Below the pieces are notes generated by a model. That model did no database searches. It was not told where the DNA came from and saw only the letters and a program-made list of their open reading frames with translations. Shown piece after piece: positions 1 through 64,000 of a stretch of DNA of 64,000 nucleotides. The translations under genes and the position numbers were made by a program. Each line of letters begins with the position of its first letter. The stretch's first letter is position 1. Origin of the DNA: Lysobacterales bacterium 66-474. Its GTDB lineage: Bacteria > Pseudomonadota > Gammaproteobacteria > Xanthomonadales > Rhodanobacteraceae. Location: contig MKWP01000001.1 of assembly GCA_001899805.1 (NCBI GenBank), positions 129,001 to 193,000 on the forward strand, written 5' to 3'.

Positions 1-2
1 CG

Positions 3-647
3 TTCCCCGCCGCGCGCGCGCTGCTCGTGTCGTGCGCGATCCCGATCCTGCTTGCCGCCTGTTCGGTGCTGCCCGAGCGCGAACCCGTGCAGATCTGGCA
101 ACCGGAAGCATCCGCCGCCCCGACCGCGGCCGCGCCGACGGCGGATTTCAGCCTGCGGGTGGACACCCCGAACACGACCGGCGCACTGGACGGAACCGGC
201 ATCGTGGTGATGCCCGAACCCGGCCAGGTCAGCAACTACAAGGGCGCGCGTTGGAGCGAATCGCCGGCGCTGCTGGTGCGCCACCGGCTGGTGGACGCCT
301 TCATGGCCGCACGGCTGCCGGCGGTCACCACCGACGACGACCACTTCTTTTCCGACTACACCCTCTCCGGCGACCTGCGCGCGTTCCAATCCGAATACAG
401 GTCGGGATCGCCGGTCGTGGTGGTGCGCTTCGACGCGCAACTGCGGCGCGGCGGCGCGCGCAACCTGCTCGCGACCCACAGCTTCGTCATCACGCAGCAA
501 CCATCGGGAGTGGACGTGCCGCAAATCGTCGCCGCATTCGGCGCCGCCGACGACCAGCTCGCCGCGCAAGTGGTGGCGTGGGTCATCGAACAGGCCCGCA
601 ATGCACCCGCACCGGATCCCGACGCCCAGCGGCGGCGCAAGCGCTGA
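3..647 (+). CDS. ABC-type transport auxiliary lipoprotein, 5' end outside the window
   Basis: The frame is open to the window edge, so the start is upstream. The visible N-terminus is a hydrophobic stretch ending in the lipobox LLAAC, with the Cys codon at about 60-62, so the product is probably exported and lipidated. A GTG at 27 would leave the signal peptide without its basic n-region and is unlikely to be the start. The mature part, about 195 residues, resembles the ABC_trans_aux family (PF03886, PqiC-like). Such proteins usually accompany MCE proteins and MlaE-type permeases in lipid transport. That makes a second MCE operon upstream likely, but this is inferred and not seen. The C-terminus is basic (RRRKR). 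Confidence 0.75.
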   Translation, partial: FPAARALLVSCAIPILLAACSVLPEREPVQIWQPEASAAPTAAAPTADFSLRVDTPNTTGALDGTGIVVMPEPGQVSNYKGARWSESPALLVRHRLVDAFMAARLPAVTTDDDHFFSDYTLSGDLRAFQSEYRSGSPVVVVRFDAQLRRGGARNLLATHSFVITQQPSGVDVPQIVAAFGAADDQLAAQVVAWVIEQARNAPAPDPDAQRRRKR

Positions 648-704
648 TGGCGGCTTCCGTTCCTTGCGGCGGGGCCACGACTCGCGCAACGGACTGCGGA
701 ACGG

Positions 705-1247
705 CTACGCGGCTTGCGGAACGTCGTTCGCCCGGCCTCGATCGCCCGCCACCGTGACCGCCAGGAAAGCGCTTGCCCACAGGATCAGACCCGCGCCCAG
801 GCACCCGACCGGATCGGCCGGCCCGTGCGGCGCCAGCAGCGGATACAACATCGCCAAGGCAACCAAGGCCGCGCCCGCAAGGTAGTGCGCACGATAGTTG
901 AAGACATGCGCGAGCGGGAGAAAGTGCAACCCGACGATCGCGATCACGCACGGAATCTCCCAGCTTGGCAGCCCGACCCTCACCAGGATGTTGATCGCGA
1001 CGAAAATGGCGATCCACTGTCCCGCGTTGACGATGTGGAAAATCCGCATCGCCCGCTTTTGCCGGGAAGTCGGCCCGATCGCCGCGAGCGCCGGCCGATG
1101 ACGCCGATAACGACGCCAGGCGAACACCCCCAGCGCGAGCGCGGCCAGTACGACGGCACCCATCACGAACGGGTTCCCGGCTGTCATCCGCCAGGCGTAG
1201 ACCCCGATCCAGACTCCACCAAAAGGGAACAGGACCATCGCGCCCAT
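705..1247 (-). CDS. Small polytopic membrane protein of unknown function
   Basis: This is a 180-residue protein with about six hydrophobic segments. Conserved-looking polar positions sit in them, for example IFHIVNAGQW, LHFLPLAHVF and NYRAHY. I chose the ATG at 1247, the first residue of MGAMVLFPF; the frame stays open further upstream, but that part overlaps the end of the preceding permease gene and looks non-coding. It follows the exporter operon on the same strand after about 60 bp and may be its last gene, or may stand alone. I do not recognise the family with certainty. It resembles small conserved integral membrane proteins of the DUF7010 kind. No catalytic motif is visible. Confidence 0.6.
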   Translation of the reverse strand: MGAMVLFPFGGVWIGVYAWRMTAGNPFVMGAVVLAALALGVFAWRRYRRHRPALAAIGPTSRQKRAMRIFHIVNAGQWIAIFVAINILVRVGLPSWEIPCVIAIVGLHFLPLAHVFNYRAHYLAGAALVALAMLYPLLAPHGPADPVGCLGAGLILWASAFLAVTVAGDRGRANDVPQAA

Positions 1248-1309
1248 GGCCCTGCCGGCGCGTGCCGCGTCACGCGCGCCGGCACTACCCGGCGCCGGCA
1301 CCGCCGTCT

Positions 1310-2617
1310 TCACAGTTCGCGCAGCGCATTCACGACGGACAGTCGCGCCGCGCGCACCGCGGGGAACAGCCCGCCGACGAAGCCGATCGCCAGCGCCCAT
1401 TTCAAGCCCGTCCAGATGAGTCCCGGGTCGACCTTGAACTTGAACATCACCTGGCTGAAACCATTCAAGGTCGACGCGCTGTAGCCGTTGAACACCAGCC
1501 ACACGATCACCGCGCCGAGCACGCCGCCAGCCAGCGCCAGCAACATCGTTTCCAGCATCACCGACACCACCACCGGCATGCCGCGGAAACCGATCGCGCG
1601 CAGCGTCGCGATTTCACGCGCGCGCGCCGCCACCGCCGCGAACATGCAGTTGAGCGCGCCGAACAGTGCGCCGATCGCCATGATCACGCCGACGGTCAGG
1701 CCGACCACACGGATGATCTTGCTCAGCCCTTCGGATTGCTTGGCGAAATAGTCGTGCGTGGTGTTGGCCTCCACCTTCAGGCGCGGATCGGCGGCCAGTG
1801 CCGCCTTGAACTGCGCGAAAGCGGAGGGGCTGGCCAGTTTCACCAGCACCGATTCGGCGCTGTTGCCGCGCCGGTACGCCGATGCCACCGTCTGGCGATC
1901 CGCCCACAATTCCGAATTCCAAGCGCCATCGCTTTCGAAGATGCCGGCCACGGTCCAGGTCTGGTTGCCGAGCTTGATGTCCTTGCCGACATCCAGGCCC
2001 GCGAACTGACGGTGCGCGGCCTCGCCCACCACCAGCTCGCGCATGCCGGGCTTGAACTTGCGGCCTGCGATGATCTTCAGATCCGGCCGCAGCGCCCATG
2101 CTCCTTCGTCCACGCCACGCAATTGCGCATTGGCGTCGTCCTGCGAATTGCGCAACGGCAGGCTGGCCGCCACCACCAGTTCGGCCGACGCGACCGGCTT
2201 GCCCGAAGCGTCGCGGGCGATTCCGGCAGCCTGCTCGATCGCGTCCACGTCGTCGCGCACCAGCACCGACTGCGACTCCGATACCGAGCCGCCGCGCAAC
2301 ACGATCGCCGTGTCGGCGCGACCGCCGCTGCTCATCGTCGCCTGCAGGCCCTCGCCCATCGCCAGCAGTGCGACCAGCACGCCGACCACGCCGGCGATGC
2401 CGATAACGATCACCAGCGACGAACCCAACCGCTGTCCGAGCGTGCCTAAGCCCACCTTGGTCACCGACGCGGTTTGGCGCCCGCTGCGCGTCAGCGCCAT
2501 CCACAACGCGAACAGCACCGCAAGCCCCAGCGCACCGATCCACGGCAGCTTGACCCAGATCGCCAAGGCGACCGCGACCAACACCACCAGCCCAAGATTG
2601 ATCAGGAATTTTTTCAT
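1310..2617 (-). CDS. ABC transporter permease, FtsX/MacB type (second permease)
   Basis: The 435-residue inner-membrane permease belongs to an ABC exporter. Two hydrophobic segments lie in the first 45 residues. They are followed by a further transmembrane helix (SSLVIVIGIAGVVGVLVA), a periplasmic MacB_PCD-like domain of about 200 residues, and a C-terminal FtsX domain with three helices. The end, PAVRAARLSVVNALREL, carries the PxxRAxxxxxxxALR signature typical of this superfamily. The gene lies 9 bp after the first permease gene, so the two are probably translated together and form a heterodimer. This differs from MacB, where ATPase and permease are one chain. Substrate is unknown. Confidence 0.88.
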   Translation of the reverse strand: MKKFLINLGLVVLVAVALAIWVKLPWIGALGLAVLFALWMALTRSGRQTASVTKVGLGTLGQRLGSSLVIVIGIAGVVGVLVALLAMGEGLQATMSSGGRADTAIVLRGGSVSESQSVLVRDDVDAIEQAAGIARDASGKPVASAELVVAASLPLRNSQDDANAQLRGVDEGAWALRPDLKIIAGRKFKPGMRELVVGEAAHRQFAGLDVGKDIKLGNQTWTVAGIFESDGAWNSELWADRQTVASAYRRGNSAESVLVKLASPSAFAQFKAALAADPRLKVEANTTHDYFAKQSEGLSKIIRVVGLTVGVIMAIGALFGALNCMFAAVAARAREIATLRAIGFRGMPVVVSVMLETMLLALAGGVLGAVIVWLVFNGYSASTLNGFSQVMFKFKVDPGLIWTGLKWALAIGFVGGLFPAVRAARLSVVNALREL

Positions 2618-2626
2618 GATGTTTCC

Positions 2627-3790
2627 TCAGCGTCCGCTCAGCGCATCGACGATGTTGAGGCGCATCGCGCGCACTGCCGGCACCAGCCCCACGATCAAGC
2701 CGATAAGCACCATCAGGGCGATGCCCAGCGCCCAGGTCTGACCGGCCACGCCGTGGATCGGGACCATGCCGCCGCTGGCCGCCGCCATGCCGGGCACGAT
2801 CAGCGCCACCAGCGCCATGCCGATCAGGCCGCCAAACAGCAGCATCAGCACGCCCTCGGCCAGCACCATCGCCAACACGCTGCGCGACGAGAATCCGATC
2901 GTCTTCAGCACCGCCAGCTCGCCGGTGCGCTCGCGCACCGCCTGCATCATGGTGTTGCCGGTCAGCAGCAACAGCGTGAAGAACACCGCGCCCATGATCG
3001 CCGCGACCACGAAGCCGATGTTGATCAACTGTTTGATGAAGGATGCCTGGAATGCCTGCTCGGTCTGGGTGCGGGTTTCGTGATCGGAGTTGGCCGAAAT
3101 CGCGTCGATCTCCCTGGCCACGGCATCGGCGCGCGACGGATCGGCCACCTTTACCACATACCAGTGCACCTCGCCGGAACCGAATCGATTGTTCTCGTCG
3201 AAGTACTTCCAGTGGAACATCATCATCTGCTCGTTGCCGGCATCCTTCCTGTCCTTGGCGCGGAAGATGCCCGCGATGTCGAAGGTCCAGGTATTGTTGC
3301 CGCTGGACTTGGAAGGCCAGATCGTCGACTGCACCGGAATCTTGTCGCCGACCTTCCAGCCGAAACGCTTGGCCAATGCCGCACCGACGATCGCGCCGGT
3401 ACGCGTCTGCTCCCACGCCTTGCGTTGATCCGCCGGCAACACGAGCTCCGGATACAAATCCAGGTAGTTCGGGCTGACTGCAAAGCTGATGAGCTGGTTC
3501 TTCGGGTCCTGGTAAACCCCGGCGAACCAGTTGGCGTAAGCCACGGCGCTGACACCCTGCACGTTGGCGATGCGCGCGCCCAGGCTTTCGGGCAAGGCCT
3601 GCTGCATCGACATCCTCGATGTCACCACGAGGCGGCCGGCGCCGGCAACGTTGTTGCCCGCGGTGAACGCCACGCGCACCGAATCGAGCAGTCCGAACAG
3701 CAGGAACGCCGCGATGATCGACATCAGCGTCAGGATCGTGCGCGTCTTGCGCCGGAACAGCGCGGCCCAGACCAGATGGAAATATTTCAT
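2627..3790 (-). CDS. ABC transporter permease, FtsX/MacB type (first permease)
   Basis: The product has 387 residues. It has an N-terminal transmembrane helix after KYFHLVWAALFRRKTRT, then a periplasmic domain to about residue 260, then three helices of the FtsX domain, ending PAVRAMRLNIVDALSGR. It is clearly related to the neighbouring permease but lacks that protein's extra N-terminal helices. It sits between the ATPase gene (13 bp upstream) and the second permease gene, forming one operon with the HlyD-type adaptor. The likely role is the second half of a heteromeric tripartite exporter spanning from inner membrane to periplasm. No outer-membrane factor gene is visible beside it, so a TolC-like partner would have to be encoded elsewhere. 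Confidence 0.88.
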   Translation of the reverse strand: MKYFHLVWAALFRRKTRTILTLMSIIAAFLLFGLLDSVRVAFTAGNNVAGAGRLVVTSRMSMQQALPESLGARIANVQGVSAVAYANWFAGVYQDPKNQLISFAVSPNYLDLYPELVLPADQRKAWEQTRTGAIVGAALAKRFGWKVGDKIPVQSTIWPSKSSGNNTWTFDIAGIFRAKDRKDAGNEQMMMFHWKYFDENNRFGSGEVHWYVVKVADPSRADAVAREIDAISANSDHETRTQTEQAFQASFIKQLINIGFVVAAIMGAVFFTLLLLTGNTMMQAVRERTGELAVLKTIGFSSRSVLAMVLAEGVLMLLFGGLIGMALVALIVPGMAAASGGMVPIHGVAGQTWALGIALMVLIGLIVGLVPAVRAMRLNIVDALSGR

Positions 3791-3803
3791 GGCAATGCCC
3801 CGC

Positions 3804-4526
<723 letters not shown>

Positions 4527-4548
4527 CGTCGTCTCCTGTTCGCCGTTT

Positions 4549-4666
4549 CCTTCTCCCTTCGGGAGAAGGTGGCCCGAAGGGCCGGATGAGGGTTCGGTTC
4601 CACGACAAGCCACTCCGCGCGAGACTCGTACCCTCACCCCTGCCCCTCTCCCGGCGGGAGAGGGGC
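4549..4666. repeat. Bipartite palindromic repeat, copy 1
   Basis: Two hairpins face each other. The left one is CCTTCTCCC-ttc-GGGAGAAGG at 4549-4569 and the right one has 11-bp perfect arms, GCCCCTCTCCC and GGGAGAGGGGC, at 4642-4666. Inside, GATGAGGGTTCGG on the left is mirrored by CGTACCCTCACCCC on the right. The same arrangement recurs at 39811-39974 and 46880-47017, with a half copy at 7301-7347. It lies inside an operon, between the adaptor and ATPase genes, where it could modulate mRNA processing or termination. Confidence 0.8.
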
Positions 4667-4670
4667 TCAA

Positions 4671-5915
4671 TCAATTGTTGCCCGCCTTTACCTGCACCTT
4701 CTCGCCATCCTTCATGTTCGCGGACGGCGCGGCCACCACCTCGGCGCCTGCGTTCAAGCCTTGCGTCACCTGCCTCATGTCGGAAAAATCGCCGCCGACG
4801 GTGACCGGCGTTTGTCGCGCACGGCCTTCCGCGACGACGAACACCACGTCCCTGCCGTCGCGCTGCACGATCGCCGATTTGGGCACCAGTACGCCCGGCA
4901 ACGGCTTGCGGTCTTCGCTGCTCTTTTCGAGGAAGGAAACCCGCACGCCCATCTGCGGAATGATGCGTGGGTCCTTCTGGTCGAGCGCAATGCGCACCTT
5001 CACCGTGGCCTTGCTCTTGTCCGCGCTCGGGATGATCGCGATCACGTGCGCGGGGATCTTCCAGTCCGGATAGGCATCGAGGATCGCCTGCACCGGCATG
5101 TCCGGCTTGACGCGGCTGATGTACGACTCGTTGACGTCGACGTCCACTTCCAGCGAATCCATGTCCACGATGGTGGCGAGGCCGCCGGCAATGCCGCCGC
5201 CGCCCGCCGTGTACGGCGACACGATCTCGCCCACGTCCGCGTCCTTGGCGGTGATCACGCCCGCGAACGGCGCGCGGATGATGGTGAAATCCATGTTGAC
5301 CTTCGCGGCTTCCACCTGGGCGCCGGCCGCCTCGGCCTGCTTGATCGCGACATCGAGCGCGGCGGCGTCGGTGGCGACCTGCGTATTGGCCTGCTCGGCG
5401 TCCTGCCTGGACACGTAACCGCGCGCCACCACGTCGTTCATGCGCGCCGCGTTGGCGCGATCCTGCTTCAGCATCGCACGCGCCTTCACCACCGACGCCT
5501 GTGCCGCGGCGTACTGCGCCTGCGCGGAGTCCAGTTGGGCCTGGTATGCGGTGGGATCGAGTCGCGCCAGCACCTGGCCCTTCTGGACGTGCTCGCCCTC
5601 CTCGACCGACACCTGCGCCAGGGTGCCGATGATCTGTGCCGACACCGTGGCCTGCCGCCGCGCGACCACGTAGCCGGTCGCCTGCAATACCGCGGCGTCG
5701 CCGCCCGCCGACGCCATCGACACCGCGCTCGCGGTTTGCACTGTCACCGCCTTGGAGCGCAGCCCGAGCACGGCTGCGACGCCGGCGATGATCAGCAGCA
5801 CGACCACGCTGCCGGCGATCCATGGCCAGCGCGGGCCACGCGATTCGTCGTCACGTTGGGCGCGATCGATGCGCAATTCGTGCAGCAGGTCGTCGCTGGA
5901 TCGGTTGTCGTTCAC
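4671..5915 (-). CDS. HlyD/MacA-type periplasmic adaptor of an ABC exporter
   Basis: The 414-residue membrane-fusion protein has a cytoplasmic N-terminus (MNDNRSSDDLLHELRIDRAQ) and one transmembrane helix at about residues 30-50. A biotinyl-lipoyl-like half motif follows (QATVSAQIIGTLAQVSVEEG), then a coiled-coil hairpin rich in Ala/Gln at about residues 110-190. The second lipoyl half is around RAPFAGVITAKDADVGE, and beta-barrel domains complete it. It is the first gene of the operon adaptor-ATPase-permease-permease and would link the inner-membrane complex to an outer-membrane channel. The 190-bp region upstream is shared with a divergent FAH-family gene. Substrate cannot be told from sequence. 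Confidence 0.9.
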   Translation of the reverse strand: MNDNRSSDDLLHELRIDRAQRDDESRGPRWPWIAGSVVVLLIIAGVAAVLGLRSKAVTVQTASAVSMASAGGDAAVLQATGYVVARRQATVSAQIIGTLAQVSVEEGEHVQKGQVLARLDPTAYQAQLDSAQAQYAAAQASVVKARAMLKQDRANAARMNDVVARGYVSRQDAEQANTQVATDAAALDVAIKQAEAAGAQVEAAKVNMDFTIIRAPFAGVITAKDADVGEIVSPYTAGGGGIAGGLATIVDMDSLEVDVDVNESYISRVKPDMPVQAILDAYPDWKIPAHVIAIIPSADKSKATVKVRIALDQKDPRIIPQMGVRVSFLEKSSEDRKPLPGVLVPKSAIVQRDGRDVVFVVAEGRARQTPVTVGGDFSDMRQVTQGLNAGAEVVAAPSANMKDGEKVQVKAGNN

Positions 5916-5930
5916 CCGTCATCCCCACGC

Positions 5931-5949
5931 GCGCACTCGCCGAGTGCGC
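5931..5949. promoter_or_regulatory. Short perfect inverted repeat upstream of the exporter operon
   Basis: GCGCACTCG-c-CGAGTGCGC is a 9-bp perfect inverted repeat with a one-base centre, lying about 16-34 bp upstream of the adaptor start codon. Its position would suit an operator or a leader hairpin. There is no further evidence, and the surrounding DNA is GC-rich enough for chance palindromes. Confidence 0.25.
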
Positions 5950-6106
5950 AAGTCTGCCACAGTTTGCCCGCCTGCCCGGCGGGCCGATACGCGCATGCAT
6001 CAAACATCGCGACTGACAGTTGTCATCCGACCCATGGCCGCGGATCGCACCAGGCGGGTGGCGCGACCCTACAATCGCATTCCGTCTCCCCCGACAAGGC
6101 GCATCG

Positions 6107-6796
6107 ATGTCATTCGTGTTCGACCTCCCCGCCGTTCCGAGCCTGCCCGTCACCGGCGGCAGCGCGCGCTTCCCCGTGCACCGCATCTATTGCATCGGGC
6201 GCAATTACGCCGACCACGCGAAGGAAATGGGCGCCCAGGCCGTGAGCCGCGCAAACCCGGTGTTCTTCATGAAGCCTGCGGATGCGGTCGTCGCGGACGG
6301 CGGCGACATTCCCTATCCGCCCGCGACGCGGGAATTGCACCACGAGGTGGAAATGGTGGCGGCATTGCAAAGCGGCGGGCGCGACATCGATCCGGCGCAT
6401 GCGCTCGATTGCGTGTTCGGTTACGGCGTGGGGCTGGACCTCACCCGCCGCGACCTGCAGGCAGCGATGAAGGCGAAAGGCTTGCCGTGGGACGTGGCCA
6501 AGGGTTTCGATCGTTCCGCGCCGATCTCGGCGTTGCGTCCGGCGAGCGAGGTCGGACATCCGATGCAGGCGCGGCTGGCGCTCGCGGTGAACGGCGAAGT
6601 GCGCCAGGACACCGACATCGCGGACATGATTTTCCCGGTGCCCGAGATCATTGCCGAGCTGTCGAAACTGTTCGAGCTGAAAGCCGGCGACCTGATCTTC
6701 ACCGGCACGCCGGCGGGCGTCGGGCCGCTGGTGCGCGGCGACCGCATCACGGCCGAACTGCGCGGCATCGCGACGCTGGAAGGGCGCATCGCCTGA
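6107..6796 (+). CDS. Fumarylacetoacetate hydrolase family protein
   Basis: The 229-residue enzyme belongs to the FAH family. Recognisable motifs are GRNYADHAKEMG, the metal-binding HHEVEMV (with the family Glu pair), GYGVGLDLTRRD, KGFDRSAPI and IFTGTPAGVGP. Family members include acylpyruvases, oxaloacetate tautomerases/decarboxylases and isomerases of aromatic breakdown. The short single-domain form here is typical of the acylpyruvase/oxaloacetate-handling group, but substrate is not decidable. I chose the ATG at 6107 because the conserved fold begins there; the frame is open upstream to 6020. A TACAAT at 6070-6075 could be the -10 element, though no clear -35 precedes it. Confidence 0.88.
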   Translation: MSFVFDLPAVPSLPVTGGSARFPVHRIYCIGRNYADHAKEMGAQAVSRANPVFFMKPADAVVADGGDIPYPPATRELHHEVEMVAALQSGGRDIDPAHALDCVFGYGVGLDLTRRDLQAAMKAKGLPWDVAKGFDRSAPISALRPASEVGHPMQARLALAVNGEVRQDTDIADMIFPVPEIIAELSKLFELKAGDLIFTGTPAGVGPLVRGDRITAELRGIATLEGRIA

Positions 6797-6886
6797 ATGC
6801 GGCACCGGTTGCGCGGATGGCCCGATGGTGCCTAAATGGGCGCGCCGCGATGCGGCGGCCCCCTCCCTCGGCACAAGGAGTACGCA

Positions 6887-7285
6887 ATGAGCTTCGCTAA
6901 GGATTTCAAGGCGTTCATCATGCGCGGCAACGTGGTCGACCTCGCGGTCGCGGTGGTCATCGGTGGCGCGTTCGGCAAGATCGTCACCTCGCTGGTCAAC
7001 GACATCATCATGCCGCCGATCGGCTGGATCACCGGCGGCATCGACTTTTCGAACTTGAAATGGATCATCCAGGAGTCGACCGATCCCAAGAAGGTCGTGG
7101 CCATCAGTTACGGCACCTTCATCAACACCATCATCACGTTCCTGATCATCGCGCTGGCGATCTTCATCGTGATCAAGATGCTGGAGAAGGCGATGCCCAA
7201 GAAGGAAGCCGCGCCCGCCGCACCGCCGCCGGACGTGGTGTTGTTGACCGAGATCCGCGACCTGCTGAAGCAACAACCACGCTGA
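6887..7285 (+). CDS. mscL: Large-conductance mechanosensitive channel MscL
   Basis: The 132-residue protein matches MscL in length and layout. It has an N-terminal amphipathic helix ([20 protein letters not shown]) and a pore-lining first transmembrane helix with the glycine/alanine pattern [15 protein letters not shown] periplasmic loop, a second helix ([18 protein letters not shown]) and a charged C-terminal helix ([11 protein letters not shown]) follow. It opens on membrane stretch to relieve osmotic downshock. The start is the ATG at 6887, with the Shine-Dalgarno AAGGAG just upstream. It appears to be a single-gene unit, followed at once by a palindromic repeat. Confidence 0.97.
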
Positions 7286-7300
7286 CGTTTTTGCAAACGG

Positions 7301-7347
7301 CCCCCACCCGGCCTGCGGCCACCCTCTCCCCGCGCACAGGGAGAGGG
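7301..7347. repeat. Half copy of the CTCTCCC palindromic repeat
   Basis: The segment has a CCCACCCGGCCTGCGGCC head and the arms CCCTCTCCC and GGGAGAGGG separated by an 8-base loop. It corresponds to one half of the bipartite repeats at 4549, 39811 and 46880, and fills most of the gap between mscL and the macrodomain gene. Confidence 0.6.
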
Positions 7348-7380
7348 AAACCGCGCAACACCCGCTGGATGAGCCCGACC

Positions 7381-7926
7381 ATGACCATCGAAATCATCCA
7401 GGCCGACATCACTGCGCTTCAGGTTGACGCGATCGTCAACGCCGCGAACGAAACCCTGCTGGGCGGCGGCGGGGTCGACGGCGCCATCCACCGCGCGTCC
7501 GGCCCGCGCCTGCTGGAAACCTGCCGCGCATTGCCCGAAACCAGTCCCGGCGTGCGCTGCCCGACCGGCGAAGCGCGCATCACGCCGGGCTTCGACCTGC
7601 CTGCGCGATGCGTGATCCACACCGTCGGGCCGGTCTGGCGCGGCGGCGCGCACGACGAACCGGGGTTGCTCGCAGCCTGCCATCGCGGCGCGCTGGCGCT
7701 GGCGCGCGAACACGCGATCGACAGCATCGCCTTCCCGGCGATCAGTTGCGGCGTGTACGGCTACCCGCGTGACGCGGCTGCAGGCGTGGCACTGGCGACA
7801 CTGGCCGAAGAACAACATCGCCTGCACACGCCGCACCGCATCGTGCTGTGCGCATTCGACGGCGGCATGGCCGCGGCGTGGCGCGCGGCGGCGGAACGCC
7901 TGCACGTTGCCATCGCAGCCGGTTAG
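7381..7926 (+). CDS. Macrodomain protein (O-acetyl-ADP-ribose deacetylase-like)
   Basis: The 181-residue single macrodomain is of the YmdB/AppR-1'-p type. Visible motifs are the adenine-contacting start [21 protein letters not shown], the [18 protein letters not shown] loop with NAAN and GGGVDGAIH, and the phosphate-binding [12 protein letters not shown]. The family hydrolyses O-acetyl-ADP-ribose or removes ADP-ribose from targets. Start choice is between ATG 7381 (GGATGAG about 9 nt upstream) and ATG 7369, which would add four residues. The stop overlaps that of the convergent BatD gene by about 4 bp. Confidence 0.92.
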
Positions 7927-9728
7927 GACGACGGATACAGCGGTGGCAATCCGTTTTCACCGGCACCCTTGTGTCGTTCGTCTTCGCGCCACGCGAACCC
8001 GTGCGCGAACGCCCGCACCACCGCCGCGCACGCGGGTGCCGGGTCTCCACCTTGCCAGCGCACGCGCTGCAACCCATCCAGCGCAGCATGCTGCTCCGGG
8101 TCGGCCAAGGCGTCGCGAAGCAACCCGGCGTGGGCCATGGCGGGACGCGACACGCGCGCCCAGGCGAGCAACGTGCGCTCGCACGCAGCGGCATCGCCAG
8201 CGCGTGCGGCGTCGAGCGTCCGTTTCTGCAACGCGCGTGCATCGGGCTGCTCCGGCGAGGCATCGAGGCGGGCGACGACCGACGGCGTGCTTCCGGCTTC
8301 GGTACGGGAGCCCGCGCGGCCCGAAGAAGGCCCCTTGGCATGCCGTGCGCGACGACGAATCAACCACCACGCCAGCGCCGCGACGATGACGATCGCCCAC
8401 AATGCGAAACTCGCCAGCGCCAGATCGCGCCAGCGTCCACCCGGAACGGATGCGCCCCGATCGCTTGCTGTCGCCCGCGTCGCCTGCGCGACCGGCTCGG
8501 CATTGCTCACCACCGGCGGCGCGGGCACGCTCGCCGACACGCCACTGACGGCCAGCACGTGCGCGGGCACGCCGGCCTGTTCGGCGCGATCGTGGCTGGT
8601 GTCCCACCAATCCAGGGTGATCGCGGGAATCGCGATCGTGCCGTTGCGATCCGGCACGATCGCGAAGCTGCGCGTGCGGGTGCCCTGCAGCCATTCGCCG
8701 CTGTCGTCGGTCGTATCCTGCGTCCGGTCGGGATACACCCGTGCCCCGGCGATCGTCGGCAATTCCGGTTCCGGCAACGCGTCGGCGGGTTGGCCGGACG
8801 CACTGATGCTGAGCGTGATGGTCAGCGGCGCCGCGGCATCCAGCTTGCCATCCGAAGGCAAGCCGGTCAGCTTCAACTGCACGTTGCGCGCGGGCAGCCA
8901 TGGCTTGCCCGCACCCGCCGGTTCGGCTCGCGCGTCGATGCGCGCCGCCGGCGCCGTCGCGCGGACCGTCCCGCCGAATCCCTGCAGCGGCGAATTCGGC
9001 AAGGCGTTCGGATTGTTGAACCACGCATTGGGAAACCCCGCATCGAGTCGCTGTCCCTCGAACACCGGCCCCTGCACCGCGATCGATCCGCTGCGCTGCG
9101 GGATCAAGGCCCAACTCCGTTCGATGACCTTGTAGGTGAAACCGTCGCGCTGGGTGACGTAACGATGGTCGCGGTCGAGCGGGACCAGGCGCGCGCCGCC
9201 CGCGCTCGGATTGCCCAGCGCGCCATCCACGCCCGGCAGGTAGAACAGGCGCACCGTGTACACGGTCTGCTGGCCGACGTACGGCGAACTCGACTGCACG
9301 TTCGTTTCCATGAACACCGGATCGCCCGCCTTGCCGGTGCCGCCACTGGGTGCCGCGCCGACGTGCAACGTCAGCGGTTGCGTGGCGCCGCCGCCGATGT
9401 CCAGCGCGGGGATCGTCAGGGTCCCGGCGTGCAACGGTTTCAACGCAATGCCGAGTTGCGTGGTGCTGGTGGTCTTGCCATTAACGATCTGCACGCTGCT
9501 GGAGCGCGAGGTGCCGAGCACCTCGAAATCCTTCTGCAACGACGACAGCTCGGGACTGCCGAGCGCCCCGTCGGTCTGGATGTTGAGCGTGACGGTGTCG
9601 CCCAGGCTGACGTGGCTGCGGTCGAGGAACGCGTGCGGCCCCTGTCCCGAGCCTGTCGAAGGAGTGGCGGCTTGCGCCAGCGGCGCCAGCAAGGCCAGCA
9701 ACACGAGCCACCCGCGCCGCACCGTCAT
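7923..9728 (-). CDS. BatD-like protein (oxygen tolerance family), membrane anchored
   Basis: The product has 601 residues. A signal peptide ([18 protein letters not shown]) is followed by Ig-like beta domains ([38 protein letters not shown]). One transmembrane helix lies near residue 450 ([20 protein letters not shown]), and a cytoplasmic alpha-helical tail completes it. It is the last gene of the moxR-Bat operon; Bat proteins form membrane complexes with MoxR ATPases linked to envelope stress and aerotolerance. The start ATG at 9728 overlaps the BatB/C stop by 4 bp. Odd feature: right after the signal peptide, [10 protein letters not shown] is encoded by a fragment of a common dispersed repeat (see findings). 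Confidence 0.87.
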
Positions 9729-11608
9729 TGCCCGTTCTCCTGCGACTGTCCGCCGTTGCGGCGTTCCCATTCGAGCCGGAACTTGCGGCGCAGCAAGGCC
9801 CCAGGGTCGTCCGGCACCGACCGCAGCAGCGCGCGCTGGCTGGCATCGAAGCGCGGGTTCTCATCCGCCTCCGACTGACCCAGCGCGAACGCCTCGGGCG
9901 TGCCGGATGACGGTTTCGGCTTGCCGCCGCGGACACCTTGCAGGGCCTGCTTCAGGTCCTGCGCGGCCTGCCCGGATTGGCGCTGCTGGCGCTCGGCTTC
10001 CGCCGCGGACGTGGTGCCATTGTCCTGGTCCTTGCCAGGCCCCGCACCGCGTCCTTGCGAGGTTGCCGAGGAATTCGGTTTCTCGCCCTGCCCGTTTGTG
10101 GATGGATCGGGCGATGCCGACGACGGCGACTCGTCCTGTCCGGACCGCGGATTGGATTTCCCGTCCTGCGATTGCGCGCGGTTCGTGTCAGACGGGCCGT
10201 GCCGGCCCTGCTGTTGCGCGTGGCCTTGCCCTTGCGACGACGAAGGTTTCGAATGCTGCTTCAGCCATGCCTCGACCGCGTCGAGGTTGGCGCGCGCGTC
10301 GGAGAAATCCGGATCCTTGTCCAGCACTTGCCGGTACGCGGCGATCGCTTTCTCATACTCGCCCTGCTTCGCCAACGCGTTGCCGAGGTTGTAACGCGCG
10401 CGCGCGTCGTCGCCTTGCGCGAAGGCCCTGGCCGCGTCGGCGTAATCGCCCGAACGATACTCCGCCGCGCCGCGCACGCCCGAAGTCGTCGCCAATCCCC
10501 GCGCCCGCGCGGCGTCGCCATCCTGCAACGCATGCAAGGCGCGCTGGTCGCGATTCGACCACAACGACGACCATGTCGACGCATGCGCGACGGGCATCGC
10601 CGTCGGCACCAGGCACAACGCGAGCACCAGCAACCAGCCGCGCCGGAACGCCAGCGCGGCCAGCATGGCAAGGATCGGCAACAACCACACGCCACCATCC
10701 CGCCACAATTGCGCGCGTTCGCCGCGACTCGCGCGTCCCGATCCCGAAACCGGCGCGCCCAAAGCGGCGACGCCGCCGCCCTCGGCGTCGAGCGCAACAT
10801 AGCGCCCACCGCCCGCCAAGGCGACCGCGCGCAGCGCGGCATCGTCGCGGCGCGCCATCAGCACCCCACCGGACCCGCTCGCGAAGCCGCCGCCGTTGCG
10901 CGGTACCGGCGCGCCGGCGTCGGTACCGATGCCGACCACGTCCACCCGGACGCCGCGTGCATGCGCCGCGCGCGCCGCATCGTTCGCGGCGGCATCGGCG
11001 GTGTCGGTGACCAGCACGATCTCGCCGCCCTGCACGTGCGCCTGTTGCAACAGTTGCAGGCCCTGCCGGATGCCGGCCGCGGCGTCATTGCCCGGCACCG
11101 GCATCACGTCGGGCCGCAGCGCCTGCAGGAAATTCAGCACCGTGCGCTTGTCGTCGGTCAAGGGCGCGACAACGAACGCCGCGCCCGCATACGCGACCAG
11201 CGCGGTGCGCGCGTCGCCCGCGCCGTCCAGCAAGTCGCGCACCGCAAAGCGCGCACGCGTCATGCGGTCGGGCTTGAGATCCTGCGCCAGCATGTCGCTG
11301 GACAGCGACAACACCACCACCCGCACCGCGCCATTCACGTACAACGGGGTTGCAACCTTCTGCCACGCGGGCCCCGACAATGCGGCTACCGCGAGCGTCC
11401 ACGCCAGGGCGCACAGCACGAGTACGAAGTGCCTGCGCGCACCTGCGTCGCGGACGAGGTACGGCAGCAACGCCGCATCCGCCAACCGTGCCAGCGCGGC
11501 ACGTCCGCCGCCACTGCGTGCCAGCATCCACAACGCCAGCGGCAGCGGCGCGAGCGCCAGCCACCACCACGGGCGCAGGAAATGCAACGCGAGCTCCGAC
11601 GGATTCAT
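9725..11608 (-). CDS. BatB/BatC fusion: VWA domain plus TPR protein
   Basis: The 627-residue membrane protein begins MNPSELALHFLRPWWW with two N-terminal transmembrane helices. A von Willebrand A domain (about residues 85-290) and a third helix (LPILAMLAALAFRRGWLLVLAL) come next. A TPR region (ARYNLGNALAKQGEYEKAIAAY) is followed by a long Ser/Gln/Gly-rich disordered tail. The VWA metal site is altered: VLSLSSDMLAQD replaces the usual DxSxSM. This joins what are two genes (batB, batC) in Bacteroidetes. The start (ATG at 11608) overlaps the BatA stop in ATGA. It probably works with BatA, BatD, the DUF58 protein and MoxR as one complex. Confidence 0.9.
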   Translation of the reverse strand: MNPSELALHFLRPWWWLALAPLPLALWMLARSGGGRAALARLADAALLPYLVRDAGARRHFVLVLCALAWTLAVAALSGPAWQKVATPLYVNGAVRVVVLSLSSDMLAQDLKPDRMTRARFAVRDLLDGAGDARTALVAYAGAAFVVAPLTDDKRTVLNFLQALRPDVMPVPGNDAAAGIRQGLQLLQQAHVQGGEIVLVTDTADAAANDAARAAHARGVRVDVVGIGTDAGAPVPRNGGGFASGSGGVLMARRDDAALRAVALAGGGRYVALDAEGGGVAALGAPVSGSGRASRGERAQLWRDGGVWLLPILAMLAALAFRRGWLLVLALCLVPTAMPVAHASTWSSLWSNRDQRALHALQDGDAARARGLATTSGVRGAAEYRSGDYADAARAFAQGDDARARYNLGNALAKQGEYEKAIAAYRQVLDKDPDFSDARANLDAVEAWLKQHSKPSSSQGQGHAQQQGRHGPSDTNRAQSQDGKSNPRSGQDESPSSASPDPSTNGQGEKPNSSATSQGRGAGPGKDQDNGTTSAAEAERQQRQSGQAAQDLKQALQGVRGGKPKPSSGTPEAFALGQSEADENPRFDASQRALLRSVPDDPGALLRRKFRLEWERRNGGQSQENGQ

Positions 11609-12585
11609 GCGCGCGCCAACCTGCCCGGCCGCAGCGCGCGCCACGGCAGCAAGCTGCACGCCAGCAGCAGCGCCAGTGCCAGTGGCCACGGATACAGCTC
11701 GCGATTCGGGCGCAGCAGCGACGCGCCGCTCGCCAACGGCTCCAGCGCGTCGATCGCATCATAGGCTGCCGCTAGCTGGCCGACATCCGCGGCGCGGAAG
11801 AAACGCCCGCCGGTCTCATCCGCGATCCGGGTCAGCGCCTGTACGTCGAGCTGGCTGTCCTGCATCTGGAACTGCATGCCGAAAGCATCCACGGCCTGCG
11901 CGTCGGAGCCCACGCCGATGGTGTAGATGCGCACGCCCGCGGCCCTGGCCAGCTCGGCCGCCGCCTGCGGCGTGACATTGCCCGCGGTATTGACGCCGTC
12001 CGTCAGCAGCACCAGCACCCGCGCGCGCACAGGCAACGCCTCGAGATGCTTCACCGCCAGCACGATCGCGTCGCCGATCGCGGTTTCGCGTCCGGCCAGC
12101 CCGATCTCGGTGCCGGTCATCTGTTTCGCCACCGCATCGATGTCGAAGGTCATGGGCGTCAACAGGTAGGCGTGGCTGCCGAACAGGATCAGGCCCACCT
12201 CGTCTCCGGAACGCTGCGCGATGAAACGGTGGGCGATTGCCCGCACCGCGGCGAACCGGCTGACGGCGCGATCGCCGTAGCGCATGTCCTCGATCGCCAT
12301 GCTGCCCGATGTATCCACGGCCAGCATCAAGGCACGGCCGGTGTGCTCCAGGGCCTGCGGGGGCGCCGGTTGCTGCGGGCGCGCGGCCGCGCACACGACG
12401 AGCAACCACGCCAGCATCGCGACCACCACGCGTCCCCGGCGCGCGCTGCCGCCCGATGCACGCGCCAACGCAATCTGTTGCGGCAAGTGCAGCGCGACAC
12501 CGGGCGCAGCCGGCGGCAGGAACCGCCACGCCAGCCACGGCAACGGCAACAGCGCGAACATCCATGGCCATGCGAAGCTGATCAC
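11605..12585 (-). CDS. BatA-like VWA domain membrane protein
   Basis: The 326-residue protein has an N-terminal pair of transmembrane helices (FAWPWMFALLPLPWLAWRF and a second near residue 60). A VWA domain follows, with an intact metal-binding motif DTSGSM in LMLAVDTSGSMAIEDM and a downstream TD in VLLTDGVNTAG; a C-terminal helix (YPWPLALALLLACSLLPW) ends it. The start is a GTG at 12585, in a GTGA overlap with the DUF4381 gene's stop. The intact MIDAS contrasts with the altered one in the downstream BatB/C protein, so ligand binding probably resides here. It is part of the moxR-Bat operon. Confidence 0.92.
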   Translation of the reverse strand: MISFAWPWMFALLPLPWLAWRFLPPAAPGVALHLPQQIALARASGGSARRGRVVVAMLAWLLVVCAAARPQQPAPPQALEHTGRALMLAVDTSGSMAIEDMRYGDRAVSRFAAVRAIAHRFIAQRSGDEVGLILFGSHAYLLTPMTFDIDAVAKQMTGTEIGLAGRETAIGDAIVLAVKHLEALPVRARVLVLLTDGVNTAGNVTPQAAAELARAAGVRIYTIGVGSDAQAVDAFGMQFQMQDSQLDVQALTRIADETGGRFFRAADVGQLAAAYDAIDALEPLASGASLLRPNRELYPWPLALALLLACSLLPWRALRPGRLARA

Positions 12586-13181
12586 AGCGCGCCCCCGCCC
12601 GCCACCGGGGAAACGTGCCCGCCACCGGATGCCGTGCGATGCCTGCCCGGTTTCCCGACGGCAGGGATGGGCAGGCGCGTCGATCCCCGTGGGCGACGAT
12701 CGCGCCGCAGCGCGTGGCGGCAGCACGCGCGCACGGCATCGAGCAGCGCGTTTGCATCCAGCGAAGGCCGGTTCCGGAACGGCGCGGTCACCAGGATATC
12801 CAGTTCTTGCGCGGTGCTCGCGTCGCCGGCATGGGTACCGAGGAATGCGCGCCACGCATCGCCGGGTGCCGCCGCGCTCGCCGGCGCGACGCGCATGGCG
12901 ACGCGCCGCAACAGGCGCGATGCCCCGGCCGCGAGCATCGCGGTGTCGCCGTTGCGCGAATAATCGCGTTCCAGCAGGTCGACTTCCCGCATCGCCGCAC
13001 GCAAGGGTCCACGCCGCACATGCCGTCTCGCCAACCAGACTCCCGATGCGACCAGCAACAACGCGAGCGCGGCCAGCAGCCACCAACCCGGCGCCGGCGG
13101 CCACCAGGCCGCGGATGGCAGGTGGATGTCGCGCAACACGGGAGCGCCGACCGTCACGTGCGCCTTGACCTGCGTCGCCAC
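12582..13181 (-). CDS. DUF4381 domain protein
   Basis: The 199-residue protein has one transmembrane helix at about residues 33-52 (PGWWLLAALALLLVASGVWL) after the proline/tryptophan-rich DIHLPSAAWWPPAPG segment typical of DUF4381. A cytoplasmic helical region follows, and the tail is basic and Gly-rich. DUF4381 proteins occur almost only in moxR/DUF58/VWA operons; function is unknown. The GTG start at 13181 puts 28 bp of overlap with the DUF58 gene, and a later GTG (at HVTVGAP) would reduce it. Confidence 0.85.
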   Translation of the reverse strand: MATQVKAHVTVGAPVLRDIHLPSAAWWPPAPGWWLLAALALLLVASGVWLARRHVRRGPLRAAMREVDLLERDYSRNGDTAMLAAGASRLLRRVAMRVAPASAAAPGDAWRAFLGTHAGDASTAQELDILVTAPFRNRPSLDANALLDAVRACCRHALRRDRRPRGSTRLPIPAVGKPGRHRTASGGGHVSPVAGGGAL

Positions 13182-14146
13182 AGCGACGCGAGCGAAACTT
13201 CGGGATCGTCACTCGTCGCCAGTGTCGTCCACGCGATGCCCGCGGCCTCGCAGGCGTCGGCCAACCCGCGCCATCCCTGCGACATCTGCTCACGAAAGCG
13301 TGCACGCGATGCGGCCGCCGAAAGGTCGACGCGTTGCTTTCGCGACCCGGTTTCGAACAAATAGGCACCGGCGGGCGCGAGCTCGTGCTCCAGCGCGTCG
13401 GCCACGACGGCCACGCGCACGTCCGCATGGCGCGAGAGTCTTGCAAGTGCCGTCGCAGCGGCGGCGTCCGCGCACCAGCCGTCGCTGAGCAACCATGCAC
13501 GGCTGCCCGGCGCCATCAATCGTTGCGCCCGCTGCAGCGCGACGGACAAGGGTTCGCCGGATGCCTCGTCATCCGCCGTGCGCGTGGACCCGTCCCAGCG
13601 CGCGACCGCCCCGAGCGCCGCCAGCGCGCCACGCGTTCCGGCGTGCGGATCGATCGCCGCACGCACCCGCCCGAACGCCATGGCACCGACCCGGTCGCCA
13701 CCGCGCACGCAGGTCCACGCCAGCCACGCCGCCGCGCGTGCAGCGGCCACCGACTTGAAGCGCACGCGGGTGCCGAAACGCATCGTCGCGTGGGTGTCGA
13801 TCAACAACAGCAGGCTGCGTTCGCGTTCCGCCTCGAACAACTTGGTGTGCCATTTGCCGCTGCGCGCCGTGCGGCGCCAATCGATGTTGCGGGCGTCGTC
13901 ACCGGGCTGGTAGACGCGCGATTCGGCGTAGTCCATGCCGCGTCCGCGCAGCGCCGAAACATGCCCGCCCGCGAGCGGAGCGTGGATACGCGCGGCATCC
14001 GTGAGCGGCTTGCCCGCACGCGCGCGCAGCGCGATCAGTTCCGCAAGATCGACGCGTGTGATGCCGTCGGCCCGGGACTCGGGACTCGGGACTCGGGACT
14101 CGGCGCGTACGCGCGGGTCGAGGGTGAATGGCACGGCTGTCGACAT
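13154..14146 (-). CDS. DUF58 domain protein of the MoxR operon
   Basis: The 330-residue protein carries the DUF58 core GRGMDYAESRVYQPGDDARNIDWRR, followed by a degenerate VWA-like fold (LLLLIDTHATMRFG). This kind of protein is the usual partner of MoxR ATPases. The first conserved residues are around RVDLAELIALRARAGKPL. The preceding 30 residues include RVPSPESRA, encoded by tandem copies of a 7-bp repeat (about 14075-14103), so the N-terminus looks like a repeat-derived extension. The start chosen is ATG 14146; ATG 14161 is an alternative in the same frame. Confidence 0.88.
   Translation of the reverse strand: MSTAVPFTLDPRVRAESRVPSPESRADGITRVDLAELIALRARAGKPLTDAARIHAPLAGGHVSALRGRGMDYAESRVYQPGDDARNIDWRRTARSGKWHTKLFEAERERSLLLLIDTHATMRFGTRVRFKSVAAARAAAWLAWTCVRGGDRVGAMAFGRVRAAIDPHAGTRGALAALGAVARWDGSTRTADDEASGEPLSVALQRAQRLMAPGSRAWLLSDGWCADAAAATALARLSRHADVRVAVVADALEHELAPAGAYLFETGSRKQRVDLSAAASRARFREQMSQGWRGLADACEAAGIAWTTLATSDDPEVSLASLWRRRSRRT
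14075..14103. repeat. Tandem GGACTCG heptamer, four copies
   Basis: About four direct copies of a GGACTCG heptamer lie within the 5' coding part of the DUF58 gene. Inverted copies (GAGTCCCGAGTCCC, about 14247-14260) sit between moxR and this gene, so the mRNA could pair across the start codon. Confidence 0.8.
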
Positions 14147-14265
14147 GATCGTACTTGCCACGACTCAAAAGCACATTCCGGGTTTCGTTTTCCGATGCGG
14201 CCCGGAGATGACGGCATTGCGCCGGAATTGCTGCTCGCCGACTTGCGAGTCCCGAGTCCCGGTGC

Positions 14266-15297
14266 CTACGGCAACGGCACGCGCTCCAGCAATTGCGCCA
14301 CCACATCGTCGACCTTCAGGCCTTCGGCTTCCGCCTCGTAACCCAGCAGCACGCGATGGCGCAGCACGTCGGGCGCCAGCGCCTGCACGTCCTCTGGCAA
14401 AACGTAGTCGCGGCCGGCCAGCCAGGCCGCGGCGCGCGCGCAGCGTTCCAGCGCGATGCTGGCGCGCGGACTCGCGCCCCACGCGATCTTGTCGCGCAGC
14501 TTCGGCGCCCACGGCCGCGGGTCGCGTGTCGCCAGCACCAGCTGCACGATGTACTCCTCGAGTCCGCCAGCGAGGTGCAGGTCCAGCACCTGCTCGCGCG
14601 CGGCGAAAATGTCCGACTGGCCGAGCAGGCGTTCCGGCGCCGCGTGCGGGCCGAGTTCTTCGCGTGCGCGCTGGCGCGCAAGTCGCATGATCTCGCGTTC
14701 GGAACCTGCCTTCGGATAGCGCACGGGCACGTGCAGGAGAAACCGGTCGAGCTGCGCTTCGGGCAACGGGAAGGTGCCTTCCTGTTCGATCGGATTCTGG
14801 GTCGCCATCACCAGGAACAACTTGGGCAGCGGCCATGAGCGCCGGCCGATCGTGACCTGCCGCTCCGCCATCGCCTCCAGCAACGCCGACTGCACCTTGG
14901 CCGGCGCACGATTGATCTCGTCGGCCAGCACGAGGTTGTGGAACAACGGCCCGCGCTCGAACTCGAAAACACCCGTCGCGGGACGCAACACGTCGGTACC
15001 GGTGAGGTCAGCCGGCAACAGGTCGGGCGTGAACTGCACGCGGTGGAAATCGGCTTCGATGCGCCCGGCCAACGCCTTGACCGCGGTGGTCTTGGCCAGC
15101 CCCGGCGCGCCCTCGACCAGCAGGTGGCCATCGGCGAGCAGCGCGATCAACAGGCGCTCGACCAGACCGGGTTGGCCGATGACTTCGGCCTGCAAGGCAT
15201 CGCGCAGCGCGGCGAAGCGCGCCTGCAATGGCGACGCGCGCGACCCGGATCCGGTGTCAGGTACACCCGCGGGCGCGCTGGAAGTATCGGTGTGCAT
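14266..15297 (-). CDS. MoxR family AAA+ ATPase
   Basis: The 343-residue AAA_3 ATPase has Walker A GAPGLAKTT, Walker B VLADEINRAP, sensor 1 in MATQNPIEQEGTFPLPEAQLDRF and the Arg-rich C-terminal lid. MoxR proteins act as chaperone-like ATPases that remodel or activate VWA-domain partners; the operon supplies two of these plus a DUF58 protein. The start is ATG 15297. It is the first gene of the operon, and the 119-bp gap to the DUF58 gene is the only sizeable gap in it. Confidence 0.95.
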   Translation of the reverse strand: MHTDTSSAPAGVPDTGSGSRASPLQARFAALRDALQAEVIGQPGLVERLLIALLADGHLLVEGAPGLAKTTAVKALAGRIEADFHRVQFTPDLLPADLTGTDVLRPATGVFEFERGPLFHNLVLADEINRAPAKVQSALLEAMAERQVTIGRRSWPLPKLFLVMATQNPIEQEGTFPLPEAQLDRFLLHVPVRYPKAGSEREIMRLARQRAREELGPHAAPERLLGQSDIFAAREQVLDLHLAGGLEEYIVQLVLATRDPRPWAPKLRDKIAWGASPRASIALERCARAAAWLAGRDYVLPEDVQALAPDVLRHRVLLGYEAEAEGLKVDDVVAQLLERVPLP

Positions 15298-15398
15298 GCG
15301 CCCAGTAGACCACAGTCGGGCGCGAAAGTTTGGCTGCCCGGGAAAACGAACGGCGCGTTTGCACGCGCCGTCGGTTCGTGGCTTCGGATCGCCGCGAA

Positions 15399-17738
15399 TC
15401 AATCCACGGTGGTTTCCTGGCCCAGGATATGCGGGGTGATGAACACCAGCAGCTCCGCCTTGTTGTTGATGTTCTTCTTGTTGCGGAACAGCGCGCCCAG
15501 GATCGGGATGTCGCCGAGGAACGGCACCTTGGTCACGTCGTGCTCGTTCTGGAACTCGTAGACACCACCCAGCACCACGGTCTGTCCGTTGCCCACCAGC
15601 ACCGAGGTATCGATCTCGCGGTGGTCGATCTGCGGCACGAAGCCGCCGCCCGGGTTCGGGACCAACTGCGAGATCGCGTCCTTGATCACCTTGAGCTTCA
15701 TGAACACGCGGTTGTCGGAGGTGATGGTCGGGGTGACGTCGAGCTCCAGCACCGCGTTCTTGAACTGCACGGTGGCCGTGCCCGCACCGCCGCCCGCACC
15801 GGAGTTCTGGAAGGTCAGGTAGCCGATCTGCTGGCCCTGCTGGATCGTGGCCGGCTGGTTGTTGGCGGTCACCACCTTAGGCTGCGAGATGGTTTCGCTG
15901 CGGCCTTCCTGTTGCGCGGCCGAGAGTTCCAGGTTCAGCAGGTAGTCGCGGCCAAGGATGCCAATTGCGAAGCCGCTGGTGCCGGTGGTGGTCGACGGCA
16001 GGTTGACGTTGAGGCCGCTCGGATACGTCACGCCGTTGGACTGCGAACCACCGTTGAGGCTGTTCCAGTAGTCGGTCACGCTCTTTTCGGACGTGCCGAT
16101 GCCGGCGCCGTTGTTGTCGTTGATGCCGCCGCCGTAGAACTGCGCGTGCTTGCTGTTCTGGCCGAGGTGGAAGCCGCCGATGCCAAGCTTCGCACCCAGT
16201 TCACGCGTGAAGTTGTCGGTCGCGATCACGAGGCGCGACTCGATCAGCACCTGCTTGACCGGGCGATCCAGCACCGACACCAGTTGCCGGATTTCCTGCA
16301 CCTTCTCTGGGGTGTCGTTGACCAGCAGGGTGTTGGTGCGCTCGTCGAACGACACGCTGCCGCGCGAGGACAGGAAGCCGCGGTCGGTATTGCTGCCGCC
16401 GCCACCGCCCACGTTGCCGGTCTTGGCGCCGGAGGTCAGCAGCTCGGCGATCTGCGAGGCACTGCCGTAGTTGATCGGGATGTAATCGGTGACGAGCTGC
16501 GCGCTGTCGAGCTGCTTCTGGCGCGCCTCGGCGATGTTTTCCTCGTACTTGGCGAGTTCGGTCTGCGGTGCGACCCATACCACGTTGCCGTTCTGGCGCT
16601 TGGCCAGTCCCTTCGCACGCAGGATTACGTCCAGCGCCTGGTCCCACGGCACGTTGACCAGCCGCAGGGTCACGTTGCCCTGCACGCTGTCCGACGCCAC
16701 GATGTTGAGGTTGGACACGTCGGCGAGCAGCTGCAGCACCGAGCGCACCGGGATGTCCTGGAAATTGAAGGTGACGCGGCTGCCCTTGTAGACGATCGGC
16801 TTGGGCGCGCCCAGCGCGGACGTCTCGCTTCCGCTCGGCCGCGAGAACTCGACCACGTATTCGTTGCCGCTCTGGTAGGAAGCGGTCTGCACCACGCCGC
16901 GGGTGTCGACGTCGATCCGCGCGCCACCCGGCACCGCGTGGGTGTTGACGCTGCGCACCGGCGTCGCGTAGCTGGTGACGTCGAGGCGGCGCGCCTGCGC
17001 CGCCGCGAGGCTGGCGCCGGCCACGTCGATGGTCGTGGTGTCGCCGGAGCTGTGCATGCTGGTTGCGGCACCCGGCTGGCTGAACTGCACCACCAGCTTG
17101 CCGCCGCCGTGGTCGCCACGCTGGAAATCGACGCCGGTGATCACATTGCTGCCGGCCATCGCGACCGCCTTGTCGGGGTTCGCGGTCGCGACCGCCAGCG
17201 AGCGCTCCGACTGCGGCGGCGGCGGTGCCGTCGCCAAGGCCGGCGCGGCTTGCGCTGGCTCGGGGTCGGCAGCAGCCGTGGCGCCGGACATGCCGTCGCC
17301 GATGGTGACGACGACGTTGTTGCCCTCGACGCTGGTGACATAGGGCGAGGGCTGGCTCAATGCCACCACCACGCGGGTGCGTCCGTTGGCCGACACCGCA
17401 CTGACCGATTCGGCGGTGCCCTGGTTGACCGCGACGTTGCGCTGGCTCAAGCCATTGGCGGTATCCGCGAAATCCATCGCGATGCGCGGCGGCGTGTTGG
17501 TGCTGAATGCCTGCGGCGTGGCAGGGGGCCCGGAGAAGGTCAAGGTGACTTGCACCTTCCCACCCGGCAGCGACGTGGCGCTGACATTCTGCAAGGTGTT
17601 GGCCGCCATGGCCGGTCCCGCTACCAGCAGGCATATCGCCATGACCGGCACCGCCGCCAGCGTCAGCCATCCGCGTCGTGTCGACTGGACGGGTCCGCCG
17701 CTGGAGCGACCGAGGTAGTGAGCAGGTTTGGTCATCAT
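15399..17738 (-). CDS. pilQ: Type IV pilus secretin PilQ
   Basis: The 779-residue outer-membrane secretin has a signal peptide (LTLAAVPVMAICLLVAGPAMA). Two AMIN domains, which bind peptidoglycan, lie at about residues 45-150 and 185-290. A secretin/TonB short N-terminal domain follows (DIPVRSVLQLLADVSNLNIV), then an N1 domain, then the secretin C-domain with VPFLGDIPILGALFRNK near the end. It forms the outer-membrane gate for the pilus. It is the last gene of pilMNOPQ and lies 22 bp after pilP. Either ATG 17738 or 17735 may be used. A 101-bp gap separates it from moxR. Confidence 0.97.
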   Translation of the reverse strand: MMTKPAHYLGRSSGGPVQSTRRGWLTLAAVPVMAICLLVAGPAMAANTLQNVSATSLPGGKVQVTLTFSGPPATPQAFSTNTPPRIAMDFADTANGLSQRNVAVNQGTAESVSAVSANGRTRVVVALSQPSPYVTSVEGNNVVVTIGDGMSGATAAADPEPAQAAPALATAPPPPQSERSLAVATANPDKAVAMAGSNVITGVDFQRGDHGGGKLVVQFSQPGAATSMHSSGDTTTIDVAGASLAAAQARRLDVTSYATPVRSVNTHAVPGGARIDVDTRGVVQTASYQSGNEYVVEFSRPSGSETSALGAPKPIVYKGSRVTFNFQDIPVRSVLQLLADVSNLNIVASDSVQGNVTLRLVNVPWDQALDVILRAKGLAKRQNGNVVWVAPQTELAKYEENIAEARQKQLDSAQLVTDYIPINYGSASQIAELLTSGAKTGNVGGGGGSNTDRGFLSSRGSVSFDERTNTLLVNDTPEKVQEIRQLVSVLDRPVKQVLIESRLVIATDNFTRELGAKLGIGGFHLGQNSKHAQFYGGGINDNNGAGIGTSEKSVTDYWNSLNGGSQSNGVTYPSGLNVNLPSTTTGTSGFAIGILGRDYLLNLELSAAQQEGRSETISQPKVVTANNQPATIQQGQQIGYLTFQNSGAGGGAGTATVQFKNAVLELDVTPTITSDNRVFMKLKVIKDAISQLVPNPGGGFVPQIDHREIDTSVLVGNGQTVVLGGVYEFQNEHDVTKVPFLGDIPILGALFRNKKNINNKAELLVFITPHILGQETTVD

Positions 17739-17760
17739 GAACGTAACCCCCGATGAATCG

Positions 17761-18279
17761 TCATTTGTCGCCCAAAGCGACGGTCGCGTCGCGTTCCATC
17801 CAGCCGCCCGAACCGTTCGGCACCAGTTCGGTCAGGCCGACTTCGCCTGGCGTCACCTGGGTGACGTGCCCGTAGTTCTGGCCCATGTAATCGCCGACGT
17901 GCACCTGGTGGATCACGCCCTGCGGGTCCTTGACCAACGCCTCGATGCTCCCCTTTGCACCGATCGTGCCGACCATCTTCAGGCTGTCGAGCGGGAAGGC
18001 TTCCAACGGTTCGCGCGGGCGGTTCTGGTCGGGGTGCGGACCCGCGGCGTTTTGTGCGTCCGCCTGCGGCGGCGCGGGCTCGAACGGGTCGCGCCGGTCC
18101 TGGTCCTGGTAGAGGTAGGTTTCGAAGGTCTTGACGACCGGCAGCGCCGGCAGCGGCGCGCCCTTGCGCGCCTTGACCTGGGCAACCCAGTCGCGCAGGT
18201 CGCCCTGGCCGCTGCATGCAGCGAGGCCGCCGATCATGGCCAGGGTCGCGATCGCGATGGCAATCCGGGTGGGTCGCAT
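17761..18279 (-). CDS. pilP: Type IV pilus assembly lipoprotein PilP
   Basis: The 172-residue inner-membrane lipoprotein has lipobox GLAAC, a flexible Pro-rich linker, and a beta-domain (LKMVGTIGAKGSIEALVKDPQGVIHQVHVGDYMG) typical of PilP. It bridges the PilMNO platform to the PilQ secretin. I prefer ATG 18279, with GGAGGG upstream. A GTG at 18285 overlapping the pilO stop would add two residues. Confidence 0.95.
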   Translation of the reverse strand: MRPTRIAIAIATLAMIGGLAACSGQGDLRDWVAQVKARKGAPLPALPVVKTFETYLYQDQDRRDPFEPAPPQADAQNAAGPHPDQNRPREPLEAFPLDSLKMVGTIGAKGSIEALVKDPQGVIHQVHVGDYMGQNYGHVTQVTPGEVGLTELVPNGSGGWMERDATVALGDK

Positions 18280-18281
18280 GA

Positions 18282-18947
18282 TCACTGCCCTCCCTGCTTG
18301 GCCGGGGCTTTTTCGTTCTTGCCGTTCGCCTCTTCGTCACCGAGGTAGCGATAGGTCTGCACCGTGCCTTCCAGCATCAGCTGTCCCCCGGGAGGAGGCG
18401 CATCCCTCGAACCGCCCGACTTGGCGGCGCTTAGCGACACGTCGTGCATGGTGAGGATCACCACCCGCGGCAGCGACGCAACGCCGCTGATGAAGGTGCC
18501 GAATTGATGGTAGGTGCCCTGCATCTTCAGCGCGATCGGCTGGATCGCATAGAACTCTTTCGGAATCTCGGGTTGCGGCTTGAACAGGTCCGTCTCGATG
18601 CCCGCGGCCTGCGCGGTCTGCGAGATGTTGACCAACAGCGCGGGCATCTCGGTCTTGCCCGGCAGCTCGCGCAGCATCTGGCTGAGCATGTCGTTCATTT
18701 GCGCAAGCTGGGCCTTCAGCGCGTCGAGGTTGACCACCTTGGCCTGCTTGGCTTCGAAGTCCTGTTTCAGCGTCACTTCCTGTTGCCGGGCCGTGGCAAG
18801 CGTGTCCTGCTGGTTGCTGACGTAGAAATACCAGCCGAGCAGCACGATCACGACGATCACGAGGACGACGAAAAAAGTCTTGACCGATTTCGGCCAGCCG
18901 CCGACGTTGTTGCGGTCGAGATTGCGCAGGTCATCGATCAGTTTCAT
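18282..18947 (-). CDS. pilO: Type IV pilus alignment subcomplex protein PilO
   Basis: The 221-residue protein has a short cytoplasmic N-terminus (LIDDLRNLDRNNVGGWPKSVK), one transmembrane helix (TFFVVLVIVVIVLLGWYFYV), a periplasmic coiled coil at about residues 45-95 and a ferredoxin-like domain (YHQFGTFISGVASLPRVVIL). It pairs with PilN in the inner-membrane alignment complex. It starts at ATG 18947, overlapping the pilN stop in ATGA. The C-terminus carries a charged tail (NGKNEKAPAKQGG). Confidence 0.96.
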   Translation of the reverse strand: MKLIDDLRNLDRNNVGGWPKSVKTFFVVLVIVVIVLLGWYFYVSNQQDTLATARQQEVTLKQDFEAKQAKVVNLDALKAQLAQMNDMLSQMLRELPGKTEMPALLVNISQTAQAAGIETDLFKPQPEIPKEFYAIQPIALKMQGTYHQFGTFISGVASLPRVVILTMHDVSLSAAKSGGSRDAPPPGGQLMLEGTVQTYRYLGDEEANGKNEKAPAKQGGQ

Positions 18948-19750
18948 GGCCTGATCCCTCCCTTGCTGACCGGCGCCGCGGATGCGTGCGGTTCGGATGC
19001 GGCGGGCGCTCCAGCCGTCGCTGTTTGTACCGGCGGCGCGCTCGATGCAGCCGCGGGCACCGCGCCGGTGCCGGGCTGCGGCGCGGCTGCCGTGGGCGCC
19101 GTCGAGGGATTCGCGGCAGCGGCAGGTGCGGCAGGTGCGGCGGTGGATGCAACGGCGGGCGCGGCACTGCTCGATCCGGCCGCCGGGGTCGCACCCTTGT
19201 CGTCGGAGGTCGGCGTACCGAGCGTCACCACCAGCTCGAATTCATACGGCGTGTTCGAGTTCGAGTGGACATTCTCGGTCTTGACCAGTTGCGCGGGTCC
19301 CATCCACGGCGATGCCTCGATGCTGCGCATGTATTGCGCCACCGTGGCGTTGGACTGGGCGACGCCATCCAGGGTGAGCTTGTCGCCCTGCTCCTTCAGA
19401 CCGGTCAGGCGCGCTCCGGCGGGAATGGTCTGCACGATCTGGTCGAACAGGTGCACCATCTGCGAGCGGCTGGACTGCAGCTTCTCGACGATCCGCTTGC
19501 GCGCGAGCAGGTGATCCTTGACCTGCTGCAGGCTCTTGATCTCGGCGATCTTGGCGTCGAGTTGCTGGATCTGGGCCTTGAGGTATTCGTTGCGCTCGTT
19601 CTGGTTGCTGATGCGCAGGCTCATCCAGAACCCCCACAACAGCACCAGTCCGATCGCGGCGAGGGCCGCGATCACGAGATGGGTGAAAAATTCGCGCTTG
19701 CGGCGCTCGCGCCGTTCCGCGCGCCAAGGGAGGAGGTTGATCTTGGCCAT
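18944..19750 (-). CDS. pilN: Type IV pilus alignment subcomplex protein PilN, with long Ala/Pro-rich tail
   Basis: The product has 268 residues. The first residues AKINLLPWRAERRERRK include the conserved INLLPWR that binds PilM. A transmembrane helix (HLVIAALAAIGLVLLWGF), a coiled coil and the ferredoxin-like periplasmic domain follow, ending near residue 175 (YEFELVVTLG). The last 90 or so residues are low-complexity Ala/Pro/Ser and are not part of the usual PilN, which is about 180-200 residues. The ATG at 19750 shares its A with the stop codon of a 33-codon ORF arising from a duplication of the pilM/pilN junction. Confidence 0.95.
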   Translation of the reverse strand: MAKINLLPWRAERRERRKREFFTHLVIAALAAIGLVLLWGFWMSLRISNQNERNEYLKAQIQQLDAKIAEIKSLQQVKDHLLARKRIVEKLQSSRSQMVHLFDQIVQTIPAGARLTGLKEQGDKLTLDGVAQSNATVAQYMRSIEASPWMGPAQLVKTENVHSNSNTPYEFELVVTLGTPTSDDKGATPAAGSSSAAPAVASTAAPAAPAAAANPSTAPTAAAPQPGTGAVPAAASSAPPVQTATAGAPAASEPHASAAPVSKGGIRP

Positions 19751-19850
19751 CAGTCGAGGCTCCCCAAGGCCAGCGTGGCGGCGAGCGTCTGCGCGGAATC
19801 CGCTTCGCTCCGCGCCCCGTCGGAGGAGGTTGATCTTGGCAACGTGCCCA

Positions 19851-19851
<1 letters not shown>
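19750..19851 (-). CDS. 33-codon bridging ORF between pilM and pilN
   Basis: Its ATG overlaps the pilM TAA (TAATG) and its TGA overlaps the pilN ATG (TGATG), so all three frames are joined by one-base overlaps. The sequence is a degraded copy of the neighbouring junction. Its first third matches the start of pilN (19 identical bases, GCCAAGATCAACCTCCTCC), but in another frame because of an inserted hexamer. Its end, SAQTLAATLALGSLD, mirrors the PilM C-terminus (AQTLAQDAP...GLALRSFD) with an internal deletion. It has no independent function I can support, but it may keep translational coupling between pilM and pilN. Confidence 0.4.
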
Positions 19852-20988
<1,137 letters not shown>

Positions 20989-21412
20989 TAACCTTGCAAA
21001 GTGTGCACAAGCCCATGATGCAAAGAGACTTTCGTTGTCAAATGATCGCCGTTCTTCGCACTTTCGGTCGGACGTGCGTCACAAATCCGCAAGCTGGTTT
21101 TTTGTGTCGCGTCCGGCTCGCGAAATGCCTCGCCGCGACGACCGGCGCAACGATTTCCCGGACACACGATCCTTGCATGCGCCACACGTTGCGCGCCGCT
21201 CCGCCATCCGGCGTGCCGCGAAAAATACGCGCCGCCGCTGGCGCATGAACGACACGCCGATCGACGGAACCCCGGCGCGCAATGAACATCTATACTGCCG
21301 TGTCCGCAATCCGGCGCTGGCCGGCGTGCCCGCGATTCGCCCACGCTGAACCGTGGGGCCGATCGCACGCAACACGCGCGACGCACCACGCCGCATTCGA
21401 TCCGGAAATCGC
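20989..21412. other. Divergent pilM/mrcA intergenic region
   Basis: No gene is visible here. The 24 bases after the pilM promoter are AT-rich and the rest is GC-rich without a clear hairpin. A TATACT at 21291-21296 could be the -10 of mrcA, but no convincing -35 lies at the right distance. I see no other feature. Confidence 0.4.
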
Positions 21413-23935
21413 ATGAGAATCCTCAAACGACTGGCACTGATCGGGCTGATCGGTTTTTTGTGCCTGGTGGTGATCGGCCTGATCGCGGGCGGCGTCACCT
21501 ATTGGCTGATCGAACCGCGCGTGCCCTCGGTCGCCTCGTTGAAGGACGTGCAGATGCAGGTGCCGTTGCGCGTGCTCAGCGCCGACGGCAAGTTGATCGC
21601 CGAGTTCGGTGAAACCCGGCGCATCCCGGTGCAGATCGAGAACGTGCCGGCCACCTTGAAGAACGCGGTGCTCGCGGCCGAAGACGCGGATTTCTACCAC
21701 CATTCCGGCATCGACATCACCTCGACCCTGCGCGCGGCCATGGAGGTCGCGTTGCACCGCGGCGAAAAAGTGCAAGGCGGTTCCACCATCACCCAGCAGG
21801 TCGCGCGCAACTTCTTCCTGAGCCCGCAAAAAACCTACACGCGCAAGATCACCGAAATGCTCACCGCGTTCCGGATCGAACGCGAGCTCCCCAAGGACCA
21901 GATCCTGCAGCTGTACCTCAACAAGATGTTCCTGGGCCATCGTTCCTACGGCGTGGCCGCCGCAGCGCAGTACTACTACGGCAAGACGATCGACCAGTTG
22001 ACGCTGGCGCAGTGCGCGGCGATCGCGTCCTCGTTCCAGTCGCCGTCGGTGGTCAATCCGCTTGATCACACGCAACGCCTGATCGCACGCCGCAACTGGG
22101 TACTCGGGCAAATGCTCGCGCACCGTTTCATCGACAGGGCCGAATACGAGCAGGCCATCGCCGCACCCAACGACGCCGCGCCGCACGAACCCCCGGTACA
22201 GGTCGACGCGCCCTATCTCGCCGAAATGGTGCGCCAGCAAGCGCTGCAGAAACTCGGCAACCAGGCGCTGACCGACGGCTACGTGATCCACACGACCCTC
22301 GACAGCCGTCTGCAGGCGCTGGCCAACCATGCCCTGCGCAGCCGGCTCGAAGAGTACGACCATCGCCACGGTTACCGCGGCCCGGAAGCGCACGTGACGC
22401 TGCCGGAGGCCGCGGCGCCCGCGATGCTCGAACAGGCATTGTCGGGCTACAACGACGTCAGCGGCCTGCTGCCCGCGATCGTCACGTCCGCCGATGCCGA
22501 AGACGCGAAAGCCTACACGCAGGGCGGCGAGGTCGTCACGCTGACGGCCGCCGACATGAAGTGGGCGATGGGATTTGCGCGCAAGGCCAATACCGGCGGC
22601 AAGGGCGCGGCATCGATCCTCACGCCCGGCGACATCATCCGGGTGCGCGAAGTGCGCGATGCCGTGACGCCAATCGCGACCGCCAGGCACGACAAGCACG
22701 CGACCGCGGACACACGCCATTGGGAACTCGAACAAATCCCCGCCGCGCAAGCGGCGATGGTGTCGATTTCACCCGATGACGGTGCGGTCAAGGCGCTGGT
22801 CGGCGGCTTCAATTTCCAGTTGAGCAAGTTCAACCGCGCGGTACAGACGCAACGCCAGCCCGGCTCCAGTTTCAAGCCCTTCATCTATTCCGCAGCCTTC
22901 AGCCGCGGGTATACGCCCGCCTCGATCATCAACGACGCGCCGATCGCCCTGCCCGATCCGTCCAAGCCCGGCGGACTGTGGACCCCGCAGAACGACGACA
23001 ACAAGTTCCGCGGCCCGATGCGCTTGCGCGAGGCGCTGGCACAGTCGGTGAACCTGGTCGCGATCCGGCTGCTCGACGCGGTGGGCGTGCGCTACGTGCG
23101 CGACTACGCCACCCGTTTCGGATTTCCGCTGGATGCGATTCCCGCGAACCTGTCGATGGCGCTGGGCACCGCTTCGGTGTCGCCGATGGCGATGGCGCGT
23201 GCCTACGCGGTGTTCGCCAACGGCGGCTTCCTGGTCAATCCGTACTACATCGCCGAAATCGACGACCGCGACGGCAAGGCCGTGTACAAGGCCGACCCGC
23301 TGCAAGCTTGCCGCAACTGCGAGGCGCGCCTGCTCGACGAGGGCAAGACCACCGCGGCCCCGGCGCAGTCGAGCGCAGCCGCCGGCGATCCCGGCGCGCT
23401 CGCCGACACCGCGAACGCCGTTGATGCAGCCACCCAAGGTCCGCTGTTGGCGCCACGCGTGATCGACCCGCGCAACGATTACCTGATGACCTCGCTGATG
23501 CACAGCGTGATCTACAACGGAGGCACCGGCGCCGCCGCCGCGAAACAACTCGGGCGCAACGACCTCGCCGGCAAGACCGGTTCCACCAACGACCACCACG
23601 ACGGCTGGTTCTGTGGCTTCAACAGCGATCTCGTGACGACCGTGTGGGTCGGCTTCGACGATTACCGCTCGCTCGGCCGCGGCGAATTCGGCGCCAAGAC
23701 CGCGCTGCCGATCTGGATGGCGTTCACGGGACCTGCGCTCGAAGGAAAACCCGAAGCCACCTTGCCGATGCCGCCCGGCATCGTCACCGCGACCATCGAC
23801 GCCACCACCGGCCTGCCGGCACCGCCCGGCGACACCAATACCGTCACCGAGATGTTCAAGATCGAGGACCTCGACCGGCTGCGCGCGGAAGCGAAGGCCC
23901 AGCAGAACCAGGCGCCGGCCTACGATATTTTTTGA
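21413..23935 (+). CDS. mrcA: Penicillin-binding protein 1A (bifunctional peptidoglycan synthase)
   Basis: The 840-residue class A PBP has a short cytoplasmic tail and one transmembrane helix (LIGLIGFLCLVVIGLIAGGV). The GT51 glycosyltransferase domain holds the catalytic Glu in AAEDADFYHHSGID and the motif GGSTITQQVARN. An OB-like insertion and the transpeptidase domain follow, with the nucleophile Ser in PGSSFKPF, SVN in AQSVNLVAIR and KTGSTND. It polymerises and cross-links peptidoglycan in the periplasm. I chose ATG 21413; upstream in-frame sequence to 21353 has no conserved content. Confidence 0.97.
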   Translation: MRILKRLALIGLIGFLCLVVIGLIAGGVTYWLIEPRVPSVASLKDVQMQVPLRVLSADGKLIAEFGETRRIPVQIENVPATLKNAVLAAEDADFYHHSGIDITSTLRAAMEVALHRGEKVQGGSTITQQVARNFFLSPQKTYTRKITEMLTAFRIERELPKDQILQLYLNKMFLGHRSYGVAAAAQYYYGKTIDQLTLAQCAAIASSFQSPSVVNPLDHTQRLIARRNWVLGQMLAHRFIDRAEYEQAIAAPNDAAPHEPPVQVDAPYLAEMVRQQALQKLGNQALTDGYVIHTTLDSRLQALANHALRSRLEEYDHRHGYRGPEAHVTLPEAAAPAMLEQALSGYNDVSGLLPAIVTSADAEDAKAYTQGGEVVTLTAADMKWAMGFARKANTGGKGAASILTPGDIIRVREVRDAVTPIATARHDKHATADTRHWELEQIPAAQAAMVSISPDDGAVKALVGGFNFQLSKFNRAVQTQRQPGSSFKPFIYSAAFSRGYTPASIINDAPIALPDPSKPGGLWTPQNDDNKFRGPMRLREALAQSVNLVAIRLLDAVGVRYVRDYATRFGFPLDAIPANLSMALGTASVSPMAMARAYAVFANGGFLVNPYYIAEIDDRDGKAVYKADPLQACRNCEARLLDEGKTTAAPAQSSAAAGDPGALADTANAVDAATQGPLLAPRVIDPRNDYLMTSLMHSVIYNGGTGAAAAKQLGRNDLAGKTGSTNDHHDGWFCGFNSDLVTTVWVGFDDYRSLGRGEFGAKTALPIWMAFTGPALEGKPEATLPMPPGIVTATIDATTGLPAPPGDTNTVTEMFKIEDLDRLRAEAKAQQNQAPAYDIF

Positions 23936-24025
23936 GAATGAGTATGCCCGGACACCGTTGCTAGGCTCGCGCGTCCAGCACTCGCCAGGCAACCCTGCCC
24001 TGGCTCCCTCCCTCGGGCGTTCAGT

Positions 24026-24065
24026 CACGTGCGAGTTGCCATTCAAGGCAACTCGCAATCACGTG
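24026..24065. terminator. Stem-loop downstream of mrcA
   Basis: GCGAGTTGCC and GGCAACTCGC form a 10-bp perfect stem with a 6-base ATTCAA loop (24031-24056). CACGT and ACGTG flank it and could extend the stem with a bulge. It lies about 90 bp after the mrcA stop. No T-run follows directly, so it may be a repeat or a 3'-end-protecting hairpin instead of an intrinsic terminator. Confidence 0.4.
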
Positions 24066-24134
24066 GCCTCACCCTTTGCTTTTTGTGCGCGTTTCTTGCG
24101 ACACTCGGCCCAACGCGGCTACGGGGTGATTTCC

Positions 24135-24779
24135 ATGCACAAGACCGCCGGGTACCATCGCATCCACGCCGAGGGCCGCAGCCACCAGTTGCGCCGTCGC
24201 GTCGCGCTGGAAGCCGCACGCCTGATCAGCGAACACGGCATGCGCGACTACCAGGCGGCCAAACGCAAGGCAGCGCAACACGTCGGCGTCAGCGACGAAG
24301 GCTACCTGCCGCGCAACCGCGAGATCGAAGAGGCCCTGCGCGAACACCAGCGCCTCTTTCGCGCCGACGAACAACCGCGCGCGTTGCGCGCGCGGCGCGA
24401 AGCCGCGCGCGACGCGATGCGTTTCCTGGAACGCTTCGAACCGCGCCTGGTCGGCGCGGTGCTGGACGGCACCGCCGACACCCACTCGGCGGTGGACCTG
24501 CACGCGTTCGACGACTCCCCGGAAGCGGTCACAGGCTTCCTGCGTGACCACGGCATCGCCTTCGAAACGCATGCGCGCACGCTGAGGCTCGACCGCCAAC
24601 GCAGCGCCGAATTCCCCGTGCTGCGTTTCGACGCCGACGGCGTGGCGGTGGACGTGACCATCTTCCCGCGCGACGCACTCAGGCAGGCGCCGCTCGACCG
24701 CGTCGACGAACGGCCGTTGCAACGGGCATCGCTTGCAGCCGTGGACGCCATGCTGGCATCGATGCGCGATCGCCCGTGA
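24135..24779 (+). CDS. Conserved protein of unknown function, nucleotidyltransferase-like
   Basis: The product has 214 residues. The N-terminal helical part (IHAEGRSHQLRRRVALEAARLI, then AAKRKAAQHVG) resembles a family widespread in beta- and gammaproteobacteria, sometimes mislabelled as a UDP-N-acetylmuramate ligase. A middle segment, LERFEPRLVGAVLDGTAD followed by a DLHAFDD strand, looks like a nucleotidyltransferase fold (Gx...D.H.F.DD). No experimentally known role comes to mind. The start ATG at 24135 is chosen where conserved residues begin; upstream frame to 23958 is translated from the intergenic hairpin region. Confidence 0.8.
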   Translation: MHKTAGYHRIHAEGRSHQLRRRVALEAARLISEHGMRDYQAAKRKAAQHVGVSDEGYLPRNREIEEALREHQRLFRADEQPRALRARREAARDAMRFLERFEPRLVGAVLDGTADTHSAVDLHAFDDSPEAVTGFLRDHGIAFETHARTLRLDRQRSAEFPVLRFDADGVAVDVTIFPRDALRQAPLDRVDERPLQRASLAAVDAMLASMRDRP

Positions 24780-24840
24780 TTACATTTCGTCCGACGAGCG
24801 GCGCGCCCAAACCCTCGCAGACCATGAACACCGGGACGAA

Positions 24841-24887
24841 CTTGAGCGCCACCATCCATGGCCAAGAGCTCCGTGGCCCGACTTTCC
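24841..24887. repeat. Dispersed 47-bp CCATGG repeat, copy A
   Basis: The core CACCATCCATGGCCAAGAG followed by CTCCGTGGCC is 45 of 47 identical to the complement of 29380-29426, and more distantly related to 44118-44160. It lies between the convergent 3' ends of the 24135 gene and gltA. The source of this repeat family is unknown. Confidence 0.8.
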
Positions 24888-24914
24888 GCGAAGGCGGTTC
24901 CTTGCTGGGCTTGT

Positions 24915-26201
24915 TCAGCGCTTGCCCAACACCACGTAATCCCGCGGCGTGGCGCCGACGTAGAGCTGGCGCGGCCGGTAGATGCGGCCACCGGGCATTT
25001 CGTGCTGCTCGATCCAGTGCGCGATCCAGCCGGCGGTGCGGGCGATCGCGAACATCACCGTGAACATCTCGGTCGGGATCTTCAACGCCTTGTAGATGAT
25101 GCCCGAGTAGAAATCCACGTTCGGGTACAGCTTGCGCTCGACGAAGTAGTCGTCCTTGAGCGCCGCCTCCTCCAGCTTCAGCGCGACTTCCAGCAGCGGG
25201 TCGTTCACGCCCAGCGCGTCCAGCACCTTGTGGGTCATCTCGCGGATGATCTTGGCGCGCGGGTCGAAGTTCTTGTACACGCGGTGGCCGAAGCCCATCA
25301 GGCGGAAACCGGAATCCTTGTCCTTGGCGCGCGCGACGGCCCCTTCGACGTGCTTGGCATCGCCGATTTCGGCCAGCATCTTCAACACCGCTTCGTTGGC
25401 GCCGCCGTGCGCCGGCCCCCACAGCGCGGCGATCCCGGCCGCGACCGAGGCGTACGGATTGGCGCCGGTGGAACCCACCAGCCGCACCGTCGAGGTGCTG
25501 GCGTTCTGCTCGTGGTCGGCGTGCAGGATGAACAGAAGATCCAGCGCCTTGGCCACCACCGGGTTCAATTCCAGCGGCTCGCTCGGCACCTCGAACATCA
25601 TGTGCAGGAAGCGCGTGACGTATTCGAGGTTGTTGCGCGGATAGCGGATCGGCCAGCCGATCGAGTAACGATACGCGGCCGCCGCGATGGTCGGCATCTT
25701 GGCGATCAGCCGGATCGCCGCGAGCTTGCGCTGGGCCGGATCCTCGTTGTCGGTGGTGTCGTGGTAGAACGCCGACAACGAAGCGATCGCCGCACACAGC
25801 ATCGCCATCGGGTGCGCGTCGTAATGGAATCCGTGCAGGAAGTTCTTCACCGACTCGTGCATCATCGTGTGATGCGTCACGTCGTGCTCGAACTTCGTCA
25901 TCTCGGCGTCGCTCGGCAGCTCGCCTTCCAGCAACAGGTACGCCACCTCGAGGAAGTTCGACTGCTCGGCCAGCTGCTCGATCGGGTAGCCGCGATACAT
26001 CAGCACGCCCTTCTCGCCGTCGATGTAGGTGATCGCGCTCTTGCACGCGGCGGTGGCGCCGAAACCGGCGTCGAAGGTGAAGTGGCCGGTGTCGTGGTAC
26101 AGGCCACCGATGTCGATGCAACCCGGTCCATGCGTGCCCTCCACCAGCGGCAGGGACACGGATTGATCGGCGATGGTCAGGGTGGCGTTCTTGTTGGGCA
26201 C
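24915..26201 (-). CDS. gltA: Citrate synthase
   Basis: The 428-residue type II citrate synthase condenses acetyl-CoA and oxaloacetate to enter the TCA cycle. Family motifs are [14 protein letters not shown], the substrate-binding His in [22 protein letters not shown] and [13 protein letters not shown] with catalytic His and Asp downstream. The start is a GTG at 26201 (protein begins [12 protein letters not shown]), chosen because GAGGAG lies 8 nt upstream. A further GTG at 26216 contains that Shine-Dalgarno and is unlikely to be used. It is a single-gene unit. Confidence 0.96.
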
Positions 26202-26260
26202 GGAAAGACTCCTCACGATGCGTCGCGACCATGCGTGTGGCCGCGGAATAAATCCTTTCG

Positions 26261-26269
26261 ATTATCGCA
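26261..26269 (-). promoter_or_regulatory. Putative extended -10 promoter of gltA
   Basis: On the minus strand, TGCGATAAT forms an extended -10 element (TGn plus GATAAT, 5 of 6 to consensus) about 60 nt upstream of the gltA start. No good -35 is visible at 17 bp. Confidence 0.4.
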
Positions 26270-26339
26270 CGGTACGGACACGTACGCAGGTGCGGACGCT
26301 GCCTGTCCGCGCTGCTGCAGCGACGTCAGCGCCAATGAA

Positions 26340-26369
26340 AACGCCTTCCGCGCAAGCGCGGAAGGCGTT
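26340..26369 (-). terminator. Intrinsic terminator of rpmE2
   Basis: AACGCCTTCCGCGC and GCGCGGAAGGCGTT form a 14-bp perfect inverted repeat. On the minus strand it is followed by TTTTCA, and it lies 80 bp after the rpmE2 stop. Confidence 0.8.
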
Positions 26370-26448
26370 GGAAAATCTCCAGCGACGCGGAACTGGATCC
26401 CGGCTCAACGTACATCCCTGTACCGGCCGGGATGAAGGCTTCCTGCCT

Positions 26449-26700
26449 TCACTTCTTGCCGGCAGCGTAACGCCGCTTGAACTTGTCGATGCGGCCACCC
26501 GCGTCCATCACCTTCTGCTTGCCGGTGTAGAACGGGTGCGAGGCCGAGGAAATGTCGACCTTGATCACGGGGTATTCGTTGCCGTCTTCCCATTTGATGG
26601 TTTCATCGCTGCTCATCGTCGAGCGCGTCAGGAACGCGAAGTCGGACGCGGCGTCCTGGAAGACCACCGGGTGGTAGGCGGGATGGATGTCGGCTTTCAT
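26449..26700 (-). CDS. rpmE2: 50S ribosomal protein L31 type B
   Basis: The 83-residue protein starts [16 protein letters not shown] and contains [23 protein letters not shown], as in L31. It lacks the CxxC zinc-binding pairs, so it is the zinc-independent type B paralogue. Type B forms are often Zur-controlled and replace the zinc form under zinc shortage. Whether another rpmE exists is not visible here. A promoter-like pair lies upstream and a strong terminator downstream. Confidence 0.95.
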
Positions 26701-26741
26701 GGGGTTCCGTCTGCGGTCGCAGGCTTGAAGGCAAGTGCGGA

Positions 26742-26771
26742 ATTGTAACGTGGCCAGGGCTTTGCGGGCAA
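26742..26771 (-). promoter_or_regulatory. Putative promoter of rpmE2
   Basis: On the minus strand, TTGCCC at 26766-26771 and TACAAT at 26742-26747 are separated by 18 bp. The -10 is 5 of 6 to consensus. No Zur-box-like AT-rich dyad was evident around it. Confidence 0.5.
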
Positions 26772-26778
26772 GCCCGCC

Positions 26779-28884
26779 TCAGGCGTCGGCAAACCGCGCC
26801 GCACCGCCGACCCAGCGTTCGGTCAGGCGCCGCGCCAATACGGGATGAGATCGAAGCATTGCCGCCCCTACACGCTGCACGGCCGGCAGCAACGGCGCGT
26901 CACGCACGACGTCGGCAACCCGGAAGCCCATCTCGCCGGTCTGGCGGGTACCCAGCAATTCGCCGGGGCCGCGCAGGCGCAGGTCGGTTTCCGCGATCAC
27001 GAAACCGTCGCTGGTCTCGCGCAGGGTCTCCAATCGTTGTTTCGCCAGTCCCGACAACGGTGGTTGGTACAACAAGACGCAACTGGACGCGACCGCGCCG
27101 CGCCCGACCCGGCCGCGCAACTGGTGCAACTGGGCAAGGCCCAGCCGTTCGGCGTTCTCGATCACCATCAGGCTGGCGTTGGGCACGTCCACGCCGACTT
27201 CGATCACCGTGGTCGCGACCAGCAAGCCGATGTCGCCGGCCTTGAACGCATCCATCGCTGCCTGTTTGTCTTTCGGCTTCATGCGCCCGTGCACCAATCC
27301 GACCGCACACCCGGGCAGCGCCTTGCACAACTGCGCGTGCGCGACTTCGGCCGCTTGTGCCTGGAGCTGTTCGCTGTCTTCGATCAACGTGCACACCCAG
27401 TACACCTGCCGCCCTTCCGCGCAGGCGGCGCGGATGCGTTCGATCACTTCCTCGCGGCGGGTGTTGGCGATGGCGACGGTGCGTACCGGCGTGCGTCCCG
27501 GCGGCAACTCATCCAGTGTGGAGACGTCGAGGTCGGCATACGCGCTCATCGCCAATGTGCGCGGGATCGGCGTCGCGGTCAGCACCAGTTGGTGCGGCGC
27601 CTCGCCATTGCCTGAGCCCTTGTCACGCAAGGCGATGCGCTGCTGCACGCCGAAACGATGTTGTTCATCGACGATCGCCAGGCCCAGCCGCGAGAACTCG
27701 ACGCCTTCCTGCATCAATGCATGGGTACCGACGGCAACCGGCGCGCCTGCCGACAACTGCGCCAACGCCCTGGCACGCGCGCGGCCGGTCACCTTGCCGG
27801 CCAGCCACACCACCCCGATGCCGAGCGGTTCCAGCCATTCCCTGAAACTGCGCAGGTGTTGTTCCGCCAGAAGTTCGGTCGGCGCCATCAACGCGGCCTG
27901 CCAGCCGTTCGCGATGGCATGCAGCGCAGCCAGCGCGGCCACCACGGTCTTGCCCGAACCGACATCGCCTTGCACCAGGCGCAGCATCGGCACGGGCTGG
28001 CCGAGGTCGCGTCCGATCTCTTCGGCAACCCGTCGTTGCGCACGCGTCAAGGCAAACGGCAATCCGTCGAGGAAGCGTTTTTCCAGGCCGGGATTCTTCG
28101 GCAAGGCCGGCGCCCGGTGCTTGCGCACCTGCGCGCGCAAACGCTTCAAGCCTAGGTGATGGGCCAGCAATTCCTCGAACGCGAGCCGCTGCTGCGCGGG
28201 ATGCCGGCCGGCCAGCAATGCCGCAACGTCGGCATCGGGGGACGGGCGATGCACGCCGAGCAGCGCGTCGCGCAACGGCATCAGACCCAATGGTTCGAGC
28301 AGGTCCGGCGGAATCAATTCCAGCGCGGCCTCATCGGGCAGGCGCACCAGCGCCTTCTCGATCACGCCACGCAGGCGTTGCTGGCCGAGGCCCTCGGTGA
28401 CCGGATATACCGGCGTCAAGGTTTCCTCGACCGCGACTTCGCCGTGCAGCACCCGATACTGCGGATGCACCATCTCGAGGCCATGCTGGCCGTGGCGGAT
28501 CGCGCCGAAACAACGCACGCGCGTGCCGGGTTTCAGTTGCTCGGCCTGCTGGCGGCGGAAATGGAAAAACCGCAGCAGCAGCGTTTCGCGCGACGCGTCG
28601 CCGATCGCGACCTTGAGTTGCGGGCGATAGCGGAAGCCCGTCTCGACCGCTTCGACCACGCCTTCCACCTGCGCGGATTCGCCGGCCACCAGATCGCGAA
28701 CCGACGTGATGCGGGTGCGGTCCTCGTAGCGCAACGGCAGGTGGAACCACAGATCCTGCACGCGCTCGATGCCGAGCTTGCGCAGGGTTTCCGCGAAGGC
28801 CGGGCCGACGCCCGGCAACGACGCCACCGGCGCGAGGCCGTGATCGGTCGATGCTTCGCTGGGCGTACCGACGGGTCGAGTCAC
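26779..28884 (-). CDS. recG: ATP-dependent DNA helicase RecG
   Basis: The 701-residue branch-migration helicase reverses stalled forks and processes recombination intermediates. It has the N-terminal wedge/OB domain (SLPGVGPAFAETLRKLGI, FHLPLRYEDRT), Walker A GDVGSGKTV, motif II DEQHRFGVQQR, motif III TATPIPRTLAM and the motif VI region QLRGRVGRG. Length matches the family (E. coli 693). It begins 43 bp after the ridA stop, so ridA-recG may be cotranscribed. Confidence 0.97.
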   Translation of the reverse strand: MTRPVGTPSEASTDHGLAPVASLPGVGPAFAETLRKLGIERVQDLWFHLPLRYEDRTRITSVRDLVAGESAQVEGVVEAVETGFRYRPQLKVAIGDASRETLLLRFFHFRRQQAEQLKPGTRVRCFGAIRHGQHGLEMVHPQYRVLHGEVAVEETLTPVYPVTEGLGQQRLRGVIEKALVRLPDEAALELIPPDLLEPLGLMPLRDALLGVHRPSPDADVAALLAGRHPAQQRLAFEELLAHHLGLKRLRAQVRKHRAPALPKNPGLEKRFLDGLPFALTRAQRRVAEEIGRDLGQPVPMLRLVQGDVGSGKTVVAALAALHAIANGWQAALMAPTELLAEQHLRSFREWLEPLGIGVVWLAGKVTGRARARALAQLSAGAPVAVGTHALMQEGVEFSRLGLAIVDEQHRFGVQQRIALRDKGSGNGEAPHQLVLTATPIPRTLAMSAYADLDVSTLDELPPGRTPVRTVAIANTRREEVIERIRAACAEGRQVYWVCTLIEDSEQLQAQAAEVAHAQLCKALPGCAVGLVHGRMKPKDKQAAMDAFKAGDIGLLVATTVIEVGVDVPNASLMVIENAERLGLAQLHQLRGRVGRGAVASSCVLLYQPPLSGLAKQRLETLRETSDGFVIAETDLRLRGPGELLGTRQTGEMGFRVADVVRDAPLLPAVQRVGAAMLRSHPVLARRLTERWVGGAARFADA

Positions 28885-28927
28885 CCGTACAAGGTTAGCC
28901 GAAGGCGCGCGCTCGGCGGGCGAGCCG

Positions 28928-29314
28928 TCAGCCGGACATCACCGCGATCAGGTCGATCTCGACCGCCGCGCCGCGCGGCAATGCGGCCACGCCGATGGTC
29001 GAGCGCGCGGGATAGGGTTCGTGGAAATAGCGTTTCATCACTTCGTTGACGACGGCGAAGTTGCCGAGATCGGTCATGTAGATCGCCACGCGCACCACAT
29101 CGTCGAACGACGCGCCGGCCGCGGCGAGCACGGCCTTCAGGTTTTCGAATACGCGCGCGGCTTGCGCCTCGATGCCGCCGGGCACCATCTCGCCGGTCGC
29201 GGGATCGAGCGGCGTCTGGCCGGACAGATACAGCGTGTTGCCGCTGCGGACCGCCTGCGAGTACGGGCCGATGGCCTTGGGTGCGGCATCGGAATGGATG
29301 GGTTGGCGTGGCAT
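28928..29314 (-). CDS. ridA: RidA family enamine/imine deaminase
   Basis: The 128-residue trimeric enzyme has signature motifs [18 protein letters not shown] and [22 protein letters not shown] with the catalytic Arg in PARSTIGVA. It hydrolyses reactive enamines and imines released by PLP enzymes such as threonine dehydratase. It lies between spoT and recG on the same strand, an order also seen in other gammaproteobacteria. A dispersed repeat sits in the gap to spoT. Confidence 0.95.
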
Positions 29315-29379
29315 GACGCTCTCGCATCGCGATCAAGGAAGGACTGCAGAATAACAGCTCTGCTCGAAGCGGCTGTTGT

Positions 29380-29426
29380 GGAAAGTCAGGCCACGGAGCT
29401 CTTGGCCATGGATGGTGGCTCTCAAG
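29380..29426. repeat. Dispersed 47-bp CCATGG repeat, copy B
   Basis: The complement of this segment is 45 of 47 identical to copy A at 24841-24887. It fills the middle of the 190-bp spoT/ridA gap. The similarity weakens beyond the core. Confidence 0.8.
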
Positions 29427-29505
29427 GCCGTTCTGGTCTCCACGGAGCCTGGAGACGTCTCGTTGAACGAAAAATTCGCGACGCAGCGATCAGGGACGAT
29501 CGCAA

Positions 29506-31686
29506 TCAAATGGGATAGCGGTACACCCCGTTCACCACCTTGGTGTTGCGCACGCGCCGCATCACGTCGGCAAGGTGCTTGCGGTGCTTCACCTCGATGG
29601 CGAAGATCAGGGTCGCGGCCTGGATGCCGCGCTCGATGTACTTGACGTCGTCGATGTTGGAATTGGCTTCCGCGATCGCGGCGGACACGGTCGCCAGCAC
29701 GCCGGGCCGGTTGAGGACTTCCACGCGCAACTCGACGCGATAATCGCCCTGCACCTGCTTGTCCCAGCCGATCTCGACGCGGCGTTCCGGCTGCTTGGCG
29801 AGCTCGGCCACGTTGGGACATTCGACCCGGTGCACCACGATGCCCTTGCCCGGCGACAGATACCCCACGATCTCGTCGCCCGGCACCGGGTGGCAGCAGT
29901 TGCCGAAACTCAGGATGCCGCGCTCGGCGCCGCTGATGCGGATCTTCTCGGAACGATGCAGGGCTGCGCCGATCACCGAACCGCCCATCGCGGTGAGTTC
30001 CGTCGCCACCTTGTCGGGCATGCGGTTGCCGAGCGCGATGTCGGACAACAAATCCTCGAGCCGGCGCAGGTTGTGTTCGGCAAGGAACCGCTCGAGCACC
30101 TCGGGCGGGATCGCGTCCAGGCTGGAGCCCTTGGAATCCAGCGCGCTTTCCAGCATGCGGTGCCCGAAATCGATCGCATCCTCGTGCTGCAGGTGCTTCA
30201 GGTACTGGCGGATCGCGGCGCGCGCCTTGCCGGTCACCGCGAAATCCAGCCACGACGGATTCGGCACCGCCGAGGGCGCCGTGATCACCTCCACGGTCTG
30301 TCCCGAAGCCGGTTGCGAACGCAGCGAAGCCAGCTTGCCGTCGATGCGCGACGCCACCGCGTGCATGCCGACGTCGGTGTGCACCGCGAACGCAAGGTCG
30401 AGTGCGGTCGCATTCTTGGGCAGCGCCTGGATGTCGCCGGCCGGGGTGAACAGGTAGACCTCATCGGGAAACAAATCGACCTTGACGTTCTCGATGAACT
30501 CCAGCGACGACGGCGTCGTCGCCTGGTTGTCGGCAAGGCTCGCCACCCACGCCCGCGCGCGCGTCTGCGCGCTGTTGCCGGGTCCCGCCTCGGTCTTGTA
30601 CGACCAGTGCGCGGCCACCCCGCGCTCGGCCACCGTGTTCATGTCCTCGGTGCGGATCTGGATTTCGATCGGTGCACCGATCGGCCCGAACAACACGGTG
30701 TGCAGCGACTGGTAACCGTTGGCTTTCGGAATCGCGATGAAGTCCTTGAAGCGGCCTTCCACTGGCTTGAACAGCGAATGCGCCACACCGAGCGCCTGAT
30801 AGCAATGCGCCACCGTGTCGGTCACCAGCCGGAACCCGTACACGTCCATCACCTGGTCGAAGGTCTTGTGTTCGTTCTTCATCTTCGACCAGATGCTGTA
30901 CGGCGCCTTGACCCGGCTGATGATGCGCACCGGGATGCCGTCCATCGCGAGGCGTTCGGCCAGCGCCTGTTCGATCTTCACCATCGCTTCGCGGCGGTTG
31001 CCGAGTGTTCGCTTGATGCGCGAGGCGATGATCTTGTAGCGATCGGGATACAGGCCGCGGAACCCCAGGTCCTGCAGTTCGGCCTTGAGGGCGTTCATCC
31101 CGAGCCGTGCCGCGATCGGCGCGTAGATGTCCAGCGTCTCGCGCGCGATGCGCCGGCGCGCATCCGGCGCCATCGCCGACAGCGTGCGCATGTTGTGCAG
31201 GCGGTCGGCCAGCTTGATCAGGATCACGCGCAAGTCGCGCGCCATCGCCAGCAGCATCTTGCGGAAGCTCTCCGCGTCGGCCTCGATGCGGCTGGCGAAA
31301 TCGACGCGTTCCAGCTTGGTGACGCCATCAACCAATTCGGTCACGATCGGGCCGAAGCTGGCTTCCAGCTGCGCGCGGGTCAGGCCGGTGTCTTCCAGCG
31401 TGTCGTGCAGGATCGCGGCGATGATGGTCTCGGCATCCAGCCGCAGGCCCGCAAGGATCATCGCCACCGCGACCGGATGGGTGATGTAGGGCTCGCCGCT
31501 CTTGCGGCGCTGGCTGGCATGCGCGCGCGCGCCGACCGCATAGGCGCCGCGCACCCGCTCGATCTGTTCCGGTGGCAGGTAGGTCGCGAGCTGGGCCGCG
31601 AGCGCATCGATGCCCGAGGTATCGGCGGGCTCGCCCTCCGGCTCCACCGTCTGGATTGCTTCCGATTTCGTCTTGCGCTTGCGCAT
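29506..31686 (-). CDS. spoT: Bifunctional (p)ppGpp synthetase/hydrolase SpoT
   Basis: The 726-residue protein has an N-terminal HD hydrolase domain with intact metal motif (ILHDTLEDTG), a synthetase domain (RVKAPYSIWSKM, YGFRLVTDT, YQSLHTVLFG), a TGS domain (YLFTPAGDIQALP) near residue 400, and a C-terminal ACT domain (LRVEVLNRPGVLATVSAAIAE). It controls stringent-response alarmone levels. The intact HD motif distinguishes it from RelA. It begins about 500 bp downstream of rpoZ; in E. coli the two are adjacent, while here a hairpin-rich spacer separates them. Confidence 0.97.
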   Translation of the reverse strand: MRKRKTKSEAIQTVEPEGEPADTSGIDALAAQLATYLPPEQIERVRGAYAVGARAHASQRRKSGEPYITHPVAVAMILAGLRLDAETIIAAILHDTLEDTGLTRAQLEASFGPIVTELVDGVTKLERVDFASRIEADAESFRKMLLAMARDLRVILIKLADRLHNMRTLSAMAPDARRRIARETLDIYAPIAARLGMNALKAELQDLGFRGLYPDRYKIIASRIKRTLGNRREAMVKIEQALAERLAMDGIPVRIISRVKAPYSIWSKMKNEHKTFDQVMDVYGFRLVTDTVAHCYQALGVAHSLFKPVEGRFKDFIAIPKANGYQSLHTVLFGPIGAPIEIQIRTEDMNTVAERGVAAHWSYKTEAGPGNSAQTRARAWVASLADNQATTPSSLEFIENVKVDLFPDEVYLFTPAGDIQALPKNATALDLAFAVHTDVGMHAVASRIDGKLASLRSQPASGQTVEVITAPSAVPNPSWLDFAVTGKARAAIRQYLKHLQHEDAIDFGHRMLESALDSKGSSLDAIPPEVLERFLAEHNLRRLEDLLSDIALGNRMPDKVATELTAMGGSVIGAALHRSEKIRISGAERGILSFGNCCHPVPGDEIVGYLSPGKGIVVHRVECPNVAELAKQPERRVEIGWDKQVQGDYRVELRVEVLNRPGVLATVSAAIAEANSNIDDVKYIERGIQAATLIFAIEVKHRKHLADVMRRVRNTKVVNGVYRYPI

Positions 31687-32138
31687 GACTGCAAGCTAGC
31701 ACAAAGGCGGTCTTGCCCGCTGCGCGAGGGGGCCCCAAACGTTTTGCGAATGTCTTGCTGACGACATCCCTGTTTTTTTCACGCCGCCGACGGCACCGGG
31801 TTTACAGCGACGACGGCCACCCATGGCCTGCGTCGGTACAAGATGCTGAGTCGCAGGCCATGGACGGCCGACAGCGAAGCGAACAACGCGCCGTTGCATG
31901 GCGCCGAGGCGCACAGCCGAACGGCGGAGCAAGCGCCGCATGTTCGAGCACAGGGATGTGCGAGTTCGGCGCGGCCGCCGTTCGGCGAGCACCGAAGGGA
32001 AGTTTCAGCGACACGACGTCGCTGAAACCGTCATGCCCGGCGCAATGGCTTTGGCTACTTTCCCCGGAAGGAAAGTAGCTCGCGCGCCGCCGAGGCGCGC
32101 GAAATCCCAACACGAAGGTTGCGTCCTCGCGAGGGCGA
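31687..32138. other. Hairpin-rich spoT/rpoZ spacer
   Basis: No gene is seen. Three clear inverted repeats lie in it. Arms of 19 bp with two mismatches, built on CCATGGCCTGCG, span 31814-31870. GTTTCAGCGAC and GTCGCTGAAAC (11 bp perfect, 5-base loop) lie at 32002-32028. CTACTTTCC and GGAAAGTAG (9 bp) lie at 32055-32078. They look like dispersed REP-type elements and may end or process the rpoZ transcript before spoT. Confidence 0.6.
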
Positions 32139-32169
32139 ACAAAAAAGGATCCCGGCTTGTGCCGGGATG
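32139..32169 (-). terminator. Intrinsic terminator of rpoZ
   Basis: On the minus strand, ATCCCGGC-acaa-GCCGGGAT is followed by CCTTTTTT. It starts about 20 bp after the rpoZ stop codon and is a classic rho-independent signal. Confidence 0.85.
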
Positions 32170-32189
32170 ACAAACGGACCCGCGCGGGG

Positions 32190-32483
32190 TCAGACGTCGT
32201 CGAGACCCTTGGACATGTCTTCGTCGACTTCGGCCGCGGCCCATTCCATCGCCTCGCGATCGCGGCGCTCGCGCTCGACGCGGTCGATCTCGTCGATGGT
32301 CGGCATGTCGATGGCGCGATCGGCGATTTCACGCAGCGCCAGCACGGTGGGTTTGTCGTTTTCGGGGGCGATGGTGGGTTCGACCCCGTTTTCGAGCTGA
32401 CGCGCGCGGCGGGTAGCCATCAGGACCAGTTCGAAGCGGTTGTCGACCACCTGCAGGCAGTCTTCGACGGTGATGCGTGCCAT
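32190..32483 (-). CDS. rpoZ: DNA-directed RNA polymerase omega subunit
   Basis: The 97-residue protein starts [30 protein letters not shown], the conserved omega signature, followed by the [10 protein letters not shown] helix and an acidic tail. It assists assembly of the beta' subunit. Start ATG 32483 matches the family's first residue; the open frame upstream lies in the promoter region. Confidence 0.97.
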
Positions 32484-32514
32484 GTGGGGTTCCGTTGGTG
32501 TCGCAAACTTCGAG

Positions 32515-32542
32515 ATTGTACCAGCAACGATGTTTTTGTCGA
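32515..32542 (-). promoter_or_regulatory. Putative sigma70 promoter of rpoZ
   Basis: On the minus strand, TCGACA (5 of 6) at 32537-32542 and TACAAT (5 of 6) at 32515-32520 are separated by 16 bp, giving a leader of about 25 nt. Confidence 0.6.
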
Positions 32543-32686
32543 TCCTGGGTCCACGCGTCGCCCGCTCCACGGGATCGCCCCTGAACGCCGCCTGCCTTGG
32601 CCTTTCGCGCACGGGTTATTTCTTGGACCGATGCGTTTAGAATTGCGCGCTTGCAACGCAACCTCTCCGACCGCATTCAACGACGC

Positions 32687-33691
32687 ATGCCTCGCACCTG
32701 CCGCACTCGAGTCGCGCAAAGCCTGATCACGACCGGACTGGTCGCGGCATTGGCCGCGTGTGCGGTCGCGCCGCCACGCACGGACGATCCGCTGCAGAAT
32801 TTCAACCGCAAGATTTTCGCGTTCAACCAGGTCGCGGACAAGGTGGCGATCCGTCCGGTGGCCAAGGCCTACGTCAAGGTCACCGGGCCCAAGGAACGCG
32901 TGTTGATCGGCAATTTCTTCGCCAACCTGCGCGCGCCGGTCACCATCATCAACGAGGTGTTGCAGGGGCGGCCGGGGCCGGCGCTGCAATCCACGGGGCG
33001 CTTCGTCATCAACAGCACGGTCGGATTCCTGGGGGTCTTCGATCCTGCCAGTGACATGCGGCTGCCCGCGCATCCCACCGATTTCGGCGTGACGCTGGCG
33101 CATTGGGGCGTGCCGGAAGGACCCTACGTGGTGTTGCCGCTGATCGGGCCGACTACCCTGCGCGACGTGTGGCGGCTGCCGGTGGACAGCTATTTCGATC
33201 CGATGGGATGGTATGTGCGCGAACACGACTTGAAGTGGCACGCGCAATATCTGCCGTCGATCGCGTACCTCGTGACCCTGCGCGCCAGCGCGTTGCCGCT
33301 CGATCCCGTGCTGGATTCATCCTACGACCCGTATGCATTCCTGCGCGACGCCTACCGGCAGCATCGGTTGTACCAGATCTATTACGGCAACCCACCGATG
33401 TCGGCGATCGAGGAACTGCAGGGCACCAGCCCCAGCGAGCAGAACGACCAGGACATCGACCAGTTGCTGCAACAGCAGCAGCAATACGAGAAGGCGCACG
33501 GCGTGAACGAGAACGCCGCCCCTGCGTCCTCCGCATCGACGGCGGCGGCGGCACCCGCGTCCTCCGCATCGACGGCGGCACCCGCGCCCTCCGCATCGAC
33601 AGCTGCACCTGCGCCCGCAGCGTCGTCGGGCGCGACAGTCCCCGCGTCATCGGCCAGCGTCAACCCGCCACCGGCGAGCGCCGGCACCTGA
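32687..33691 (+). CDS. mlaA: MlaA (VacJ) outer-membrane lipoprotein with repeat-rich tail
   Basis: The 334-residue lipoprotein has lipobox ALAAC and the MlaA core: DPLQNFNRKIFAFNQVADK, PVTIINEVLQGRP and GPYVVLPLIGPTTLRD. MlaA extracts surface-exposed phospholipid from the outer leaflet and passes it to MlaC. After the core, a Gln-run (QQQQQ) leads into a low-complexity tail of tandem ASSASTAA-type units that is unusual in length. It is convergent with mlaFEDCB, its 3' end 5 bp from the mlaB stop. So mlaA is separately transcribed but adjacent. Confidence 0.95.
   Translation: MPRTCRTRVAQSLITTGLVAALAACAVAPPRTDDPLQNFNRKIFAFNQVADKVAIRPVAKAYVKVTGPKERVLIGNFFANLRAPVTIINEVLQGRPGPALQSTGRFVINSTVGFLGVFDPASDMRLPAHPTDFGVTLAHWGVPEGPYVVLPLIGPTTLRDVWRLPVDSYFDPMGWYVREHDLKWHAQYLPSIAYLVTLRASALPLDPVLDSSYDPYAFLRDAYRQHRLYQIYYGNPPMSAIEELQGTSPSEQNDQDIDQLLQQQQQYEKAHGVNENAAPASSASTAAAAPASSASTAAPAPSASTAAPAPAASSGATVPASSASVNPPPASAGT
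33523..33616 (+). repeat. Tandem repeats in the mlaA 3' coding region
   Basis: Three imperfect copies of a unit built on GCGTCCTCCGCATCGACGGC encode Ala/Ser/Thr/Pro repeats in the MlaA tail. The copies are in frame, so copy-number change would lengthen or shorten the tail without frameshift. Confidence 0.8.
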
Positions 33692-33696
33692 CTGGG

Positions 33697-34032
33697 TCAA
33701 GCCGTCGCCGACGACGGTTGATCCAGCAGGTCCGCGACATCGCACACCGCGGCGAGCGCGTGCAACCCTTCCGGCCAATGCTGCACGCGCAGCCTGCGGC
33801 CCGCGCGGCTCGCGGCCGCGGCAAGCCCCAGCACGCAAGCCAGCCCCGCGCTGTCGGCGCGGGTGAGCCCCGAAAGGTCGAGCCGTGTCTGCGTACCCGT
33901 CGCCAGCGCGCGGGTGCCCGCCGCGAACGCATGCGCCGCGGTGGCGAACGTCAGCGGACCGCGCAACGCCAGCGTGTCGCGATCGGGCTGGGCCAATTCC
34001 ACGCTTTCGACATGGCCATGCATCCGTGCCAT
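33697..34032 (-). CDS. mlaB: MlaB-like STAS domain protein
   Basis: The 111-residue STAS domain protein carries LDLSGLTRADSAGLACVLGL, with the conserved DSAGL segment. It is the cytoplasmic regulatory subunit that binds MlaF in the MlaFEDB transporter. It is the last gene of the mla operon, 4 bp after mlaC. Confidence 0.9.
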   Translation of the reverse strand: MARMHGHVESVELAQPDRDTLALRGPLTFATAAHAFAAGTRALATGTQTRLDLSGLTRADSAGLACVLGLAAAASRAGRRLRVQHWPEGLHALAAVCDVADLLDQPSSATA

Positions 34033-34036
34033 CGGA

Positions 34037-34687
34037 TCAGTGTCCGCCGTCCTGCTGCTTCAACTGGTCGATCGCGCCCGCGCCTTCGCTTTGCAGGCGC
34101 TTGATCAGGCCATCGATGCCTTCCTTCTGGATCTCGGCGTCGACCTGGTTGCGGTAATTGGTGATGTAGGAAATGCCCTCGATGATCACGTCGTAGGCCT
34201 TCCATTCCCCCGATGCGGTCTTGCGGAACGCATAATCGACCGACAGGTTCTTACCGCTGTCGAGCAATACCTGGGTGCGCACGATCGTGCGGCGCTGGTC
34301 GAGCGGCCCCTGCGCCGGCAACACCTTCACCGCCCCGCGCGTGTAGGCAACCAGGCCTTCGGCGTAGCGATGGGTCAGTGCGTCGTAGAACGCGCGCGCG
34401 AACGCGACGCGCTGCGCCGGGGTGGCTTCGCGCGCATGCCGGCCGAGCACCAGCAACGAGGCGTAATCCATGTCGAAATGCGGCAGCACGATGCCGTCGA
34501 TGATCTTGATCATCTGCTCGGGGTTCTGGCGCAGCTCGGCCTGGTGCCCCTGGATCGCATTGCCGAGCTGGTCGGCGATCGACTGCACGACCTGCTGCGG
34601 CGTCTGCCCGGTGGCGGCGCGAACGGGGCCCGCGAACGCGCCCGCGAGGCACAGTGCCGCAAGCAGCAAGGTGAAACGTTTCAACAT
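34037..34687 (-). CDS. mlaC: Periplasmic phospholipid carrier MlaC
   Basis: The 216-residue protein has a signal peptide (LLLAALCLAGAFAGPVRA) and the MlaC/Ttg2D fold (RTIVRTQVLLDSGKNLSVDYAF, YDVIIEGISYITNYRNQVDAEI). It shuttles phospholipids between MlaA and the MlaFEDB complex. The ATG at 34687 is preceded by GGAGA. The spacing to mlaD is 47 bp. Confidence 0.95.
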   Translation of the reverse strand: MLKRFTLLLAALCLAGAFAGPVRAATGQTPQQVVQSIADQLGNAIQGHQAELRQNPEQMIKIIDGIVLPHFDMDYASLLVLGRHAREATPAQRVAFARAFYDALTHRYAEGLVAYTRGAVKVLPAQGPLDQRRTIVRTQVLLDSGKNLSVDYAFRKTASGEWKAYDVIIEGISYITNYRNQVDAEIQKEGIDGLIKRLQSEGAGAIDQLKQQDGGH

Positions 34688-34734
34688 GTCATTCTCCTCA
34701 CGCCCCGCGATCGCGTCGCGAGGCAACGAATGGT

Positions 34735-35256
34735 TCAAGGCTTGCCGGATGCCGGAGCTGCGCTGGATGCGGGCGCCGAATCGGAACCGCTCGATTTCGG
34801 ACCGCCGTTGACCAGGAACTTGCCGATCAGATTTTCGATGCTCATCGCCGACTGGGTCAGCACCATCTCGTCGCCGTTCTTCAGGAACGTGGGCGAACCG
34901 CCCGGCTCGATGCCAACATATTGGTCGCCCAGTAAACCGCTGGTGAATATCGCGGCGGAGGAATCGTCGGGGATGTCGTTGTACTGCTTGTCGATCGACA
35001 GCGTCACCAGCGCGTCCATCCGCTGCGGTTCCAGCGCGATCGACTGCACGTCGCCGATCCGCACGCCCGCGATCTTCACCGGCGCGCGCGCCTTCAACTG
35101 GCCGATGTTCTGGAAGCGCGCCTTGAGCGTGTAGGTGCTGCTGCTGGCAATGCCGTTGGCCACCGACGTGGTCTGGGTCGCGAGGTACGCGAGCGCGGCG
35201 AAACCGAGCAGGATGAACAGGCCGGTGCCGATGGCGTAGGAAGGTCTTGGATTCAT
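34735..35256 (-). CDS. mlaD: MCE-domain protein MlaD
   Basis: The 173-residue protein has one N-terminal transmembrane helix (YAIGTGLFILLGFAALAYLA) and a single MCE domain (YTLKARFQNIGQLKARAPVKIAGVRIG in parts, then TSGLLGDQYVGIEPGG). It forms the hexameric periplasmic ring of the transporter. A Ser/Ala-rich tail ends it. It starts at ATG 35256, 20 bp after mlaE. Confidence 0.95.
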   Translation of the reverse strand: MNPRPSYAIGTGLFILLGFAALAYLATQTTSVANGIASSSTYTLKARFQNIGQLKARAPVKIAGVRIGDVQSIALEPQRMDALVTLSIDKQYNDIPDDSSAAIFTSGLLGDQYVGIEPGGSPTFLKNGDEMVLTQSAMSIENLIGKFLVNGGPKSSGSDSAPASSAAPASGKP

Positions 35257-35276
35257 GCAATCACCAATGCGGCTAG

Positions 35277-36044
35277 TCAGGTCATGAAGGTGGTCATCAC
35301 GAAATCGAACGCGAGGATCACGATCGACGAGAACACCACCGTGCGGGTGGTGGAATACGCGACACCCTCGCTGGTGGGCGGCGCGGTGTAGCCCTGGAAC
35401 ACCGCGATCAGGCTGACCACGCCGCCGAACACGATGCTCTTGTACAGGCCTTCCAGGATGTCCTTGCGCAAATCGACGGTGGCCGTCATGTTGCCCCAGA
35501 AGGTGCCGTTGTCGAGGCCGAGCCAGGTGACGCCGACGAGGTGCCCGCCGAAAATGCCCATCGCGTTGAACACGCAGGCGAGCAGCGGCATCGCGACCAC
35601 GCCGGCGAGGAAACGCGGCGAGGCGACGTAGGCGAGCGGGTCGACCGCCATCATCGACATCGCATCGAGCTGGTCGGTGGCGCGCATCAAGCCGATCTCG
35701 GCGGTGACCGCCGTGCCCGCGCGGCCCGCGACCAGCAGCGCGGTGATCACCGGCCCGAGCTCGCGGAACAGGCTCAACGCCACCACGGTGCCGAGCGCCG
35801 CGGTACCGCCGAAGATCGACAACGTGTAGTAAAGCTGCAGCGCCAGCACCATGCCGACGAACAACCCGCAGGTCATCACGATCACGAGGCTCATCGCGCC
35901 CACGAACCAGACCTGCCGGCAGGTTTCGCGCCAGTAGCGCAGGCTTTTCGGCAGCGCGCCCAGCACCGCGACGAAGAACAGGCCGCAATCGCCGACCGAC
36001 ACGATGCCTTGCAGGAACCAGTTGCGGCGGACGTTCGCGTTCAT
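35277..36044 (-). CDS. mlaE: MlaE permease
   Basis: The 255-residue inner-membrane permease has several hydrophobic segments and the family motif ELGPVITALLVAGRAGTAVTAE, plus PLAYVASPRFLAGVVAMPLL. It starts at ATG 36044, overlapping the mlaF stop by 4 bp. Confidence 0.95.
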   Translation of the reverse strand: MNANVRRNWFLQGIVSVGDCGLFFVAVLGALPKSLRYWRETCRQVWFVGAMSLVIVMTCGLFVGMVLALQLYYTLSIFGGTAALGTVVALSLFRELGPVITALLVAGRAGTAVTAEIGLMRATDQLDAMSMMAVDPLAYVASPRFLAGVVAMPLLACVFNAMGIFGGHLVGVTWLGLDNGTFWGNMTATVDLRKDILEGLYKSIVFGGVVSLIAVFQGYTAPPTSEGVAYSTTRTVVFSSIVILAFDFVMTTFMT

Positions 36045-36880
36045 CGCGCACCCCGCCCGAAACCGAGCTCGCTTGCGTAGTCGGGCGCCGGGTAATGGAA
36101 CGGTACCGGGCCGTCCGCCTCGCCGCCGAAGAACTGCCGCGTCCACGGCGAATCCTGGTGCTCCAATTCATCCGGCGCGCCCTGCGCCACCAGTTTGCCG
36201 TTGGCGATCAGGTACACGCGATCGGCCACCTGCCGGATCGCCGCGAGTTCGTGCGCGACCAGGATCGAGGTGATCCCGAGCGTCTTGTTGAGAGTACGGA
36301 TCAGGCGCAGCACCTGGTTCAACGCGATGGGATCGAGGCCCACGAACGGCTCGTCGTACAGGATCAGCATCGGGTCGAACACGATCGCGCGCGCCAGCGC
36401 CACGCGCCGCGCCATGCCGCCCGAGAGTTCGCTGGGCATCAGGCGCGCCGCGCCGCGCAGCCCGACCGCCTGCAACTTGGTCAGCACGATGTTGCGGATA
36501 AGCGTCTCCGGCAAGTTCGTGTGCTGGCGCAGCGGGAACGCCACGTTCTCGAACACGCTGAAATCGGTCAGCAGCGCCGAGTTCTGGAACAGATAGCCGA
36601 TACGTTCGCGCAGCGCGAACAATCCGGCCCGCGAAAGGTTCGTGACTTCTTCGCCATCCACGACCACGCTGCCGGCGTCCGGCCGCAACTGGCCGGACAG
36701 GTGCCGCAACAAGGTGGTCTTGCCGGTGCCGGACGGCCCCATGATCGCGGTGATGCTGCCGCGCGGCACGCCCAGATCGAGCCCGTCGAAAATGGTCTTC
36801 GAGCCGATGCGCGTGCGCAGGCCGCTCACCCGCACCAGCGCATCGGCGGAGGATTCTGATTTCGCGGGAGCTGCGCTCAT
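36041..36880 (-). CDS. mlaF: MlaF ATP-binding protein
   Basis: The 279-residue ABC ATPase has Walker A GPSGTGKTT, signature LSGGMARR, Walker B LILYDEPFVGLD and switch His in VAHEL. The C-terminal tail beyond residue 245 fits the MlaF extension that contacts MlaB. It is the first gene of mlaFEDCB. Confidence 0.95.
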   Translation of the reverse strand: MSAAPAKSESSADALVRVSGLRTRIGSKTIFDGLDLGVPRGSITAIMGPSGTGKTTLLRHLSGQLRPDAGSVVVDGEEVTNLSRAGLFALRERIGYLFQNSALLTDFSVFENVAFPLRQHTNLPETLIRNIVLTKLQAVGLRGAARLMPSELSGGMARRVALARAIVFDPMLILYDEPFVGLDPIALNQVLRLIRTLNKTLGITSILVAHELAAIRQVADRVYLIANGKLVAQGAPDELEHQDSPWTRQFFGGEADGPVPFHYPAPDYASELGFGRGAR

Positions 36881-36935
36881 TACGGACCGGGGAACCTTGT
36901 TCGCAAGACCGCTAGATTAGCGGAGCGAAGTTGCA

Positions 36936-37577
36936 TCAAGCCAGCAACTGCGCAACAAGCGCGGCGTGGCGATCCTTCGGCAGCGCCTGGCCCACGCGCG
37001 CAGCACGCACGACCGCCTGCAACGCGGCGACGGCATCCTCGAAGCGGTCGTTGACGATGATGCAATCGAATTCTTCTGCGTGGGAGATTTCCTCGCGTGA
37101 CGCAGCCAGCCGCTTTTCGATGGTGATCTCGCTGTCGGTGGCGCGCGCACGCAGGCGGCGTTCGAGTTCCGCGCGCGACGGCGGCAGGATGAAGATCGAC
37201 ACGCATTCGGGCATCGCCCGCCGTACCTGTTCCGCACCCTGCCAGTCGATTTCGAGCAACACGTCACGGCCGGTCGCGAGGATGGGTTCCACCGCGCCAC
37301 GCGAAGTGCCGTAGCCATTGCCGAACACGTCCGCGTGTTCCAGGAAGTCGCCGTGCGCGACCATCCGTTCGAACGTCGCGCGGTCGACGAAGTGGTATTG
37401 CACGCCATCGACATCGCCCGGCCGCGGTTCGCGCGTGGTGTGCGAAATGGACAAGGCGATGCCGGGCTCGCGCGCCAGCAACGCATTCACCAGCGTCGAT
37501 TTCCCGGCGCCCGACGGCGCGGCGACGATAAAAAGCCTTCCAGGAACAGGTTTTCCGGGAGCAGTCGCGTCGCTCAT
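36936..37577 (-). CDS. gmk: Guanylate kinase
   Basis: The 213-residue enzyme phosphorylates GMP to GDP. The P-loop is APSGAGKST, the GMP-binding segment includes SHTTREPRPGDVDGVQYHF, and VLLEIDWQGAEQVR is conserved. It lies between yicC and the mla operon, overlapping yicC by 4 bp, and yicC-gmk pairing is common. Confidence 0.96.
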   Translation of the reverse strand: MSDATAPGKPVPGRLFIVAAPSGAGKSTLVNALLAREPGIALSISHTTREPRPGDVDGVQYHFVDRATFERMVAHGDFLEHADVFGNGYGTSRGAVEPILATGRDVLLEIDWQGAEQVRRAMPECVSIFILPPSRAELERRLRARATDSEITIEKRLAASREEISHAEEFDCIIVNDRFEDAVAALQAVVRAARVGQALPKDRHAALVAQLLA

Positions 37578-38434
37578 TCGAGGTTCTGCACCTGTTCGCG
37601 CATCTGCTCGATCAACACTTTCAGGTCCACCGCGGCACGGGTACTGCGCGAGTCGACCGACTTGGACGCCAAGGTGTTGGCTTCGCGGTTGAATTCCTGC
37701 ATCAGGAAATCCAGCCGTCGGCCAACCGGCTCGTCCAGCGTGAGAATCCTCCGTGCCTCGTCGACATGCGCGTCCAACCGGTCGAGTTCCTCGTCGACGT
37801 CGATGCGCGAGAGTTGCAGCACCAGTTCCTGTTCGAGCCGGCCCGGTTCGGCGGCTTTCGCCAATTCGGCCAACTTCGCATCCAGCTTCGCGCGCAACGC
37901 GGCGCGGACCTCGGGCAACATCGCACGCACTTCGCTGACGATGCGCTCGATGCCGTCCAGCCGTTCGCGCAGCACCGCGGCGAGCTTGTTGCCCTCGCGT
38001 TCGCGCCCGGCAACGAATTCGTCCAGCGTGCGATCCAGCAGGGCCAACGCGGCCTGCACCAAGCCCGCCTGGTCGAACTCTGGCTTGACCAGCAGGCCGG
38101 GCCAGTCCAGCAGGCTCGCGAAGTCCGTCGCGAGCTGCGGAAAATTCGATCTCAACGCCCGCGCGACCGCAGCGAGCTGGTCCGCGGTACGTTCATCCAG
38201 CAACAGATCGGACGCGGACGCCGGCGGCTTGTAACGGAACGTGGCATCGACCTTGCCGCGCGACAAGCGCGCTGCGATGCGTTCGCGCACGCCGGGTTCC
38301 AGCGTGCGCAATTCGTCCGGCAGGCGCACGCCGGTTTCCAGGAACCTCGAATTCACCGCGCGCAGCTCGCACGCCAGCCAGCCTTGCGGCGTGGTGGTTT
38401 CGGTGTTCGCGTAGGCGGTCATGCTGCGGATCAT
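37574..38434 (-). CDS. yicC: YicC family endoribonuclease-like protein
   Basis: The 286-residue protein begins MIRSMTAYANTE, with the family core LRAVNSRFLETGVRLPDELR and C-terminal DUF1732 (EANTLASKSVDSRSTRAAVDLKVLIEQMREQVQN). YicC in E. coli is associated with RNA turnover and recent work describes it as an endoribonuclease. The start ATG at 38434 was chosen on the family start. It is divergent from rph, as in E. coli. Confidence 0.94.
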   Translation of the reverse strand: MIRSMTAYANTETTTPQGWLACELRAVNSRFLETGVRLPDELRTLEPGVRERIAARLSRGKVDATFRYKPPASASDLLLDERTADQLAAVARALRSNFPQLATDFASLLDWPGLLVKPEFDQAGLVQAALALLDRTLDEFVAGREREGNKLAAVLRERLDGIERIVSEVRAMLPEVRAALRAKLDAKLAELAKAAEPGRLEQELVLQLSRIDVDEELDRLDAHVDEARRILTLDEPVGRRLDFLMQEFNREANTLASKSVDSRSTRAAVDLKVLIEQMREQVQNLE

Positions 38435-38504
38435 GCGTGGCTTTCCGGGTCGTCGCGGCAAGACGCGATGGTAAACTGTCCAGCCCTGCGCGGAAACTTT
38501 TGCG

Positions 38505-39230
38505 ATGCCGTCCACCCGTCCTTCCGGCCGCGCGCCCGATGCCCTGCGCGCCCTCACCATCGAGCGCCGCTACACCAAACACGCCGAGGGTTCGGTACTG
38601 ATCGCCTGTGGCGACACCCGCGTGTTGTGCACCGCCAGCGTCGAGGAACGCGTGCCGCCATGGCTGCGCGGCAAGGGCGAGGGCTGGGTCACCGCCGAGT
38701 ACGGCATGTTGCCGCGCGCCACCAGCGAACGCACCCAGCGCGAAGCCGCGCGCGGCGGCCAAGGCGGCCGCACCATGGAGATCCAGCGCCTGGTCGGGCG
38801 CAGCTTGCGTGCCTGCGTCGACCGCGTGGCACTGGGCGAGCGCGTGATCACGCTCGACTGCGATGTGCTGCAGGCCGATGGCGGCACCCGCTGCGCCTCG
38901 ATCACCGGCGCCTACGTTGCGCTCGTGGATGCGGTAAACGGACTGATGCAACGCGGCCTGTTGAAGCGCAACCCGATCCACGGCGCGGTCGCGGCGGTTT
39001 CGGTGGGCGTTTACCAGGGCGTGCCCGTGCTCGACCTCGATTACGCCGAAGATTCGAACTGCGACACCGACATGAACGTGGTGATGAACGACGGCGGCGG
39101 GTTCATCGAACTGCAGGGCACCGCCGAAGGCCATGCATTCCGGCGCGATGAACTGGATGCGCTGCTGGCGCTGGCGCAGCAAGGCATCGGCGAACTCATC
39201 GAAGCGCAGCGCGCCGCGCTCGCCGCATGA
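38505..39230 (+). CDS. rph: Ribonuclease PH
   Basis: The 241-residue phosphate-dependent exoribonuclease trims tRNA 3' ends. Motifs include [49 protein letters not shown] and the metal/phosphate region [17 protein letters not shown]. The full-length form is intact, unlike the frameshifted E. coli K-12 copy. It overlaps rdgB by 4 bp (ATGA). Confidence 0.97.
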
Positions 39231-39880
39231 AGCTGGTGCTGGCCAGCGGCAACGCCGGCAAACTCGTGGAACTGCGCGAGCTGCTGGCGGGCACCGGCAT
39301 CCAGCTCGTTTCGCAACGCGAGCTCGGCATCGCCGAAGCCGCTGAAACGGGTACCACCTTCGTCGAGAACGCGATCATCAAGGCGCGCCACGCCGCCACA
39401 TTGTCGGGCCTGCCCGCGCTGGCCGACGATTCGGGACTCTGCGTGGACGCGCTGGATGGCGCGCCGGGACTCGATTCCGCGATCTACGCAGGCACGCATG
39501 GCGCGGACGAAGCCAACAACGACAAGCTGCTGCGTGCGCTCGCCGGCGTGCCGGACGAACGCCGCACGGCGCATTACGTGTGCGTGCTGGTATTGCTGCG
39601 CCACTCCACCGACGCCGATCCGCTGATCGCCACTGGTCGCTGGCCGGGACGCATCCTCGACGCGCGCCGCGGCAGCCACGGATTCGGCTACGACCCGCTG
39701 TTCCTGCCCCACGATGGCGAAGGCCTTGCTTCCGCCGAACTCGACCCGGCCCTGAAGAATCGCATCAGTCATCGCGGGCAAGCGTTGGCGCAGTTGCGCA
39801 GTATGCTTTTTTCTCCCTCTCCCTCCGGTGACGCCACCGTCCATGCCCAAATCGCTCCGTGGTGCCCCACGGGCGGGTGA
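39227..39880 (+). CDS. rdgB: dITP/XTP pyrophosphatase with repeat-derived C-terminus
   Basis: The 217-residue Ham1/RdgB enzyme hydrolyses non-canonical purine triphosphates. Motifs include [42 protein letters not shown] and [10 protein letters not shown]. Homologues end close to the helix [15 protein letters not shown] (about residue 195). Here the frame runs on for 20-odd residues into a palindromic repeat, which supplies the stop codon. Confidence 0.95.
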
Positions 39881-39974
39881 GGGTACGAACTTGCGACAGC
39901 GTTTTTCCGATGCCGGACCCTCACCCCAGCGCTTCGCGCTCGGCGCTTCGCGCCGCCTCTCCCGAGGGGAGAAT
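39811..39974. repeat. Bipartite palindromic repeat, copy 3, spanning rdgB 3' end and hemW leader
   Basis: The segment starts TTCTCCCTCTCCC and ends CTCTCCCGAGGGGAGAA. Inside are GGGTGAGGGTACG and its mirror CCGGACCCTCACCCC, as in the copies at 4549 and 46880. A CGCTTCGCGCTCGGCGCTT stretch adds a local hairpin. It also contains a CCATGG-family-like stretch (CCACCGTCCATGCCCAAAT, CTCCGTGG) at 39834-39862, so it may be a composite of two repeats. Confidence 0.7.
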
Positions 39975-39977
39975 GGC

Positions 39978-41153
39978 TTGTCCCCGCCCTTGGCCTTGTA
40001 TGTCCACATCCCATGGTGCGTGAAGAAGTGCCCGTACTGCGATTTCAATTCGCACGGGCTGCGCGCCGCGATGCCGGAGCGTGAATACGTCGCGGCCTTG
40101 CTGGCCGACCTCGACGGCGATCTCGCCGATTTCGGCGAAGCGATGCACGGGCGCGAAATCTCGAGCGTGTTCTTCGGCGGCGGCACGCCCAGCCTGTTCG
40201 CGCCCGCGTCGATCGCGGCGATCCTGGACGGTGCTTCCGCGCGCATCCCATTCGCGCGCGAGTGCGAGATCACGCTGGAAACCAATCCCGGCACCGTCGA
40301 GCACGGGCGCTTCGACGGCTACCTCAAGGCCGGCGTCAATCGCATCAGTTTCGGCGTGCAGAGTTTCGATGACGACAAGCTACGCGCGCTGGGCCGCATC
40401 CATTCGTCGAGCGAAGCCGGGTCGGCGGTGAAGCTGGCGCAGGATGCCGGCTTCGACAACATCAATCTGGACTTGATGTATGCCTTGCCGCGGCAAACGC
40501 TCGACGGCGCGCTCGGCGACATCGAACATGCGATCGCCTTGCAACCCGCACATATTTCGCACTATCAACTCACGTTGGAGCCCGGCACGCCTTTCGCAAG
40601 ACGGCCGCCGCCGCCGCTTCCAGACCACGATGCCGCATGGGACATGCAGGAGGCTTGCCAGGCGCGGCTGGCGCAAGCCGGCTATTCGCAATACGAGGTT
40701 TCCGCGTACGCGCAACCGGGTCGGCGCTGCCGCCACAACCTCAATTACTGGGAGTTCGGCGACTACCTCGGCATCGGCGCGGGCGCGCATGCCAAGCTGA
40801 CGGATGCGCACGCCGTGCACCGCCGCTGGAAAACCCGTTCGCCGGTCGCCTACCTGCAGAACGCGCACACGCCAAGGCGCATTGGCGGCGATGAAACCGT
40901 CGGCGCGGAGCAACTGCCGTTCGAGTTCATGCTGAACGCGTTGCGCCTGAACGAAGGCGTCGGAATGGACACATTCCATGCTTACACGGGCCTGCGCGCC
41001 GAATCGATCTCGGCGCCGCTCCAGCAAGCGCGCGACAAGGGCTGGCTGACCGGCGATGCCGACCGCCTGCAGGCGACGCCGCTCGGCCGCCGCTTCCTCA
41101 ACGACCTGATCGAGGTTTTCCTGCCCATCGGACCGAAGCATTCCCATGCCTGA
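39978..41153 (+). CDS. hemW: Heme chaperone HemW (radical SAM)
   Basis: The 391-residue radical SAM protein has the CxxxCxxC cluster motif in [15 protein letters not shown], the GGGTPS motif and an HemW C-terminal domain ([13 protein letters not shown]). It inserts heme into target proteins and was once misnamed coproporphyrinogen oxidase-like. The conserved part begins at LYVHIPW. I chose the TTG at 39978, with GAGGGGAGA about 8 nt upstream. ATG 39843 would add 45 residues translated from the repeat and is less likely. It overlaps the next gene by 8 bp. Confidence 0.9.
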
Positions 41154-41328
41154 AGCCATCAGCGCCACCTGCCCGTACTGCGGCGAACCCATCGAACTGA
41201 TCGTGGACGAATCGGCGGGTTCGACCCGCTACATCGAAGACTGCCAGGTGTGCTGCCGCCCCATGCAGGTGGACGTGGAGGTGGATGGCGGGCAGGTCTC
41301 GGTACGGGTCAGGACCGGCGACGAATAG
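41146..41328 (+). CDS. CPXCG motif cysteine-rich small protein
   Basis: The 60-residue zinc-ribbon-like protein has two cysteine pairs: CPYCG near the N-terminus and CQVCC in the centre. The rest is acidic strands ([20 protein letters not shown]). The family is widespread in Proteobacteria with unknown function and probably binds zinc. It starts within the hemW 3' end, so it is cotranscribed and perhaps translationally coupled. Confidence 0.9.
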
Positions 41329-41439
41329 CCCGGCGGCGAAGTCCATGGCGCTTTGCCCCGCGCTTGCATAGAATCGCCCCGTCGTGGGCACCTTTGCTGG
41401 CAAGGGGCTTGCATGCTCGCTCACGGGGAATCCGATTGA

Positions 41440-43668
41440 ATGCCAACCATGCCGACACTCGCCGACCGTAGCGATCTCGCGCCGCGCGCAAGGCATCTGC
41501 TGGCGCAGCAACTCGCCGAGTGCGGGGCCTTGCTGGATCCGCTGCTGCGCAACGTCCTCGACGATCTCCAGCACGAGCTGTTCCGGATCGCCGAACAATC
41601 CTCGGGCGGCCAGGCCCAGCACGAAGCGATGGAAGCGCTGCACGAACTGAAGCGCACGCGCCCGCGTTTCCAGGGACGGCTGATGTCCCTGCTGGAGCGA
41701 CGCTTCGCCAGCGCCGGCCAGCCGCAGGCGGACCACGAGCAAGAACGGCGCAGCAGCGAGGACCTCGCGCTGGTCGATCCGCACGAATTCGACGAAAGCA
41801 TGGCGCTTGACGACCTGTCCACCCGCACCGAACTGCACGCCGGCAATGCCATCTTCGACCTGTGCCACCGCTACGCGGTGCTGCTGGCCGCGCCCCCGCT
41901 GGACAACGAAGCCCTGCCGCCGGGGCCGCACATGCTGGCCAAGGTGCTGGGCGAAGCCGCGGGCGACATGGGTTTGCAACGCGAACACCGCCTGCTGTTC
42001 TACCGCCTGTGCGACCGGCGTCTGTTCGGCGCGGCGGAATCGTTCTACACCCGGCTCAACGACCACCTGAAATCGTCCGGCATCCTGGCCGACCTGCGCA
42101 GTTACCTGCCCAAGCGCGCTGCCACGACGTCGCGTCAGGCGTCGACGGAAACGCCCGGACCCGAAACCGAAGCTCCGCCAACGTCAACATCAACGCCGAC
42201 ACCCGCGTCCATCGCGCCGGCCACCAACTTCACGGCGCCGCCCGCCGGCATGGGCGAACTGCACAGCCTGCTCGACGCGCGCCGCCACGCGCTGCATCCC
42301 GAGGCCGAGGCCGCCGCCGCACAATCCGCGCAGTTCACCTCGATGCCGGAATTGCAGGAAGCGCTCGCGGCCCTGCAGGCCATGCCCTCGCGCAAGCCCG
42401 GCCCGCAAATGGGCGCGACCCTGACCAACGACCTGATGGCGGAACTGCGTCGTGGCGCGCACGGTGACGCGGTGCAGCTGCAGCCCGAGCATCGCGACGC
42501 GGTGGATCTGATCGGACTGCTCTACGACCAATTGCTCACCGAAACCCGCAGCGAAGGCATCGCGCAACAACTGCTCGGCAACCTGCAGGTGCCGCTGTTG
42601 CGCGTGGCGCTGTCCGACAACGACTTTTTCACCATCCGCAACCATCCTGCGCGGCGCCTGCTGAACCTGGTGCTGGAAACCGCCAACCTGTGGCTGGATC
42701 GCAGCGACGACCACTTCGACGCGGCGCTGAACCAGCGGCTGCAGCGTTCCGTGCAACGCGTCGCCGCCGAGTACAAGGGCGACATCGGGGTGATCGAGCG
42801 CGAGGCCGACGACCTCGACTCGCACCTGCGCCTGATCACCCGCCGCGCGGAAATCGCCGAGCGCCGCCAGGTCGAGGCTGCGCAGGGCCGCGATCGGCTG
42901 CGCGATGCGCGCGTCGCCGCCAGCGCAGCGATCGCCAAGCGCATCGCCGGACGCAAGACCACGCCGCTGGTCCGCGCATTGCTGGAAAACGCCTGGACCG
43001 ACGCACTCACCCTCACGCTGCTGCGCGAAGGCGAAAACAGCGAAGCCTATCGCCGCCGGCTGGCCGCCGCCGACCAGTTGCTGGGCTCGCCGATCGAGCG
43101 CGACGACACCAGGCTGGCCGCGGATTTCAACCACGGCCTGACCCAGGTCGGTCTGCAGGCCAGCGAGGCCGACCAGATCACGCGCTACGCACTGGACATG
43201 CCGCAGCCGCGCCCGGCATCGCCGGCGGCCGCGCCGCCGCCCAGCCAGACCGAGTTGCTGATCCGCCTGAAGTCCCGCCACAAACCCGACGACGAGGAAG
43301 CCGCACCGGCCGGCGATGCCGTCGCGCGCAAGCTGACGCTGACCCCCAGCGAGCGACGCGCGTTGGACACCCTGAAAAAACTTCCCTTCGGAAGCTGGCT
43401 GGAGTTCACCATCAACCAGCAGGGCCAGACGGTTGCGCGCAAATTGGCCTGGTACGCGCCCACCAGCGGCCGTTGCCTGCTGGTCAACGCACGCGGGGCG
43501 GCCGCGCCTGAACGCCAGCTGGACCAGATCGCGCGAATGATGGCGCGTGGCCAGGTTCGTGTCATACCGCGCCAGGATGGCGGTATGATCGACCGCGCTT
43601 GGAACGCCTTGGTGGCAGGGTTGCGAAAATTCGGCTTGTCCAACGAAACCCGTGAGACCGCGACATGA
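41440..43668 (+). CDS. DUF1631 family protein
   Basis: The product is a large, mostly helical cytoplasmic protein of 742 residues with DUF1631 features throughout (DLIGLLYDQLL, RVALSDNDFFTIRNHPARRLLN, RLAADFNHGLTQVGLQ). A Pro/Thr-rich linker lies at about residues 225-260. The C-terminal 100 residues (LKKLPFGSWLEFTINQQG, RKLAWYAPTSGRCLLVNARG) form strands that resemble a degenerate PilZ-like barrel, which is my inference. It is coupled to a PilZ gene by a 4-bp overlap, suggesting a shared role in c-di-GMP signalling. A TAGAAT about 60 nt upstream may be a -10 element. Confidence 0.85.
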   Translation: MPTMPTLADRSDLAPRARHLLAQQLAECGALLDPLLRNVLDDLQHELFRIAEQSSGGQAQHEAMEALHELKRTRPRFQGRLMSLLERRFASAGQPQADHEQERRSSEDLALVDPHEFDESMALDDLSTRTELHAGNAIFDLCHRYAVLLAAPPLDNEALPPGPHMLAKVLGEAAGDMGLQREHRLLFYRLCDRRLFGAAESFYTRLNDHLKSSGILADLRSYLPKRAATTSRQASTETPGPETEAPPTSTSTPTPASIAPATNFTAPPAGMGELHSLLDARRHALHPEAEAAAAQSAQFTSMPELQEALAALQAMPSRKPGPQMGATLTNDLMAELRRGAHGDAVQLQPEHRDAVDLIGLLYDQLLTETRSEGIAQQLLGNLQVPLLRVALSDNDFFTIRNHPARRLLNLVLETANLWLDRSDDHFDAALNQRLQRSVQRVAAEYKGDIGVIEREADDLDSHLRLITRRAEIAERRQVEAAQGRDRLRDARVAASAAIAKRIAGRKTTPLVRALLENAWTDALTLTLLREGENSEAYRRRLAAADQLLGSPIERDDTRLAADFNHGLTQVGLQASEADQITRYALDMPQPRPASPAAAPPPSQTELLIRLKSRHKPDDEEAAPAGDAVARKLTLTPSERRALDTLKKLPFGSWLEFTINQQGQTVARKLAWYAPTSGRCLLVNARGAAAPERQLDQIARMMARGQVRVIPRQDGGMIDRAWNALVAGLRKFGLSNETRETAT

Positions 43669-44006
43669 ACGACGAACGTCGCAGTGCCCCGCGCAAACCG
43701 ACCGCCGCGCCGATCGAGGTGGTCGACAGCATCAGTGGCGAGAACATCGGCCGGATCGGCAATCTCTCGCGCAACGGCATGATGCTGATCTGCCACCGGC
43801 CGCTGCGCGACGACGCGCTCTACCAGGTGCGCTTCCGCCTGTCCGACCGGCGCGGCGCGCAAACGGAAATCGAAACCGGCGTGCACACCATGTGGACCGA
43901 ACAGGCCGCGATCAACGGCTATCAATGGTCGGGCTTGCGCATCATCTCCATCAGCGGCACGGCCGCCGCGTCCCTGGACAAGTGGCTGGACGGCGTGGCG
44001 GCGTGA
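43665..44006 (+). CDS. PilZ domain protein
   Basis: The 113-residue single PilZ domain has the c-di-GMP-binding pattern split as ERRSAPRKP near the N-terminus (RRxxxR-like) and NLSRNGMML (usual D/NxSxxG). The binding residues are therefore largely present. It overlaps the DUF1631 gene by 4 bp and probably acts with it. In this lineage PilZ proteins can affect type IV pili and motility, but no target is visible here. Confidence 0.88.
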   Translation: MNDERRSAPRKPTAAPIEVVDSISGENIGRIGNLSRNGMMLICHRPLRDDALYQVRFRLSDRRGAQTEIETGVHTMWTEQAAINGYQWSGLRIISISGTAAASLDKWLDGVAA

Positions 44007-44117
44007 TCTTGCGACCGTCCCCGGTCGCCGCTTCACCTTGCGATCATCCGTGATCGCTGCTTCGTCCAGGGTTTCCCCGGCGAACAGGCATTCGGGTCAG
44101 GCAACGCCGGAACGGCC

Positions 44118-44160
44118 GTAAAGCCGTCGTCCATGGCAAAAACTCCGTGGCCCGACTTCC
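44118..44160. repeat. Dispersed CCATGG repeat, diverged copy C
   Basis: GTCGTCCATGGCAAAAACTC and CCGTGGCCCGACTTCC align with copies A and B, with most differences in the linker. It lies in the 224-bp gap between the PilZ gene and pepQ, where no gene or clear promoter is seen. Confidence 0.65.
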
Positions 44161-44230
44161 CACGGAAGCCCGCTTTGCTTTGCATCGCGCGTCGCGGCAA
44201 CATGGCGATTCCCGCTTCCGTGCCGACGCC

Positions 44231-45565
44231 ATGACCGCTTCGCCGCAAGACAATCTTTCCGCGCTGTACCCCGCGCACCTCGCCGAGATCGCAAGACGCA
44301 GCGCCGACGCGCTCGCCGCTTGCGGTCGCGACGCACTGGTGATCGCCGCCGGCCAATCGCGTGACTGGTTCCTCGACGACCAGGGCTACCCGTTCAGGCC
44401 CAATCCGCATTTCCTGCACTGGCTGCCGCTGACCGACGCGCCGGGCAGCTGGGTCGTTTACACGCCGGGCGCGAAACCGAAATTGATTTTCCTGCAGCCC
44501 CACGATTACTGGCACGTCGTCCCGGCTGCACCCTCCGGTTACTGGGTCGGGCATTTCGACATCGTGACGATCCGCACGCCCGAAGAGGCCCGCGCGCATC
44601 TTCCAGGAGATGCGTCGCGCTGTGCGATCGTGGGCGAGGCCAATGCGGCCGTCGGCGATTTCGCGCCCGACAATCCTCCCGCCGCATTGAACCTTTTGCA
44701 CTACCGGCGCGCATTCAAGACGCCCTACGAAATCACCATGATGCGGGTCGCCAGCAAGCTCGGCGTGCACGGCCATCGTGCGGCCGAAAAAGCGTTCCGC
44801 GCCGGATTGTCGGAATTCGATATCCATTGCGAATACCTGGAAGCCACGCGCCTGGCCGAACACCAGTTGCCCTACGGCAACATCATCGCGCTCGACGCAC
44901 ACGCCGCCGTGCTGCACTACATGCACTTCGACCGCAATCCGCCCGCGCACGCGCATTCGTTCCTGATCGACGCCGGCGGCCAGTTCCACGGCTACGCCTC
45001 CGACATCACGCGCACGTACGCCTCACCCGACACCGGCGAGTTCCAGGCGTTGATCGACGCGGTGGACAAGGCGCAACAGGGTTTCTGCGCGAAGGTGCGC
45101 GCCGGACAAAGCTATCCCGAACTGCACGTCCATGCGCACCACGTATTGATGCACGCGATGCGCGAGCAGGGCTTCATCACGTGCTCGCCGGAAGCGGCAG
45201 TCGCGAACGGCATCTCCCCGGCGTTCTTCCCGCACGGGCTCGGGCATCTGATCGGCCTGCAGGTGCACGACGTCGCCGGCTTCGCGCGCGACGAAACCGG
45301 CGCAACCATTCCGAAGCCGGATGGCCATCCGTATTTGCGTCTCACGCGTACCCTGCAACCGGGCATGGTCACCACCATAGAACCGGGCCTGTATTTCATC
45401 GACATGCTGCTGGCGGAGCTGAAATCCAGGCCGGCCGCGAAAGACGTCGTGTGGAACAAAGTGGATGCTTTCCGCAAGTACGGCGGCATCCGCATCGAAG
45501 ACGACGTGGTATGCACCGAGGGCGATCCGGTCAACCTCACGCGCGAGGCGTTTGCGGCGGCGTAG
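44231..45565 (+). CDS. pepQ: Xaa-Pro dipeptidase PepQ
   Basis: The 444-residue metallopeptidase of the M24 pita-bread family cleaves Xaa-Pro dipeptides. Metal ligands are visible: Asp pair in LIDAGGQFHGYASDITRTY, His in FFPHGLGHLIG, Glu in TIEPGLYF and Glu in GGIRIEDDVV. The length equals that of E. coli PepQ (443). The start is ATG 44231. The last 178 bp are duplicated downstream at 46675-46852, beyond a lipoprotein gene. Confidence 0.95.
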   Translation: MTASPQDNLSALYPAHLAEIARRSADALAACGRDALVIAAGQSRDWFLDDQGYPFRPNPHFLHWLPLTDAPGSWVVYTPGAKPKLIFLQPHDYWHVVPAAPSGYWVGHFDIVTIRTPEEARAHLPGDASRCAIVGEANAAVGDFAPDNPPAALNLLHYRRAFKTPYEITMMRVASKLGVHGHRAAEKAFRAGLSEFDIHCEYLEATRLAEHQLPYGNIIALDAHAAVLHYMHFDRNPPAHAHSFLIDAGGQFHGYASDITRTYASPDTGEFQALIDAVDKAQQGFCAKVRAGQSYPELHVHAHHVLMHAMREQGFITCSPEAAVANGISPAFFPHGLGHLIGLQVHDVAGFARDETGATIPKPDGHPYLRLTRTLQPGMVTTIEPGLYFIDMLLAELKSRPAAKDVVWNKVDAFRKYGGIRIEDDVVCTEGDPVNLTREAFAAA

Positions 45566-45664
45566 CTTCACCTGTCGCGCAATGCACTCCGTCTCGCTAC
45601 CATGCCGCCGGGGACCCACCGGTGGACAACCATGCCCGAGGCGTACTTTCCACATTCCGCCCAC

Positions 45665-46669
45665 ATGAACACCCAGGCATTCGCGAGGTTCATCACCGTA
45701 GCAGCGCTGTTGGTCGCCATCGTTGGCTGTTCGAGTCCGCAATCCCCGCTACAACCGAAAACCGCCCCCGAGCTTGAACAAGCCGCCATTCACTGCATGA
45801 GTGAACGGAATTGGGAATGCGCGGAGAGCGATTGGTCGCAGTACATCAAGCTGCGCCCGAATGACGGCCGGGCGATTGCGAATTATGGTTTCGCCCTTCA
45901 TTTCGACGGCAATGACCAGGCTGCGATTCGCCAATTCGAAACAGCGATCAGCCAGGGCGAAGGCACTTACGACCTGTTCGCCGCCTATGCGGACAGCCTT
46001 GCCAATATCGGCCGTACCAAGGCTGCGATCGACTGGTCATACAAGGCGCTGCAACTGGTCCCGTCACTCGTGGATGTGCGGGGCAACCTGGCAAAACTGC
46101 TGGTGCACCAGAAAAAGTACTACGAAGCGCTGGCGTTGCTCGCTGAGTTCGACCAGCATCTCGAAGCGGAGGGGCATCCTCCATATTTCAAGGGACAGCG
46201 CATCGCCATCGAATCCACAGCACCTCGCCGCCTGCCCGCGAATGACGACCAACAATCCGATCCGCTGCGGATGGTTGAATTCAACGGTCATTTCTTCGCG
46301 CCCGTGCGCATTGGCGAGTCTCCGGTTGCTGCGTTTGTCGTCGATACCGGGGCGTCGACCGTCACGCTCGATGACGATTTCCTCGTTGCCTCCAAGGCGA
46401 AGTACACGATCGCCCGCGTCCACGCCCCGGTGAAGATCGCCGACGGAAGCGTCGTCGATGCAAAACTGGTTGCCATTGATCACATGGAAATCGGTAATTA
46501 CGAACTGGATGACGTTCCGGCAGTAGTGTGTGGAACCTGCGCGCTTCTGCTTGGTGAAAACGTACTTTCCCATTTCGACATGTCTGCCACCAAAGTCCAG
46601 GGCGTGAACGCTCTGACTTTGCACCCACATACGGGCATCCCCGACGCAACGTCGGTGCGAGGACGCTGA
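45665..46669 (+). CDS. TPR and retropepsin-like aspartic protease lipoprotein
   Basis: The 334-residue predicted lipoprotein has lipobox AIVGC with Cys 22. TPR-like helices span about residues 35-170 (NWECAESDWSQYIKLRPNDG, DWSYKALQLVPS). A retropepsin-like domain follows from about 205, with the active-site motif VDTGAST at 226-232 and a later LLGENVLSHF segment matching the LLGxxFL strand of bacterial aspartic proteases. The mature protein would sit in the envelope. Its base composition is visibly less GC-rich than the neighbours. It lies between pepQ and a duplicated pepQ 3' end, suggesting a recent insertion. Substrate is unknown. Confidence 0.75.
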   Translation: MNTQAFARFITVAALLVAIVGCSSPQSPLQPKTAPELEQAAIHCMSERNWECAESDWSQYIKLRPNDGRAIANYGFALHFDGNDQAAIRQFETAISQGEGTYDLFAAYADSLANIGRTKAAIDWSYKALQLVPSLVDVRGNLAKLLVHQKKYYEALALLAEFDQHLEAEGHPPYFKGQRIAIESTAPRRLPANDDQQSDPLRMVEFNGHFFAPVRIGESPVAAFVVDTGASTVTLDDDFLVASKAKYTIARVHAPVKIADGSVVDAKLVAIDHMEIGNYELDDVPAVVCGTCALLLGENVLSHFDMSATKVQGVNALTLHPHTGIPDATSVRGR

Positions 46670-46674
46670 CCAGA

Positions 46675-46852
46675 CCTGTATTTCATCGACATGCTGCTGG
46701 CGGAGCTGAAATCCAGGCCGGCCGCGAAAGACGTCGTGTGGAACAAAGTGGACGCCTTCCGCAAATACGGCGGCATCCGCATCGAAGACGACGTGGTATG
46801 CACCGAGGGCGATCCGCTGAACCTCACGCGCGAGGCGTTTGCAGCGGCATGA
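46675..46852 (+). pseudogene. Duplicated 3' end of pepQ
   Basis: The 178 bp align without gaps to 45388-45565, the last 59 codons of pepQ (including stop). Only about ten bases differ, mostly at third codon positions, plus a Val-to-Leu change. It has no start codon and is probably not expressed alone. With the true pepQ end it brackets the lipoprotein gene as a direct repeat. Confidence 0.9.
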
Positions 46853-46879
46853 TTTCCCATCTCCCCTCGACAATTGAAC

Positions 46880-47017
46880 CCCTCTCCCACCGGGAGAGGG
46901 TGGCGCGAAGCGCCGGGTGAGGGTTCGGGCCCCGCGCGGTTGTCAATGTCTACGCGAGACCGCAACGTCGATGGGCCCCGTACCCTCACCCCTGCCCCTC
47001 TCCCGGTGGGAGAGGGG
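46880..47017. repeat. Bipartite palindromic repeat, copy 4
   Basis: Left hairpin CCCTCTCCC-acc-GGGAGAGGG and right hairpin CCCCTCTCCC-ggt-GGGAGAGGGG flank a mirrored GGGTGAGGGTTCGG and CGTACCCTCACCCC. It lies between the convergent 3' ends of the duplicated pepQ fragment and the cyclase-like gene, and could act as a bidirectional terminator. Confidence 0.85.
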
Positions 47018-47021
47018 TTCT

Positions 47022-49196
47022 CTACTTCATCGCCACCGCATCGGTGGTGGTCGGCAAGCCGACCTTCCGGCAGAACGCGGCGAAGCGCGGGTCGTGCTGG
47101 TAACGCAGGATCAACGGGTCGGACAGGGCCAGGAAGACTCCGCCGTCGCGGTTGCTCCAGGCGCGGTCCAGCCACTGGAACATGGCATCGGGATCCTTGC
47201 GCAGCGCATGCACCTCGGCGACCTGGTACGCCGCATCGCCGGCGTACTGCTTGATCAAGTCGTCCAGGGCAGCGTCCGCACCCGTGCGGTCGGGGCCGAC
47301 CTGCAGCGCCAGCGTCATCGCGATGCCATGCCAGATGCCCGGCGGCTCCTTCTGCGCCGCGGCCAATGCACCGGCCGCATCGCCACGCAGGATTTCGATG
47401 ACCGCCAGTTGCTCGTAATTGGCGACGCCGTCGGGGCGCAACGAGATGGCGGTCTGGATGGCCGCGCGTGCCTCGTCCAGATGACCGGCCGCGGCAAGGT
47501 AGTAGCTCAGCCATTCGTACCAGCGCGAGTGGCGCGGATCGACCAGCAACGCCTGCCTGGCCAGCGTGGCGGCACGCTCCACCTGCCCCAGTGCGGGCGA
47601 AATGTAGGCGAGGCCGAATTGCGCTTTGGCATCGTTGGGCGACAGCAACAACGCGCGCTGCGCCTCGGCCTCGGCGCCACGCCAGTTCATGTCCACGAGC
47701 TGCAACAGGTTGGCGTGCGCCTGATGCGCCAACGACAGGTTGGGATCCAGCGCCAGCGCGGATTCGACCGCCGTGCGTGCGTGGCTGAACGCCTGCGCCG
47801 CCGGCGCGCCACCCTGGAATTGCACCGCGAGGTTGACGGTCGTGCTGGACAACTGCGCGTACGCCGCCGCGTATTTCGGATCGAGGCTGATCGCTTCGTT
47901 GTAGGCGTCGATCGCCTGGCGGAAGCCTTGCTCGGTGCCGACGGCGTCGTAGGCGACGCCGTGCTGGTACGCGGCGTACGCCGCGAGATTCCCGCTCGGC
48001 GGTCGCTCGCTTTGCAGCACCGCGCCGGGCGCCGTCAGCAGTTCGACCTGCAAAGCGGTGGCGGCCGCGCTGGTGATTTCATCCTGCAGCGCGAACAGGT
48101 CCTTGTACGGCCGATCGTAGCGCTGCGACCACAGGATGCTCCCGTCGGGTGCGTTCACCAGGGTCGCCGTGATGCGCACCGCTCCGCCATCGCGCTGCAC
48201 CGAGCCTTCCAGCAGATGCACCACGCCCAGGGCCTTGCCGATCTGCGCCGCGGTGTCCTTGCTGTTGCGGAACTGGAACGCCGAATTGCGGCTGATGACC
48301 TTGAGGCCGGCGAACTGCGACAAGGCGTTGATGAGGTTTTCGCTCAACCCGTCCGAAAAGAACTGCTGGCCAGGGTCGCCGCTGTCGTTCGAGAACGGCA
48401 GCACCGCGACGGACTTTTCCGGTATCGCGGGCGCCATCGGGCCGTTGCGCCAGAACCACACGCCCACCAGCGCGCCCAGCAATACGGTGGCGACGAGCGC
48501 CGCCACGAATCTTCGACGCACGCGACCAACGGGGGCGCCAGCGCGTGCACTCCCCGGCGCACGCAACGGCGCCGTGCCGGATATGCCCACTTCGAACACG
48601 TCCACCGCTTCCGGCAAGCCCTTCAACCGGTAGCGACCGTGCTGCAACCAGCGCAGCCCGCCGCCTTGCGTGTCGATTTCATCTTCGGCGCGCTGCGCCA
48701 GCGACGCCGCGGACTCGCTCAGCAGGGTTTGTCCCGGCAAGGCGAGTTGCGCCAGCCGCGCCGCAATGGGCTTGGTCAGACCTTCCACCTCGACCGGCTT
48801 GGCGCCATGCGCCACTGCTTCCGGAGGGTTTTCCCAGGTCACCACGTCGCCCATGTGGATGCCGACCCGCGCACGGACGTCCTCGCCGGCGGATTCGGAC
48901 AGGCGCGCGAGCGCGGCGTGGTAATCCAGCGCCCAGGCCACGGCGTGGCTGGGACGTTCGAACATCAACAGGAAGCCGTCGGTCTTGTCGATTTCGCGAC
49001 CGTGATGGCGTGTCGTCAGGCCGCGGGCGAGTTGGTCGTGACGTGCGATGAGATCGGAAGCACGCTGGTCGCCCAGGCGTTCCACCAGCGCGGTGGAGTC
49101 GGCGAGATCGCACACCAGCAGCGTGCAAATCCGGCGCGAATGCACGGTCGCAGGCGGCGAGGTGGTTGCCGGTACCGGTGGTTGCAGATGTTCCAT
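47022..49196 (-). CDS. Class III cyclase-like domain, TolB-like domain and TPR protein
   Basis: The product has 724 residues. A cyclase homology domain (CHD) at about 20-205 keeps the first metal Asp (VCDLADST, D30) and a KTDG motif (D73). The usual VNxAARL is PIAARL, so the transition-state Asn seems lost and cyclase activity is doubtful. One transmembrane helix lies at about 230-249. A TolB/FlgO-like segment (KSVAVLPFSNDSGDPGQQFFSDGLSE) and TPR repeats to the C-terminus follow. Such proteins are common in Xanthomonadales as sensors or scaffolds. It is divergent from the APC permease gene, with 189 bp between. Confidence 0.85.
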   Translation of the reverse strand: MEHLQPPVPATTSPPATVHSRRICTLLVCDLADSTALVERLGDQRASDLIARHDQLARGLTTRHHGREIDKTDGFLLMFERPSHAVAWALDYHAALARLSESAGEDVRARVGIHMGDVVTWENPPEAVAHGAKPVEVEGLTKPIAARLAQLALPGQTLLSESAASLAQRAEDEIDTQGGGLRWLQHGRYRLKGLPEAVDVFEVGISGTAPLRAPGSARAGAPVGRVRRRFVAALVATVLLGALVGVWFWRNGPMAPAIPEKSVAVLPFSNDSGDPGQQFFSDGLSENLINALSQFAGLKVISRNSAFQFRNSKDTAAQIGKALGVVHLLEGSVQRDGGAVRITATLVNAPDGSILWSQRYDRPYKDLFALQDEITSAAATALQVELLTAPGAVLQSERPPSGNLAAYAAYQHGVAYDAVGTEQGFRQAIDAYNEAISLDPKYAAAYAQLSSTTVNLAVQFQGGAPAAQAFSHARTAVESALALDPNLSLAHQAHANLLQLVDMNWRGAEAEAQRALLLSPNDAKAQFGLAYISPALGQVERAATLARQALLVDPRHSRWYEWLSYYLAAAGHLDEARAAIQTAISLRPDGVANYEQLAVIEILRGDAAGALAAAQKEPPGIWHGIAMTLALQVGPDRTGADAALDDLIKQYAGDAAYQVAEVHALRKDPDAMFQWLDRAWSNRDGGVFLALSDPLILRYQHDPRFAAFCRKVGLPTTTDAVAMK

Positions 49197-49385
49197 CCGT
49201 CACCTGTCACGGCAGGCCCGCATGACCCCGGGCCACCAGGGGAAACGTACCTGCGCCGGGTGGCGCCGCAATGGTTGCCCCGATGGTGCGTAACGTACCG
49301 CAGCGCTGTTCGCCGCGCCAGCGTGCAAGGACCCGCCGTGATCTGCGATGATCGGGAACTGTTTTTGCCGGAAAAGGCTGTCGCG

Positions 49386-51050
49386 ATGAGCAACGAATCC
49401 GCACTCCGCCGCAACGTCGGCGCGTGGGCACTGATGTTCACGGGCCTCGGTTCGATCATCGGCTCGGGCTGGCTGTTCGGAGCATGGCGCGCGGCGCAGC
49501 TTGCGGGCCCCGGCGCGGTCTGGGCGTGGCTGATCGGCGCGGTGGTGATCCTGTTCATCGCGGTCACCTATGCCGAACTCGGCGCGATGTTCCCGGAATC
49601 CGGCGGCATGGTGCGTTACGGGCAGTATTCGCACGGCACGCTGGTCGGCTTCATCGCGGCATGGGCCAACTGGATCGCGATCGCCTCGGTGATCCCGGTC
49701 GAAGCCGAGGCTTCGGTGCAATACATGGCCTCGTGGCCGTGGCAGTGGGCGCAGCACCTGTACCACCACGCCCCCGGCGGCGCCGGCACCTTGAGCGCCA
49801 CCGGCCTTGCGATCGCTGCCGTGCTGGTGATCGGGTATTTCCTGCTGAACTACTGGAGCGTGAATCTTTTCGCGAAGACCAACGCATGGATCACGCTGTA
49901 CAAGCTGATCGTGCCCGCGCTCACCGCGATCGCCTTGATGGCGACCTCGTTCCATCCCGAGAACTTCCACGTCGGTGCGCACGGCGGACCGCACGCTTAC
50001 AGCATCTCGGCGATCCTGACCGCGGTCGCGATCAGCGGCATCGTGTTCAGCTTCAACGGCTTCCAGAGCCCGGTGAATCTCGCCGGGGAGGCCAGGAACC
50101 CCGGCCGCAGCGTGCCTTTCGGGGTCATCGGTTCGATCGTGCTGGCGACGATCGTGTACCTGTTGCTGCAGGTGGCATTCCTCGGTGCGGTGGAACCCGC
50201 GGACCTGGCCAAGGGCGGTTGGTATGCGCTGGATTTCTCGTCGCCGTTCGCGCAACTGGCGCTGGCGTTGAACCTGAACTGGCTGGCGCTGCTGCTGTAT
50301 TCGGACGCCTTCATCAGCCCGTCCGGCACCGGCGCGACCTACACCGCGACCACCGCGCGCATGATCTACGGGATGCAACGCAACGGCACGCTGCCGAAAG
50401 TCTTCGGCCGGGTGCACCCGCGCTTCGGGATTCCACGCCCGGCGATGTGGCTGAACCTGGTGGTCGCCTTCATCTTCATGTTCTTCTTCCGCGGATGGGC
50501 AACGCTGGCCGAAGTGATTTCGGTCGCGACCATCATTTCGTACCTCACCGGGCCCGTCAGCGTGTCGGTGCTCAGGCGCACCGCGCCGGAACTGCATCGC
50601 CCGCTGAGGATTCCGCTGTTGCCTGTGATCGCAGGACTCGCGTTCGTGTTCGCGACCGAACTGCTCTACTGGGCGCGCTGGCCGCGCACCGGTGAGATCA
50701 TCCTGCTGATGGTGGTCGCACTGCCGATCTGGCTCTGGTACGCCGTGAAGCGTGGCGGCACGGATTTGATGCGACAGGTGCGCGGTGCGCTGTGGCTGAT
50801 CTTCTACCTCCCCACGATCGCGTTGCTGTCATGGGCCGGCAGCGCCAAGTTCGGCGGGCACGGTTACCTGCCCTACGGTTGGGATTTGCTGATCGTCGCC
50901 GTCATCGCGCTCGCGTTTTTCGCGTGGGGCCTGGCGTGCGGTTGGCGCACGCCGGAAGTCGAGGCGATCAGGATGGAAGCGAATGCACACCCCGATGCAG
51001 TCATGGTGCCGCCGGATGAAGCAACGGCCGAGCGCATGATCGGACGATAG
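49386..51050 (+). CDS. APC family amino acid permease
   Basis: The 554-residue transporter has about 12 or more hydrophobic segments and the APC N-terminal signature MFTGLGSIIGSGWLFGAWRAAQLAGPG, with the small-residue-rich helix-break GSIIGSGW. FSFNGFQSPVNLAGEARNPGR matches helix 6 of the family. A C-terminal extension carries extra helices and a charged tail. Substrate is not clear from sequence. Start ATG 49386 follows GGAAAAGG. The open frame continues upstream to 46917, but that part is antisense to the cyclase-like gene and is not coding. Confidence 0.9.
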   Translation: MSNESALRRNVGAWALMFTGLGSIIGSGWLFGAWRAAQLAGPGAVWAWLIGAVVILFIAVTYAELGAMFPESGGMVRYGQYSHGTLVGFIAAWANWIAIASVIPVEAEASVQYMASWPWQWAQHLYHHAPGGAGTLSATGLAIAAVLVIGYFLLNYWSVNLFAKTNAWITLYKLIVPALTAIALMATSFHPENFHVGAHGGPHAYSISAILTAVAISGIVFSFNGFQSPVNLAGEARNPGRSVPFGVIGSIVLATIVYLLLQVAFLGAVEPADLAKGGWYALDFSSPFAQLALALNLNWLALLLYSDAFISPSGTGATYTATTARMIYGMQRNGTLPKVFGRVHPRFGIPRPAMWLNLVVAFIFMFFFRGWATLAEVISVATIISYLTGPVSVSVLRRTAPELHRPLRIPLLPVIAGLAFVFATELLYWARWPRTGEIILLMVVALPIWLWYAVKRGGTDLMRQVRGALWLIFYLPTIALLSWAGSAKFGGHGYLPYGWDLLIVAVIALAFFAWGLACGWRTPEVEAIRMEANAHPDAVMVPPDEATAERMIGR

Positions 51051-51102
51051 CAGACACGGGAGCGGACACACGCAGGTCTGCTTGCGCCTTGCGGGTTTCG
51101 TC

Positions 51103-53367
51103 TTACGGCTTGGTGGCCGACGACGCCGGTGCGGAAGCAGCGGCGGTGAGAACGGCCGTCTTCGGGATCGGGTCAATGACGGCGGGTTTGTATTTCGCGT
51201 ACTGTTTCAACAAGGCCTGGAAGCGCGAGTCGTTGCGGACCGAATCCCACCACGGGTCCAGCCACAGCATCACGGGTGAATAGCCTTGACCGATGCCGGG
51301 CTCGGCCAGCGCCCTGGCGATCAGCGGCACGGCGAGATCGGGGCGTCCTGCCTGGGCGTAGTTCTCGGCGTCGACCACCATGACGATCGGACCGTAAACC
51401 TGGTCCTTGCTGTCGGCGACGGTCTTCAGCGATTTGGTGACGGCGTCCAGTCCTTCGGCGGTCTGGCCGAGCCCGATTTCCGCATTGGCTACCGCCACCA
51501 GCACGAATGCCAGGTTGGAGCCCTGCGCCATCTTGAGGGGCATCTGCAGCAGGGCCAGCGATTGCGCATACAGCGGCCGGGCCCGCGCCTTGTCGCCCAT
51601 CAACCAGTACAGGTTGGCTTGCTGCTGCGGCTTGAACCCGCCACCGCCGATCGAGAAGTTGTCCGGCGAATCCGGAATGCCGTCGAGCAACGCGAGCGCG
51701 TCCTTGTAGTTGCGCTGATAACTCAACAACACCACGCGCTGAAGCTTCACCCCCGGGTCGTCACCCTGTGCCACGGCCATGGCCCGGGAGATGTCGCCGA
51801 CGCTATAGAGGATTGCGTTGGAATAGCTCGTCTTGGCGTTGCGGTTTTCGGGATCCAGCGCCAGCGCCCGCTGGAAGGCCTGCTGGGCCTCGGCATAGCG
51901 GCTGGTCTCCATGTAGGTCAGACCCAGTTCGAATGCCAGCGCGGAATTGCGCGGATCGAGCGTCGATGCCTGCTGCAGCGAGGCGATCGCGGTGTCGAAG
52001 TGGCCCATGCGGCGCTGGACGTAGCCTTGCGCGGACAGCGCGTCGGTGTCGTTGGGCTTGAGCTTCAGCGCCTCGGCGAAAGCTTTCAATGCGGCGTCGT
52101 AGTGTTGGCGACCCCAGTACTCGGTGAACCCGAGTGCAAGCTGCGAAGCAGCGAGGTCCGGTGCCAGCTTCAAGGCCTGTTCTGCATCGGCACGCGCCTG
52201 CTGGTTCAGTTGCTCAACGTTCTGTCCGCCGCCGCCGAACCATGCGAGCTGGCTTTCGTTGAATGACAAGCGCGCCCACGCCAAGGCGAAATCCGGATCG
52301 GCCTGGACCGCCTCGTGGTACAACGGGATCGCCGCCTTCCAGCTCGCGGTGTCGTAATTGATCAGTCCTTTGGTGGCCCGATACTCGGCGCGCAGGAACG
52401 CATCGTAGGCCGCCGGGTTCCGGGTGGGCACGGCCGTCAACTGAGCCGATTGGGCCGGCGAGAGTTTGGCGCTGAGGGTGCCGGCGATCTGTGCAGCCAC
52501 CTCCCCCTCGACGCCGAAAATGCTGTCCAGGGTGCGCGTGTAGGACTGCGCCCAGATGTGGCCGTCGGTGCGGGCGTTGATCAACTGCACGTTGATCAGC
52601 ACCTCGTTGCCGGCCTTCTGCACGCTGCCCTCGAGGATGTTCGCGACCCCGAGCTGCTGGCCGATCTGCTTCAGGTTTTCGGGGTGGCTGCCGTACTGCA
52701 TCGTCGAGGTGCGCGAGATGACCTTCAGGTCACCGACGTCGGCGAGCTTGGTGAGGATCAGGTCCTGCATGCCATCGGCGAAATAGGCGTTGGTCTTGTC
52801 GGTCGAAAGATTTTCGAACGGCAGCACCGCGATGGATTTGGCGGGGATTGTTTGCACGGTCTGCAGGTCGGCGCTTCCCGGATTGCGCTGCGCTTCATCC
52901 GGGCTACCCATTGCAGCAGCCACGGCCGCCGGCGCGGCGTTGTTCTCGTGCCGCACGGCGTACAAGCGCCAACTCGTCACCGCGACCGCGAGCACCAGCA
53001 CGATGATGATGATCGCGTTGAGCTTCTGTCCGACCGAGCGGTGTTGGTGTACGGGACGCGCCTCCGGCGAACCGGCCGGCTCGGTACGGCGGATGCCCTC
53101 CGGCGTCACCTCGTACACCCACGCCAGGGCGACTACGACGGGGGATCCCAATACCAGCAGCAGCACGACGACGCGCACCACCCAGTTCGGGATGCTGAAG
53201 AACGGGAAGACCTGCGTGGCGATCTGCACCAGCAGCCAGGCCGCGATCGCGTAGGCAACCGCCACCCGCCACACGTGACGCCGCTTCAGCTCTTCGAGCA
53301 GGCTGCGACCGTCCGCCACTTGGTGCCCCACGGGTCCCGCCGGCGACAGGCCGGCCTCCGACGGCAC
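51103..53367 (-). CDS. TolB-like/TPR membrane protein
   Basis: The protein has about 754 residues. The N-terminal LLEELKRRHVWRVAVAYAIAAWLLVQI is the typical opening of a family of TPR proteins with two or three transmembrane helices. A third helix (LNAIIIIVLVLAVAVTSW) precedes a TolB-like domain (KSIAVLPFENLSTDKTNAYFADGMQDLI in parts) and about eight TPRs. There is no DNA-binding or cyclase domain. It shares the TolB-like plus TPR layout with the cyclase-like protein on the other side of the permease gene. The GTG at 53367 is the outermost plausible start; GTGs at 53331 and 53319 are alternatives. Function unknown. Confidence 0.8.
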   Translation of the reverse strand: MPSEAGLSPAGPVGHQVADGRSLLEELKRRHVWRVAVAYAIAAWLLVQIATQVFPFFSIPNWVVRVVVLLLVLGSPVVVALAWVYEVTPEGIRRTEPAGSPEARPVHQHRSVGQKLNAIIIIVLVLAVAVTSWRLYAVRHENNAAPAAVAAAMGSPDEAQRNPGSADLQTVQTIPAKSIAVLPFENLSTDKTNAYFADGMQDLILTKLADVGDLKVISRTSTMQYGSHPENLKQIGQQLGVANILEGSVQKAGNEVLINVQLINARTDGHIWAQSYTRTLDSIFGVEGEVAAQIAGTLSAKLSPAQSAQLTAVPTRNPAAYDAFLRAEYRATKGLINYDTASWKAAIPLYHEAVQADPDFALAWARLSFNESQLAWFGGGGQNVEQLNQQARADAEQALKLAPDLAASQLALGFTEYWGRQHYDAALKAFAEALKLKPNDTDALSAQGYVQRRMGHFDTAIASLQQASTLDPRNSALAFELGLTYMETSRYAEAQQAFQRALALDPENRNAKTSYSNAILYSVGDISRAMAVAQGDDPGVKLQRVVLLSYQRNYKDALALLDGIPDSPDNFSIGGGGFKPQQQANLYWLMGDKARARPLYAQSLALLQMPLKMAQGSNLAFVLVAVANAEIGLGQTAEGLDAVTKSLKTVADSKDQVYGPIVMVVDAENYAQAGRPDLAVPLIARALAEPGIGQGYSPVMLWLDPWWDSVRNDSRFQALLKQYAKYKPAVIDPIPKTAVLTAAASAPASSATKP

Positions 53368-53459
53368 GAGTGTATCGCCGTTCAACGGCGTGGGGTGGAA
53401 TCGGCGTGGGCGCTTCCGCCGCACGCATCGGGCGCACGGCGCAAACCGCCCTGCCCCGG

Positions 53460-54539
53460 TCAGGCCAGTGCCAGTGTGTCGCCCAGCAACGCCTGCGCGG
53501 TGACTTCCGGCCCCGCGCCGGCACCCTGGATCACCAATGGACGCTGCGCATAACGCGTGGTGTTGATGGCGAACAGGTTGTCGGCGCCCTGCAGGTGCGC
53601 CGCGGGATGCTCGCGCGGCACTTCGGCAAGCCCGACCCTGGCATGTCCGTCGGCATCGAAACGGGCGAGATGACGCAGCACGTTGTCGCGCGCGGCCGCT
53701 GCGGCGTGGCGCGCGGCGATCGCCCGGTCCAGTTCGCCGAGGCGTTCCAGAAACTCCGCGGGCGAAACGTCGCGCAAGCTTTCCGGCACCAGGTTTTCGA
53801 CTTCGATCTGCGCGCGCTCGAGCGACCGGCCTGCCGTGCGCGCGAGGATCAGCAGCTTGCGCGCGACGTCTTCGCCGGAAAGGTCGGCACGCGGATCGGG
53901 CTCGGTGTAACCGAGCGCGCAGGCTTCGCGCAGCAGCGCCGAGAAAGGTTGCCGTCCATCGTAGTGGTTGAACAGGTACGAGAACGAGCCGGAAAACACG
54001 CCCTCGATGCGGGTCACCCGGTCGCCGCAGGCATGCAGGCGGCCGACGGTCGCGACCGCGGGCAGGCCCGCGCCCACCGTGGCGCTGTTGCCGTAGCGCG
54101 CGCCCTGCGCACATGCCGCCTGCAAGGCGTGCCAGCCGTTCAGGTCGCCTCCCGCCAAGGCCTTGTTGGCGGTGACGACATGGCAGCCATGGCTCAACCA
54201 TTCGGGGTGCCGCGCGGCCAATTCCGTTGACGCGGTGGCATCGATGACCACCTTGTCCGCAACATTGCTCGCATAGAGTGCGCGCAGCAACGCGGCGTCG
54301 TCGCGCGCTTCACCACCGGCGTCGAGGCGCTCGCGCAGGCGGCGCTCGGCCAACGCGGAGGCTTGTGTCTGTTGATGGCGCGAGTTCGCCGCGCCGACCA
54401 GTCGCAGGCTGGCGCCGGCCGGCGTGCGCAACAACTGCAGGAATGCGCCCCCGACCTTGCCGGTGCCGAACAGCACCACCGCGATGTCGCGTCGTGCCGT
54501 CGCACGCGGAACCACACAGTCCGACAGCACCGCGCTCAT
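53460..54539 (-). CDS. hom: Homoserine dehydrogenase
   Basis: The 359-residue NAD(P)-dependent enzyme converts aspartate semialdehyde to homoserine. It resembles the dehydrogenase half of ThrA/MetL: Rossmann GTGKVGGAFLQLL, VVTANKALAGG, VGAGLPAVATV, GVFSGSFSYLFN and GYTEPDPRADLSGEDVARK. There is no ACT domain and no fused kinase, so feedback inhibition through ACT is absent. It is the third gene of metX-metB-hom; its ATG overlaps the metB stop in ATGA, so SAM-controlled expression would extend to it. Confidence 0.93.
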   Translation of the reverse strand: MSAVLSDCVVPRATARRDIAVVLFGTGKVGGAFLQLLRTPAGASLRLVGAANSRHQQTQASALAERRLRERLDAGGEARDDAALLRALYASNVADKVVIDATASTELAARHPEWLSHGCHVVTANKALAGGDLNGWHALQAACAQGARYGNSATVGAGLPAVATVGRLHACGDRVTRIEGVFSGSFSYLFNHYDGRQPFSALLREACALGYTEPDPRADLSGEDVARKLLILARTAGRSLERAQIEVENLVPESLRDVSPAEFLERLGELDRAIAARHAAAAARDNVLRHLARFDADGHARVGLAEVPREHPAAHLQGADNLFAINTTRYAQRPLVIQGAGAGPEVTAQALLGDTLALA

Positions 54540-55726
54540 GCCGTGACCGCCTGGCGTTTGGGCTCGCGTGCGGCTGCGCGCGCCAAGGCCGCGCGCAGGT
54601 GGCGCGCGAGGTCGGAGATGTCCTCGATGCCGACCGACAGGCGCAGTAGCGAATCGGAAATGCCGGCCGCACGGCGCGCTTCGGGCGCCATCGCCGCGTG
54701 GGTCATGGTGGCCGGATGCGCGACGAGGCTTTCCACGCCGCCCAGCGATTCGGCCAGTGTGATGCACTGCAAGCCATCCAGGAACGCGCGCACCGCGTCC
54801 ACGCCGCCAGCCAGCTCGAAACTCAGCATCGCACCGAATCCGCGCTGCTGGCGCGCCGCCAGCGCGTGCTGCGGATGCGAGGCGAGCCCGGGATAAAACA
54901 CCCGCGCGACCGCGGGATGCTGGTCGAGCAATTCGGCCAGCGCGGCCGCATTTTCCTGGTGCGCGCGCAAGCGTGCCGACAGCGTGCGCAAGCCGCGCAA
55001 GGTCAGCCAGCTGTCGAACGGCGCACCGGTGAGGCCCAGGCAGTTGCCCCACCACTTCAACTTCTCGGCAATTTCCGGCTCACGCGCGATCGCCGCGCCG
55101 CCGACCACGTCGCTGTGGCCGTTGATGTATTTGGTGGTGGAATGCACCACCACGTCGGCGCCGAGGGTCAACGGCTGCTGCAGCGCCGGCGACAGGAAGG
55201 TGTTGTCCACCACGCACAACGCGCCCGCCGCGTGCGCGGCCTGCGCGACGTGACGGATGTCGGTGATGCGCAGCAGCGGATTGGACGGCGTTTCCACCCA
55301 CACCAGCGCGGGCTTCTTCGCCAGCCCGCCGGTCAGCGCGACCGGGTCGGTGAGGTCGCGGAACTCCACCGTGAAACGGCCTTTCTTCGCCCACGCATCC
55401 AGCAGCCGCCAGGTGCCGCCGTAGCAGTCGTGCGCGGCCAGCACCGTGCCGCCCGCGGGCACCAGTTCCAGCACCAACGCGACCGCGGCCATGCCGCTGG
55501 AGGTCACCACCGCGCCGGTGCCATGTTCGAGGTCGGCCAGGGCGCCGGCCAGTTGGTCGCGGGTCGGATTGCCGCTGCGCGAATAATCGTATTCGCGTTT
55601 CTCGTTGAAGCCCGCGAAGCTGAAATTGGTGGACAGGTGCAACGGCGGCACCACCGCGCCGTGCTGCGCGTCGGTTTCGATGCCGGCGCGCACCGCGCGC
55701 GTACAGTTGGCGATGTTGGTGGTCAT
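54536..55726 (-). CDS. metB: Cystathionine gamma-synthase (MetB-type PLP enzyme)
   Basis: The 396-residue Cys/Met metabolism PLP enzyme has YSRSGNPTRDQLAGALADLE, the PLP Asp in CVVDNTFLSP and the Schiff-base Lys in HSTTKYINGHSDVVGG. It joins cysteine with activated homoserine to give cystathionine. The family is close to cystathionine gamma-lyase and O-acylhomoserine sulfhydrylase; position in metX-metB-hom favours the synthase. The ATG is at 55726, directly after the metX stop. Confidence 0.9.
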   Translation of the reverse strand: MTTNIANCTRAVRAGIETDAQHGAVVPPLHLSTNFSFAGFNEKREYDYSRSGNPTRDQLAGALADLEHGTGAVVTSSGMAAVALVLELVPAGGTVLAAHDCYGGTWRLLDAWAKKGRFTVEFRDLTDPVALTGGLAKKPALVWVETPSNPLLRITDIRHVAQAAHAAGALCVVDNTFLSPALQQPLTLGADVVVHSTTKYINGHSDVVGGAAIAREPEIAEKLKWWGNCLGLTGAPFDSWLTLRGLRTLSARLRAHQENAAALAELLDQHPAVARVFYPGLASHPQHALAARQQRGFGAMLSFELAGGVDAVRAFLDGLQCITLAESLGGVESLVAHPATMTHAAMAPEARRAAGISDSLLRLSVGIEDISDLARHLRAALARAAAREPKRQAVTA

Positions 55727-55727
55727 G

Positions 55728-56762
55728 TCAATCTCCGCAACCATCCAGGGCCTCGCGCAACAATGGCGCGACGCGTTCGTGTTCCTTCAGGAAGCCGTCG
55801 TGGCCGTATTGCGTCTCGACCACGTCGAGGCTGGCCGGCGCGGCGAGGCGTTGCTGCAATTCGCACAGGTCCGCGAGCGGCACCAACCGGTCGCTGGCGA
55901 AGCCGATCAGGCTGGCCGGCACGCGCACGGCGCGCGGATCGACTTCATGCAGGTCGATCGATTCCGACAACGCGAGGTAACGTCGCGCATCGAAGCGTGC
56001 GACGAACTTGCGGCCCTGGTGTTCCAGCCAGTCTTCGACCGGCAGGCGCAAGCGGCCTTCGCGGCACTCCGCGCTGCCGCCGAAACGGCGCGCGAGTTCC
56101 TCGCCGCTGCGGTAGGTCGTCAACGCGAGCTGGCGCGCCAGCGACAACGCATCGTCGATGCAGCCGTTGTTGATGCCCAACTGGACGATGCCGCGCTGCA
56201 CCGCGCGTTGCGCCGTTGCCAGCGGATGCGGGCGGTGCGCGCCGGCCAGCGCGACCAGCTTGCCGAGCCGCGCAGCGTGGCGCGCCGCGAAGGCGAGCCC
56301 GACCATCGCGCCGTAGGATGCGCCGACGAACGCCTCGATGCGGACGATGCCCAGGGCATCCGCGAGCGCCGCCAATGCGTCGGCCTGGTCCTCGCTGGAA
56401 ACCGGAGCGGCGCCGAGGTCGCCCGCGTCCAGCCAGTCGATCGCGAGCACGCGCACGCGTTCGAGGTCGATCGCACGACCCGCACCGACTTGCGATTCCC
56501 ACCAGCCCGGTGCGACGTGCTCGCCGCTTGCGCATACGTCGCGATCGGCGGAAATCCCGCCCTGCACGACCAGCGTCGGCGCACCCGGCGCACCGATCCA
56601 GAGGTAGCGCACGTCGACGTCGAGCGGACCATTGCCGAAGCGCGGCGCGATCCGCACCTTGCGGGTGGCACGCTGGCACGTGAAACGGGTGGACAGCGGC
56701 CGGGCGAACGATGCGTCCGGTGCGTGCGGCTCGGCGATTTCGGGTGCGATGGCGAGAGTCAT
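55728..56762 (-). CDS. metX: MetX family homoserine O-acyltransferase
   Basis: The 344-residue alpha/beta-hydrolase-fold enzyme activates homoserine for methionine synthesis. The catalytic Ser is in FVGASYGAMVGL, the Asp in GFASDRLVP and the His in YGHDGFLKE. The oxyanion-side segment is VVQGGISADRD where classic acetyltransferases have GLSG-type residues. In Xanthomonadales, MetX-family proteins are known that use succinyl-CoA, some acting on serine, so the acyl donor is open. The ATG at 56762 follows GGAGAA by 5 nt, and that Shine-Dalgarno lies in a riboswitch-controlled hairpin. Confidence 0.9.
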   Translation of the reverse strand: MTLAIAPEIAEPHAPDASFARPLSTRFTCQRATRKVRIAPRFGNGPLDVDVRYLWIGAPGAPTLVVQGGISADRDVCASGEHVAPGWWESQVGAGRAIDLERVRVLAIDWLDAGDLGAAPVSSEDQADALAALADALGIVRIEAFVGASYGAMVGLAFAARHAARLGKLVALAGAHRPHPLATAQRAVQRGIVQLGINNGCIDDALSLARQLALTTYRSGEELARRFGGSAECREGRLRLPVEDWLEHQGRKFVARFDARRYLALSESIDLHEVDPRAVRVPASLIGFASDRLVPLADLCELQQRLAAPASLDVVETQYGHDGFLKEHERVAPLLREALDGCGD

Positions 56763-56764
56763 GG

Positions 56765-56810
56765 CGGTTCTCCTTGCTTCGACCGGGACATCGAGTCCCG
56801 CGGAGAACCG
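56765..56810 (-). promoter_or_regulatory. metX: RBS-sequestering hairpin of the SAM riboswitch
   Basis: On the minus strand, CGGTTCTCC (56802-56810) pairs perfectly over 9 bp with GGAGAACCG (56765-56773), which contains the metX Shine-Dalgarno. An inner hairpin CGGGAC-tcgat-GTCCCG strengthens it. Upstream, the 3' strand of the aptamer helix (CCGAAAGA at 56852-56859) can pair instead with TCTTTCGG (56808-56815), which overlaps the anti-Shine-Dalgarno. The two states are therefore mutually exclusive. Confidence 0.75.
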
Positions 56811-56847
56811 AAAGAGCCGTCCAATCCCGCGGAGCGGGATCGCGCGA

Positions 56848-56962
56848 CTCATCTTTCGGGCGGCGCAGCGCGCCTCCGCAGGAGTTGGCACCGTGCACGA
56901 CCTTGCGATCGTGCGGGTTGCCCCGGCTTCCAAGGGCCTGTCCCTCAGCCGGTCTCGATGAG
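56848..56962 (-). ncRNA. SAM-I (S-box) riboswitch aptamer
   Basis: Read on the minus strand, it begins CTCATCGAGACCGG and GGCTGAGGGACAGGCCC. AAGCCGGGGCAACC, CGGTGCCAACTCC and a terminal CCGAAAGATGAG follow. This is the ordered set of S-box conserved blocks, with P1 formed by CTCATC and GATGAG. It controls metX-metB-hom in response to S-adenosylmethionine. High SAM should close P1, free the anti-Shine-Dalgarno and block translation. Confidence 0.95.
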
Positions 56963-56972
56963 CAGTGGGCGA

Positions 56973-57001
56973 ACTCTAGCGATGCGGCGTACGCGTGTCA
57001 A
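56973..57001 (-). promoter_or_regulatory. sigma70-type promoter of metX-metB-hom
   Basis: On the minus strand, a perfect TTGACA (56996-57001) is followed after 17 bp by TAGAGT (56973-56978, 4 of 6). Predicted transcription would start near 56966, only a few bases before the riboswitch aptamer, which fits well. Confidence 0.8.
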
Positions 57002-57006
57002 CGCTC

Positions 57007-57030
57007 ATATGGACGTTTAGACGTCCATAT
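57007..57030. promoter_or_regulatory. 24-bp operator-like inverted repeat upstream of the metX promoter
   Basis: ATATGGACGT-ttag-ACGTCCATAT has 10-bp perfect arms. It sits just upstream of the -35 element, roughly 41-64 bp before the predicted start, where activators or upstream-binding repressors act. In the MetJ register it reads as GGACGTTT and AGACGTCC, 6 and 7 of 8 to the enterobacterial met box AGACGTCT. ArsR-type SahR regulators are another possibility. Confidence 0.6.
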
Positions 57031-57221
57031 AACCAATCATCATCTGACCGTCGGCGCGACCCCGCTCGCCTGCCGCGGGGCCGGCCGCCCCCCGGCCCGG
57101 TCGCAGCAGTGCCGGCTCCGTTGCGTTGAAATCCGAATGTCCGCGGCAATCGGCTGTCGAAAACGCATCCCCTCAGCCGTCGTCAGGCCATACTGTCCGT
57201 GAAAAACAAGGAGACGCCACG
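57031..57221. other. Leader region upstream of the GST gene
   Basis: GC-rich, with no gene and no clear promoter. It lies between the 24-bp inverted repeat and the gst gene, so the same operator could in principle also serve the divergent gene. Confidence 0.3.
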
Positions 57222-57845
57222 ATGAACCTTTACTGGTCCGACGTGCTGTCGCCGCGCAAGGTCTGCGCGGTCGCGAAGTACCTGCAATCGCCGGTCGAGT
57301 ACGCCTACCTCGACCTCGGGCGCGGCGAACACAAGACCCCCGAATACCTCGCGCTCAACCCCAACGGCAAGGTGCCGACGCTGGTCGACGGTGCACGTTC
57401 GCTGTGGGAGGCCGATGCGATCATGTGCCACCTGGCCGCGCGCTGCGACTCCGACCTGTGGCCCCAGGACGCCCGCCAGGTGGACGTACTGCGCTGGCTG
57501 AGCTGGGAGCTGGCGAATCTCTACCCCAGCGTCGGCGCGCTGTATTTCGAGTACATCGTCAAGCCGCGCTTCGGCCTGGGCGATGCCGACCCGGCCGCGG
57601 TCAAGCGCGCCAGCGACGATTGGCGCCACCTTGCGACGCTGCTGGACGATCATTTGCACGGCCGCCGCTGGCTGGTGGGCGATTCGATCACGGTCGCCGA
57701 CTTCGCGGCGGCGATCGCGCTGCCCTACGCCGAACGCGCGCACATACCGTTGCAGGAATTTCCCGCGATCCGTCGCTGGCACGACCGCCTGAACGAAATC
57801 GACGCCTGGCGCGAACCTTTTCCCGTGTTGGCCGAAGCGTCCTGA
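57222..57845 (+). CDS. Glutathione S-transferase family protein
   Basis: The 207-residue protein has an N-terminal thioredoxin-like domain (NLYWSDVLSPRKVCAVAKYL, with Ser-Pro-Arg-Lys in the active-site loop, and NPNGKVPTLVDG with the cis-Pro) and a C-terminal helical domain (LVGDSITVADFAAAIALPYAE). It probably conjugates or reduces with glutathione; substrate unknown. The start ATG at 57222 follows AAGGAGACGCCACG. Confidence 0.92.
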   Translation: MNLYWSDVLSPRKVCAVAKYLQSPVEYAYLDLGRGEHKTPEYLALNPNGKVPTLVDGARSLWEADAIMCHLAARCDSDLWPQDARQVDVLRWLSWELANLYPSVGALYFEYIVKPRFGLGDADPAAVKRASDDWRHLATLLDDHLHGRRWLVGDSITVADFAAAIALPYAERAHIPLQEFPAIRRWHDRLNEIDAWREPFPVLAEAS

Positions 57846-57924
57846 ACGCGTGCGCGAGCCCTTGTCGATTTTCCGCGACGCCGTTCGTCGCCAGGACGAG
57901 CAGCCCACAACCAGGGAACCAGTG

Positions 57925-58344
57925 ATGAAACTCGAAGCCTATCTGTTCTTCAACGACCAGGCCGCCGAAGCGTTTGATTTCTACGCCAGCTGTCTCGGCG
58001 GAAAGATCGCCATGAAGGTGGCCATGGGCGAAATGCCCGGCTGCGACCAACTGCCGCCCGAGGCGAAAAAGCAAATCGCACACGTACGACTCGAGGCCGG
58101 CGACGCCGTACTGCTGGGCTCGGACTGGTGCGGCCCGACTCCCGAACCTTACCCCGGCATCCACGGCAACGCGGTCTGCATCAGCGCCAGAAACCCTGCA
58201 GAAGCCGAGCGCCTGTTCGCGAGCTTGAGCCAGGGCGGCAAGGTCACGATGCCGATTGCGGAAACCTCCTGGGCGTTGCGCTTCGGGATGTTCACCGACC
58301 GCTTCGGCGCGAGCTGGATGGTCAACTGCAACCGACCGGCATGA
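57925..58344 (+). CDS. VOC family protein (PhnB/glyoxalase-like)
   Basis: The 139-residue protein of the vicinal oxygen chelate fold has AYLFFNDQAAEAFDFYASCLGG and a second half ending RFGMFTDRFGASWMVNC, as in PhnB-like proteins. Enzymatic role is unknown. The metal-ligand set of glyoxalases is not clearly complete. It follows gst by about 80 bp on the same strand and precedes a YceI gene. Confidence 0.9.
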   Translation: MKLEAYLFFNDQAAEAFDFYASCLGGKIAMKVAMGEMPGCDQLPPEAKKQIAHVRLEAGDAVLLGSDWCGPTPEPYPGIHGNAVCISARNPAEAERLFASLSQGGKVTMPIAETSWALRFGMFTDRFGASWMVNCNRPA

Positions 58345-58360
58345 GACGGAGACACGTGCC

Positions 58361-58987
58361 ATGAAAGCTCTCCGATGCGCGATCTGCCTCGGTCTCCTGG
58401 CCCTGCCATTGTTGGCGACGACCGCGACCGCAGCCACGCCGGTTCGATTCACCATCGACCCCGACCACACCTACCCGAGCTTCGCCGCCGACCACATGGG
58501 CCTTTCGACCTGGCGCGGCAAGTTCGACCACAGCACCGGCACGGTCACGCTGGATCGCGGGAAGCGCACGGGCACGATCCACATCGTGACGCGCGTCGAC
58601 AGCATCAACTTCGGCAACGCGCCGCTGGCGCAGATGGTGCTGCGTGACACGCTGCCCGCTTCGCTGTGCAAGACGCAATGCGCGTTCTTCGATGCCGCGA
58701 AATACCCGACTGCCACCTATGACGGCACGCTCGCGGATTTCGTGGACGGCGCACCGACGCGCGTGGCCGGGAAACTGACGTTGCACGGCGTCACGCGTCC
58801 GCTGGATCTGAAGATCGAACACTTCAAATGCATCCCCGATCCGATGCTGCATCCACGCGAGCGTTGCGGCGCGGAAGCCTCGACCACGTTCGACCGCGCC
58901 GATTTCGGGATCGACGCGGGCAAGTCGTTCGGCCTCGACACCAAGGTCTCCATGCAAATCCAGGTCGAGGCGGTGCAGGATCCATGA
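58361..58987 (+). CDS. YceI family periplasmic protein
   Basis: The 208-residue protein has a signal peptide (AICLGLLALPLLATTATA) and a lipocalin-like YceI domain (FTIDPDHTYPSFAADHMGLSTWRGKF in parts, KLTLHGVTRPLDLKIEHFKC, STTFDRADFGIDAG). Family members bind isoprenoid-type lipids. It starts 16 bp after the VOC gene, so gst-VOC-YceI may form one transcript. Confidence 0.93.
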   Translation: MKALRCAICLGLLALPLLATTATAATPVRFTIDPDHTYPSFAADHMGLSTWRGKFDHSTGTVTLDRGKRTGTIHIVTRVDSINFGNAPLAQMVLRDTLPASLCKTQCAFFDAAKYPTATYDGTLADFVDGAPTRVAGKLTLHGVTRPLDLKIEHFKCIPDPMLHPRERCGAEASTTFDRADFGIDAGKSFGLDTKVSMQIQVEAVQDP

Positions 58988-59081
58988 ACCGCGGGATGGC
59001 GTGTCCGGCGCCGGCCGTCGCGCCTGAAGCCGTGTCCTTCGCCTATACTGCGGAACTCCTGAAACTGCCCGGACTCCCCGC

Positions 59082-60473
59082 ATGTCGATGCCACGCATCT
59101 GCCTGGCCGCTGGCCTTGCCCTGACCCTTGCCGCGCCGCAAGCCTTCGCGGAGACCACGCAGCAGTCGATGCCGGAGACCATGGCCATGCTGCGCCACGC
59201 CATCGCCGCGCAAACCGTGGCAGGCAAGGACCAGGTGCCCGCCTTCGCGGAGTACCTCGCCGGCAAGCTGGAATCGGCCGGCTTCGCCAAATCCGACATC
59301 ACGATCATTCCGGTCGGCGAGACCGCCGCGCTGGTGGTGCGTTACCCCGGCAGCGACGCGAACCTCAAGCCCATCCTGCTTTCCGGGCACATGGACGTGG
59401 TCGCCGCGAATCCGGCGGACTGGAAGCGCGACCCGTTCAAGCTGATCGAGGAGAACGGTTATCTCTACGGCCGCGGCTCGGCCGACATGAAGACCAACGT
59501 GATCGCGCTGACCGAAACCTTCATGCGCTTGAAGCGCGAACACTACGCGCCGAAGCGCAGCATGATCCTGGTGTTCTCGGGCGACGAGGAAACCGACATG
59601 GCGACCACGCGCGAACTCGCCAGGCGCTACCACGATGCCGAGTTCCTGCTCAACGCCGACGCGGGCGGCGGCACCCTGAACGCGCAAGGCAAGCCGGTGG
59701 TGTACGAAATCCAGGCCGCCGAAAAGACCTACGCCGATTTCAAGTTGACCGTCACCTCGGCCGGCGGTCATTCCAGCGAACCCGACGTGCCGAAGAACGC
59801 GATCTACCGCCTGGCCAAGGCGCTCGAGCGCGTGGCCGTGTACCAATTTCCGGTGCAACACAGCGAGATCACCCTGGCTTCGTTGAAGGCGACGGGCGAA
59901 CACAACACGGGCCCGATCGCCGACGCGATGCGCGCGTTCGCCACAAATCCGGATGACGCCAAGGCCGCCGCGGTGCTCTCCGCCGACCCCGCCTACGTCG
60001 GCCAGATCCGTACCACCTGCGTCGCCACCATGCTGGACGGCGGGCACGCCTTGAACGCGCTGCCGCAGCGCGCCGACGCCAACGTCAACTGCCGCATCTT
60101 CCCCGGCACGCATGTCGCGTCGGTGCAGGCCACCCTCGCGAAGGTAATCGACGACCCGAGCGTCGAGATCACGCTGCGCCCGCCGCCGCCGGTGGAAAGC
60201 CCGGCCTCGCCGCTGCGCAAGGACGTGGTGGACGCCGTCAGCGCGGTGATGCACCAGCGCTATCCCGGCCTCGACATCGTGCCGGGGATGTCGGCCGGTG
60301 CGTCGGACAGCATGTACTTCCGCAACGCGGGCGTACCCAGTTACGGCGTCGATCCGACGTTTTCCAAGCCCAACGACACCTTTGCGCACGGGTTGAATGA
60401 GAAACTGCTGGCGTTCAACGTGCCGTGGGCGCTGGATTTCTGGCACGCGCTGCTCACCAAGCTCACGCAATGA
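59082..60473 (+). CDS. Secreted M20 family metallopeptidase
   Basis: The 463-residue protein has a signal peptide ([18 protein letters not shown]). Di-zinc motifs are SGHMDVV, the GRGSADMK bridging Asp and SGDEETD, followed by the dimerisation domain ([16 protein letters not shown]). Members remove amino acids from peptides or deacylate amino acids in the periplasm. Start ATG 59082; MPR two codons on is an alternative. Confidence 0.92.
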
Positions 60474-60479
60474 TGCGTC

Positions 60480-60508
60480 TTGGGGAGCTTGGCAAGGCCC
60501 GCTAGAAT
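60480..60508 (+). promoter_or_regulatory. Putative promoter of prfC
   Basis: TAGAAT at 60503-60508 (5 of 6) is preceded after 17 bp by TTGGGG (3 of 6, TTG present). The leader would be about 26 nt and consist almost wholly of the hairpin at 60510-60536. Confidence 0.5.
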
Positions 60509-60509
60509 G

Positions 60510-60536
60510 GCGGGTTTGCGTTGTGCGCAAACCCGC
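60510..60536 (+). promoter_or_regulatory. Hairpin immediately upstream of prfC
   Basis: GCGGGTTTGCG and CGCAAACCCGC form an 11-bp perfect stem with a TTGTG loop, ending 4 nt before the prfC ATG. There is no purine-rich Shine-Dalgarno between hairpin and ATG. Confidence 0.6.
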
Positions 60537-60540
60537 CACC

Positions 60541-62142
60541 ATGTCCGCCCACTCCACTGAAACCCAGCGCCGTCGCACCTTCGCGATCATCTCGCATCCC
60601 GACGCCGGCAAGACCACGCTGACCGAAAAGCTGCTGCTGTTCGGCGGCGCGATCCAGATGGCCGGCGCGGTGAAATCCCGCAAGTCCGCGCGCCATGCGA
60701 CGTCCGACTGGATGGCGATGGAAAAGGAGCGCGGGATCTCCGTGACCTCTTCGGTGATGCAGTTCCCCTACGAGGGCCGCATCGTCAACCTGCTGGACAC
60801 CCCCGGCCACGCGGACTTTTCCGAAGACACCTATCGGGTCCTCACCGCGGTCGATTCCGCGCTGATGGTGATCGACTGTGCCAAGGGCGTCGAGGAACGC
60901 ACCATCAAGCTGATGGAGGTGTGCCGTCTCCGCGCCACGCCGATCATGACCTTCATCAACAAGCTCGACCGCGAGGGCCGCTCGCCGATCGAATTGCTGG
61001 ACGAAGTCGAATCGGTGCTGAAAATCCAGTGCGCGCCGGTATCCTGGCCGATCGGAATGGGCAAGCGCCTGAAAGGTGTGTACCACCTGCTCGACGACGA
61101 AGTGCACCTGTATGAGAGCGGCCGCAATTTCACGCGCCAGGATTCGACGATCCTCCAGGGGCTGGACGATCCGGAACTCGAACAGCGCATCGGCGCCGAC
61201 GCGCTGGCCGAACTGCGCGAGGAACTGGAACTGGTGCGGGGCGCCTCGCATCCGTTCGACATCGACAAATACCTCGCCGGTGAACAGACGCCGGTGTTCT
61301 TCGGCTCGGGCATCAACAACTTCGGGGTGCAGCCGTTGCTGGACTTCTTCGTCGAGCACGCGCCGTCGCCGCAGGCGCGTGCAACTGCAACGCGCGAAGT
61401 GTCGCCTGAAGAAGAAAAACTCTCGGGCTTCGTGTTCAAGATCCAGGCCAACATGGATCCGGCGCACCGCGACCGCGTCGCCTTCCTGCGCGTCTGTTCC
61501 GGCTCGTACAAGCCGAACATGAAGGCGCTGCAGGTGCGCACCGGCAAGGAAGTGAAACTCGCCAATGCGCTGACCTTCATGGCGTCCGAACGCGAGATCG
61601 CGGAAGAAGCCTATCCCGGCGACGTGATCGGCCTGCACAACCACGGCACCATCTCGATCGGCGACAGTTTCAGTGAAGGCGAGAAACTGGTCTTCATCGG
61701 CATCCCGAATTTTGCGCCGGAACTGTTCCGCCGCGCGCACCTGCGCGATCCGCTGAAGATGAAGGCGTTGCGCGCGGGCCTCGCGCAGTTGTCCGAGGAA
61801 GGCGCGACGCAATTCTTCCGCCCGCTGATGTCGAACGATCTGATCTTGGGCGCGGTGGGCGTGCTGCAGTTCGACGTGGCGGCGTATCGGCTGAAGGACG
61901 AATACAACGTCGATTGCGCGTTCGAGAACGTCGGCGTCGTCACCGCGCGCTGGGTGCATTGCGACGACGCGAAGAAGCTTGCCGACTTCCGCGAACGCAA
62001 CGCGATGCACCTTGCCATCGATGCCGCGGAGCAACTGGTGTACCTCGCGCCCACCCGCGTGAACCTGCAACTCGCGCAGGAACGCTGGCCGCAAGTCACG
62101 TTCACGGATACCCGTGAACACGCCGGCGTGATGGCGCCCTGA
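60541..62142 (+). CDS. prfC: Peptide chain release factor 3
   Basis: The 533-residue translational GTPase recycles RF1 and RF2 after peptide release. G1 is SHPDAGKTT, the switch region has [17 protein letters not shown]3 is DTPGHADF, and G4 NKLD is in [10 protein letters not shown]. Length matches E. coli (529). The start ATG at 60541 begins [20 protein letters not shown] promoter and a leader hairpin lie directly upstream. Confidence 0.97.
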
Positions 62143-62160
62143 GCGGCGGGAGTATTTTGC

Positions 62161-62276
62161 CGTCATTCCGGGGCCGCCGAATGCGCAGAGCGCATGCAGC
62201 GGAACCCGGGATCTGCAGTTGGGTTCCCGGTAAAAAAAACAGATTCCGGATCGCGCTATGCGCGTCCGGAATGACG
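62161..62276. repeat. 116-bp element with inverted ends downstream of prfC
   Basis: CGTCATTCCGG at the left end is mirrored by CCGGAATGACG at the right end (11 bp perfect). Inside are GAACCCGGGATC and GGGTTCCCGG, which can pair, and an A8 run. It fills most of the prfC/frmA gap and resembles a REP doublet or a small MITE. No protein is encoded. Confidence 0.75.
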
Positions 62277-62337
62277 ACAAGGCAAGTTCAAACCCGCGCG
62301 CTACACTGACGGTTCCCCTTTGCACGGAACCGCGCAC

Positions 62338-63447
62338 ATGAAAGTCAAAGCCGCCGTCGCGCACAAGGCCGGTGCACCGCTCAGCATCGAAACCGTCGAC
62401 CTCGAAGGCCCCCGCGCGGGAGAGGTGCTGGTGCAATTGAAGGCCACCGGCATCTGCCACACCGATGCCTTCACGTTGTCGGGCGACGATCCCGAAGGTT
62501 TGTTCCCGGTGATCCTCGGCCATGAAGGCGCGGGCATCGTGGTCGAAACCGGACCCGGCGTGACGTCGGTGAAAAGAGGCGACCACGTGATCCCGCTGTA
62601 TACGCCCGAGTGCCGCGAGTGCGAGTACTGCCTCAACCCGAAAACCAACCTGTGCCAGGCGATCCGGGAAACACAGGGCAAGGGGTTGATGCCGGATGGC
62701 AGCAGCCGGTTTTCATCGGGCGGCGAGTCGATCCACCACTACATGGGCACGTCCACGTTTGCCGAGTACACGGTGCTGCCCGAAATCGCGGTCGCGAAGA
62801 TCCGCGGGGACGCGCCGTTCGACAAGGTCTGCTACATCGGTTGCGGCGTGTCCACCGGGATCGGCGCGGTGATCAATTCGGCGAAGGTCGAACCCGGATC
62901 GAAGGTCGTGGTGTTCGGCCTCGGCGGCATCGGCTTGAACGTGATCCAGGGCGCACGCCTTGCCGGCGCAGCGATGATCGTGGGGGTCGATCGCAATCCG
63001 AAGCGCCGCGAACTCGCGGAAAAGTTCGGCATGACGCATTTCGTCAACACCAGCGAAGTCGAAGGCGACCTGGTGCCCTACCTCGTTTCGCTGACCCAAG
63101 GCGGCGCGGATTATTCGTTCGAATGCATCGGCAACGTCAAGGTGATGCGGCAGGCGCTGGAGTGCTGCCACAAGGGTTGGGGTGTGTCGTGCATCATCGG
63201 CGTGGCCGGCACCGGACAGGAAATTTCGACGCGGCCGTTCCAGCTCGTCACCGGCAGGCGCTGGATCGGCAGCGCGTTCGGTGGCATGCGCGGACGCACC
63301 GACGTGCCGAAAGTCGTCGACTGGTACATGCAGGGATTGATCGAGATCGACCCGATGATCACGCATCACTTGAGACTCGAAGAGATCAACCACGGCTTCG
63401 AGCTGATGCACAAGGGTGAGTCGATCCGCAGCGTGGTCGTTTATTGA
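62338..63447 (+). CDS. frmA: S-(hydroxymethyl)glutathione dehydrogenase (class III alcohol dehydrogenase)
   Basis: The 369-residue zinc enzyme oxidises the formaldehyde-glutathione adduct to S-formylglutathione. Catalytic zinc ligands lie in TGICHTDAF and GHEGAG, structural zinc cysteines in [15 protein letters not shown], and the cofactor motif is [15 protein letters not shown]. Start ATG 62338 begins [15 protein letters not shown]. It is followed after 1 bp by the hydrolase that completes the pathway. No FrmR repressor gene is adjacent in the window. Confidence 0.96.
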
Positions 63448-63448
63448 G

Positions 63449-64000
63449 ATGGAAATCATTTCAGAGCAGCGCTGCTTCGGCGGCACGCAAGGGTTCTACC
63501 GGCACGAGTCGAAAGCCTGTGCCGGGCCGATGAACCTTGCCGTCTACACGCCGCCGCAAGCCGCGCGCGGGAGGATCCCGGCGCTGATCTACCTCGCCGG
63601 CCTTACCGCAACGCAGGAAACATTTCCGATCAAGGCTGGTGCGCAACGCGTCGCCGCCGAACTCGGCCTGATGCTCGTATCACCCGATACCAGTCCACGC
63701 GACACCGGCATCGAGGGTGCAAAAGACGACTGGGAATTCGGCGAAGGCGCGAGCTTCTACGTGGACGCGACGCAACCGCCATGGTCGACGCGCTTCCGGA
63801 TGGAAACCTGGATCGTCCGGGAATTGCCTGCGCTGATCGCCGAACATTTCCCCGCCGACATGCAACGCTGCGGGATCATGGGCCACTCGATGGGCGGACA
63901 CGGCGCATTGACGCTGGCGCTCAGGCATCCCGGCCAATACCGCTCGTTGTCGGCGCTGGCGCCGATCTGTTCACCGACGCGCGTGCCGTGGGGTGAACGC
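63449..64000 (+). CDS. frmB: S-formylglutathione hydrolase, 3' end outside the window
   Basis: The first 184 codons are present. The esterase D family start EIISEQRCFGGTQGFYRHES is followed by AGLTATQETFPIKAGAQR, SPDTSPRDTGIEG and the nucleophile Ser in CGIMGHSMGGHGALTLAL. It releases formate and glutathione from S-formylglutathione. The ATG lies 1 bp after the frmA stop. The rest, including the Asp and His of the triad, lies beyond the window. Confidence 0.95.
   Translation, partial: MEIISEQRCFGGTQGFYRHESKACAGPMNLAVYTPPQAARGRIPALIYLAGLTATQETFPIKAGAQRVAAELGLMLVSPDTSPRDTGIEGAKDDWEFGEGASFYVDATQPPWSTRFRMETWIVRELPALIAEHFPADMQRCGIMGHSMGGHGALTLALRHPGQYRSLSALAPICSPTRVPWGER

What the first reader, a model, noticed from the sequence alone, without database searches (positions are those of the whole stretch)
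44231..46852. Accessory islet inserted at the 3' end of pepQ, bounded by a 178-bp direct repeat
The last 178 bp of pepQ (45388-45565) reappear without gaps at 46675-46852 with about ten substitutions, mostly silent. Between them is one gene with lower GC than its surroundings. This looks like entry of a foreign segment that regenerated the end of pepQ, as integrative elements do at gene ends, or recombination with DNA from a relative carrying a different pepQ allele. No integrase is visible, so the mechanism may be homologous recombination or an element that has lost its integrase.
Basis: partly seen in the sequence, partly recalled or inferred. Interest (0 to 1): 0.72.

Follow-up and report, generated by a model that had tools for sequence, protein, structure and literature searches.

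The report
Foreign gene beside duplicated pepQ end
A bacterium appears to have picked up one extra gene together with a relative's version of the end of its neighbour pepQ, and its own old end of pepQ was left as a leftover copy on the far side; this is a clean natural example of a known kind of DNA capture rather than a new kind of element.

Summary
The last 178 bp of pepQ (45388-45565) recur at 46675-46852 with 9 substitutions, around one low-GC gene encoding a TPR plus retropepsin-like aspartic protease. All 9 differences lie in the last 100 bp; the first 78 bp are identical, although that half is the more variable one in the genus. Only one residue differs. So the two ends diverged as working pepQ alleles in different genomes, while the left halves look like one genome's DNA present twice. 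Best reading: one-sided, homology-anchored capture. A relative's fragment (end of pepQ plus downstream gene) crossed over inside pepQ near 45466 and its other end joined illegitimately at 46674/46675, leaving the resident pepQ end as a relic. No tyrosine-integrase match lies on this 351-kb contig. None of 15 other genus genomes carries this gene; four carry other small cargo at the site, and one of these (G009) has its own older, decayed second pepQ end. That indicates an insertion hotspot, not a simple duplication. The outcome resembles e14 in icd, the mechanism homology-facilitated illegitimate recombination; both are known kinds. The mechanism is inferred; a circular single crossover with gene conversion, or a degenerate e14-like element, is not excluded.

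The parts
44231..45565 (+). pepQ (Xaa-Pro dipeptidase, 444 aa), intact; its last ~100 bp are inferred to come from a donor
   Evidence: NF010133 at 589 bits; PepQ_N and Peptidase_M24; ORF
45388..45465 (+). left part of proximal repeat, identical in both copies (resident DNA, inferred)
   Evidence: 0 of 78 differences
45466..45565 (+). right part of proximal repeat, donor pepQ end (inferred)
   Evidence: 9 of 100 differences to the distal copy, one amino-acid change
45566..46674 (+). low-GC inserted segment, donor DNA downstream of its pepQ (inferred)
   Evidence: its gene is absent from 15 other genus genomes; site contents
45665..46669 (+). cargo gene: lipoprotein-like N-terminus (own reading), TPR repeats, DTGA retropepsin-like aspartic protease (334 aa)
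   Evidence: PF13975 and PF13650 above cut-off, TPR families; TIGR02281 below cut-off; DTGA motif shared with 4 homologues
46675..46852 (+). distal repeat: displaced resident pepQ end (inferred). Its frame is closed upstream by the cargo stop; an in-frame ATG at 46691 could at most give a 53-residue fragment
46859..47021 (.). dispersed inverted-repeat element (25-bp arms) between relic and next gene; not part of the islet
   Evidence: 68 matching pieces in the own genome, strands counted apart, itself included; arms
47022..49196 (-). resident convergent neighbour: cyclase-like domain plus TPR protein
   Evidence: Guanylate_cyc just below cut-off; an 81% identical homologue lies beyond pepQ in G007

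Best explanation
A DNA fragment from a close relative, carrying the end of that relative's pepQ and the gene downstream of it, entered the cell. One end recombined by homology with the resident pepQ close to 45466, so pepQ now ends in the donor's last ~100 bp and is followed by the donor's downstream gene. That duplicates 78 bp of resident pepQ and leaves the resident's old end as a relic beside the old downstream neighbour. Shown: the repeat, the mosaic of identity and divergence, the silent character of the changes, the low GC, absence of the gene elsewhere in the sampled genus, and variable cargo at the same site. Inferred: which copy is resident, the route of entry (natural transformation is plausible) and the one-sided mechanism.
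For: Differences are 0 of 78 on the left and 9 of 100 on the right (Fisher P 0.005). Between genus members the left part is the more variable one (mean 21.9% vs 16.2% over 91 pairs), and the lowest left divergence of any pair is 11.5%. Thinning real genus pairs to 9 differences gives none in the left 78 in 0.10% of draws. Amino acids: 1 change where random substitution gives about 6 (simulated P 0.0004), so the right parts diverged as working genes. The distal copy is contiguous with the resident downstream neighbour, whose homologue also lies beyond pepQ in G007 (81% identity, with a different islet between) and, at 60-64% identity, in G006, G012, G002 and G003. Cargo is absent from 15 of 15 other genus genomes and present in 5 of 233 family genomes, own included. 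A ComEC homologue is present (weak, 10 of 14 controls also match).
Against: No donor genome with pepQ followed by this gene was found. The right 100 bp does not assign either copy to a lineage. The right junction has only patchy similarity (ACCnGnCCTG), not a clear 3-10 bp microhomology. Published one-sided events usually delete recipient DNA, and in one E. coli conjugation study the partial duplications were ascribed to circular single crossovers (PMC3240628, passages). A difference-free run of 78 anywhere in the repeat is not rare (7.7% of draws); only its place at the left end is. In 16 of 91 genus pairs the left part is not more diverged than the right. The left/right boundary was chosen after seeing the data.
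Confidence: 0.5

Rival explanations
1. A donor fragment closed into a circle (or lay on a plasmid) and integrated by one ordinary crossover in the pepQ end, giving a direct repeat; the left part was later made identical by gene conversion.
For: In E. coli conjugation, 56 of 60 Lac- clones gave the PCR product of a partial duplication, and 14 that were sequenced had 109-950 bp duplicated; the authors read them as single crossover of a circular molecule lacking part of the homologous segment (PMC3240628, passages). It explains repeat and insert without loss of resident DNA.
Against: Without conversion the left part should differ at least as much as the right; about 9.5 differences are expected and 0 are seen. 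No plasmid or phage record matched this pepQ end.
Confidence: 0.22
2. A decayed e14-like integrative element: it carried its own pepQ end, integrated at a core in the gene and has lost its integrase.
For: Same outcome as e14 in icd: 165-bp duplication, 12 nucleotide changes, two conservative residue changes (PMC11148124, passages). Recurrent use of the pepQ 3' site by other cargo.
Against: No tyrosine integrase in the islet or on its contig. The other cargo are toxin-antitoxin-like or single genes. The identical stretch is 78 bp where donor-versus-resident divergence is expected. Only 2 of the 226 family genomes with a match have a second pepQ end.
Confidence: 0.15
3. Old tandem duplication of the pepQ end, with an unrelated later insertion and drift.
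For: Simple; needs no donor allele.
Against: Changes are almost all silent although one copy is only a gene fragment, and all lie in one part. In G009, whose second end is clearly old, 12 residues differ over 29 nucleotide changes, which is what drift looks like.
Confidence: 0.05
4. Assembly chimera of two strains.
For: Two alleles of one gene end side by side; no reads were available.
Against: The joint would need overlap between the cargo end and mid-pepQ, and only patchy similarity is seen there; the genome has 16 contigs and 0.17% estimated contamination; an analogous structure exists in G009.
Confidence: 0.05

Closest known systems
Prophage e14 / icd (icdC) of E. coli K-12
   Same: A host gene has a new, mostly silently different 3' end and the other end lies as a direct repeat on the far side of the insert (PMC11148124, passages)
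   Different: e14 is a prophage with a putative integrase; here there are 1.1 kb, one non-phage gene and no integrase, and the left part of the repeat is identical
Homology-facilitated illegitimate recombination (HFIR) in naturally competent bacteria
   Same: One homologous anchor and one illegitimate joint; inserts of about 1 kb on average (PMC3240628, passages)
   Different: Products generally carry a deletion and mostly a 3-10 bp microhomology; here there is a short duplication and no clear microhomology
Sequential displacement of T6SS effector-immunity modules in Vibrio cholerae
   Same: A module enters at a conserved upstream anchor and the ancestral 3' part is shifted downstream and kept; an HFIR-like mechanism is proposed there (PMC5361080, passages)
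   Different: There the displaced part is a kept immunity gene; here it is a gene fragment without evident function
Small variable segments of bacterial genomes
   Same: Short accessory segments between conserved stretches, ascribed largely to illegitimate recombination (PMC2884548, passages)
   Different: That work compares strains within three species; here the comparison is between species of a genus

Membership tests
Product of homology-facilitated illegitimate recombination | homologous crossover at one end | tested here: inconclusive
   switch from identity to 9% divergence inside pepQ at 45465/45466 fits it, but no donor sequence is known
Product of homology-facilitated illegitimate recombination | illegitimate joint at the other end | tested here: met
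   abrupt non-homologous joint at 46674/46675; also expected of a circularised donor
Product of homology-facilitated illegitimate recombination | 3-10 bp microhomology at the joint (usual, not obligatory) | tested here: inconclusive
   patchy ACCnGnCCTG only; donor sequence unknown; 3 of 4 E. coli conjugation clones also had none
Product of homology-facilitated illegitimate recombination | deletion of recipient DNA (usual) | tested here: not met
   78 bp are duplicated, nothing visibly lost; so not filed as a standard product, only as working like it
e14-like integrative element | integrase gene | tested here: not met
   the islet holds one gene, with TPR and protease domains; 0 of 12 PF00589 matches of this genome on contig C1
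e14-like integrative element | gene end present twice around the insert, with mostly silent differences | tested here: met
e14-like integrative element | excision to an empty site | not testable with these tools
   needs DNA of the strain
Accessory-gene insertion hotspot | different cargo or none at the same core-gene junction in relatives | tested here: met
   15 genus genomes with a readable site: 5 with islets of different content (own included), 10 without one I could name, of which G002 and G011 have a short membrane-protein-like ORF there
Retropepsin-like aspartic protease (clan AA) | family profile and D-T-G-A catalytic motif | tested here: met
   PF13975 47 bits vs cut-off 28.2; DTGA; TIGR02281 below its cut-off; activity untested

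The most novel reading that the evidence does not exclude
The 3' end of pepQ in this uncultured Rhodanobacteraceae genus is repeatedly used, without any integrase, as a landing place where a donor's gene end plus downstream cargo (proteases, toxin-antitoxin modules) is grafted on and the old end is pushed out as a relic that then decays. Displaced ends of different ages (G000 fresh, G009 decayed) would be a fossil record of integrase-free gene capture at core-gene ends.
Probability: 0.3. Interest if true: 0.55.

Novelty: new member of a known kind. Interest (0 to 1): 0.35.

Why it matters
How single genes without integrases enter chromosomes is usually guessed from presence and absence. Here a likely crossover point, the illegitimate joint and the displaced gene end can be read in the sequence. 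If general, displaced gene ends could be used to count and date integrase-free gene capture.

Tried and rejected
Assigning each pepQ end to a lineage by similarity to 13 usable genus members failed: 100 bp is too short (G002 was misaligned there by a 5-codon extension and was left out of the pair counts; G015 has no readable end).

The donor was sought and not found. Cargo relatives exist in 4 other family genomes (51-58% identity), at other loci: the 13-14 kb fetched around each holds no pepQ and no repeat of 60 bp or more that flanks the gene. The same five genomes and no others matched among 398 order genomes sampled (E 1e-15). Five plasmid records matched at 42-45% identity, in Variovorax and Eleftheria, and no phage record. 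The pepQ end has no match in phage or plasmid records.

Generality: a self-comparison of 100 loci (1.05 Mb, several overlapping the same genomes) gave G009 as the only pepQ-end case (it appears twice, as L021 and L100; the other pairs, in L029, L036, L067, L068, L114 and L150, are not pepQ ends). In 452 kb of the own genome (12%), window included, the pepQ repeat was the only pair above 84% identity; the other pairs, 66-2799 bp at 65-83%, were taken for paralogues or repeats and not examined. Faint pepQ remnants behind the islets of G004, G014 and G007 were sought and none exceeded the shuffled controls; nor did any other genus member apart from G000 and G009. Codon usage does not mark the gene as foreign.

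Literature: searches. The search for pepQ with 'genomic island' and 'insertion' found 14 papers, of which 10 were listed; no listed title is evidently about this site (listing only). I claim no more than that. Papers were seen as passages or as outline and abstract.

Full report
pepQ runs 44231-45565 (PepQ, NF010133). Its last 178 bp (45388-45565) recur ungapped at 46675-46852 with nine substitutions, and no other direct repeat of 50 bp or more lies within 8 kb in the window. Between them lies one gene, 45665-46669, encoding a 334-aa protein with a lipoprotein-like N-terminus (my reading of the sequence), TPR repeats and a retropepsin-like aspartic protease domain with a DTGA motif. No solved structure matched the protease part by sequence at E 0.01; the eight hits are to the TPR part.

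The substitutions are not spread evenly. The first 78 bp are identical and the last 100 bp hold all nine. Among 14 genus members, own included, compared as 91 pairs (G002 left out for alignment, G015 unreadable), the left part is on average the more variable one, at 21.9% against 16.2%; in 16 of the 91 pairs it is not. When real pairs are thinned to nine differences, none falls in the left 78 in 0.1% of draws. A difference-free run of that length anywhere, including the conserved middle, occurs in 7.7%. The boundary was seen before it was tested. Of the nine, only one codon (two substitutions) changes an amino acid, whereas random change would give about six (P 0.0004). The right parts therefore diverged as working pepQ ends in two genomes and were brought together later. 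The left parts look like one genome's sequence present twice.

This pattern fits a one-sided event best: a homologous crossover at about 45466, donor DNA to 46674, then an illegitimate joint into resident pepQ at 46675. A circle integrating by a single crossover, or an e14-like element carrying its own gene end, should leave donor against resident sequence over the whole repeat, unless conversion later evened out the left part. On this reading the resident's old end, with a TGA stop, is now the distal copy. Its frame is closed upstream by the stop of the cargo gene; an in-frame ATG at 46691 could at most start a 53-residue fragment. It lies beside the resident convergent neighbour (47022-49196), whose homologue also lies beyond pepQ in G007 (81% identical, behind another islet) and, at 60-64% identity, in four more genomes.

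The site is variable in the genus. Of 16 genomes, 15 have a readable pepQ end (G015 is truncated). Five carry small islets next to it: this one; G009 with a PIN protein and a small upstream ORF that looks like its antitoxin (unnamed by NCBIfam); G014 with another PIN protein (27% identical to that of G009, E 0.07) and a small AbrB-like ORF (my reading); G007 with MntA-HepT; and G004 with a metallo-beta-lactamase-fold protein. In four (G006, G012, G003, G002) a cyclase-TPR homologue follows, in G002 after a short ORF and in G003 cut by the contig end. In five (G001, G005, G013, G010, G008) the amino-acid permease follows within about 0.3-0.8 kb; here it starts 3.8 kb after pepQ. G011 has other genes. 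Upstream of pepQ the PilZ gene stays adjacent in the 14 of these 15 where the contig reaches it. No PF00589 match lies downstream of pepQ near the site in any of the 15. The nearest on a pepQ contig are about 8 kb (G014) and 12 kb (G013) upstream.

G009 is a second case with other cargo: 135 bp of pepQ end lie behind its PIN islet at 79-81% identity to pepQ ends, with 12 residue changes over 29 nucleotide changes against its own pepQ. Working ends of the same region differ by 6.4 residues on average and at most 10 over 91 pairs. It looks like an older displaced end that has decayed. In the whole family, 226 of 233 genomes match the 60-residue end at E 1e-6, and only G000 and G009 match twice.

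The cargo gene is rare: 5 of 233 family genomes including this one, the same 5 of 398 order genomes sampled. Its relatives sit at other loci without such repeats. GC is low but codon usage ordinary. The donor is probably an unsampled member of the same genus (inference: the right parts are 91% identical to each other, against at most 90% and 89% to any of 13 usable sampled members).

In print, the outcome resembles e14 in icd (165-bp duplication, 12 changes; PMC11148124, passages), and the mechanism resembles homology-facilitated illegitimate recombination (PMC3240628, passages) and the displacement model for T6SS immunity genes (PMC5361080, passages). Two points count against a standard HFIR product: a duplication instead of a deletion, and no clear microhomology. 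PMC3240628 ascribes the partial duplications in its own system to circular single crossovers. I therefore give the one-sided reading 0.5 and the circle 0.22. The finding is a well-preserved member of a known kind.

Noticed in passing
window 46859-47021: Dispersed inverted-repeat element with 25-bp perfect arms; 68 matching pieces in the own genome, strands counted apart and itself included, one of them elsewhere in the window near 4549-4668.
   Followed up: partly
L028 4564-5408: MntA-HepT type VII toxin-antitoxin module between pepQ and the cyclase-TPR gene in G007, at the same junction.
   Followed up: partly
L068 6161-7174: A cargo homologue in G152 sits between genes that look like ahcY and metF (named from recall of the sequences), another conserved-gene junction.
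   Followed up: no
G014:C1:2362142-2362663 and G013:C33:27658-28179: Tyrosine recombinase matches about 8 and 12 kb upstream of pepQ in two genus members; possibly a separate island upstream.
   Followed up: no
window 47022-49196: Cyclase-like domain (just below Pfam cut-off) joined to TPR repeats, with a 60-81% homologue beyond pepQ in five relatives and none found there in others.
   Followed up: no
L067 5942-7153: The search that brought in G090's cargo homologue counted one in-frame TAA in the matched stretch.
   Followed up: no
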